A DNA stretch of 42,556 bases, from NCBI GenBank assembly GCA_947441055.1, contig CANETC010000004.1, positions 1 through 42,556 on the forward strand. Direction: 5' to 3'. The notes beneath the pieces are model-generated. The model was not told the DNA's origin. It saw only the letters and a program-made list of their open reading frames with translations, and did not search any database. Shown here one piece after another: positions 1 to 42,556 of the stretch (positions are counted from its first letter, which is position 1; every line of letters starts with the position of its first letter). The stretch is from Cytophagaceae bacterium. GTDB lineage: Bacteria; Bacteroidota; Bacteroidia; Cytophagales; Flexibacteraceae. Position numbers and translations under genes: made by a program.

Positions 1-1181
1 CGGAGGAAGAAATTATTGAGAATATCGACATTGGCGGGGTATCACTGTTAAGAGCCGCTGCCAAAAATTTTAAATCCGTTTGGATTTTAGTTGATGCAGA
101 TGACCATCAAACTTTTATCAACGGCATCTCTTTACCAGAAAACGAGCAAATCAATTTAAGAAAAAAACTGGCGCAAAAAGCCTTTGCGCATACTGCGGAT
201 TACGACAATGCCATTCAACATTATCTGGCAGGATCAGATGCCCCAGAATGGAATTTTGAAAAGAAATACGACCTGCGTTACGGAGAAAATCCACACCAGA
301 AAGCAAGCTTTTATGTGGACAAAAACTTCACTGGAATGTCAATTGCAAACGCAGAAATTTTGCATGGCAAAGAGTTATCGTACAACAACCTGCTGGATGC
401 CGATTGTGCATTGGCCCTGATTCGGGAATTTTCAGAACCAGCAGCAGCGGTTATTAAACACAATAATCCATGTGGAGCGGCCATTGCCGATGACATTGAA
501 ACTGCCTTCAACAAGGCATATGAGGCCGATGCAGTTTCGGCATTTGGTGGGATTATTATCCTCAACAGAAACTGCACAATCAAAATTGCCGAATTTATTC
601 AAAGTGTATTTGCCGAGGTGGTCATCGCTCCCGGATTTGAAAAAGGTTCACTTGAAATTTTACAACAGAAAAAGAACATCCGCATCATTAAAACCGGACC
701 GATTTCTCAATACTCAGACACGGTTTCAACAGAATACAAAAGCATCAATGGCGGACTGCTTTTACAAGACGCCGACCAGAAAGCAATCAACCAGAATGAA
801 TTCAAATTGGTTACCCAGAAAAAGCCGGCAGAACAGGATTTAAGAGATCTAATTTTTGCATTTTCTCTCACGCGCCACATGAAATCAAACACCATTGCAA
901 TTGTTTCCGAAGGCTGTACAATTGGTTTGGGTGGAGGACAAACTTCCAGAATTGCTGCGGTAGAAATTGCATTGCGCCAGGCCGGTGAAAAAGCAAAAAA
1001 TGCGGTTTGTGCATCCGACGGATTTTTTCCTTTTGCCGACAGCATTGAAGCACTTGCGGCAAGTGGCATCCGGGCAATCATTCAGCCGGGTGGTTCTGTG
1101 AAAGATTCAGAGGTTATTGCGGCCGCCGATCAGCATGGAATTTGCATGGTCTTCACCGGCCACAGAACCTTTAAACATTGA
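1..1181 (+). CDS. purH: Bifunctional AICAR formyltransferase/IMP cyclohydrolase, 5'-truncated by window start
   Basis: Frame is open from base 3 (EEEIIENIDIGGVSLLRAAAKN...DLRYGENPHQKASFY...VIKHNNPCGAA...SDGFFPFADSIEALAASGIRAIIQPGGSVKDSEVIAAADQHGICMVFTGHRTFKH). The 'HNNPCG', 'DLRYGENPHQ' and terminal 'FTGHRTFKH' signatures are typical of PurH. Confidence 0.97.
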   Translation, partial: EEEIIENIDIGGVSLLRAAAKNFKSVWILVDADDHQTFINGISLPENEQINLRKKLAQKAFAHTADYDNAIQHYLAGSDAPEWNFEKKYDLRYGENPHQKASFYVDKNFTGMSIANAEILHGKELSYNNLLDADCALALIREFSEPAAAVIKHNNPCGAAIADDIETAFNKAYEADAVSAFGGIIILNRNCTIKIAEFIQSVFAEVVIAPGFEKGSLEILQQKKNIRIIKTGPISQYSDTVSTEYKSINGGLLLQDADQKAINQNEFKLVTQKKPAEQDLRDLIFAFSLTRHMKSNTIAIVSEGCTIGLGGGQTSRIAAVEIALRQAGEKAKNAVCASDGFFPFADSIEALAASGIRAIIQPGGSVKDSEVIAAADQHGICMVFTGHRTFKH

Positions 1182-1230
1182 TGAAAATTTAATCCCGTTT
1201 CGTGGGAAATGGGGTCGGGAATTTATCGGG

Positions 1231-1480
1231 TCACGAGAAATTTCCCTGAGAGAGTAAGAGAATAGACGCAGCTGTTTGCATTTCTGGCACCAGCGGTGCC
1301 ATATGTTAATAGGAGTCACAAGAAAATTCCCTGAGAGAGTAAGAGAATAGACGCAGCTCTTTGCATTTATGGCACCATCGGCGCCATATGTTAATAAGAG
1401 TCACAAGAAAATTCCCTGAGAGTAAGAGAATAGACGCATCTCTTTGCATTTCTGGCACCAGCGGTGCCATATGTTAATAG
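1231..1480. repeat. Three tandem copies of an about 85-bp unit, each with a GGCACC-AGC-GGTGCC-type hairpin
   Basis: Copies 1231-1315, 1316-1400 and 1401-1480 share 'TCACRAGAAAWTTCCCTGAGAG(AG)TAAGAGAATAGACGCAKCTSTTTGCATTTMTGGCACCAKCGGYGCCATATGTTAATARRAG'. Hairpins lie at 1286-1300, 1371-1385 and 1454-1468. Confidence 0.95.
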
Positions 1481-1503
1481 AAAGAGAAATACGACGAACC
1501 AAA

Positions 1504-1516
1504 GCTCCAGAGGAGC
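1504..1516. repeat. Perfect short palindrome GCTCC-AGA-GGAGC followed by a tail like that of the 85-bp units
   Basis: GCTCCAGAGGAGC then GTCATGTTATTG, compared with CATATGTTAATAG after each 85-bp hairpin. Confidence 0.7.
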
Positions 1517-1525
1517 GTCATGTTA

Positions 1526-1615
1526 TTGACTCGTCCTAAAAAAAGTTTACAGTTTTGACTCGTCCTAAAAAAAGTTTACAGTTTAATTGATTAATCCTGA
1601 CCTGAGTTTACAGTT
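1526..1615. repeat. 29-bp direct repeat: two near-identical copies plus one degenerate copy
   Basis: TTGACTCGTCCTAAAAAAAGTTTACAGTT at 1526-1554 and 1555-1583. Degenerate copy TTGATTAATCCTGACCTGAGTTTACAGTT at 1587-1615. Confidence 0.9.
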
Positions 1616-1630
1616 GGTCGATAATCCTTT

Positions 1631-2665
1631 TTACCCCACAAATTGCACCTCCCGGTTGCCAGAAATGGCATTTCCAATTTTGTAACATTCCTGACCAGAA
1701 GATTTCAAATCTTGTCTGATTGATTCAAGATTTTCCTCAGCGGTTACGAGAATCAGTCCGATGCCCATGTTGAAAACATGAAACATTTCTTCATCCGAAA
1801 TCGAGCCTGACTTTTGAATTAAATCGAAAATCGGCAAGGCTGGCCATGAATTCCTTTGAATCTGAACTCCAATTCCAGTGGGTAAAATCCGGGGAATATT
1901 GTCGTAAAATCCGCCGCCTGTGATGTGGGCGATTCCCTTGATTTCAAATTTATCAAGGAGTGGCAGAACATGTGGCGCATAGTTTCTATGGGGAGCCAGA
2001 AGCACAGAACCCAAATCAGCACCGAGTTCATCCATCATTAAATCCGCACGAAAACCCGCATCTTCAAAAAGCACCTTTCTCGCCAAAGAAAAACCATTGG
2101 TGTGCAGTCCGGATGAAGGCAATCCGATCAGAATATCTCCGGAAGCAATATTCTCACCAGTGATAATCCGGTCTTTTTCAACCACTCCGGTGATGCAACC
2201 GGCAATGTCCAGTTCACCGGGCAAATACACACCAGGCATTTCGGCAGTTTCTCCTCCAATCAAAGAAACGCCAGCTTCTTTGCAGGCTTTCGCCATTCCA
2301 CCCACCATTCCGGCAACGATCTCCGGATTTAATTTGTCAAATGCCAGATAATCTAAAAAGGTAATTCCCCTTGCACCCTGACACAAAATATCATCGCAAC
2401 AATGGTTTACAATGTCTTCTCCAAGCGTTTCATACTGGCCTGTCATTTGGGCAACCTTGATTTTGGTGCCAACGCCATCAATGCTTTGTACCAGAATCGG
2501 GTGCTCGTAATCCTTCAGAAAACTGGCATCGTACATGGCGCCGAAAGTGCCCAAGCCCGTTACCACATGTTTATCAAAAGTATCTCTAACCCGGTTTTTT
2601 ATAAGATTCACCGCCATATTTCCGGCAGCGATATCAACACCTGCTTTTTTATACTGATCGGACAT
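1631..2665 (-). CDS. purM: Phosphoribosylformylglycinamidine cyclo-ligase (AIR synthetase)
   Basis: 344 aa; 'SIDGVGTKIKVAQ', 'GGETAEMPGVY', 'GLPSSGLHTNGFSLAR', 'ITGGGFYDNIPRILP'. Confidence 0.96.
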   Translation of the reverse strand: MSDQYKKAGVDIAAGNMAVNLIKNRVRDTFDKHVVTGLGTFGAMYDASFLKDYEHPILVQSIDGVGTKIKVAQMTGQYETLGEDIVNHCCDDILCQGARGITFLDYLAFDKLNPEIVAGMVGGMAKACKEAGVSLIGGETAEMPGVYLPGELDIAGCITGVVEKDRIITGENIASGDILIGLPSSGLHTNGFSLARKVLFEDAGFRADLMMDELGADLGSVLLAPHRNYAPHVLPLLDKFEIKGIAHITGGGFYDNIPRILPTGIGVQIQRNSWPALPIFDLIQKSGSISDEEMFHVFNMGIGLILVTAEENLESIRQDLKSSGQECYKIGNAISGNREVQFVG

Positions 2666-2689
2666 TTTATTTCTCTGTTCTAGAAAACC

Positions 2690-3985
2690 CTATTTCAAAA
2701 TGGTGGCCAGACGATCCGGACCGACAGAAACCAATTCAATCGGCACATGTAAACTTGACTCAATAAACTCCAGGTAATTCCTGAGTTTTTCGGGCAATTC
2801 TCCATAAGTTTTTACATGACCCGTGGAAGTAAGCCAACCCGGAAATACTTCATATACCGGTTCACATTCGTTGTACACACTGAGGTCGGCAGGCACTTCA
2901 TGAAGAATTGTACCCTTGTACCGGTAGGCGGTGCAAATTTTAATTTCATCCAAAGTATCCAAAACATCAATTTTGGTCATGGCCATGGAAGTAAACCCAT
3001 TGATTCTGTTTGCCATTCTGAGTTGAACCATATCAAGCCAGCCGATTCTTCTGGCGCGGCCAGTTGTGGTGCCATATTCGCCGCCCAATTCACGGATTTC
3101 GGAACCAAGTGCGTCATGTAATTCGGTTGGAAGATAGCCACCACCAACCCGGCTGATATAGGCTTTCACAACACCAATTACCTTTTCAATTTTTTGTGGC
3201 GCAATTCCAGCGCCGGTACAAACCCCGCCGCTGGTGGTATTGGAAGAAGTGGTGTAGGGATACAAACCATGGTCGATATCCAGCATAGCACCCTGAGCTC
3301 CTTCAAACAAAATTTTACTTTTATTGTCCAGCGCATTGTTCAAAAGGACCGATACATTGGCAACAAAAGGCCGCAACAAATCTGCATAGCGAACATATTC
3401 AGCACGGATTTTTTCCTTGTCGAGCTGCACTTCAGAACCATAAATCAAACTGAGTTTTTTCTGCTGCAATTCGAAAAGCAAATCAAACTTTTCATTAAAA
3501 ATGCTTGGATTGATGAGGTCAATCATGCGAATTCCAACCCTAGCGGCCTTGTCAGAATAAGTGGGCCAAATGCCGCGCTGGGTAGACAATGCCGAAAACT
3601 TATTGGCAGTTTCGGTGCTTTCGCTGGCACTGTCCATTAATACCTGAAACGGAAAAATCACATGGGCCCTATCGGAAATACTCAATTGAAGCTCAAATCC
3701 AGCTTCCTTCAATTTGGCAAGTTCTTCAAGTAAAATTCTGGGATCTATTACCACCCCGTTGGCAAGAACCACATGGTTGTTTTTGTGCAAAACGCCCGAT
3801 GGCAAAAGGTGCAGCTTGTAGGTTTTGCCTTCGTGCACGATGGTGTGACCGGCATTGTTTCCACCTTGAAAACGAACTACAAAATCCGTTTGGTAGCCGT
3901 AATAATCTGTCACCTTTCCCTTACCCTCATCGCCCCATTGAGCGCCTACAATTACCACTGTTTGCCATTGATTTTTTATCTCCAT
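2690..3985 (-). CDS. purA: Adenylosuccinate synthase
   Basis: 431 aa; 'GAQWGDEGKGKVTDYYGYQTDFVVRFQGGNNAGHT', 'GGEYGTTTGRARRIGWLD'. Confidence 0.95.
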   Translation of the reverse strand: MEIKNQWQTVVIVGAQWGDEGKGKVTDYYGYQTDFVVRFQGGNNAGHTIVHEGKTYKLHLLPSGVLHKNNHVVLANGVVIDPRILLEELAKLKEAGFELQLSISDRAHVIFPFQVLMDSASESTETANKFSALSTQRGIWPTYSDKAARVGIRMIDLINPSIFNEKFDLLFELQQKKLSLIYGSEVQLDKEKIRAEYVRYADLLRPFVANVSVLLNNALDNKSKILFEGAQGAMLDIDHGLYPYTTSSNTTSGGVCTGAGIAPQKIEKVIGVVKAYISRVGGGYLPTELHDALGSEIRELGGEYGTTTGRARRIGWLDMVQLRMANRINGFTSMAMTKIDVLDTLDEIKICTAYRYKGTILHEVPADLSVYNECEPVYEVFPGWLTSTGHVKTYGELPEKLRNYLEFIESSLHVPIELVSVGPDRLATILK

Positions 3986-4054
3986 TGCAATGCTCCTTTT
4001 TGATTTTTTAATATTTACTCCTGAGAAACTCAGTTCATTTTACCTTACCTGAAA

Positions 4055-5410
4055 TTAGAATATTTCGCATTCACGAACAGCAGCCAGGTATTTTTCTATT
4101 TCAATTTCCGGATTTGCCGCCTCGTACAAGCCTCTTCCAATGATGAGGAAATCAGAATGTAAAGTAGAAATGGCAAACTCAGGGCTGTTGTATTGTTGCC
4201 CTTTGTTGTCTGATTTAGTAGCCAGATTTATGCCAGGCGTAAACTTCAACAAGCCTTTTTCTGGGTTAAACTTCTGACAAACCGTGCCCACTACATCTGG
4301 GTAATTGTATAAAAACTTCGTGCAGTTTTCTACATAGTTTTTATCCGTAAGGGCACCGGCACTTGACATTTCAATGATGGGAATTAATGCCGGTTTACGG
4401 TCTGTTTCCCAATCTTTTATGGCCTTCAGCGCTGCTTCACCTGCAATGAGGTGGATGGTTACCATGTCGGCCCAGGAGGCAATTGAATAAATGCCTTGGC
4501 TCAACTGAAGCAACTGGGTATTGCCGATGTCGGCAAATTTCCGGTCTTCAATCAGCAGGAAATTATTTTCAATTGCGATTTGCTTCAATTCACGAAGAAA
4601 ATCTGTTGTAAAATCTACAAGGATGTCAACATGAATCTTGGCCGCACAAATGAAAGGACCTGTTTTCCGCAGAAAATTCAGAACCTCAGCACAAGTGGTA
4701 AGGTCCACAGAGGCAATCAGATTGCTTCTTTTTGAATGGGCGATTTCAAGTAATTTCTGAGCCTTGGGATGCACGTGATGCGCAGGTAATTTCCTTTTCG
4801 GCGATTGTACTTCCGAGGTCGGCGACTGATTCAAATACGCGACTACTTCATCAAACAAGGCTTGTTCAATTTTCTTTTCCTTGTATAGGGTTGTGATGAT
4901 TTCGCTGATTCCAAACATTGATTTTAGCGCATACGATTTGCTTGAAAGCAGGTCAGATCCGCCTTGTTCACGGTCCACCAGGGTAATAATCTGTTCAATG
5001 ATCAAGCCTTCCTTTTCAAGTTCCTCGATGGTTTCAATCAAGCTGGCACCACTTGTGATAACATCTTCAATGAGCAAAATCCGATCACCTTTGTTGTACT
5101 CGCCTTCAATGATTTTTTTCGTACCATAGTTCTTAGCCTCCTTTCTTTTTATGAGCAGCGGAATCTGGGTTTTCATTGAAACCACCGTCGCCATAGGAAG
5201 GGCAGCATAAGGAACTCCACAAATCCTGTCAATATCTGCTGTAATGAAAGGCAAAATCCGATTGGCAATATCTTCCATCAAAGAAGGATAAGAAATCAGA
5301 TTTCTTAAGTCCAGATAAATCGGCGAAAGGCTCCCATTTTTCAGGGTGAATTTCCCGAAGCGGATGCAATTAATGTCGAGAAGTGCTTGTAAGAAGCTAT
5401 TGGGGTCCAT
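4055..5410 (-). CDS. Bifunctional UMP synthase: orotate phosphoribosyltransferase fused to OMP decarboxylase (PyrE-PyrF order)
   Basis: 451 aa. N-terminal OPRT 'GKFTLKNGSLSPIYLDLRNLIS...CGVPYAALPMATVVS...LIKRKEAKNYGTKKIIEG...LLIEDVITSGASLIETIEEL...LVDREQGG'. C-terminal OMPDC 'KIHVDILVDFT...LLIEDRKFADIGNTQ...IASWADMVTIH...GQQYNSPEFA...LIIGRGLYEA'. Confidence 0.95.
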   Translation of the reverse strand: MDPNSFLQALLDINCIRFGKFTLKNGSLSPIYLDLRNLISYPSLMEDIANRILPFITADIDRICGVPYAALPMATVVSMKTQIPLLIKRKEAKNYGTKKIIEGEYNKGDRILLIEDVITSGASLIETIEELEKEGLIIEQIITLVDREQGGSDLLSSKSYALKSMFGISEIITTLYKEKKIEQALFDEVVAYLNQSPTSEVQSPKRKLPAHHVHPKAQKLLEIAHSKRSNLIASVDLTTCAEVLNFLRKTGPFICAAKIHVDILVDFTTDFLRELKQIAIENNFLLIEDRKFADIGNTQLLQLSQGIYSIASWADMVTIHLIAGEAALKAIKDWETDRKPALIPIIEMSSAGALTDKNYVENCTKFLYNYPDVVGTVCQKFNPEKGLLKFTPGINLATKSDNKGQQYNSPEFAISTLHSDFLIIGRGLYEAANPEIEIEKYLAAVRECEIF

Positions 5411-5427
5411 GTCTTTGATTGTTGTTG

Positions 5428-6396
5428 TTAGATTTCTCTGAGTTTACCCCGAAAGTCTTCTATGGTTGAATATCCTTTTTTGGTCATGATGTCGATTAAT
5501 TCCTGGGAGATCCGGTCAAAACAAGCTGTCCCTTCTTCCCAGAGTGTGGTTCCGATTTGCACCACCGATGCCCCGCACAAAATGTGTTGAAAAGCATCCT
5601 CTCCGTTTTGTACGCCACCACATCCAACGAGGTTGAAATGGGGCAATAGTTTGTGGAACATGCGCACATTGGCAAGGGCGGTTGGTTTTATAAAAAGTCC
5701 GCCAATTCCACCGAAGCCCGATTTGGGTTTTATTACAGTTGATTCCTCAGCCGAATCGATCCACATTCCATTTCCAATGCTGTTTACACAACAGATGTAT
5801 GCCAGTGGAAATTGGTCTAAAATAGCCGCCATTGCCTCAAAATGTGCCATATCAAAATAGGGCGGAAGTTTAACCCCAATCGGTTTAGAGCAAATAGAAA
5901 ATGCTTCCTCAAGGATGGACTTGCTTTCTTCAAAGTCATAGCCCGTTTGTGGCTTGCCGGGAATATTCGGACAGGAAAGATTAAATTCTATCGCATGGAG
6001 GGATTGCGCGGATGAGGCAGTTTTCAGCAATTCAATGTTTTCCTTCCGGGTCAATCCGGCAATAGAAAGGATGATGGGCTTGGCCGTATTTTTTTGATTG
6101 CCATCTATAAAATCCAGGTAATACCGGATTCCATTGTTGGGCAGTCCCATGGAATTGATGCTTCCGTATGGAATGGTGACATATCGTGGTTCCGGATTTC
6201 CGGCCCGGTATTCAAGGGTACAGCTTTTGGAAACCACGGCTCCCGTTTTTGCCTCGATCAAATCCTGCAATTCACTTTCCTGGGTACAGTGAACTCCGGA
6301 AGCATTCATCAGGCAGGACTCCAGGGAGATTTTGGCAAGGGAACTGTTTAAAACCGGCGACACAAAAGCTTCTTTATTAATTTGAACATCTGCCAC
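5428..6396 (-). CDS. pyrD: Dihydroorotate dehydrogenase, class 1A-like
   Basis: 322 aa; 'LMNASGVHCTQESEL', 'GSINSMGLPNNGIRYYLDF', 'IEFNLSCPNIPGKPQTGYD', 'VGCGGVQNGEDAFQHILCGASVVQIGT'. The family assignment is from recalled class-1A motifs. Confidence 0.88.
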   Translation of the reverse strand: MADVQINKEAFVSPVLNSSLAKISLESCLMNASGVHCTQESELQDLIEAKTGAVVSKSCTLEYRAGNPEPRYVTIPYGSINSMGLPNNGIRYYLDFIDGNQKNTAKPIILSIAGLTRKENIELLKTASSAQSLHAIEFNLSCPNIPGKPQTGYDFEESKSILEEAFSICSKPIGVKLPPYFDMAHFEAMAAILDQFPLAYICCVNSIGNGMWIDSAEESTVIKPKSGFGGIGGLFIKPTALANVRMFHKLLPHFNLVGCGGVQNGEDAFQHILCGASVVQIGTTLWEEGTACFDRISQELIDIMTKKGYSTIEDFRGKLREI

Positions 6397-6644
6397 ACAT
6401 TATCAAAATTTTGAAGGCAGAAAAGGCCTCATAATACCTGAATGAAAGAAAAATCCTTCTTTTTATGGCAATGCAAATCTGTAAAAATCAGTTCAAACTT
6501 TCACATTAAGTCTAAGGCAAAATCTGAATTTTTATTGGGGGAGCTAATGGGGTTTTCGGGCTTGGTTTCTTGCGGGAAATTGGGTTGAGGATGTAAACGG
6601 AGAATTTGCTGAATGCATATTTCCATCCAACAATTTTTGCATTT

Positions 6645-7742
6645 TCAGAATTCGCTCAACACATAACCAGTGCTACGGCCTCCCGGCTGGTCTTGTTGCA
6701 GAATTCCTTTTTCCATCAAATCCCTAATATCCCGCAAAGCTGTATCCGGGGAGCATTTGGCAAGGCGGGCCCACTTAGACGATTTAAGCTTGCCATCAAA
6801 TCCATCCAACAATCGGTTTAAAACCAAGCGCTGCCTTCCATTGAATGGAGTGCCTGCATGGATTTCCCAGAACCGCGATTTGCGGAGAATTTCTTCCAGT
6901 TCTAATCCCGTAGTCAAAAGAGCATTTCGCAAGCAATGTAAAAACCAGTCCAGCCATTCGGTAATGTCCCCGCTGCTGTGCTGTACCTTTTGCAGAACCT
7001 TATAGTATTGCTTCCGTTCCTGCATAATTTGACCCGACATGCTGTAAAAGCGCTCCGGCATTCCATCTGCGCGGGTCAGCATCAGATCCATAATGGCCCT
7101 TGCAATGCGACCGTTGCCGTCGTCAAAAGGATGAATGATGATAAACCAGAAATGGGCTATGGCCGCTTTAAGCACTGGATCAATACTGGATTTACCATTA
7201 AACCAGTTCAGAAATTTGTCCATTTCCTCCTTCACCAATGCAGGCGAAATTGCTTCAAAGTGGATTTTTTCTTTGCCCATTGCGCCAGATACAATTAGCA
7301 TTTCACCGGTCCGATAGCGCCCAACTTCAATCTTTTGCATGCCACTGTAAGCAACTGGAAACAGCGCTGAATGCCAGCCAAAAAGCCTTTCATGGCTTAG
7401 TGCCTGATCATGATTCTGTGTTGCGTCCAGCATCATTTCCACCACACCTTCTACATTGCGGTTGACTGCTGGCAAACCAGCCGTATTGATTCCAAGCCGG
7501 TTGGCAATGGACGAACGCACCTGTTCAAAATCCAGTTTTTCACCTTCTATTTCAGATGATTTTACCACATCCGTGGTGAGTGTAGCCAATACAGCGTCCT
7601 GACGACCGGCAAAACCCAGCATACTCATCCGGCCGGTAACTTTCCCCTGCAGGTGTCTTACTTCACTGCAGAGCAAACTTATCGCAGCCTGGTCCCAGGT
7701 AAAGTCTGTCCAGTTTGAATGCTGGTAGATATAGACGGCCAT
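6645..7742 (-). CDS. Fic family protein with DUF4172-like N-terminus and C-terminal winged helix
   Basis: 365 aa. Fic motif 'HPFDDGNGRIARAIMD'; N-terminal inhibitory-helix motif S-xxx-E-G in 'VVKSSEIEGEKL'; C-terminal HTH-like 'LKSSKWARLAKCSPDTALRDIRDLMEKGILQQ'. Confidence 0.93.
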   Translation of the reverse strand: MAVYIYQHSNWTDFTWDQAAISLLCSEVRHLQGKVTGRMSMLGFAGRQDAVLATLTTDVVKSSEIEGEKLDFEQVRSSIANRLGINTAGLPAVNRNVEGVVEMMLDATQNHDQALSHERLFGWHSALFPVAYSGMQKIEVGRYRTGEMLIVSGAMGKEKIHFEAISPALVKEEMDKFLNWFNGKSSIDPVLKAAIAHFWFIIIHPFDDGNGRIARAIMDLMLTRADGMPERFYSMSGQIMQERKQYYKVLQKVQHSSGDITEWLDWFLHCLRNALLTTGLELEEILRKSRFWEIHAGTPFNGRQRLVLNRLLDGFDGKLKSSKWARLAKCSPDTALRDIRDLMEKGILQQDQPGGRSTGYVLSEF

Positions 7743-7772
7743 TGCTCAAAAACTTGCGGTAAATATAAAATC

Positions 7773-7798
7773 TAATCTCCGCATTTTTGCGGAGATTA
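7773..7798. promoter_or_regulatory. Perfect inverted repeat TAATCTCCGCA-TTTT-TGCGGAGATTA upstream of the first fic gene
   Basis: 11-bp arms and a 4-bp loop. A third copy, TAATCTCCGCA, lies at 7806-7816. Confidence 0.8.
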
Positions 7799-7884
7799 CA
7801 AGGCTTAATCTCCGCAGATTGCTTTGAAAAATATAATTGGCAGCAAAAAGATGAGCACAAGTTTGAAAAACTCCTCTGGCAAAT

Positions 7885-8850
7885 TTACTTCACCCGATAT
7901 CTTGTTTTGCTGAGGTTACCATCACTTTCAAATACGCCCAATTCAATGCCTTTTTTCAGGTCACGGCTTGCAGTAGCAGAGGAAAGATCCTTGAAAATGT
8001 TCATATAATCCTTCCGGCTGAAATCCATTATACCAAGGCTGATAAAATACTCCAGGCGGTCTGAATCTTTCAGAACCCGGTGCTTATAATCCAGCACACT
8101 GTCAAGCGCCTGATCGATTACGCCAAGCATGTATTCAATAAACGGAGTTGATTTGCCTGTTTTATCACTCAAAGACAGAGATTTATAATACTCGTCCTGG
8201 GTCTGGCTTATCAGGGTTTCAAATGGCAGAAATTCAAATACCGGATATTCATTCATCAGAATCAATGTCTGCCAAAGTCTTCCCATCCGCCCATTTCCAT
8301 CCATAAATGGATGAATAAACTCAAGTTCATAATGAAATACGCAGCTCTTGATGAGGGTTAATTCGTTCTTATCTTTCAGGTATCCGAATAAATCCTTCAT
8401 CAGGTAAGGAACATTTTCATAGGGCGGAGCCAGGTGTTCTACCTTTGAACCTTTCACAATTCCCACACTGCGGTTTCGGTATTTCCCGGAATGAGCAAGC
8501 AATCCCTGCATTAATTCCGAATGAGCCTTTAAGAAACTCTTTTCTGAAGCATACTGGAAAGTTTGTATTTGCTCATAAACCTTTATCGCATTCATTACTT
8601 CTCGGACATCCTTTTCGGGACCAATCACCCGCTTATTTTCCATCAATGCCGTAATCTGGTCTTCCGACAAAGTATTACCTTCAATCTTAAGCGAAGAATG
8701 GATTGTTTTTATCCGGTTCTGTTTGCGAAGCTGAGGCGAAGACTTCCTGAGATAATGGGCATTTATCTCCCCAATTTTCTCAGAAATAGCGCTTATCCGC
8801 TTCAAAATCAAAGGCGTTATTTCATAAGGTGGTTTCATCCATAATATCAT
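7885..8850 (-). CDS. Fic family protein with C-terminal winged helix
   Basis: 321 aa; Fic motif 'HPFMDGNGRMGRLWQ'; inhibitory motif in 'SSLKIEGNTLSEDQ'; C-terminal 'LSSATASRDLKKGIELGVFE'. The start is probably the internal Met of 'MKPPYEI'. Confidence 0.92.
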   Translation of the reverse strand: MILWMKPPYEITPLILKRISAISEKIGEINAHYLRKSSPQLRKQNRIKTIHSSLKIEGNTLSEDQITALMENKRVIGPEKDVREVMNAIKVYEQIQTFQYASEKSFLKAHSELMQGLLAHSGKYRNRSVGIVKGSKVEHLAPPYENVPYLMKDLFGYLKDKNELTLIKSCVFHYELEFIHPFMDGNGRMGRLWQTLILMNEYPVFEFLPFETLISQTQDEYYKSLSLSDKTGKSTPFIEYMLGVIDQALDSVLDYKHRVLKDSDRLEYFISLGIMDFSRKDYMNIFKDLSSATASRDLKKGIELGVFESDGNLSKTRYRVK

Positions 8851-8959
8851 TTGATACTATCAAATATAGGAGTTTCACTTATAAATGGAAAACCATGGAT
8901 TTGCTGAATGGTATTTAATGGTCGGTTTTATTTGATTTTGTCTTTGCAGAATTTCAACA

Positions 8960-8996
8960 AAAAAGCCCCTGCCAAATTTTCATTGACAGGGGCCTT
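8960..8996 (-). terminator. Rho-independent terminator downstream of tRNA-Lys
   Basis: Minus strand: AAGGCCCCTGTCAATGAAAATTTGGCAGGGGCTTTTTT. GC-rich stem with one internal mismatch, then a T-tract. Confidence 0.85.
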
Positions 8997-9001
8997 AGCT
9001 G

Positions 9002-9074
9002 TGATCCCGCTGGGATTCGAACCCAGGACCACTACATTAAAAGTGTAATGCTCTACCAGCTGAGCTACGGAATC
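9002..9074 (-). tRNA. tRNA-Lys (anticodon TTT), no encoded CCA
   Basis: Minus strand: GATTCCGTAGCTCAGCTGGTAGAGCATTACACTTTTAATGTAGTGGTCCTGGGTTCGAATCCCAGCGGGATCA. Cloverleaf arms, GGTTCGAATCC T-arm and CTTTTAA anticodon loop are recognisable. Confidence 0.96.
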
Positions 9075-9161
9075 TTTCCAACAATTCAAGCAGCTCTGTT
9101 ACCTTCGCCACCGTAATTGCGGGCGCAAAAGTAGGCAAAGCTTGGCAACGAGCAAATCCTT

Positions 9162-9884
9162 ATGGCAAAAAACTTTAAAAAACAGCTTCTAAGCTCTCTC
9201 CTCCTCTTGGCAAATTGCCTGATAGGAAGTGGTGAAACCATCCTCAGAAAGGCCGATACGCTGTTTGCAGCCCAAAGATTCAGTGCCGCAGCCGACCTCT
9301 ACAAACAATCTCTGGATAAGGAAAAAAAAACCAGCAAATCGGATCTTCTCAAACTGGCTTTCATTGAAGAAGGCCGGGATGATGATGTGATGTCCATTTA
9401 TTACCTGCATCAATTTTACCTTTTACAACCTGAACCGGAGGTGCGGCGAAAGATTGAAGAAATGGCCGAACTCAATAAACTTCAGGGATATTCTATAGAT
9501 GAAGCCGATTACGCCTATTTCCTTTATAGAAATTATGGACCTCTGGTTGCCAAAGGACTTTTAGGTATGGCTTTCTTCCTTTTTTGTTTTTTGGTCTATC
9601 GGAAAGTGAAAGGTGTTTCACTGGGTTACAGCCCCATTTTCACGCTCATATTCTTGGCTGCTGCAGCCTACTTTCTCAATTTCTCCCTTCCCTACAAGCG
9701 CAGCATTGTGGGTGGAGAAAAAATGTTCATCATGGCTGGCCCTTCCTCTGCCTCCTCTGTTGTAGGTACCCTCGAAAGGGGTCATCGGGTTGAATGGATC
9801 AGCCAGGAGGATGTTTGGTATGAGGTAAAGTGGAATGAAAAGAAAGGCTGGGTGAAAAAATCCGGACTTCTATTCTTTTTATAG
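9162..9884 (+). CDS. TPR-like membrane protein with C-terminal SH3-like domain (BatE-like)
   Basis: 240 aa; signal peptide, TPR-like 'ADTLFAAQRFSAAADLYKQSL', two TM stretches, SH3b-like tail 'GPSSASSVVGTLERGHRVEWISQEDVWYEVKWNEKKGWVKKSGLLFF'. Confidence 0.75.
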   Translation: MAKNFKKQLLSSLLLLANCLIGSGETILRKADTLFAAQRFSAAADLYKQSLDKEKKTSKSDLLKLAFIEEGRDDDVMSIYYLHQFYLLQPEPEVRRKIEEMAELNKLQGYSIDEADYAYFLYRNYGPLVAKGLLGMAFFLFCFLVYRKVKGVSLGYSPIFTLIFLAAAAYFLNFSLPYKRSIVGGEKMFIMAGPSSASSVVGTLERGHRVEWISQEDVWYEVKWNEKKGWVKKSGLLFFL

Positions 9885-9899
9885 CCAGTTAAACAATTA

Positions 9900-11870
9900 T
9901 TGCACAATCACTTGCAGAAAAAATTCACCACTCCGGCGGAAGAAATCGCCTTCCTGGAAAAACTCCTGGGCATTGAACAGGCGGAAGATCTGGCACAATA
10001 CCAGCAACAAGTGCTGGAAACGCCGCTGAAAGAAAGACAAAGAAAAGGCAGCACCTGGTACCCCGTTCGCCTAGCAGATACCCGCATCGGAACCGGAGGA
10101 AAATATGTACTGCAACTGGTGCGAAACAGCGAATTCAACCAGCCACATCAGTTTCAGTCCGGGGCTTCGGCGGCCTTGTTTTGGAATGCTCCCGCCGGAC
10201 AAAAAACCCCGCAACTTCCCGGTACCATCATTTCGGTTGACCAGGATCGGATGGAAATTCAGGTGAATACGGAAGAACTACCCGACTGGGTAGACGAACG
10301 CCTGATTGGAATTGACCTGCTCTTTGATGAAAACTCCTATCGGGAAATGAAGTTTGCCTTGGGCAAAATCCGGCAGGCAGATGACAAAACCCGGCCAGGC
10401 CGACTTCGAAATGTGCTTCTGGGCTATGAAGAAGCAATATTCTCCTCAAAAAAGCCAGCGCCGGAAACGGAGGAAATTATTCGAAACCTGAATGAATCGC
10501 AGCGACAGGCGGTACTGAAAATGCTGCAAGCTGAAGACGCTTTCGTGATTCATGGTCCTCCCGGAACAGGCAAAACCACCACCATGGTTTCGGCCGTGAG
10601 GGCTGCACTTACTACTGCTACGCAGGTACTTGTTTGTGCACCCAGCAATGCTGCCGCAGACCTTCTTACCGAGCGACTTGCAGCCTCCGGCGTAAAAGTT
10701 CTCCGAATTGGAAATCCAGCAAGAATCAGTGAAGAAATTCTGCCCTACACAATGGATCACCTGATTGGCTCACACGGAGATGCGAAGGAAATTAAGCGCT
10801 TACGGAAACTTGCCTATGAACTCAAACGCATGGCATGGTCTTACAAAAAATACTACGACCGCTCCGAAAGAGAACAAAAGCAAGCCATGCTGAAAGAAGC
10901 GCGCAGCATTCTTCAGCAAATTGCCAATATGGAACAATATGTTCTGGACCAGGCCCGAGGAAAAACCCAGGCCTTTGTGGCAACTTTGGTGGGCGCCTCA
11001 CACCACTTCCTCAAGGACAAAAAATTCGAATGGGTTTTCATTGATGAGGCGGGTCAGGCACTGGAGCCGGCAAGCTGGATTCCGGTACTGAAGGCCAACC
11101 GGCTTGTTTTGGCTGGCGACCACTGCCAGTTACCGCCAACCGTAAAATCGAAGGAAGCGGCAAAGCAAGGCCTGGAGCAAACGCTGATGGAAAAATTTCT
11201 GGCCCGAAGCTCAGAAGAATCCCGTGCCATGCTGGAAGTTCAATACCGAAGTCACAGAGACATCATGGACTTTTCTTCGGCCTATTTTTACCAAAACAAA
11301 CTACAGCCTTGGGAAGGAGTGGCAAGCCACAGACTTTGGAATGAGACAACCGAAGCAAATAGTCCGCTTGTGTTTTTAGATACCGCCGGAACAGGTTATG
11401 AAGAACGCTTCCATCCGGAAACTGCCGGTCTTTCTAACCCCGGGGAAGCGGCTTTGCTCATCCGGCATTTTTCTGCCTGGATGGAAATTAATGAAGGATT
11501 TCTCAAGCAGCAACTTCAAATAGCGGTAATTTCTCCCTACCGAGAACAAGTGGAACTCCTAAAAAAGGAAACCGCTGTGCTGGAAAAACAGTTCGGAAAC
11601 AAGGTAAAATTCCGCTGTGGAACGGTGGATGGATTTCAGGGCCAGGAGGCGGATTTGGTTTACATAAGCCTGGTGCGCAGCAACGACCGAAGGGAAATCG
11701 GATTCCTGCGCGACATCCGCAGAATGAATGTCGCCATTACCCGGGCCAGAAAAAGGCTGGTGGTAATCGGGGATTCCGCTACCCTCGCCGGATTTGGATT
11801 TTACGACGAACTGCTCGACTATCTTCAAAAGAAAGCCCAGTACCAGTCGGCCTGGGAATTTCCTGAATAG
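9900..11870 (+). CDS. SF1 (Upf1/IGHMBP2-like) DNA/RNA helicase, TTG start
   Basis: 656 aa; Walker A 'VIHGPPGTGKTTT', motif II 'WVFIDEAGQALEPA', 'LAGDHCQLPPTVKS', 'VQYRSHRDIM', 'GTVDGFQGQEADLVYISLVRSN', 'RRMNVAITRARKRLVVIGD'. Confidence 0.93.
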   Translation: MHNHLQKKFTTPAEEIAFLEKLLGIEQAEDLAQYQQQVLETPLKERQRKGSTWYPVRLADTRIGTGGKYVLQLVRNSEFNQPHQFQSGASAALFWNAPAGQKTPQLPGTIISVDQDRMEIQVNTEELPDWVDERLIGIDLLFDENSYREMKFALGKIRQADDKTRPGRLRNVLLGYEEAIFSSKKPAPETEEIIRNLNESQRQAVLKMLQAEDAFVIHGPPGTGKTTTMVSAVRAALTTATQVLVCAPSNAAADLLTERLAASGVKVLRIGNPARISEEILPYTMDHLIGSHGDAKEIKRLRKLAYELKRMAWSYKKYYDRSEREQKQAMLKEARSILQQIANMEQYVLDQARGKTQAFVATLVGASHHFLKDKKFEWVFIDEAGQALEPASWIPVLKANRLVLAGDHCQLPPTVKSKEAAKQGLEQTLMEKFLARSSEESRAMLEVQYRSHRDIMDFSSAYFYQNKLQPWEGVASHRLWNETTEANSPLVFLDTAGTGYEERFHPETAGLSNPGEAALLIRHFSAWMEINEGFLKQQLQIAVISPYREQVELLKKETAVLEKQFGNKVKFRCGTVDGFQGQEADLVYISLVRSNDRREIGFLRDIRRMNVAITRARKRLVVIGDSATLAGFGFYDELLDYLQKKAQYQSAWEFPE

Positions 11871-11886
11871 GATTTTAACTGGAACT

Positions 11887-11919
11887 AAAAACGGCAACCT
11901 TGTTCGGGTTGCCGTTTTT
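11887..11919. terminator. Bidirectional rho-independent terminator between convergent genes
   Basis: AAAAACGGCAACC-TTGTTCG-GGTTGCCGTTTTT, 13-bp perfect arms with A/T tracts on both sides. Confidence 0.92.
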
Positions 11920-11941
11920 GAGAAATGCCGGTTGGAAAAAA

Positions 11942-12808
11942 TTAGATGCTTTCTTCCAAAACAAGTGCTGTTTCCTTCTGCAATAATTGATAGGCCCTGG
12001 CCATTCTTGTCAGGCCAATTCCTCCACCAAACCTTGGAAAGAAATCAAGGGAAAGGAAATCATTAAGCTCCTGCTCCACTCTTTCCTTGCCAAATAGCTC
12101 AAACAATTTTTCGCAGTACTTCCCATCTTCAATGGTGTAAAAATTCTGGCGCATTTCCTCGGCATTGCAACTTCTTTCAGCCGAACCAATGGTCTCTTGC
12201 CCGTAAAGAATTACATCTACCTTGTTGTAAATACCCTCCGCATTGTGCTTCATGTTCCAAAATGGGTTGGTTCTCCTTGGGAAGTTTTGAAGAGAAACCA
12301 TAGAACCCAATTCCTGCCACATCCTTTGCTCGTGCTCATTTTCCAGAATTTCAACTCCGCCATATTCCTGGCAGGCAGCTTCATAATCCAGTTCTACAAC
12401 AGAACCGAAACCAAGGTGATTTAACAGATCACTTTCCAGGGCCAAAAGCTCCTTCATTCCGCCTTTGCTTTCAAATTCAAACATTGGAAAAATTAGCTCA
12501 TGCCTTCCTGGAATGGGATTTTTCTCCTGGCGATATGAGGTAGAAATACAAAAGCATCCGGGCAGTTCCGGATTTCCCAGCAGTACTTCCTCCAAAATCA
12601 TCTGACCAGTTTGGGGAAGCGGCCATGTTTGACCAACATAGTCAAAAGTAGTAACCGAATGCGGGTTTTCGCAGGCCGAAAGGATGGTGAGATTGGGCTG
12701 GGTGGCCACCTCAATGAATCCTTTCTCCAAAAAGAAAGCACGCATGCTTTGAACAAGGGTGTGGTACGTTTTTAAATTTTCTGGATTAGTACGCTTTAAT
12801 CTGGACAT
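11942..12808 (-). CDS. Stand-alone class II aminoacyl-tRNA synthetase-like catalytic domain (AsnRS-related; possibly an AS-AR-type asparagine synthetase)
   Basis: 288 aa; motif 2-like 'STSYRQEKNPIPGRHELIFPMFEFE', motif 3-like 'FGGGIGLTRMARAYQL'; no N-terminal OB-fold anticodon-binding domain. Confidence 0.8.
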   Translation of the reverse strand: MSRLKRTNPENLKTYHTLVQSMRAFFLEKGFIEVATQPNLTILSACENPHSVTTFDYVGQTWPLPQTGQMILEEVLLGNPELPGCFCISTSYRQEKNPIPGRHELIFPMFEFESKGGMKELLALESDLLNHLGFGSVVELDYEAACQEYGGVEILENEHEQRMWQELGSMVSLQNFPRRTNPFWNMKHNAEGIYNKVDVILYGQETIGSAERSCNAEEMRQNFYTIEDGKYCEKLFELFGKERVEQELNDFLSLDFFPRFGGGIGLTRMARAYQLLQKETALVLEESI

Positions 12809-12868
12809 GAAAGTAAAAAGTATTAAAAAATTAAAGATGAATTGATTACAAAAAAATAAGGGGGAAAA

Positions 12869-14221
12869 TCACGCGGTTTTTTCCAAGGGAGTGCAAAGGG
12901 TTTGAAGGGCTGAATTCACTTTATCAAAACCAAAGGATTCAAGAACCTTATTCATTTCCTCCTTGATGAAATTGTTGCACAGGTTGCCAATGCTGCCTTC
13001 GTGCGTGTAGGCCACCGCTTGTGCTCCGGTCTGGTATTTGCCTTGCTGAATTTGTTCGCCCACGATGCGGTATGCATCCCGAAAGCTTGCTCCTTCCAGT
13101 ACAAGTTGGTTTACCGTTTCCACCGAAAACAAAAATTGGTAACGCTCATCTTTCAGAATTTCGGTATTCACCTTGATCTGATCAATGGCATAGCAAGTGA
13201 TGCGCAGGCAATCGAGCAAGTCATCAAAGGCTGGCATGAAACTCTCTTTTATGAGCTGAAGATCCCTATGATAACCAGATGAAAGATTGGCTGTGATGAG
13301 GGTGATTTCATTGGCAAGTGCACTCAGCTTATTGGCCTTGGCACGAACCAGCTCAAAAACATCGGGGTTCTTTTTATGCGGCATAATGCTGGAGCCGGTT
13401 GTGAGCTCATCAGGCAACTGCATAAAACCATAGTTCTGGTTGGTAAACAGGCAAATGTCCTGTGCCATTTTTCCCAAAGTGCTTCCGATTGAACCCAAGG
13501 CCTGCGCCACCACGCGCTCGGTTTTTCCCCGTCCCATCTGGGCATACACCACATTGTAATTCAAGGTTTCAAAACCCAGCAATTCTGTGGTAAGGCTGCG
13601 ATTCAAAGGAAAAGAAGAACCATATCCCGCGGCAGAGCCAAGCGGATTTTTATTGGCTACCACAAAGGCTGCCTGCAATTGAATCAAATCATCAACAAGA
13701 CTTTCAGCATAGGCGCCAAACCAAAGTCCAAAAGAAGACGGCATGGCCACCTGGTAATGGGTATAGCCGGGCATCATTACATCCTTGTGCTTTTCACTCA
13801 AGGAAATGAGCGAATCAAAAAGGGCTTTGGTATTTTCTACGGTGGCTTCGATTCTGCTGCGGATAAATAGTTTTAGGTCGAGCAAAACCTGGTCGTTGCG
13901 GGAGCGACCACTGTGGATTTTCTTTCCAACTTCACCAACACGGCGGGTTAGCATCAATTCTACCTGAGAATGCACATCCTCCACATTGGCTTCAATTTCA
14001 AAATTACCAGCCCGGATTTCATCCAGAATGTTCAGAAGCTCTGTACTCAGCAAATGCAATTCGTCTTTTGTAAGCAGATTGATGGTGCTTAGCATTTTAA
14101 TGTGAGCCAGCGAACCGATTACATCAAATTCTGCCATGAGGGCATCCATTTCCCTGTCTTTCCCAACAGTGAATTTTTCAATTTCCTTGCTTACTTCAAA
14201 TCCTTTAGTCCAGAGTTTCAT
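12869..14221 (-). CDS. argH: Argininosuccinate lyase
   Basis: 450 aa; 'KLWTKGF', 'HSGRSRNDQVLLDLKL', 'MPGYTHYQVAMPSSFGLW', 'TGSSIMPHKKNPDVFELVRAK'. Confidence 0.97.
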   Translation of the reverse strand: MKLWTKGFEVSKEIEKFTVGKDREMDALMAEFDVIGSLAHIKMLSTINLLTKDELHLLSTELLNILDEIRAGNFEIEANVEDVHSQVELMLTRRVGEVGKKIHSGRSRNDQVLLDLKLFIRSRIEATVENTKALFDSLISLSEKHKDVMMPGYTHYQVAMPSSFGLWFGAYAESLVDDLIQLQAAFVVANKNPLGSAAGYGSSFPLNRSLTTELLGFETLNYNVVYAQMGRGKTERVVAQALGSIGSTLGKMAQDICLFTNQNYGFMQLPDELTTGSSIMPHKKNPDVFELVRAKANKLSALANEITLITANLSSGYHRDLQLIKESFMPAFDDLLDCLRITCYAIDQIKVNTEILKDERYQFLFSVETVNQLVLEGASFRDAYRIVGEQIQQGKYQTGAQAVAYTHEGSIGNLCNNFIKEEMNKVLESFGFDKVNSALQTLCTPLEKTA

Positions 14222-14226
14222 ACAAT

Positions 14227-15255
14227 TTAAATGCTTTGGATGGTATTAATTTCGTTTGCTGGGATAGAACTAGAAGTTGATTTACGCTGGAAAGTGGGCT
14301 CCAATCCCAGCACTTCCAATCCGTTTTTGGTGGCAATCTCAGCCAAGACATTTGGTTGGTATATTTTACAGGCCTCCAGCAAAAGCTTGATTTCGGTCCA
14401 CATATCGCCATCGCCAAAAGGCTTATACACATCACTGATGTTGTCGGTGCCAATGGCAACTTTTATCCCGTACTGAATCATTTCATCTACAGGCGTAATG
14501 GCATTGTGGCTCGGTGCAAGCCTTTCGGTTCTTGGATGGTCGATCCAGGCAACAGGACAAGAAATCACCGAAAGCTGAGCCTCACGCATTAGCTCGTAAA
14601 TGCTCTCCCGTTTAGCCTTTGGGTGGGCTGCAAGAGAAATGCAATGAATGGCACTTACCATGCCTTGCATTCCGTGCTCAATTACCTTTTGCGCCAGCAA
14701 CTCCGTTTCGCTTTCTTCGTCGGTATTAAACTGATCCACATGCACATGCACAGGCTTATTCAAGCGCTTTCCTGTGCTGAGGAGCAAATCCAGGTGTTCT
14801 CCTTCTCTGCCTGCATCCTTGGCCGGCAAACCACCAATGATGTCCACAAATTCCACTGCCTTGTCGAACCAGTAACGCGCATCTTTTTCCAGAACACCTT
14901 TCAGCGTTTGGTTCACAAACTTCATCTGAATACGGTTTCCATATTCAGCACGAAGTTTTTCTGCTGCCAAAATAGACTTTTCACCAATGGCTTCATCCAC
15001 ATCAATAAAACTTCCAAAAGCCTGAACGCCCTGCTGGAGCATCAGTTCTGTAGCACGCGACATCCGGTTATACACCTGGTCAACCGAAGAGCTGCGTTTC
15101 AGCGTATCAACTATGTCCCACTTCTTTTTAAGCGGCGCATAGATCTCTTTTACACTGTTTTCATCCAGACTATAAGCCCGGTCGAAGTGGGCGTGGGTAT
15201 TCACCCAGCCACCCTGCTCGCTAATTTTAGCGAGGAGTTCTGATTTGAGATTCAT
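14227..15255 (-). CDS. Amidohydrolase (cytosine deaminase-like)
   Basis: 'GGWVNTHAHFDRAYSL', 'KPVHVHVDQFNTD', 'VSAIHCISLAAHP', 'KVAIGTDNISDVYKPFGDGDM'. The ORF track starts at 15285, inside a terminator hairpin; the Met of 'MNLKSELLAK' at 15255 is preferred. Confidence 0.85.
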   Translation of the reverse strand: MNLKSELLAKISEQGGWVNTHAHFDRAYSLDENSVKEIYAPLKKKWDIVDTLKRSSSVDQVYNRMSRATELMLQQGVQAFGSFIDVDEAIGEKSILAAEKLRAEYGNRIQMKFVNQTLKGVLEKDARYWFDKAVEFVDIIGGLPAKDAGREGEHLDLLLSTGKRLNKPVHVHVDQFNTDEESETELLAQKVIEHGMQGMVSAIHCISLAAHPKAKRESIYELMREAQLSVISCPVAWIDHPRTERLAPSHNAITPVDEMIQYGIKVAIGTDNISDVYKPFGDGDMWTEIKLLLEACKIYQPNVLAEIATKNGLEVLGLEPTFQRKSTSSSIPANEINTIQSI

Positions 15256-15267
15256 AAAAATTTGGTG

Positions 15268-15301
15268 AAAAAAAAGGGCTTTCAAAAATGAAAGCCCTTT
15301 G
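15268..15301 (-). terminator. Rho-independent terminator or attenuator directly upstream of the amidohydrolase ATG
   Basis: Minus strand: CAAAGGGCTTTC-ATTTTT-GAAAGCCCTTTTTTTTC, about 12 nt before ATGAATCTC. Confidence 0.85.
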
Positions 15302-15414
15302 GAATAAATGAAATTGATTTAGATTTTCGGAGAAGGAAAATAGGAAAATTGCCTTTTTTCGGCTCGTTTTTCCTTGCTCAAATGCCTTATTTTTACCTTC
15401 TAACATTTGAGAAA

Positions 15415-15444
15415 CAAAAGTACTAAAAGCGGGCACTTCTCCAA
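15415..15444 (-). promoter_or_regulatory. Candidate Bacteroidota-type promoter for the amidohydrolase-argH operon
   Basis: Minus strand: -7 box TACTTTTG (matches TAnnTTTG) at 15415-15422 and TTG at 15442-15444 with a 19-bp spacer. Confidence 0.55.
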
Positions 15445-15542
15445 TGTTAAGAAATTGTTACCAACAATTGACATTTTGGTAACATCAAAAACGAGAGCAC
15501 TTTAGAAAAATTACCCTTCAAAATCCAGGTAAAAATATTTTT

Positions 15543-15672
15543 GGGCCTGCCCCCGCAGCACAGAAAATTAAATTCCGGAAGCAAGCCTTGGTTTTACGCC
15601 GCGGGGTCGGGCTGTTCGTTTCAAGTCCTCTGCCGCCACAGCGGCATGCGGGCTTTCCACTGCCATCCCTCA
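15543..15672 (-). ncRNA. Structured intergenic element (copy A), class unidentified
   Basis: Minus strand GAGGGATGGCAGTGGAAAGCCCGCATGCCGCTGTGGCGGCAGAGGACTTGAAACGAACAGCCCGACCCCGC...GCGGGGGCAGGCCC. Hairpin TGCCGC/GCGGCA at 15631-15646 and an imperfect long-range stem GCCCGACCCCGC/GCGGGGGCAGG. Related to the element at 25833. Confidence 0.55.
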
Positions 15673-15706
15673 GGCAAAAATGCAGACAAAAAATCGCAGT
15701 TTTGAC

Positions 15707-17947
15707 CTAATTCGCCACCTCCACAGAATGGTCCAAGGCATGGGCCCAAATTTGTTCCGCACTTGCTACTGGAAGATTTTCTCCCCAAAGTTCAAGATTG
15801 GCTTCCGCAAGCACTTCGCCGATCAAACTTGCATGCGCACCAAACAAGGCCAAAACCTTTTCTGGCTTGGCGGTACTCAGCACCCAGCGGTGACCGCCTT
15901 CAGCGAAAAGCCAATTAATCGGATCTTCTGCCTCATAAGAAATCTTCGCACCAAAGCCGGTTCCAAATAGCTTTTCTGCCAGGCAAACCGCAAGCCCACC
16001 TTCCGAAACATCGTGCGCCGACCGAACAAGGCCCTGCTGAATCGCCTCCAGCATCCGCTTATTCAGTTCTGAAGCTTCATCCAGATCAATACCCGGACAA
16101 TCACCATAAACGGCACCGAAGAGCATCTTCTGTAATTCACTTCCACCAAATGCCGCTTGCTCATTTCCTCCGATTAGGATAAGAGAATCACCGGCATGCT
16201 TTACCATTTGGGTTGTAATGTGGTCGGGGTTGTCAATCAATCCAACCATGCCGATGATTGGCGTTGGAAAAACGGCACCCATGCTGCTGCGTTCGTTGTA
16301 CAAACTCACATTTCCACCAATTACAGGAATATCAAAAGCCTTGCAAGCAGCCACGATGCCGTCCACAGACTTCTCAATCTGCCAGAAGATTTCCGGGTTT
16401 TCAGGACTACCAAAATTAAGGCCGTCAGTTACCCCAATGGGTTGTGCACCAGAAGCGATTATGTTTCGGCTGGCTTCCGCCATGCACAAGGCACCACCTT
16501 TTTCTGGATTGAGATACACATACCGTGAATTGCAATCCACCGTCATGGCAAGTGCCTTTTGGGTTCCGCGGATGCGCAGGATTGCCGCATCACTTTTTTC
16601 GGGACCCGCCACCGTATTGGTTTGCACCATGTAATCATATTGCTGAAACACCCTCCTTTTGCTGGCAATGCTCGAAGCGGCCAAAAGGTCTTTCAAAATA
16701 TCCATCCAGTTGTTCTGGTATTTCTGCTCTGCCTGTTCCTTGATTTCAGCACTTACAGAAGCGGCCCTTTTCATGCCTTCCTGAAAGTAAACTGGCTCTG
16801 CAGAATTTCTGTAGTAAACGGGTGCTTCTTCTGTGAGGGCTTGTACGGGCATTTCTGCTTCCGTAACACCCTTGTGCTTTACCCGAAGAATGGGTTCTGA
16901 AATCACCGTTCCAACATTCACGGCATACAAATCCCACTTTTTAAAGATATCCGCAACTTCAGCTTCATAGCCTTTTTCCACCACCAGCAACATCCGTTCC
17001 TGAGATTCGCTGAGCATCATTTCATAAGCGCTCATGTTCTTTTCACGCTGTGGCACAAGGTCCAGATTGAGTTCAATACCAACACCGCCTTTTGCCGCCA
17101 TTTCGGCCGAAGAGCAACTCAAACCCGCAGCACCCATATCCTGAATGCCGATAATTTTAGGGTGCTGAATGGCTTCCAGACAGGCCTCAATCAGGAGTTT
17201 TTCCATAAATGGATCACCTACCTGAACCGAAGGGCGTTTGCTTTCGCTTTCCTCGCTGAGGTTTTCAGAGGCAAAAGTAGCACCATGAATTCCATCACGA
17301 CCAGTAGAGGATCCAACATACAGAACGCTGTTGCCAATGCCACCTGCGACGCCCTTTTGCAAATCTTCGTGCTTAAGCAGGCCCACGCACATGGCATTTA
17401 CCAAAGGATTGCCGTTATAGCAATCATCAAAATAGATTTCTCCGCCAACAGTTGGCACACCCACACTATTGCCATAGGCTGAAATTCCTTTTACAACCTT
17501 TTCAAATAGATAGCGGTTTCTCTCATTGCTTAATTCTCCAAAACGAAGGGAATTGAGACAGGCTACAGGCCGAGCACCCATAGAAAATACATCGCGGATA
17601 ATTCCACCCACACCCGTAGCCGCGCCCTGAAATGGCTCAACAGCCGAAGGATGGTTGTGACTTTCAATCTTAAAAACCACTGCAAGACCATCGCCAATGT
17701 CGATAACCCCAGCGCCTTCGCCAGGACCCTGCAACACTTTCGGGCTTTTGGTTGGAAACTTCCTGAGCTGAGGCTTGGTATTTTTATAGCTGCAATGTTC
17801 GCTCCACATTACGGAGAAAATACCCAGCTCGGTATAATTGGGAAGCCGGCCACCAAGGTGTTCGGTAATTTTTTCAAATTCACCATCGCTTACACCCATG
17901 CGGCTGTAAATCTTCTGGTCTTTTATTTGTTGAGGATTGGGATACAA
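15707..17947 (-). CDS. purL: Phosphoribosylformylglycinamidine synthase, small-type subunit PurL
   Basis: 746 aa; '[15 protein letters not shown]', '[32 protein letters not shown]', '[14 protein letters not shown]', '[15 protein letters not shown]'; flanked by purQ and purS. Confidence 0.97.
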
Positions 17948-17951
17948 AATA

Positions 17952-18626
17952 TTAAGCCGTTTTGTGTTGACAAAAATTCAATATAGAATGAAAAAGAGGC
18001 AGGCCGTCTGTTCCTCCAAGAAGGCTTTCTACAACCCGCTCCGGATGGGGCATCATTCCCAAAACATTGCCTTTTGAATTGCAGATACCCGCAATGTTCA
18101 TGAAAGAACCATTGGGATTATTCTCGTACTCGAACAGAATTTGACCATTCGATTTCAGGCGGGCATATGTTTCAGCATCGCAGTAATAATTGCCCTCACC
18201 ATGCGCAATGGGAATTTCAAGGACCTGATTTTCAGAATACGCCGAAGTAAACATGCTGTGGTTGTTTGCCACACGAAGTTTTTCGGGGCGACAAATGAAG
18301 GACAGGCCCTCGTTTCGTAGGAGTGCTCCTTCCAACAGACCTGCTTCCAGTAAAATCTGAAAGCCATTGCAGACACCAATCACAGGTTTTCCGCTTTCAG
18401 CGAATTCCTGCAACGCTTTCATCACAGGAGAAAACCGGGCAATGGCACCGCAACGGAGATAATCACCATAGGAAAAGCCACCCGGCACGGCTACTACATC
18501 AAATCCTTCCAGGGAAGATTCTGAATGAAACACATACTGACATTCCACCTTCGGCATCAACTGCCAGGCACCCAGCATATCCTGGTCACAATTAGAACCG
18601 GGAAAAACCAATACAGCTACTTTCAT
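17952..18626 (-). CDS. purQ: Phosphoribosylformylglycinamidine synthase glutaminase subunit
   Basis: 224 aa; '[13 protein letters not shown]', '[19 protein letters not shown]', '[11 protein letters not shown]', '[11 protein letters not shown]'. Confidence 0.97.
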
Positions 18627-18629
18627 TTC

Positions 18630-18875
18630 TTATGCCGCATTTTCTATTGTAAAATCAACATCTTCAATCACTTCGTTTACAAGCAATTTTTGACACATAG
18701 ATTTTATCCGGCTTTCGATATCGTCCACATTGTCGGTAAACAATTGGAAGTATTTTCCAACCCGAACAGTCTGCACTTCATTAAAACCAAGTTGATGAAG
18801 GGCGTTGGTAACTGCTTTTCCCTGTGGGTCGAGGATGTTCTCCTTCAAATAGACATGAACCTTTATCTTGTACAT
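18630..18875 (-). CDS. purS: Phosphoribosylformylglycinamidine synthase subunit PurS
   Basis: 81 aa; 'VHVYLKENILDPQGKAVTNALHQLGFNEVQTVRVGKYFQL'. Confidence 0.94.
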   Translation of the reverse strand: MYKIKVHVYLKENILDPQGKAVTNALHQLGFNEVQTVRVGKYFQLFTDNVDDIESRIKSMCQKLLVNEVIEDVDFTIENAA

Positions 18876-18880
18876 TTTTA

Positions 18881-19600
18881 TTAAGCTTCGTTTTTCAGAA
18901 TTCCAACTCTAACTGCCAATGAATGATAGGTTTCTGCCAAAGGAGCAAGGTCCCGGCGAAACACATCTTTGTCTAATTTCTGGCCTGTTTTTGCGTCCCA
19001 GATGCGGCAAGTATCAGGAGAAATTTCGTCTGCCAAAAGTATGTTGCCCTCTGTTGTTTTTCCGAATTCCAATTTGAAATCGATCAAATCGAGACCATGC
19101 CCAAGGAAAAAATCCTGTAACAACGTATTGACAAGCAAGGCTTTTTCCTTAATCTGTTTTAGTTCATCAGGGCTTGCAAGATTAAGCGCAAAAATATGGT
19201 CGTCGTTCAGCATGGGATCGCCGAGTTCATCATTTTTGTAACAAAGCTCGATGATCGGAAATGGCATTGGAAAACCTTCTTCCTTTCCGATGCGTTTGGC
19301 CAGGGTGCCGGCGGCCTTGTTGCGTACAATCACCTCAAGTGGAATAATGCTGACCTTTTTCGCCAGATGTTCTGTTTCAGAAATTTTTCCTTCAAAATGG
19401 TTTTCAATTCCTTTTTCCGATAGCAATCCGAAAAAGAAGGAAGTAAAAAGATTGTTCAGTTTTCCCTTTCCTTCGATGCTGTCTTTTTTCACCCCGTTAA
19501 AAGCCGTGGCGCTGTCCTTGTATTCCACCCGAATAATTCCAGGCTTATCTGTGCTGTAAATTTTCTTGGCTTTTCCTTCGTATAGCATTTCGTTTTGCAT
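18881..19600 (-). CDS. purC: SAICAR synthetase
   Basis: 239 aa; 'LYEGKAKKIYSTD', 'PLEVIVRNKAAGTLAKRIGKEEG', 'DFKLEFGK', 'LADEISPDTCRIWD'. Confidence 0.97.
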   Translation of the reverse strand: MQNEMLYEGKAKKIYSTDKPGIIRVEYKDSATAFNGVKKDSIEGKGKLNNLFTSFFFGLLSEKGIENHFEGKISETEHLAKKVSIIPLEVIVRNKAAGTLAKRIGKEEGFPMPFPIIELCYKNDELGDPMLNDDHIFALNLASPDELKQIKEKALLVNTLLQDFFLGHGLDLIDFKLEFGKTTEGNILLADEISPDTCRIWDAKTGQKLDKDVFRRDLAPLAETYHSLAVRVGILKNEA

Positions 19601-19603
19601 GAT

Positions 19604-20713
19604 TCAGAGAATTGTTTTTGCGCTTTCAAGACATTGGTTTAGTTCCTTTTCCAGAACATTGATGTGCCCCATTTTTCGGCCTTGTCGGGCCTCCTTTTTT
19701 CCATAAAGGTGCAGCTTGTGTTTGCCTATTTTTTCGCGGTCGAGTTTTTCCATATCCTCGCCGAGAACATTCAGCATCACACAAGGAGAAACAAGACTTA
19801 CATCGCCCAATGGCAGATTGCAGATGGCGCGGATGTGCTGTTCAAACTGAGAAGTAAGGCAGGCATCGAGAGAAAAATGCCCACTGTTGTGCGGTCGCGG
19901 GGCGAGTTCATTAACCCTGATTTCTTCGCCTTTGAGAAAAAGTTCGATGGCCAAAGTACCTTGAAGATTCAGTCCATCAGCAAGCTGAAGGGCGATTTCT
20001 TCGGCCTTCTTTCGGGTACTTTCCGGAATTCGGGCAGGCACAATACTTTGGAATAAAATTTGATTTCGGTGAATGTTTTCAGCAATGGAAAATACCTTGC
20101 TTTCTCCACGGGCACTGCGGCAAACAATGGCCGAAAGTTCCATGTCAAAATCAAATGCCTTTTCGGCTACATAGGCCCGGTCGGGGTTATAATGTTGTTG
20201 GCTGAAAATACTCAGGTCTTCTGGTCCAGACAACACAAATTGCCCCTTTCCGTCATAACCTCCGCGGGCTGTTTTGAGGAAGGTTTTATGGGGATTTTGA
20301 GCAAAAAAGTTTGAAAAAACATCCAATTCTTCCTTGGTGCGGATGGTGTGATAATCAGCGGTTTCGAGTCCAAGACTGCGGATTGCTTCTTTTTCTATAA
20401 TGCGGTCCTGGGTGATTTCAAGCAAACGGCTGCTTTGGGGAAGTTTTGATTCAAGGATTCGCGCCGAACTTAAAGGAACATTTTCAAATTCGTAGGTGAT
20501 TACATCACATGCCTGGAGAAGTTCGAGACAAGCAACTTCATCATTATATGGCGATTTCAGGAGCCTGTCAGCAACTTCGGCACAAGGACAATTTTCCTCT
20601 GGATCCAGCACAATAATTTGAAAACCCATGGCTCTGGCGGCCAGTGCCATCATCCTCCCCAATTGTCCGCCGCCCAAAATTCCGATTGTCTGGATGGCAA
20701 AATTTTGGTTCAT
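19604..20713 (-). CDS. purK: 5-(carboxyamino)imidazole ribonucleotide synthase
   Basis: 369 aa; 'IGILGGGQLGRMMALAARAMGF', 'ITYEFENVP', 'KTARGGYDGKGQ', 'ELAPRPHNSGHFSLDA'. Confidence 0.96.
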   Translation of the reverse strand: MNQNFAIQTIGILGGGQLGRMMALAARAMGFQIIVLDPEENCPCAEVADRLLKSPYNDEVACLELLQACDVITYEFENVPLSSARILESKLPQSSRLLEITQDRIIEKEAIRSLGLETADYHTIRTKEELDVFSNFFAQNPHKTFLKTARGGYDGKGQFVLSGPEDLSIFSQQHYNPDRAYVAEKAFDFDMELSAIVCRSARGESKVFSIAENIHRNQILFQSIVPARIPESTRKKAEEIALQLADGLNLQGTLAIELFLKGEEIRVNELAPRPHNSGHFSLDACLTSQFEQHIRAICNLPLGDVSLVSPCVMLNVLGEDMEKLDREKIGKHKLHLYGKKEARQGRKMGHINVLEKELNQCLESAKTIL

Positions 20714-21308
20714 GGCATTAATTGGGTTTAAGGTTGTGGTTGATTTTTATAGGAGATTGACAAAAAAATCCTGCCAACGAAACCTGTTTTTCCCTCACAC
20801 AAGAAAGGACTCGAAAATCCCGAAGAAACTGATTTGGTTTCCTTTATGCCAGCATTAAAAAAACTTCGGGAACAATGCTCCGGAGGGTAGCTCATGGACC
20901 CCAAAAGTAGGAAGTACGCGGATATTTGAAGCGAAACCAAAGGAAGTCTTAACATAGAATTAACATTGCCCAAAAGAAAAGTAGGGAATCTAAAAAAAAC
21001 CAATGAACAACATGGTTTTTCTTTTGTCGAAAACCGCAATACGAATGCAATAAACCACTGGATAATTGAATCATACAATTGGATAATTAGGTTTGGTTTC
21101 ACATTCTTATTCAAAGACCTTTCATTCACCAAAGCAACAGGAAAGCAAAGAAGGAAGATGGTATTCCAACCTAAGCCCTCCTGAAACTTGTGGCCTGGCA
21201 GACTTTTGGCTGAGTGTTTGTCAGAAAGAATGAAGGTTTCAGCCGATCAGTACTATTAAAAACTAAACTAGAGGATTTCCTTCATTCTGAAATTCTACCG
21301 ATTTCCCA

Positions 21309-21338
21309 GGCCGTTCTTCTTGAATCAGAAGAACGGCC
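21309..21338. repeat. Inverted repeat GGCCGTTCTTCT-TGAATC-AGAAGAACGGCC
   Basis: Perfect 12-bp arms, 6-bp loop. Confidence 0.9.
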
Positions 21339-21349
21339 AAATGGGGAAA
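21323..21349 (+). repeat. 27-bp direct repeat AATCAGAAGAACGGCCAAATGGGGAAA, copy 1 (copy 2 at 21551-21577)
   Basis: Exact 27-bp match between 21323-21349 and 21551-21577. Confidence 0.92.
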
Positions 21350-21605
21350 ACCAAGATTGTTTTCACGTTTTCTTGATCGCTTTAAACACTTTTTCGTTTG
21401 AAAAAGTGTAATAACCAGCATTTATTCCTTTGAAAAAGTGTGCTTTTCAAATGGCCTAGTTCATTTTACAATAAAGAAAAGCGGCACAAGAAGCTCCTAG
21501 CTGCAGATAATGAAAGGAACTAATAATGAAAAAAGTATAGCTCATCTTACAATCAGAAGAACGGCCAAATGGGGAAACCAAATCCGATTTTTTTAGATTT
21601 GGACC

Positions 21606-22184
21606 ATGCATTACTGTGAGGCCGTTTTAAAAATGCCAGCGGATAGTCCGCATATTCATTATCACCTAAAAGAATACGGATTCCCCATTTACGATGACAA
21701 TGAACTGTTCGGTCGGCTTTTGCTGGAAATTAATCAAGCGGGACTTAGCTGGACCACAATCCTGAAAAAGCAGAACAGCTTTAGAAAAGCCTACTCAAAT
21801 TTTAACATCATCGAAGTAGCAGGCTACGGGGAAAATGACTTCGAGAGGCTAATGGGCAATCCGGGAATCATTCGGAATAAACTCAAAATAGAAGCAGCAA
21901 TTTACAATGCGGGCGTTATCTTGAAACTTCAGGCCGATTCAGGATCCTTTTTAAAATGGCTCGAAAGCCGTCAAGGAAAAAACAAAGAAGAATGGATAAA
22001 ACTATTCAGAAAATCCTTCCGGTTTACGGGAGGTGAAATTGTAAATGAATTTCTGATGAGCATCGGTTTTTTGCCTGGTGCCCACCTTCCAGAATGTCCG
22101 GTGTATGAAGCGTGTAAACGAAAAGGCGCTGTTCACTTCAATCATCAGATTAGGCCGCCTGACCCATCTGATGCAAATGCCTGA
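21606..22184 (+). CDS. tag: DNA-3-methyladenine glycosylase I
   Basis: 192 aa; 'YHLKEYGFPIYDDNELFGRLLLEINQAGLSWTTILKKQNSFRKAYSNFN', 'NPGIIRNKLKIEAAIYNAG'. Confidence 0.87.
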   Translation: MHYCEAVLKMPADSPHIHYHLKEYGFPIYDDNELFGRLLLEINQAGLSWTTILKKQNSFRKAYSNFNIIEVAGYGENDFERLMGNPGIIRNKLKIEAAIYNAGVILKLQADSGSFLKWLESRQGKNKEEWIKLFRKSFRFTGGEIVNEFLMSIGFLPGAHLPECPVYEACKRKGAVHFNHQIRPPDPSDANA

Positions 22185-23226
22185 AGTGTGAATAAAGAGC
22201 CTGGCGGAAAGATTTGAACTCCACAAAAGGAATATTGTATTCCCTGCATGTTTCGCATATAATCTTGTGAATTGCCGGATAGTGCACATGGCTGATGCGC
22301 GGGAAAAGGTGATGCACCATTTGGAAGTTCAATCCACCCAACAACCATCCAAGAATTTTGCTTCTGGTACTAAAATTCACCGTTGTGCGAATCTGGTGAA
22401 CCGACCATTCAGTCTCAATGTCATAGGAATCTTCTCCCGACTTTACCGGAAAATCTGCTCCTTCTACAATGTGGGCCAATTGAAAAACAATTGCAAGTGT
22501 AATTCCACAACTCAAAGAAAGTAGTATATACCCCCCAATTGCCTGAAGAGGTCCAACCAATAGGCATGGCAGGCCAATGAATATGGCCGTATGACTTATT
22601 TTTGTAATCCAGAAAATAAAATGGTCTTTTCTGCTGAGCTTTTGCATTTCTGTTTCTTCAGCAATTTTACCAGTGAAATACTTTTTGAAATCGCGGTAAT
22701 AGATCCAGAAAATGTACGTGAGGCTGTAAAGTGCAAGGGCGTAATATGCTTGAAAACGATGTAAAGGAAGGTAATTCTGCTCACCGTGAACCCTAAGGAA
22801 AGGCTTAAGATCAATGTCATCATCTACACCTTCAATGTTGGTATAAGTGTGGTGATTCACAACATGTTTTTGGTGCCAGAATAAGGAAATGCCTCCCAGA
22901 AAATTCAGAGAATGTGCCATGATGGAATTCACCTTACTATTGCCTGAATAACAAAAATGTGAGCCATCGTGCATCACATTAAAGCCAATAAGTGCAAAAA
23001 TGATTCCTTGAGAAAAATATAGTGCAAAAAGGGGCCAAAAGCCGGAAAGAAGTCCGGAAATCTGAAGGACGAAATTTGCTACAAGTAAAAACCCAAGAAT
23101 GCCGGTTTTCCAATAAAGCTCAGTGTTTCCGTATGGGGAAATTTTATTTTCAGCGAAATACTGGTTCACATTTTTCCGGAGTACCGATAAAAAATTGACG
23201 CCGGATTTCTCAAAATGAATGGTCAT
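22150..23226 (-). CDS. Membrane fatty acid desaturase (acyl-CoA desaturase-like)
   Basis: 358 aa; histidine boxes 'HDGSH', 'HQKHVVNHHTYTN' and 'QMVHHLFPRISH'; several TM segments. Confidence 0.93.
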   Translation of the reverse strand: MTIHFEKSGVNFLSVLRKNVNQYFAENKISPYGNTELYWKTGILGFLLVANFVLQISGLLSGFWPLFALYFSQGIIFALIGFNVMHDGSHFCYSGNSKVNSIMAHSLNFLGGISLFWHQKHVVNHHTYTNIEGVDDDIDLKPFLRVHGEQNYLPLHRFQAYYALALYSLTYIFWIYYRDFKKYFTGKIAEETEMQKLSRKDHFIFWITKISHTAIFIGLPCLLVGPLQAIGGYILLSLSCGITLAIVFQLAHIVEGADFPVKSGEDSYDIETEWSVHQIRTTVNFSTRSKILGWLLGGLNFQMVHHLFPRISHVHYPAIHKIICETCREYNIPFVEFKSFRQALYSHFRHLHQMGQAA

Positions 23227-23363
23227 CAGAATAAAAATTAATTGGAGTTTGGTGCAATAAAGCCCATGGATTTTTAATTACAAGGCCACTACAAAGGGCT
23301 TAAAAAGCTCGTAAATCTAACCTTTTTCAAAGTTTTACACAAAAGAAACTGAAAACGATTTGC

Positions 23364-24485
23364 CTACGACATGATATCGCACAGTTTTTCCCCGATTTCA
23401 CTGCCTATGGCAACCCCCATTCCATTCATCCTGACACCCAGTACAAGACCATTTCCAAGGCTTTGAAGAATCGGTACTTTTTCCTCTCCAAAAGCCATGA
23501 TGCCAGCCCAGCGATGTTCTATCGAAAAGTGTGTCTCAGGTGGTAAAATCATGTTTTTTAAGTGCGTTTCGAGTGCGTTTTGGATGGCAGGATTTAGCTC
23601 AATTTCCAGGGTGGTTTCTTCTTCAAAAGCCAGATTACGGCCACCACCAAAAAGCACACGCTCACCCACATTCCGAAAATAATAATAGCCTTCATCGAAA
23701 TGGAAAATTCCCATAAGCTTCAAACCCGGAATCGGAGCCGTGATCAAAACCTGACCTCTACCCGGCTTTATATCCAAACCAGGAAAAAGGCTTTCTGTGA
23801 ATGCATTGGTACAAACTGCAACCCGCTCAGAGTTAAACTCTAGTTCATTTCCTTCTAATGCCGTTCGCCATTTACCATTGATCAATTCCGGCTTGAGGGC
23901 TTTGGCGCCTGTTAGAATTTCCACACCAAGCGAACGGGCACAGGCGATTAGATTTTTCATCATAAGTCCTGTGTGAATCTGACCTTCCACGCGGTTGCCA
24001 ATAAAATCGCGAATGCGTTCTCTCTGAAATCCAAAACCCGCCAATGCTGAATTATCATGCACAAACACCTCCTGACCAAATATTGGGTGTAAAAGCGTAT
24101 TGAGGTAGGGAATGGCCGTGGTATCAAAATCCTCCGATTGCAAAATCAATTCACCACCACCAAATTCCTCATAACCAATCGCATTGTCACCAAGTCGATT
24201 TCTCAAAAGCCGCAAACCTTTCGCCCGCATTTCCACCATTTCAAGCGCACGACTTTCACCGATTTGGTTGATATCATGAAGAATTTCAGCGGCAGATCCA
24301 TAACAGGCAAATCCTGCATTCCGGGTGCTGGCGCCACTGGGGAAAACCCCACTTTCAAGAATCAAAACCGAACTTTTGGGATGGCGCTCTTTCCAGCTGC
24401 AAGCTGTAGATAAGCCCACAATCCCACCCCCGATAATGAGCAAGTCATAATCCAAAAAACTTTCCTTTTCCCAGAAACTAAGCAT
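23364..24485 (-). CDS. FAD-dependent oxidoreductase (DAO/glycine oxidase family)
   Basis: 373 aa; dinucleotide motif 'DLLIIGGGIVGLSTACSWKERHP', 'GASTRNAGFACYGSAAEIL', C-terminal 'VLGVRMNGMGVAIGSEIGEKL'. Confidence 0.88.
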   Translation of the reverse strand: MLSFWEKESFLDYDLLIIGGGIVGLSTACSWKERHPKSSVLILESGVFPSGASTRNAGFACYGSAAEILHDINQIGESRALEMVEMRAKGLRLLRNRLGDNAIGYEEFGGGELILQSEDFDTTAIPYLNTLLHPIFGQEVFVHDNSALAGFGFQRERIRDFIGNRVEGQIHTGLMMKNLIACARSLGVEILTGAKALKPELINGKWRTALEGNELEFNSERVAVCTNAFTESLFPGLDIKPGRGQVLITAPIPGLKLMGIFHFDEGYYYFRNVGERVLFGGGRNLAFEEETTLEIELNPAIQNALETHLKNMILPPETHFSIEHRWAGIMAFGEEKVPILQSLGNGLVLGVRMNGMGVAIGSEIGEKLCDIMS

Positions 24486-24560
24486 GCCTGCAAGGTGTCA
24501 CTTGGCAAGAGACTACGCAAGACCCCATGGAAGAAGAATCCTTTTTCCTATTATTGAACC

Positions 24561-25751
24561 ATGATTTCCACCATCAAAAATCTTGCTGCCCAGATAAGCC
24601 CAAAAGTGCGCAACTGGCGCCAGCACCTGCATGCCAATCCGGAACTTTCATTCCTGGAAAATGAAACATCTGCGTTTGTTGCGAAAAACCTCGGCGAAAT
24701 GGGAATACAATTTCAATCAGGTATTGCTGGTACGGGCGTTGTGGGCCTGATTGAAGGCAAAAATCCCGGCTCAAGGGTGCTGGCACTTCGGGCTGATATG
24801 GATGCACTGCCCATTCTGGAAGAAAACGAGGTTGCCTACAAATCCACCAAACCGGGCGTAATGCACGCCTGCGGACACGATGCGCACACAGCCAGTCTAC
24901 TGGGCGCTTCCTGGATTCTGAACCAAATCAAAGACCAGTTTGAAGGTAGCATTAAACTAATATTTCAACCTGGAGAAGAGAAAATTCCGGGTGGGGCTTC
25001 GCTGCTGATCAAGGAAGGTGTTTTACAAAACCCGAGTCCGGCATCGATTATCGGGCAACATGTAATGCCCGGACTTGCGGTTGGAAAAGTTGGCTTCAGA
25101 GAAGGATTATACATGGCCAGTGCGGATGAAATTTACCTGACGATTCACGGAAAAGGCGGGCACGGAGCCATACCAAATGCCTCGATTGATGTAGTTGCCA
25201 TTATGGCCCAGGTAATTACCGGACTTCAGCAAGTGGTAAGTCGTGGAGCCAGTCCAACCATTCCGTCGGTTCTTTCATTTGGCAGGGTGATAGCCAATGG
25301 GGTAACAAATGTGCTGCCAAATTCTGTTTACCTTGAAGGGACATTCCGCACCATGGACGAAGCCTGGAGAGAAAAAGCCCATGAAAAAATCCGGCAGATT
25401 ACAGAAGGCATTTGTGCTGCTTTTGGCGCAAGAGCAGAATTGGAAATTCGTCGTGGATATCCGTTTTTGTTGAATGATGTGAACCTCACAAGGAAAACGA
25501 AAGCCAGCGCCATTGCCTACATGGGAGAAGAAAATGTGGTAAATCTCGACATGTGGATGGCTGCCGAAGACTTTGCTTATTACAGTCAGGCAATGCCAGG
25601 TTGCTTTTATCGGCTTGGAACCCGAAACGAAGAAAGGGGAATTGTCTCTGGCGTACATACACCCACATTCGACATAGATGAGGACGCCCTCGAAACGGGT
25701 TGTGGACTAATGGCCTGGCTGGCTTTGTCCGAGCTTGAATCGGGGAAATAG
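24561..25751 (+). CDS. M20 family metallopeptidase/amidohydrolase
   Basis: 396 aa; 'WRQHLHANPELSFLENETSAFV', 'RADMDALPILEENEVAYKSTKPGVMHACGHDAHTASLLGA', 'GKGGHGAIPN', 'AAEDFAYYSQAMPG'. Confidence 0.94.
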   Translation: MISTIKNLAAQISPKVRNWRQHLHANPELSFLENETSAFVAKNLGEMGIQFQSGIAGTGVVGLIEGKNPGSRVLALRADMDALPILEENEVAYKSTKPGVMHACGHDAHTASLLGASWILNQIKDQFEGSIKLIFQPGEEKIPGGASLLIKEGVLQNPSPASIIGQHVMPGLAVGKVGFREGLYMASADEIYLTIHGKGGHGAIPNASIDVVAIMAQVITGLQQVVSRGASPTIPSVLSFGRVIANGVTNVLPNSVYLEGTFRTMDEAWREKAHEKIRQITEGICAAFGARAELEIRRGYPFLLNDVNLTRKTKASAIAYMGEENVVNLDMWMAAEDFAYYSQAMPGCFYRLGTRNEERGIVSGVHTPTFDIDEDALETGCGLMAWLALSELESGK

Positions 25752-25832
25752 ATGGAGCCACACACCATACCCAGAATGGAAACTTTCTGGACTTAAATGA
25801 ATTTTAATTTGAAATGTTTTGGTTTCTCGCAT

Positions 25833-25927
25833 GAAGGATAGGAGCGGTTTGTGGCGCCTTTGCGCCACGGAAGTGAAGCGAACCCGCGGATAGCCTGGTG
25901 ACCGGACATCAGGACGGGCACATGCCC
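25833..25927 (+). ncRNA. Structured intergenic element (copy B), related to that at 15543-15672
   Basis: GAAGGATAGGAGCGGTTTGTGGCGCCTTTGCGCCACGGAAGTGAAGCGAACCCGCGGATAGCCTGGTGACCGGACATCAGGACGGGCACATGCCC; hairpin GTGGCGC-CTTT-GCGCCAC at 25851-25868. Confidence 0.55.
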
Positions 25928-26049
25928 AAAAACATTTGGTGAAAAACACAGGAGAATGGCTATACATCTCCCGTTGCCCAATCGGATATATGCCGTAAAT
26001 TCGCAGTCTTGTGCCCGGTTGAAAAAACCACCGGAATATCAGGAGGGAA

Positions 26050-29000
26050 ATGCAACTCAGCAAACTGGAAATCAAAGGCTTTAAAAGCTTTGGCGATAAA
26101 ATCACCATCCACTTCGACAAGGGGGTAACCGGCATTGTTGGACCCAATGGCTGTGGAAAATCAAATGTAGTAGACGCTATTCGCTGGGTTTTGGGCGAAC
26201 AAAAAACCCGCAATCTGCGCTCCGATAAGATGGAAAACCTCATCTTCAACGGAACCCGCACCCGCAAACCATTGCAAATGGCGGAGGTAAGTCTCACTTT
26301 CCTTAACACCAAAAATATTCTGCCTACAGAATACACCAGTGTCACAATCAGCAGGCGTTATTTCCGTGATGGAGAAAGCGAATACTTGCTTAATGGGGTT
26401 AGCTGCAGATTAAAAGACATTACCAGCCTCTTTCTTGATACCGGAATTGGTCCGGATAGTTATGCCATTATCGAACTGAAAATGGTGGACGACATTCTCT
26501 CAGACCGGGAAAACAGCCGCAGAGCCTTGCTTGAAGAAGCTGCGGGTGTGTCGAAATTTAAAATCCGCAAAAAGGAAACTTTCCGCAAACTAGAAGATAC
26601 AGAAGCTGACCTCACCCGCCTGGAGGATGTGCTTTTTGAAATCCGCAAAAACATGAAGGCGCTGGAAAAGCAGGCCCGTCAGGCGGAAGAGTATTACAGC
26701 ATCAAGGAGGGCTACAAATCTGCCGCCATCAGCCATGCGAAGTTGAGCATGGCCGCCAAAGCGGAGGCGCTTCATGAATTACGAAGCCGCATTTCCGATT
26801 GTCAGGACCAGAGGGCGGCCTATTCTGCTTCCATTGCTTCTAAAGAATCGGAGCTTGAAAAAATAAAGTCGGAGCTTTTGCAAGAAGAAAAAACGCTTTC
26901 TGGAAGGCAAAAGACGCTCAATGAATATGTGAGCAAAATCAGAGAGATAGAAAGCCAGAAAAAAATTCGGGAAGACCGGTTTAGATTTTATTCGGAACGC
27001 CGGGAAAAGCTGGAAGTCGAAAGCAGCCAGACTTCAAACCAACTGGATACTACGGTAAAGCAGATTGTAGTGGCAGAAACCGCGGTTGTTTCAATTGAAA
27101 AGCAAATAAGCGAAGGCAGCAATGCCTTGGAAGCAGCCCGCTTGGAACTTGAAACAGCCAGAATGGGTCAGGAAGAAATGGTTCGTCGTTTGGATGAACA
27201 TAGGGAAGATCTTAGAAAAAGTTCGCAAGAGCTCTACCAGCTGGAAAAGAATCTGGAATACAGCGATGCCCAGCAGGCTGATTTAGAAAATGAACTAAAA
27301 AAGGCAGAATCAGCTTCGGAAGACCAAACCGTTTTCCTTTCCAACTTCGAACAAAAACTGAAAGCCACAGCAGATCAAATTAAAGAAAAAGGCGACTCTG
27401 TAAGCAGTTTGGAAGAAAAGGAGCAGAAGCTAAATCAGGACATTGCTGCAGCCACAGAAGAAACCGAGAAAATACGGTTTAATCTGGCAGAATTATACCG
27501 TCGCCTGGATGCAAGACAAAATGAGCTTAATCTCCTTCGCGCCATGGTGGAAAACCTGGAAGGATTTCCTGAGGCCGTAAAGTTCTTGCGTAAAAACAAA
27601 TCCTGGAGCAAGAAAGCGCCGCTTGTAGCGGACCTGCTTAACATTGGAGAAAAATACAAGATGGCTTTGGAATCGGTTTTGGAACCATTTCTGAACCATT
27701 ATGTAGTTCAAACAGAAACTGAAGCATATCTGGCGATGAAAATGCTTTCCGAAAACCAAAAAGGAAAAGCGAGTTTTCTGATTCTTGACAGATTGAAGGG
27801 GCGCCAATCTCCGAAACCAGAGATTCTTCCGGATGCAATTCCGGCAATGGATCTGGTAGAATATGAACCCTCTTACACAACTTTGGTGTCGTATCTCCTT
27901 GGCGATGTTTACATTACAGACAAAACCATTCCATTTGCAGCGTCTTCTTCAACAGAGACGCCGGTCCTTTTTGGGGAATTGGCCTGGGATTGGACAGAAC
28001 ATACAGTCGTATCAATCAGCGGGGCAATGACCCGCAGAAAATTCAGCGTTTCGGGCGGCTCAACTTCGGTTCTGGAAGGAAATAAAATTGGAAAAGCCGT
28101 TCAACTTAAAAAGCTGGAAGAGGAATTATCGGGTATCAACCTATTGATTCACAATGAAAAGGTAGCGCTGGAACAAAACCAGGAAAACCTGATTGGCCTT
28201 CGGCAAAGCACAGGAAAGAGCCTGATTGAACACCTTCAAAAGGAAATTCTACAACTTAAGCAGGAGGAAGCAGCATTACTGGCAAGGAAAGAACAATCCT
28301 TGGAATTGCTGAGAAGTTCCGCCTTAAGAAAAGAAGATATATCATTAAAAATCAAACAGTTAACAGATTCTCACCAAGAAGTTTTACCACGAATAAAAGA
28401 CTTAAAGTTTCACGTGGAACAACTGGAGTCGAAAATTAATGTTGACCAAGCACAGACAAAAGACAAAGCAGAAGCAAACAACAGAGCTTCGGTTCAATAC
28501 AACCAACTCAACATCGAACAGGTAAAATTGCAGAACAGTCTGCAAGCATCTAAACAAGATTTGGTGTTTCGGAACAAAGAAAAAGAAGAATTGAGCGGAC
28601 GACTTCTTCAGGCAAAAAAAGAATTAGAATCCGTACAAGAGGAACTTGCTGGTCTTAGCAAAGGCGACGATACCGACAATTCAGAACTTCCAGCCTTGTA
28701 TGAAGAGAAGCAAGCCATCGAAGCCGGATTAAATGAAGCTGAGAAAAGCTACTTTGAAGTCCGTGGTGGAATTGAACAAAGGGAAAAAGAAATCAGGGAA
28801 CTGAACAGAAACCGGGAAATCGTCGCTGTTTTAATTACCGAATCACAGGATGCAATGGGGCAGGGGCAAAGTCAGCTTGTTGCGATCCAGGAAAGGATCC
28901 ATGTAGAATTTGAAACCTTAATCTCCTGGGAGGAAGATTTGCCAAAATCCAACAAACAGGAAGAAGAGGCATTTCAAAAAACCATGTTGTCGATCAAAAA

Positions 29001-29619
29001 CCAACTCGACAGAATGGGTCCAATCAACCTGATGGCAAGAGAGGCTTATCAAGAAATAAAAGAGCGACACGATTTTATTGAAGCCCAGAAAAAAGATTTG
29101 ATGGAGGCGCGTCAATCGCTCACCAATACAATCACAGAGATCGAAACCGTAGCCAGGGAACATTTCTCCGAAACCTTTAAAAAAGTACAGGAGAATTTCC
29201 GCCTTGTATTTCGGTCACTCTTTACAGAAGAAGATACATGCGACCTTGTTTTGCAAGATCCATCCAACCCATTGGACAGTGGCATCGACATTATGGCAAG
29301 ACCAAAAGGTAAGCGGCCATTGACAATCAACCAGCTTTCTGGCGGAGAAAAGACCCTTACAGCTATTTCTCTGTTATTCGCCATTTACCTCATCAAGCCC
29401 GCTCCATTCTGCATTTTTGATGAAGCAGACGCACCGCTTGATGACACCAACATTGACAAATTCAACAAGATTATCCGCAAATTCTCAAATGAAAGCCAGT
29501 TTATTCTGGTAACCCACAACAAACGAACCATGGCCAGTACAGATGTCATTTATGGCGTAACCATGCCAGAACAAGGCGTAAGCCGAGTAATTCCAATTGA
29601 CCTAAGAGAACTGGCTTAA
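26050..29619 (+). CDS. smc: Chromosome segregation ATPase SMC
   Basis: 1189 aa; 'LEIKGFKSFGDKITIHFDKGVTGIVGPNGCGKSNVVDAIRWVLGEQ', long coiled coils around a hinge, 'LSGGEKTLTAISLLFAIYLIKPAPFCIFDEADAPLDDTN'. Confidence 0.98.
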   Translation: MQLSKLEIKGFKSFGDKITIHFDKGVTGIVGPNGCGKSNVVDAIRWVLGEQKTRNLRSDKMENLIFNGTRTRKPLQMAEVSLTFLNTKNILPTEYTSVTISRRYFRDGESEYLLNGVSCRLKDITSLFLDTGIGPDSYAIIELKMVDDILSDRENSRRALLEEAAGVSKFKIRKKETFRKLEDTEADLTRLEDVLFEIRKNMKALEKQARQAEEYYSIKEGYKSAAISHAKLSMAAKAEALHELRSRISDCQDQRAAYSASIASKESELEKIKSELLQEEKTLSGRQKTLNEYVSKIREIESQKKIREDRFRFYSERREKLEVESSQTSNQLDTTVKQIVVAETAVVSIEKQISEGSNALEAARLELETARMGQEEMVRRLDEHREDLRKSSQELYQLEKNLEYSDAQQADLENELKKAESASEDQTVFLSNFEQKLKATADQIKEKGDSVSSLEEKEQKLNQDIAAATEETEKIRFNLAELYRRLDARQNELNLLRAMVENLEGFPEAVKFLRKNKSWSKKAPLVADLLNIGEKYKMALESVLEPFLNHYVVQTETEAYLAMKMLSENQKGKASFLILDRLKGRQSPKPEILPDAIPAMDLVEYEPSYTTLVSYLLGDVYITDKTIPFAASSSTETPVLFGELAWDWTEHTVVSISGAMTRRKFSVSGGSTSVLEGNKIGKAVQLKKLEEELSGINLLIHNEKVALEQNQENLIGLRQSTGKSLIEHLQKEILQLKQEEAALLARKEQSLELLRSSALRKEDISLKIKQLTDSHQEVLPRIKDLKFHVEQLESKINVDQAQTKDKAEANNRASVQYNQLNIEQVKLQNSLQASKQDLVFRNKEKEELSGRLLQAKKELESVQEELAGLSKGDDTDNSELPALYEEKQAIEAGLNEAEKSYFEVRGGIEQREKEIRELNRNREIVAVLITESQDAMGQGQSQLVAIQERIHVEFETLISWEEDLPKSNKQEEEAFQKTMLSIKNQLDRMGPINLMAREAYQEIKERHDFIEAQKKDLMEARQSLTNTITEIETVAREHFSETFKKVQENFRLVFRSLFTEEDTCDLVLQDPSNPLDSGIDIMARPKGKRPLTINQLSGGEKTLTAISLLFAIYLIKPAPFCIFDEADAPLDDTNIDKFNKIIRKFSNESQFILVTHNKRTMASTDVIYGVTMPEQGVSRVIPIDLRELA
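28406..28421. promoter_or_regulatory. parS-like site inside the smc coding sequence
   Basis: AGTTTCACGTGGAACA, 14/16 to TGTTTCACGTGAAACA. Confidence 0.65.
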
Positions 29620-29635
29620 AGTTCCACGTGAAACA
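29620..29635. promoter_or_regulatory. parS-like site in the smc-mnmG gap
   Basis: AGTTCCACGTGAAACA, 14/16 to TGTTTCACGTGAAACA. Confidence 0.72.
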
Positions 29636-29652
29636 CCCGAAAAAAAACAAAG

Positions 29653-31533
29653 ATGCTTTCTGAATACGATGTAGTAATTGCTGGTGCCGGCCATGCAGGA
29701 TGTGAAGCAGCAGCAGCGGCCGCAAACATGGGGTCTAAGGTTTTACTGATTACAATGAACATGGGCACCATTGGGCAAATGAGTTGCAACCCGGCGATGG
29801 GTGGTGTAGCAAAAGGCCAGATTGTTCGTGAAATCGATGCCTTGGGAGGACAGTCGGGAATTATTACCGACAAGACCACCATTCAATTCAGAATGCTAAA
29901 CAGATCAAAAGGACCTGCAATGTGGAGTCCTCGGGCACAGAATGACCGTTGGCGTTTTGCAGAGGAGTGGAGACTAAAACTGGAATCCATTTCAAATGTA
30001 GACTTCCTGCAAGACACAGTCCTGGAATTACTGGTGAAAGATGGAAAGGCCATTGGCGTAAAAACCCAGCTTGGGTATCAGATAAAATCAAAAGCAGTTG
30101 TCCTGACAAATGGAACTTTTTTGAATGGACTAATCCATATTGGAGAACAACAAATGAAAGGCGGGCGTATTTCTGAGGCTTCTGCAACTGGGCTGACAGC
30201 ACAATTGCTTGGTCTCGGTTTTGAAAGCGGTCGCATGAAAACCGGAACACCACCCAGATTGGATGGCAGAAGTCTGGATTATTCTCGAATGGATGAACAG
30301 CCTGGTGATGTTAATCCTTCCCGGTTTTCCTTCTCCACAGAAACAACTGAAGTGAAAGAACAAAAAAGCTGCTGGATCACTTATACAAACGACAAAGTCC
30401 ATTCCGTACTGGAAAAAGGCTTTGCCCAATCTCCAATGTTTACCGGAAGAATTCAGGGACTGGGACCACGCTACTGTCCTTCGATTGAAGATAAAATTAC
30501 CCGCTTTGCCGACAAAGACCGACACCAGATATTCATTGAACCAGAAGGCTGGAATACGGTTGAAATCTATGTGAATGGATTTTCTACTTCGCTCCCATAT
30601 GAAGTTCAGTCAGAAGCACTCCGGAATATTCCAGGACTTGAAAAGGCAAAAATATTCAGACCAGGTTATGCGATTGAATACGATTATTTTCCACCAACAC
30701 AGTTAAAACCAACACTAGAAACTTATCTGGTGGATAATCTGTACTTCGCAGGACAAATAAACGGTACCACAGGTTATGAAGAAGCTGCATGCCAAGGTTT
30801 AATGGCAGGTATAAATGCACATCTGAAAATCCGGGAAGAAAACCCATTCGTTTTGGGCAGATCAGAAGCCTACATTGGTGTACTCATTGATGACCTCATT
30901 ACCAAAGGAACTGAAGAGCCGTATCGGATGTTTACCTCCAGAGCAGAATTCAGAACTTTGCTGAGGCAAAACAATGCGGATGTACGACTCACCAAAATGG
31001 GAAGAGAAATTGGTTTGGCCACAGAAGAAAGAGCAAGTGTACTTGAAGACAAGCTCAGCAAAATTGAGAAAACCTTAGAATTCTGGAAGCAACAAAAACT
31101 TCCATTTGATGACATCAACCAAATTCTGGAATCTAAAGGAACGCCTATTCTGACAGAAAAAGCCAGTCTGGAAAATCTTTTGAAAAGACCTCAACTTGAT
31201 GTCGCTGATTTAATCCACCTCGGTGAGAAAATTAATCCTTTCGGTGCAGATATGGAGGTTCTGGAAGAAGCCGAAATTCAGGTCAAATACCAGCCCTATA
31301 TTGAAAAAGAAAGTCAGATTGCCATCCGGATCAATCAAAGCGAAAGCAAAGAATTCAGACGCAACATTAATTTCTTAGAAATAAAGACTCTTTCAAACGA
31401 AGCCAGAGAAAAACTCAGCAAACTCAAACCCAAAACCTTGGGAGAAGCACGAAAAATCAGTGGAATTTCCCAGTCAGACTTAAGTTTGCTTTTACTTTAT
31501 GCCGTACAGCCAGATGAAAACCCAGCACCTTAA
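29653..31533 (+). CDS. mnmG: tRNA uridine-5-carboxymethylaminomethyl modification enzyme MnmG (GidA)
   Basis: 626 aa; 'YDVVIAGAGHAGCEAAAAAANMG', 'SCNPAMGGVAKGQIVREIDALGG', 'GPAMWSPRAQNDR', 'GRIQGLGPRYCPSIEDKI', 'YFAGQINGTTGYEEAACQGLMAGINA'. Confidence 0.98.
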   Translation: MLSEYDVVIAGAGHAGCEAAAAAANMGSKVLLITMNMGTIGQMSCNPAMGGVAKGQIVREIDALGGQSGIITDKTTIQFRMLNRSKGPAMWSPRAQNDRWRFAEEWRLKLESISNVDFLQDTVLELLVKDGKAIGVKTQLGYQIKSKAVVLTNGTFLNGLIHIGEQQMKGGRISEASATGLTAQLLGLGFESGRMKTGTPPRLDGRSLDYSRMDEQPGDVNPSRFSFSTETTEVKEQKSCWITYTNDKVHSVLEKGFAQSPMFTGRIQGLGPRYCPSIEDKITRFADKDRHQIFIEPEGWNTVEIYVNGFSTSLPYEVQSEALRNIPGLEKAKIFRPGYAIEYDYFPPTQLKPTLETYLVDNLYFAGQINGTTGYEEAACQGLMAGINAHLKIREENPFVLGRSEAYIGVLIDDLITKGTEEPYRMFTSRAEFRTLLRQNNADVRLTKMGREIGLATEERASVLEDKLSKIEKTLEFWKQQKLPFDDINQILESKGTPILTEKASLENLLKRPQLDVADLIHLGEKINPFGADMEVLEEAEIQVKYQPYIEKESQIAIRINQSESKEFRRNINFLEIKTLSNEAREKLSKLKPKTLGEARKISGISQSDLSLLLLYAVQPDENPAP

Positions 31534-32404
31534 TCAATGCCCGGCCTGTGGCTCTGCAAATTTTAAACGATTTGGAGAGGTCAAAGACTATTATTATAGT
31601 CAGGAAATATTCCCGATTGAGGAATGTCTTAACTGTGGTTTGCGATTTACCCAGGACAGGCCAAGTGCTGAACACATTGGGGAATATTACGACTCTGGGA
31701 ATTATGCCAGTCATGATTCCAAAAGCAAAACAAGTCTATTCCTGAAAGTGTATGCCACTGCCAGAGACTGGATGCTGGAGCATAAATACAAACTGGTAAA
31801 ACAGTTTAAACCAGAATGGAAAAGAGTACTGGATTATGGGACAGGTGAAGGCTTTTTCGTTGAATTTCTGCGCAAGAAAGGTCTCGATGCAATGGGCATT
31901 GAACCCTCTGAACTGGCACGCGACAATTTTAAGAAGAGAACCGGCAACAACTTATATCCATCCGTTGAAAAACTTCCGGATAATATTGGTTTTCAGGCTA
32001 TTACTCTTTGGCATGTGCTCGAACACATTCATGAACTAAGGCCAACCATGGAAAAACTTGTGGCCAAAATAGAAGAGAAAGGCATCATGGTGATTGCGGT
32101 TCCAAACCAGAAATCCACAGATGCAATTGCTTTCGGAAATGAGTGGGCGGCATGGGATGTTCCCCGTCACCTTTACCATTGGGACGATAAAAGCCTAAGC
32201 ACTTTTATAGCAAGTCTCGGAATGGAAAAAATCTACACAACGCATTTGCCCCTTGATCCTTTTTACATCGGAATGATTTCCGCCCGCTATAAAAAAGAAT
32301 CCACAATTTCGGGTTTGATGACGGGTTTAAAATCTTATCTACACGGCTCAAAAACTCCAGCCGAAGGCTCAACACTACTGAGCATATGGATGAAAACCAA
32401 CTAA
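31514..32404 (+). CDS. Class I SAM-dependent methyltransferase with N-terminal zinc-ribbon-like Cys pairs
   Basis: 'CPACGS...CLNCGLRF', 'RVLDYGTGEGFFVEFLRKKGLDAMGIEPSELA', 'LWHVLEHIHE'. Start chosen at the internal ATG 31514; the ORF track gives 31499. Confidence 0.85.
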   Translation: MKTQHLNQCPACGSANFKRFGEVKDYYYSQEIFPIEECLNCGLRFTQDRPSAEHIGEYYDSGNYASHDSKSKTSLFLKVYATARDWMLEHKYKLVKQFKPEWKRVLDYGTGEGFFVEFLRKKGLDAMGIEPSELARDNFKKRTGNNLYPSVEKLPDNIGFQAITLWHVLEHIHELRPTMEKLVAKIEEKGIMVIAVPNQKSTDAIAFGNEWAAWDVPRHLYHWDDKSLSTFIASLGMEKIYTTHLPLDPFYIGMISARYKKESTISGLMTGLKSYLHGSKTPAEGSTLLSIWMKTN

Positions 32405-32565
32405 AACCAGACAGCAACCTCCTGGTACAAAACCTGGCATCAGATAGTCTGGCGAATTTACCTGGACAGAGGGATGCCCGCGCAAAAGACTACATAGCAG
32501 GTGTTTCCATTATTCTGGTTTTGAGCATCACTTTGTTCCTCCTTTTCAACCTCAGAACCAAATGA
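32386..32565 (+). CDS. 59-aa predicted single-pass membrane protein, absent from the supplied ORF track
   Basis: ATG 32386 to TGA 32565: [59 protein letters not shown]. Overlaps the methyltransferase end and shares ATGA with the next gene. Confidence 0.6.
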   Translation: MDENQLKPDSNLLVQNLASDSLANLPGQRDARAKDYIAGVSIILVLSITLFLLFNLRTK

Positions 32566-34052
32566 GAAAAACCATTCACTTTCTGTATTTGGTGGTAATC
32601 ACATTGGTATTTCAACAATGTGCAAGCGTGCAATCCCCACAAGGTGGGCCAAAAGACAGTGCAACGCCAAAACTTCTTTCGTCCAAACCAAACAATGGAG
32701 AAATTGATTTTAAGGGAAAATCCATTTTGCTGGAATATTCTGAAGATGTCCTTGAAAATGAAGGGAAACAACCATTCCTTTCTCCACTAACACAAGTAAG
32801 CGTAGTAGCCATTGGCCGCAAAATCAGAATTACGCCCGATTCGGGCTGGAAAAAGAACCAGACTTATGAACTTCGGCTCAGTAAAAAAGTAAAAGATGAA
32901 CACGAGGGAAATCCTTCGACCGATAGCACAATTCTCTTTTCAACTGGGAATCAGATAAGCAAAAGCAAGATTCAAATAGCGGTAGAAAACCTTTCAGCAA
33001 AAGCGAATACAAAACGAAGTACTTGCCTGCTTCAAGGAAGATCAAACAATACCTATTTCAGTTCCGGAGAAGGTCAATTAAAAGTGGCGGGAATTGAAAA
33101 CGGTACCTATTTAATGGAAGTATTTGCTGATAAAAATGAAAACTTAAAATACGAAGAAGAGGATGGAGATCTATTTACAGACAGTATCCAGATTGACTCA
33201 AGCCATGAAGTAAAAGCGAGGCCGCTTCCACAGATTTACAAACCAATTCGTTGCTTCAAACAAAGACGAGGCGATACCGTAGTGGTGGAAACCAGTAAAC
33301 AGATATTTCCAGACCAACCATTCCTAGATCATTGTGTTGGGAAAAACAGAGAAGGCACCATTTTCTGGCTTTATCCGGTTAAAGAACAAATCATCAGCAG
33401 CCACTTTGATACTCTAGGAAATTGCGTTGTTGATACAATTCAAGTCCAGCAAATTGACAGCAACCGAAGTCTCACGCAATTGCCTTTAAAAAGAAAATCA
33501 AACATCCACATTGCAGGCAAGCAAGTTCATATTCAACTAAACTGGAGTTGGAAACCAATTCACTTTCCAGAAAAACTAGAATACACCAAAGATTCGGTCT
33601 GGATAAAAGCAGATTGGGAAAGACGCGAGTTTGGTATTGAATTGAAATTGCCAATTCTAAAACAAGGTAAACTTCGTTTACGATTCGACAGCTTGGTTCT
33701 ATACAATAAAAATGTGCTCAAGATGGATTCCATTGACATTACAGCATCAGACCTAGATCAAGCTGGAAATATTGGTGGCACCATTGAATCTGGGGAAGAA
33801 AACATCCGTGCCGAATTATTGAATGCCGCCAAAGAAATAAACGGGACAGCTGGCAAAGGAAACTTTCAATGGCTGGCAAAACCAGGGCAATACACCATCC
33901 AGATTTACAGAGATTTAAATGGCGATGGAAGATATACAGGCGGAAACAAAGAAGCCCGGCGAAAAGCCGAGCCTCTGTATATTTATCCGGATAAGATTGA
34001 ACTTAAACCCGGTTGGGATTTGGAAAACATCCGGGTAAAACCGGAATTCTAA
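32562..34052 (+). CDS. Lipoprotein with Ig-like/SbsA-type domain
   Basis: 496 aa; signal peptide and lipobox '[49 protein letters not shown]'; C-terminal '[19 protein letters not shown]'. Confidence 0.8.
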
Positions 34053-35431
34053 ACCATCTCTTCGGGCTTTACCCAAAGATCGAATTCCTCCGCTGTCACA
34101 TAGCCAAGAGCAAGTGCAGATTCTTTCAGGGTAAGATGTTCCTTGTGCGCCTTCTTCGCAATCTCAGCAGCCTTGTAATAGCCAATGTGCGTATTGAGGG
34201 AAGTAACCAGCATAAGGGAATTTTCCAGGTGCCGGCGGATGTACATATGGTTGGGCTCAATGCCAACCACACAATTCTTCTTAAAAGAATCGCAAGCATC
34301 CGACAACAGATTTGCAGCCATCAAGAAATTAAATGCGATCACCGGTTTAAAAACATTCAGTTCAAAGTGTCCATTCATTCCACCAACGGCTATGGCAGCA
34401 TCGTTTCCAATCACCTGAGCACAAACCATGGTTAAGGCTTCGGATTGAGTAGGATTAACTTTTCCAGGCATAATCGAAGACCCAGGCTCATTTTCTGGAA
34501 TCAAAATTTCTCCCAAACCTGAACGCGGACCAGAAGCCAGAAGGCGAATGTCATTTGCAATTTTCATCAAAGAAACTGCCAGTGTCTTTAAGGCACCAGA
34601 AGCAAAAACCATTGCATCATGCGCAGCAAGAGATTCAAACTTATTAGGAGCAGTTACAAATTCATGACCCGTAAGTTCTGAGATCTTCTTTGCCACAAGC
34701 ACATCATAACCTTTGGGCGCATTCAAACCAGTACCAACAGCCGTACCACCGAGAGCGAGTTCTGACAAATGCGGCAAACATTGTTCCACATGACGAATAC
34801 CATGACTGAGCTGGGCCGCATAACCCGAAAACTCCTGACCCAAAGTAAGAGGGGTAGCATCCATTAAATGCGTACGACCAATTTTTACGATATCCTTAAA
34901 TGAGTCCGCTTTGGCAGATAGAACATCCCGCAAAGAAGAAACCATTGGAATAAGCTTCTCACACAAAACTTTTACAGCCGCAATACTCATGGCTGTGGGA
35001 TAAGTATCGTTTGATGATTGAGACTTATTCACATCATCATTCGGATGCAAAACCTTTTTCTCATCAAGTAAATTACCTCCTTGTAAAACATGTGCACGAT
35101 TTGCGATCACCTCATTCAGGTTCATATTGGATTGAGTACCCGAACCTGTTTGCCAGACAACCAAAGGAAACTGATCATCGAGTTTACCAGCCAGAATTTC
35201 ATTGCAGACTTCACCAATCCATTTCATTTTTTCTTCTGGCAGAACACCAAGTTCATGGTTTGCCATCGCGGCAGCATTCTTCAAATAGGCAAAAGCACGC
35301 ACAATTTCGATGGGCATTGTATGTCCACCAATCTGAAAATTCTCCCTTGACCTTTGGGTTTGAGCCCCCCAATACGCAGAAGCAGGAACTTTTACCTCTC
35401 CCATCGTATCTTTTTCAATCCTGTATTCCAT
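34049..35431 (-). CDS. fumC: Class II fumarate hydratase
   Basis: 460 aa; '[30 protein letters not shown]', '[20 protein letters not shown]', '[18 protein letters not shown]', '[26 protein letters not shown]'. Confidence 0.97.
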
Positions 35432-35460
35432 TATAAATCAGTACTTTAAATTTTATCCTT

Positions 35461-35770
35461 TTAGAGAATATTTTGTGGACAAGTCTAAGACAGAATGTGG
35501 ATAAAATAAACTTTGTCCACACCAAGAAACGCCAAAGTTAAAAAGAGCTTTGAAACTCCACTTCCTTCAACATCGAGTAAACCATCTATGAACATTTTTG
35601 GGAAAGAAATCGAAAACTGATCTTGATTAGCTAATAAGTTGAAAATGATTTGTTCTTATTCCTCCTTCTCAAGAATTACTTGAATTATCCACAAAACTTA
35701 TCCACATATCCACAGCCCTGATAATAAGTATTAGAAATATTTAAATATTTGTAAATGATAATTGGTGTGT
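35461..35770. other. Candidate chromosomal replication origin (oriC): DnaA-box cluster plus AT-rich tract
   Basis: Perfect TTATCCACA at 35496-35504 (-), 35685-35693 (+) and 35698-35706 (+). One-mismatch boxes at 35474-35482 (-), 35513-35521 (+) and 35706-35714 (+). AT-rich ATAATAAGTATTAGAAATATTTAAATATTTGTAAATGATAATT follows. It lies between divergent genes. Confidence 0.75.
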
Positions 35771-37617
35771 TGATGATGGGGATAAATCGAATAAATCTGG
35801 CCAGCCGAAAACTGATTCAAATACCCGTTCTATTTTTTCTATTTTCTGTGTCGTCGGTCTTCGCGCAACAGAAGTCAGAAAAGTTAGAATTGGCAGACGA
35901 ATATTTCAAGAGGGAAAATTACGAAAAGGCCCTTGAACTTTATGAAGACTTGAAGGGAAATCCGGCCACAGACAAAAGGCTATTTTCAAATTACCTCACT
36001 TGCCTCGATAAACTCAAACCAACAAAAGCAGAAGCGGCATCAAAAAAATTCCTGAAACGCTATCCGGAAGACATATTCTACTTTTTGAACCACTACAAAC
36101 GAATTCTTGAAATTGAGCATAAGTCAGAGGAAGCAGGAAAATTCGCTGAATCCAAATTGACCCCTTTGTTTTTGAAGTCTTCTCAGGGTGTTACAGATGG
36201 CTTTACATTTTTCGAGGATGCCAAAGACACTGTCAGATCGGAACAGATTCTGGACCAAGGAATCCGAAAGTTTGGTCTGGCTAATTTTTGGGAACTACGA
36301 CTGGAAAAGGATTTGAGGCAAAAGCACTTCAAAGAAGCTGCCGAAATGCTTGTTAAAATTATTGCTGGGAAATTATTGCCGGATTCAGAGCTTGAATCAA
36401 AACTGCAGGAAAAAATAGCCCTTTCAGAATTTTCAAAGCAAATGCAGATTGCCTTGCTTCGACAAATTCAGGCTGAGCCAGGCAATAACTCTTACCCTTC
36501 GTTTTTGGCATGGATTTATATGCAGAAAGGCGATTATGAAGGAGCTCTGAAGCAATACCTCTCTTTGGATTTACTGGACAATAACGGCGGAATCCGTTGT
36601 TTTCAGTTGGCAGAATTCGCTGTTAATTCCGAAGAGGAAAAGGCCGCCATTAAAAGTTATGAGGCCATTATCCGCAATTTCCCAAATTCTCAATACCGGT
36701 TTTTATCTCAGCAAAAGTGTATGCAGCTCCGCGAACAAGGCGTACGAAATACATTCCCTGTGAATAAAAACGATGTTCGGGAATTGATTCACGAATACCA
36801 GGAACTCAGCAACAGCCAATACCTCAATGCATGGGAGCTTACCATGAAGGTTGCCGAATTGTATGGCAAGTATTTAAACAGGCCAGATTCTGCCATACTT
36901 GTGCTTGATGGTAGTATGAAATCCATGCGCTGGCCTCCGGTATTTCTCAATCGGGCAAAGATTTTGCTGGGGGATATGTATTTGCTTCAGGATGAACCAT
37001 GGGAAGCAAGTTTGCTGTACGGACAGGTGGAGAAAGATGAAGCCGAAAGCATTGTGGGCTATGAAGCCAAATTGAAAAATGCGAAGGTCTTTTACTACAA
37101 AGGTGATTTTGAACTGTGCAAGGAACTTTTGGATGTGTTGAAACAGAGTACAAGCCGCGACATCAGCAACGATGCCATAGAACTTGGTTTGCTTATTCAG
37201 GATATCATGGCTGAGGATACAACAGGATTTTTCTTGTCGAAATTTGCCGAGATTGATTTACTGACCTATCAGGGAAATTATCCTGAATCTATTGACAGGA
37301 TTGAAAAAATGGCCTTTACAACTTCCAATCCGGTGGTAATGGAAAAGCTTCGTTTTCGATTGTTCCGGAATTATGAAGCAACCCGGCAATTTGACAAAGC
37401 CCTTGCCGAACTCGAACAGATTTACAAGGTGAAGGCATCAGATTTGTATCTGGATGATGCGCTTTTTTACAGCGGGTTTATTTATGCCGAGCAGAAAAAG
37501 GACAAGGAAAAAGCCATGGAGTTTTTTCTAATGTTGATAAAGGAAAAACCAGGTTCTGTTTATGTGGCCGAGGCCAGAAAACGCCTCAGGCAACTGCGCG
37601 GTGATTTTGCGAATTGA
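35755..37617 (+). CDS. Tetratricopeptide repeat protein
   Basis: 620 aa; signal peptide, then 'KLELADEYFKRENYEKALELYEDL', 'KGDYEGALKQYLSLDLLDNNGGIRCFQLAEFAV', 'QFDKALAELEQIYKVKASDLYLDDALFYSGFIYAEQKKDKEKAMEFFLMLIKEKPGSVYVAEARKRL'. Confidence 0.85.
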   Translation: MIIGVLMMGINRINLASRKLIQIPVLFFLFSVSSVFAQQKSEKLELADEYFKRENYEKALELYEDLKGNPATDKRLFSNYLTCLDKLKPTKAEAASKKFLKRYPEDIFYFLNHYKRILEIEHKSEEAGKFAESKLTPLFLKSSQGVTDGFTFFEDAKDTVRSEQILDQGIRKFGLANFWELRLEKDLRQKHFKEAAEMLVKIIAGKLLPDSELESKLQEKIALSEFSKQMQIALLRQIQAEPGNNSYPSFLAWIYMQKGDYEGALKQYLSLDLLDNNGGIRCFQLAEFAVNSEEEKAAIKSYEAIIRNFPNSQYRFLSQQKCMQLREQGVRNTFPVNKNDVRELIHEYQELSNSQYLNAWELTMKVAELYGKYLNRPDSAILVLDGSMKSMRWPPVFLNRAKILLGDMYLLQDEPWEASLLYGQVEKDEAESIVGYEAKLKNAKVFYYKGDFELCKELLDVLKQSTSRDISNDAIELGLLIQDIMAEDTTGFFLSKFAEIDLLTYQGNYPESIDRIEKMAFTTSNPVVMEKLRFRLFRNYEATRQFDKALAELEQIYKVKASDLYLDDALFYSGFIYAEQKKDKEKAMEFFLMLIKEKPGSVYVAEARKRLRQLRGDFAN

Positions 37618-37700
37618 GTTGTAACTGTTTTTTGGTGGGTGCCGTTTGATGGTATGATGGTTGCCATTTTTTATTGGTTTTTTAGTAATAATATATCCTG

Positions 37701-37716
37701 AAAGTATATACTTTTG
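37701..37716 (+). promoter_or_regulatory. Palindromic operator-like site overlapping a TAnnTTTG -7 box upstream of the toxin-antitoxin pair
   Basis: AAAGTATATACTTT (perfect palindrome, 37701-37714) overlaps TACTTTTG (37709-37716), 16 bp before the antitoxin ATG. Confidence 0.6.
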
Positions 37717-37731
37717 TGAAAAACCTGTGCC

Positions 37732-37962
37732 ATGAAAACCCTTTCCCTGAAACTCGACGATGAGATATTTGAAGAAACAGAATCCATCACTTCGGTATTG
37801 AAGCTTCCGCGCAACCGGTACATCAACGATGCGCTTCGGATGTACAACCGCTTCCATAAGCGCCGTCGCCTCAAAGCCCAACTGGAGGCTGAATCTGGTA
37901 TGGTTGCAGCAGAATCCATGGATGTGTTGTATGGGTTCGAAGGCCTTGTTGATGAAGATTAA
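37732..37962 (+). CDS. Antitoxin, ribbon-helix-helix-like
   Basis: 76 aa; 'MKTLSLKLDDEIFEETESITSVLKLPRNRYINDALRMYNRFHKRR'; overlaps the downstream MazF-like gene. Confidence 0.8.
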   Translation: MKTLSLKLDDEIFEETESITSVLKLPRNRYINDALRMYNRFHKRRRLKAQLEAESGMVAAESMDVLYGFEGLVDED

Positions 37963-38290
37963 GCAGTTCGATATCTGGCTGGCCAACCTGAATCCGGGAA
38001 AAGGCACTGAACCCGGAAAAACCCGGCCCGTTGTCATCGTGCAGACAGATTTTCTAAACAATACCCATCCCTCAACGATTATTTGTCCGGTAACTTCACA
38101 GGTTCATGAAGAAGCAAAATTGCTGCGAATCCATCTCGTAAAAGAGCAGCTTGACAAAGAATCCGATGTGCTGATAGATCAGATCCGGGCCATCGATAAC
38201 CGCCGGTTGATGCAGAAATTGGGTTCATTGAACAGCACACAAATTCGCAATCTGAAAAGCAGCCTCAGGATTGTGCTGGACCTGGAATAG
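37952..38290 (+). CDS. MazF/PemK-family toxin
   Basis: 112 aa from ATG 37952: 'MKIKQFDIWLANLNPGKGTEPGKTRPVVIVQTDFLNNTHPSTIICPVTS...DQIRAIDNRRLMQKLGSL'. The listed ORF start at 37829 is an upstream extension. Confidence 0.92.
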   Translation: MKIKQFDIWLANLNPGKGTEPGKTRPVVIVQTDFLNNTHPSTIICPVTSQVHEEAKLLRIHLVKEQLDKESDVLIDQIRAIDNRRLMQKLGSLNSTQIRNLKSSLRIVLDLE

Positions 38291-38347
38291 CCGTATGCCT
38301 GGCTATCTTACTGGAGAATATTCATCCTTAAGCTTTGCTTCATGCCC

Positions 38348-39109
38348 CTACTTTTTCCCGCGAAGCATTCCTGGTTTGTTTAGCATCAATTCCCGGATAA
38401 CCACACTTGCCATGGTGCAGCCGAATACAGCGGGCATGTAGCTGATGGTGCCAATCAGAGATCTCTTTGGATTTCCTTCCGGAGCCGGAATGATTCGGCT
38501 TTGATCTGCTTTTTCCGGACTCCAAACCACAGTTAAGGCTCGGTTTTTCAAACCCATTTGACTCAAGCGCTTGCGCACATAGGACGCCAGATTGCAGTTG
38601 TAGCTTTTCCACAAACTGCTTACCTGTACTTGGGTTGGATCGATCTTTCCTCCAGCGCCCATGGATGAAACAATTGGGAGTCCGAATTCAAAACATTTTT
38701 TTATTAGGAAAACCTTAGGTGAAAGCGTATCAATGCAATCCACAACATAATCGTATTTTTCTGCAAGAAGGATTTCGTTGGTGCATTCTTCACGCATGTA
38801 AATCGGAAATTCCTTGAGAATAATATCTGGATTGATATCCCGGATTCGCTCGGCCATTACCTCAGATTTTAATTTGTCTTCTGTGCTCACAAGAGCCGGC
38901 GCCTGCCGGTTTCTGTTGCTGGCCTCTACGGTATCAGCATCCACGATGCTCATGCGACCTACGCCCGCTCTGGCGATCATCTCGGCACATATGCCACCTA
39001 CGCCTCCAAGGCCAACCACAAGTACATTGGCTTTCATGAGGCGTTCAATAGGTTCATCTCCAAGCAGGAGACGGGTACGGCCCATCCAAACCGGAATTTC
39101 TTGCTGCAT
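38348..39109 (-). CDS. tcdA: tRNA threonylcarbamoyladenosine dehydratase (ThiF/MoeB-like)
   Basis: 'MQQEIPVWMGRTRLLLGDEPIERLMKANVLVVGLGGVGGICAEMIARAGVGRMSIVDADTVEASNRNRQ', 'DYVVDCIDTLSPKVFLI'. Listed ORF starts at 39142; the Met at 39109 is preferred. Confidence 0.9.
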   Translation of the reverse strand: MQQEIPVWMGRTRLLLGDEPIERLMKANVLVVGLGGVGGICAEMIARAGVGRMSIVDADTVEASNRNRQAPALVSTEDKLKSEVMAERIRDINPDIILKEFPIYMREECTNEILLAEKYDYVVDCIDTLSPKVFLIKKCFEFGLPIVSSMGAGGKIDPTQVQVSSLWKSYNCNLASYVRKRLSQMGLKNRALTVVWSPEKADQSRIIPAPEGNPKRSLIGTISYMPAVFGCTMASVVIRELMLNKPGMLRGKK

Positions 39110-39128
39110 TCTATTTCTAAATTTGGCT

Positions 39129-39797
39129 TCAAAAAAAGGCAAGCGACTTTTCTCCGAAAAACAAATGCCCGTTTTTTTTCATTTGTTCGCAAAGTTCTGC
39201 CAAACCTTTGTTTCTCAATGAGGCTGCTTTTTTGAAAATATCCTCAATTTGAATGGCAGAGGCATCTGTTTCAAGCAATAGCCGATTCGCAGGAATTTTT
39301 TTGAAAACTGTTTCAATTTTATTTTCTGCAAAAAGACTTTTTCCAAAAGAGAAGTAGACCAATTCCAATGGCAAAAACTGCTGAAGAATCTGTTCATTTC
39401 CCCGGAAGTCGTGCAGAAGAATCGGAACTTCCGAACACTTGCAATATGGAAAAATGTCTTGCCAGGCGCGTACACAATGCACAATGATGGGCATTTTGAG
39501 GCGATGGGCCAGTTGAAACTGCATTTCCCAGCACTCCATTTGAATCTGCATCAAAGGTCCGTTTACTCGGTCAAGACCGGCTTCACCCAAGGCGAGTACA
39601 TTGGGCAAGAGAAGTAGTTCCGACAGTTTACTTTCAGAATTTTCCATGCATTCCGAGGAATGCCAGGGGTGGATGCCAACCGAGACCGGGTAAGCCAGTT
39701 CTCTGATGGTATCAGCATTCAGAAAATGGAATGCATTTCTACAAACGATTTCATCCTTTTTCAGGGCTTTTCGGTGACTGTGGGCATTGAGATACAT
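39129..39797 (-). CDS. TatD-family hydrolase
   Basis: 'MYLNAHSH...SVGIHPWHS...LALGEAGLDR...QFQLAHRLKMPIIVHCVRAW...LLHDFRGN...LLLETDAS'. Start chosen at 39797; listed ORF starts at 39884. Confidence 0.85.
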   Translation of the reverse strand: MYLNAHSHRKALKKDEIVCRNAFHFLNADTIRELAYPVSVGIHPWHSSECMENSESKLSELLLLPNVLALGEAGLDRVNGPLMQIQMECWEMQFQLAHRLKMPIIVHCVRAWQDIFPYCKCSEVPILLHDFRGNEQILQQFLPLELVYFSFGKSLFAENKIETVFKKIPANRLLLETDASAIQIEDIFKKAASLRNKGLAELCEQMKKNGHLFFGEKSLAFF

Positions 39798-39844
39798 TTT
39801 CAAATTTTTCCTGTGGGCAATTATGGCCAAAAAGGAGCAAATCC

Positions 39845-41212
39845 TTGTACCTTCGCCGGATATTGGAAAATTCTGTTTTCTCAAGAATTCAAAGGCAACT
39901 GCTTCGAAACCAGCGGTTCATTCTGCACCTTGGCAGTAGTTATGCGCTTTTGGGCGTAAACATGGTTTCCATGTTTCTGCTAACGCCTTCCCTGATTCAA
40001 CATCTGGGAAAGGAGCAATATGGCATCTGGCTCTTGCTTTTTGGCATTACCAATTATTTCAACCTGAGTTCTTTTGGTTTTGGCCAGACTTTTACCCTCG
40101 AGCTGATTAAAAAACAGAATCGGCCAAAAGAGGTCAACCGTCTGATCAATACCCTGTTATTTTCACTTTTTATTTTTGCGGCTGGCACCTTTCCCATTTT
40201 TCTGCTGATTCAGTACAACCTTCAGATTTTCAAAATTTCTGCTCCTTTGCTGCCAGAAGCCTCAAGGAGTTTGTGGTTGATTTATGTGGTTTTCTTCCTC
40301 AATTTTCTAAGTCAGATGCCATTCAATGTGCTTTTCTCCTTGCACAAACTTGGCCTTCGCAATGGAATTGAAATGGGCCGGGTGGTTCTGAATTTTGTTC
40401 TAACCTGGATGATTATTCATCGGGGAGGAGGCATCTTGGAGCTTTCGGCTGCTTCTGTGGTGGTGGCCATTTTTTATGGCATTTCCCTTCTGGTCGCAAG
40501 CCGGACTTTGCTGAAATTTGAATTCAGTATCAGGCATTATTCCGCCAAGTTATTCCGCAAATTCCTTCGGCCCAGTTTGCATTTTTTCCTGCTCGGTCTG
40601 GCCATGCAGATCATTGTTTTTTCTGACAGCATTCTGGTTTCGTCTCTTGAATCGCCGGCTTTGGTTGCCGCATATACCATTGCCTTGCGTCTTCCGGATG
40701 TGAGCATGCGCTTAATTTTCAAAATTGCTGATGTTAAGGTTCCCAAGATTACAATTCTCTACAATTCAGCTTCGTGGAATGGACTTTGGTTGTTGCACAA
40801 CAGGTTGTTTTGGTTAACAGCTGCAGCGGCGGGAGGTGTTTCCATTTTATTGCTTTTGCTTGGTCCACACATCATCCGCCTTTGGATTGGTCCTGATTTT
40901 GAACTTCATTATAGCCTGTTGCTGATTTTCTGTTTGAACATGTTTACGCAATCTGTCCTTCATGTGCCCGGGATATTTATTCAAAGCATGGGGATGCATG
41001 AAAGGGCTTCAATTTTTTCAATGCTTGGTGCTGTGGTTTCAATTGCGGCGGCCTGGTATTTCAGCAAATTATTCGGACTAGAAGGCATCGCTCTCGCATT
41101 GTGTGGTACCCAGTTTCTCGTTGGAATACTGGTAGTACCCCAGTTTTATCGTTTTTTATGGCTTCGCCTGCGAGATCAAAGTTTGGCACTTAATCTTTTC
41201 AGGTTGAAATAA
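39845..41212 (+). CDS. Polysaccharide flippase/MATE-like transporter (Wzx family), TTG start
   Basis: 455 aa; about 12 hydrophobic segments; 'GVNMVSMFLLTPSLIQHLGKEQYGIWLLLFGITNYFNLSSFGFGQT'. Confidence 0.82.
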   Translation: MYLRRILENSVFSRIQRQLLRNQRFILHLGSSYALLGVNMVSMFLLTPSLIQHLGKEQYGIWLLLFGITNYFNLSSFGFGQTFTLELIKKQNRPKEVNRLINTLLFSLFIFAAGTFPIFLLIQYNLQIFKISAPLLPEASRSLWLIYVVFFLNFLSQMPFNVLFSLHKLGLRNGIEMGRVVLNFVLTWMIIHRGGGILELSAASVVVAIFYGISLLVASRTLLKFEFSIRHYSAKLFRKFLRPSLHFFLLGLAMQIIVFSDSILVSSLESPALVAAYTIALRLPDVSMRLIFKIADVKVPKITILYNSASWNGLWLLHNRLFWLTAAAAGGVSILLLLLGPHIIRLWIGPDFELHYSLLLIFCLNMFTQSVLHVPGIFIQSMGMHERASIFSMLGAVVSIAAAWYFSKLFGLEGIALALCGTQFLVGILVVPQFYRFLWLRLRDQSLALNLFRLK

Positions 41213-41273
41213 AGCTGTTTTCAATACCCAAGCATCTGTGTACATTCGTGCATCTAAAATTTCTTAAGAATTT

Positions 41274-41489
41274 ATGAACCTTACCCCCCAAGCCGCCGAT
41301 TCTTTACGAATTTTGGAGGAAAGGACACCTGGAATATTGCCGGAACACCTGATAGAAACAGCTTTGGCCATTACAGCTGCGCTTTATGAAAAGGCTTCCG
41401 AAGGCGCAAGGGTAAAGCTGGAATATCCTGATGGGAAGATTGAAGAACTTCGCTTTAAGGTAAAAAAGCCTTCAAGGAAAAAAGCCTGA
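41274..41489 (+). CDS. Small hypothetical protein
   Basis: 71 aa; 'MNLTPQAADSLRILEERTPGILPEHLIETALAITAALYEKASEGARVKLEYPDGKIEELRFKVKKPSRKKA'. Confidence 0.6.
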   Translation: MNLTPQAADSLRILEERTPGILPEHLIETALAITAALYEKASEGARVKLEYPDGKIEELRFKVKKPSRKKA

Positions 41490-41524
41490 TAATCAATTTT
41501 AATATTTAAAAAACACGCCATAGA

Positions 41525-42301
41525 ATGCTCTATTACAAGACTTACCCCAAAGAAGATTCTCAGGAGTGGGTAGTCTTTATTCATGGTGCTGGCGGTTCTT
41601 CGTCTATCTGGTTTCGGCAGATAAAAGATTTTTGTCAGCACTTCAATGTGCTTATGGTGGATTTGCGTGGCCATGGGAAATCGGCAGGAAATAAGTCTTA
41701 CAAGCAATACACCTTCAACGAAATATGTACCGACATCCTCGAGGTGATGGACCATGCTCAAATTCGTACAGCGCATTTTGTAGGCATTTCACTCGGAACA
41801 ATTTTAATTCGGAATTTGTGTGAAATGGCACCCGACCGCGTAAAGTCGATGGTTTTGGGCGGCGCAATCATGCGGCTAAACCGAAGGGCCAAAGTGCTCT
41901 CTGCTTTTGGCGACTGGTTTAAAACCCTCATGCCATACCTTTGGCTTTACAAGCTTTTTGCCTGGATCATAATGCCGAGAGAGCGACACAAGGAAAGTCG
42001 CTTGCTCTTTGTGAACGAAGCCCGAAAACTATGTCAGAGAGAGTTTATCTATTGGTATCGTCTGATTTATGAAGTAAATCCCCTTCTGAAATACTTCACA
42101 GAAAATCCGGCCGCTGTTCCAACGCTTTATCTCATGGTAGAAGAAGATCATATGTTTCTTCCCTTTATCCGAAAGCTGGTGGTGGCGCAGCCGAATACCC
42201 GCCTGTGTGTAATCGCAGGTTCCGGCCATGTGTGTAATGTGGAAAAGCCGGATGAATTTAATTCTGAATCAATCGGCTTTATTTCCCGGGCTTGCGCTTA
42301 G
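41525..42301 (+). CDS. Alpha/beta hydrolase
   Basis: 258 aa; 'VVFIHGAGGSSSIWFRQIKDF', 'VDLRGHGKSAG', nucleophile elbow 'FVGISLGTILI', 'VIAGSGHVCNVEKPDEF'. Confidence 0.9.
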   Translation: MLYYKTYPKEDSQEWVVFIHGAGGSSSIWFRQIKDFCQHFNVLMVDLRGHGKSAGNKSYKQYTFNEICTDILEVMDHAQIRTAHFVGISLGTILIRNLCEMAPDRVKSMVLGGAIMRLNRRAKVLSAFGDWFKTLMPYLWLYKLFAWIIMPRERHKESRLLFVNEARKLCQREFIYWYRLIYEVNPLLKYFTENPAAVPTLYLMVEEDHMFLPFIRKLVVAQPNTRLCVIAGSGHVCNVEKPDEFNSESIGFISRACA

Positions 42302-42556
42302 CCCAGCCAGATTTTCCCGGAGCAGCTTTTGGGCTGCTGTTTGTTTTCCTGGAAGGCTTTCTTTTATCAGATTTTCTTGCAGCCAAAACGCCCTTTTTTT
42401 CGTGGAATGCACCCTTGAAATCCGGGTCGGCTTTTTTCCTTTGGTTGTCCAGTTTGCGCAGCATTTCCTGCTGTTCCTCAAAGGATGTATTTTCCGAAAT
42501 CAGATTTTTTGGAACTGTGATAACCGGAATTTTCCTCCTGATTAATTTCTCAACCC
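42279..42556 (-). CDS. DEAD-box RNA helicase (RhlE-like), C-terminal fragment, truncated by window end
   Basis: Minus frame open to the window end: VEKLIRRKIPVITVPKNLISENTSFEEQQEMLRKLDNQRKKADPDFKGAFHEKKGVLAARKSDKRKPSRKTNSSPKAAPGKSGWAKRKPGK*; basic tail typical of RhlE-type helicases. Confidence 0.6.
   Translation of the reverse strand, partial: VEKLIRRKIPVITVPKNLISENTSFEEQQEMLRKLDNQRKKADPDFKGAFHEKKGVLAARKSDKRKPSRKTNSSPKAAPGKSGWAKRKPGK

What the first reader, a model, noticed from the sequence alone, without database searches (positions are those of the whole stretch)
35461..35770. Candidate chromosomal origin of replication between fumC and a TPR gene
Seen directly: three perfect TTATCCACA boxes (35496 -, 35685 +, 35698 +) and three one-mismatch boxes (35474 -, 35513 +, 35706 +) within 250 bp. 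Three exact 9-mers compares with about 0.002 expected by chance in 250 bp on both strands at uniform composition. The last three boxes are tightly packed and head straight into a short GC patch (GCCCTG) and a strongly AT-rich tract (ATAATAAGTATTAGAAATATTTAAATATTTG). That matches the established DnaA-box, GC-cluster, unwinding-element layout; 'TAATAAGTATTAG' could be DnaA-trio-like, though this is tentative. The flanking genes diverge from the site. dnaA itself is not in the window.
Basis: partly seen in the sequence, partly recalled or inferred. Interest (0 to 1): 0.72.

Follow-up and report, generated by a model that had tools for sequence, protein, structure and literature searches.

The report
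Likely chromosomal replication origin, dnaA elsewhere
This stretch is very probably where the bacterium starts copying its chromosome: a cluster of binding sites for the starter protein DnaA beside an easily melted AT-rich tract, kept in the same place in most related bacteria, and an ordinary origin for this group.

Summary
In detail: three exact and three one-mismatch DnaA boxes at the stated positions, followed by GCCCTG and the most AT-rich 40 bp of the whole window. It is very probably the chromosomal oriC. Among five members of the genus, the two box modules are about 90% invariant while the 149 bp between them is 3% invariant. A significant box cluster lies directly upstream of the same TPR gene in 23 of 30 genomes of the order; upstream of dnaA there is a cluster in only 2 of 28. 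In a closed relative, GC skew changes sign within about 20 kb of this position, and dnaA lies deep inside one arm. In the window itself, the gene-level GC3-skew minimum falls exactly between fumC and the TPR gene. The deeper flank is mnmG–[boxes]–TPR; fumC is found there only within the genus. The DnaA-trio suggestion is not supported (chance level, absent in two of five relatives). mnmG-adjacent, dnaA-distant origins are already predicted for other Bacteroidota, so this is a new member of a known kind. The genus also carries a second conserved DnaA-box cluster near dnaA, without a consistent skew change, probably regulatory. No replication assay was possible.

The parts
35474..35482 (-). DnaA box TTGTCCACA (1 mismatch), left module
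   Evidence: left module 35474-35504 is 28/31 invariant in five genus members
35496..35504 (-). DnaA box TTATCCACA (exact), left module
35513..35521 (+). DnaA box TTGTCCACA (1 mismatch); CTATCCACA in two relatives
35522..35670 (.). variable spacer between the two box modules (4/149 invariant)
35685..35693 (+). DnaA box TTATCCACA (exact), right module
35698..35706 (+). DnaA box TTATCCACA (exact), right module
   Evidence: right module 35683-35714 is 29/32 invariant
35706..35714 (+). DnaA box ATATCCACA (1 mismatch), overlaps the previous one by one base
35715..35720 (.). short GC patch GCCCTG
   Evidence: CCC[CT]T in relatives
35721..35763 (.). AT-rich tract, candidate DNA unwinding element (most AT-rich 40-mer of the window, 90%)
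   Evidence: 23/40 columns of 35715-35754 invariant in genus
35755..37617 (+). TPR-repeat protein conserved across the class; origin-adjacent marker gene
34049..35431 (-). fumC, class II fumarate hydratase; flank specific to the genus
31499..32404 (+). class I methyltransferase, syntenic with the origin in other genera and families (G009, G014, G037)
29653..31533 (+). mnmG (gidA), an established origin-associated gene
   Evidence: PMC2099444

Best explanation
The fumC-TPR intergenic region is the chromosomal origin of replication (oriC) of this Cytophagales bacterium. DnaA would bind the left module (two to three boxes) and the right module (three co-directional boxes), join into an oligomer across the variable spacer, and open the adjacent AT-rich tract at 35721-35763 so that the helicase can load and two forks leave in opposite directions. 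Shown here: the elements, their conservation, order-wide position and skew. Inferred: DnaA binding, looping, unwinding and helicase loading.
For: Boxes far beyond chance. AT tract is the window's extreme. The two modules are conserved and the spacer is not, as expected for protein-bound DNA. A box cluster sits upstream of the orthologous TPR gene in 23/30 order genomes at p<=0.005 each, against 2/28 upstream of dnaA (Fisher p 5e-8). In closed genome G037 GC skew is negative from 4.3 to 6.63 Mb and positive from 6.65 Mb round to 3.0 Mb; the TPR/box site is at 6.624 Mb and dnaA at 0.92 Mb inside the positive arm. In G018 GC3 skew changes sign at roughly 1.5-1.8 Mb with TPR at 1.745 Mb. In the window the GC3-skew minimum is exactly at the site (p=0.0007-0.0008 by permutation at the preset site). 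Synteny mnmG-methyltransferase-site-TPR in G009, G014 and G037, and mnmG-site-TPR in G018; mnmG is an established origin neighbour.
Against: The window genome is a 249-contig, 89%-complete draft, so its own whole-chromosome skew could not be drawn. Local GC3 steps almost as large (0.13-0.14) occur in two of four control contigs of the same genome. G001 and G003 give no significant skew step at the site. Seven of 30 relatives have no box cluster at the TPR gene, and in families f2 and f12 clusters lie elsewhere. In G037 the sign change is about 20 kb from the site. A second conserved cluster exists in the genus.
Confidence: 0.91

Rival explanations
1. The true origin is the other box cluster, on contig C150 about 1.4 kb upstream of dnaA (three exact boxes in 58 bp), and the window site is a DnaA titration or regulatory site.
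For: Three exact boxes in 58 bp, conserved in all five genus members with an inverted pair of constant 28-bp length; near dnaA in own, G004 and G001.
Against: No consistent skew change there (G001 p=0.05 with both sides negative, G002 p=0.93, G004 p=0.51). No AT-rich tract of the window site's kind is obvious beside it (by eye). It follows the dipeptidase/periplasmic-binding-protein gene pair rather than dnaA. dnaA upstream regions in other genera lack clusters. It is not the site that is conserved order-wide.
Confidence: 0.05
2. The boxes are DnaA-controlled promoter elements of the divergent fumC and TPR genes and have no origin function.
For: They lie between divergent genes, and four weak promoter-like matches on the minus strand are present.
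Against: The promoter-like count is not clearly beyond shuffles (4 against 2.1 +/- 1.6). The boxes stay at the TPR gene in families where fumC is absent. The skew switch and the order-wide box arrays of up to 19 exact or one-mismatch boxes in 800 bp are not explained.
Confidence: 0.03
3. Chance accumulation of the common 9-mer in AT-rich intergenic DNA.
For: Intergenic DNA here is AT-rich.
Against: Expected about 0.0002 such triples genome-wide. Conserved in five species and recurrent in 23/30 genomes.
Confidence: 0.01

Closest known systems
mnmG-linked oriC predicted in Flavobacteriaceae (Mariniflexile litorale, PMC11278836; Algorimicrobium bowmanii, PMC12843772)
   Same: Origin predicted next to mnmG, supported by GC skew; in M. 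litorale dnaA is stated not to match the skew.
   Different: Different order. In our genus two further genes and fumC separate mnmG from the site. The TPR neighbour is not mentioned in the passages read. (The M. litorale figure legend labels oriC and ter the other way round from its text.)
Elizabethkingia meningoseptica oriC (PMC8994065)
   Same: Ori-Finder origin with three DnaA boxes and AT-rich tracts, 1.87 Mb from dnaA.
   Different: Different order; flanking genes not compared here.
E. coli oriC (between mnmG/gidA and mioC)
   Same: DnaA-box array next to an AT-rich unwinding tract, with mnmG close by and dnaA away from oriC (own knowledge; gidA/mioC flanks in PMC4446571 abstract).
   Different: Different box arrangement; no GATC or IHF elements were examined here.
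B. subtilis basal unwinding system (BUS: tandem DnaA boxes plus DnaA-trios)
   Same: Tandem boxes with the upstream one closer to consensus; 11 bp from the exact box to the first triplet.
   Different: Trio repeats are at chance level and not conserved in the genus.

Membership tests
bacterial chromosomal oriC | cluster of DnaA boxes beyond chance | tested here: met
bacterial chromosomal oriC | adjacent AT-rich unwinding tract | tested here: met
   90% AT over 40 bp from 35721, highest in the window; melting itself not tested
bacterial chromosomal oriC | GC-skew minimum at the site | tested here: inconclusive
   Met locally in the window and within about 20 kb at the orthologous site of closed G037; consistent but broad in G018, noisy in G014; the own chromosome is too fragmented
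bacterial chromosomal oriC | conserved sequence and position in relatives | tested here: met
   five genus members; 23/30 in the order
bacterial chromosomal oriC | replication starts here in cells; DnaA binds | not testable with these tools
   needs marker-frequency sequencing, footprinting or an oriC plasmid
mnmG-linked Bacteroidota origin | mnmG adjacent, dnaA distant | tested here: met
   mnmG ends 3.9 kb left of the first box here; it is within about 2-5 kb of the TPR gene in G009, G014, G018 and G037; dnaA on other contigs or far away
BUS-type origin with DnaA-trios | at least three 3'-NAN-5' triplets within 16 bp of a box, beyond chance and conserved | tested here: not met
   Three in own, G004 and G003, one in G001 and G002; 23% of random window sites reach three or more

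The most novel reading that the evidence does not exclude
In this genus a second DnaA-box site (three to four exact boxes with an inverted pair of constant 28-bp length, between an M15 dipeptidase gene and a periplasmic-binding-protein gene) works with oriC as a dedicated DnaA-controlling element of the datA/DARS kind, which would be new for Bacteroidota as far as I know.
Probability: 0.25. Interest if true: 0.5.

Novelty: new member of a known kind. Interest (0 to 1): 0.3.

Why it matters
It gives a sequence-level origin for an uncultured Cytophagales genus. It also gives a practical marker (box array upstream of a conserved TPR gene, near mnmG) for placing the origin across most of the order, where dnaA misleads: assemblies rotated to dnaA do not start at the origin, and growth-rate estimates from read depth need the right one. 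Loss of the array in some families, and changed box spelling in others, make origin relocation and DnaA-box co-evolution testable.

Tried and rejected
DnaA-trios: counted in the orientation taken from the published motif and rejected as chance level. Single-strand structure of 35461-35770: no better than shuffles, z -0.19. Rfam: no hit in 34000-38500. Promoters/terminators: nothing clearly beyond shuffles. dnaA-proximal origin: within 1.5 kb upstream of dnaA a cluster is found only in own and G004, and there is no consistent skew change at that cluster. Plain GC skew in the window is too noisy, so GC3 skew by gene was used. G014 skew was too noisy to place a minimum better than about 2.7-3.9 Mb.

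Full report
What is there. There are no other exact boxes in 42.5 kb. The genome has 44 exact boxes in 2.95 Mb, so about 0.0002 triples this tight are expected by chance in the whole genome. The last three boxes run into GCCCTG and then an AT tract that contains the most AT-rich 40-mer in the window (90%, from 35721). fumC and a TPR-repeat gene diverge from the site.

Where it is from. The window is contig C4 of a draft genome with 249 contigs and 89% completeness. Its nearest named relatives are metagenome assemblies labelled Spirosoma fluviale and Cytophagaceae bacterium, which points to Cytophagales.

Conservation in the genus. Five genus members align over the site. The left box module (35474-35504) is 28/31 invariant and the right box module (35683-35714) 29/32. 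The GC patch plus AT tract is 23/40, and the 149-bp spacer between the modules only 4/149. Conserved modules held apart by free sequence fit a protein-DNA complex such as an origin.

Conservation in the order. The TPR gene was found in 52 of 59 relatives and 108 of 119 class genomes. Of 30 order genomes whose TPR upstream 800 bp I could read, 23 carry more boxes than any of 200 first-order Markov shuffles, with 5 to 19 exact or one-mismatch boxes against a null mean below 0.5. The 1.5 kb upstream of dnaA carries a cluster in only 2 of 28 genomes; Fisher p 5e-8. These genomes are related, so the p value overstates independence. Box spelling shifts in places: G047 has 15 copies of TTATTCACA and G056 mostly TTATCAACA.

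Synteny. In G009, G014 and G037 the order is mnmG, methyltransferase, box site, TPR; in G018 it is mnmG, site, TPR. fumC stands next to the site only in the window's genus. mnmG (gidA) belongs to the set of origin-associated genes used to locate bacterial origins (PMC2099444). For two Flavobacteriaceae the predicted origin is at mnmG with skew support, and in one of them dnaA is stated not to match the skew (PMC11278836, PMC12843772).

Skew. Closed relative G037: sampled 20-kb stretches are negative from 4.3 Mb to 6.63 Mb and positive from 6.65 Mb round to 3.0 Mb, mixed at 3.4-3.8 Mb (the other switch, presumably the terminus). The site is at 6.624 Mb and dnaA at 0.92 Mb in a uniform arm. The switch is about 20 kb from the site, with some withheld bases nearby. 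G018: GC3 skew is mostly negative below 1.5 Mb, mixed around 1.55-1.85 Mb and mostly positive above, with TPR at 1.745 Mb and dnaA at 0.98 Mb in the negative arm. G014 is noisy. In the window, gene-by-gene GC3 skew has its cumulative minimum exactly between fumC and the TPR gene: left -0.053, right +0.093, permutation p 0.0007-0.0008. G002 agrees (p about 0.014); G001 and G003 do not reach significance. Two of four control contigs show steps of similar size somewhere along their length, so the local skew supports the reading and does not decide it.

The competing cluster. The genome has one other tight group of exact boxes, C150:4474-4531, 1.4 kb upstream of dnaA. It is present in all five genus members between an M15 dipeptidase gene and a periplasmic-binding-protein gene, with an inverted pair of constant 28-bp length. 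In G002 the cluster contig (C27) is not the dnaA contig (C42), and in G003 it lies about 4.7 kb beyond the dnaA 3' end. Skew does not change consistently there. I read it as a DnaA-regulatory or titration site, possibly doubling as a terminator hairpin between convergent genes. This is inference.

What did not hold. The DnaA-trio suggestion: BUS prediction requires at least three 3'-NAN-5' triplets within 16 bp of a box (PMC8287927). The site has exactly three, but 23% of random window sites reach three or more, and G001 and G002 have one.

How it probably works. DnaA binds both modules, loops or bridges the spacer, and opens the AT tract next to the co-directional boxes; helicase loading and bidirectional forks follow. 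The elements and their conservation are shown; every biochemical step is inferred from the general oriC model.

Verdict. A chromosomal origin with about 0.91 confidence, a new member of a known kind. The useful additions are the order-wide TPR/mnmG marker and the second conserved cluster. My literature searches found no description of the TPR-linked origin in Cytophagales, but the library is limited to open-licence papers and the DoriC records themselves could not be consulted.

Noticed in passing
G000 contig C150:4474-4531 (locus L031): Second conserved cluster of three exact DnaA boxes near dnaA, with an inverted pair of constant 28-bp length in all five genus members, between convergent dipeptidase and periplasmic-binding-protein genes; candidate datA/DARS-like site or terminator.
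   Followed up: partly
L052 (G047) and L046 (G056), upstream of the TPR gene: The DnaA box changes spelling: 15 copies of TTATTCACA in G047 and mostly TTATCAACA in G056; G047's genus mates G013 and G032 show no such array. Possible co-evolution of DnaA domain IV and box, or origin relocation.
   Followed up: no
G045:C1:2058889-2059309, G053:C1:2209114-2209153: In families f2 and f12 tandem exact boxes lie about 0.24 to 1.2 Mb from the TPR gene, suggesting that origin and TPR gene have separated there.
   Followed up: no
window 37829-38290 (+): PemK/MazF-like toxin gene between the TPR gene and a tcdA-like gene, also next to the TPR gene in G004; not found by tblastn in the G001-G003 loci; no antitoxin gene was looked for.
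   Followed up: no
G182, contigs C77, C73 and C179: Unusually many tandem exact DnaA boxes (27 pair matches) scattered over many contigs of one genome.
   Followed up: no
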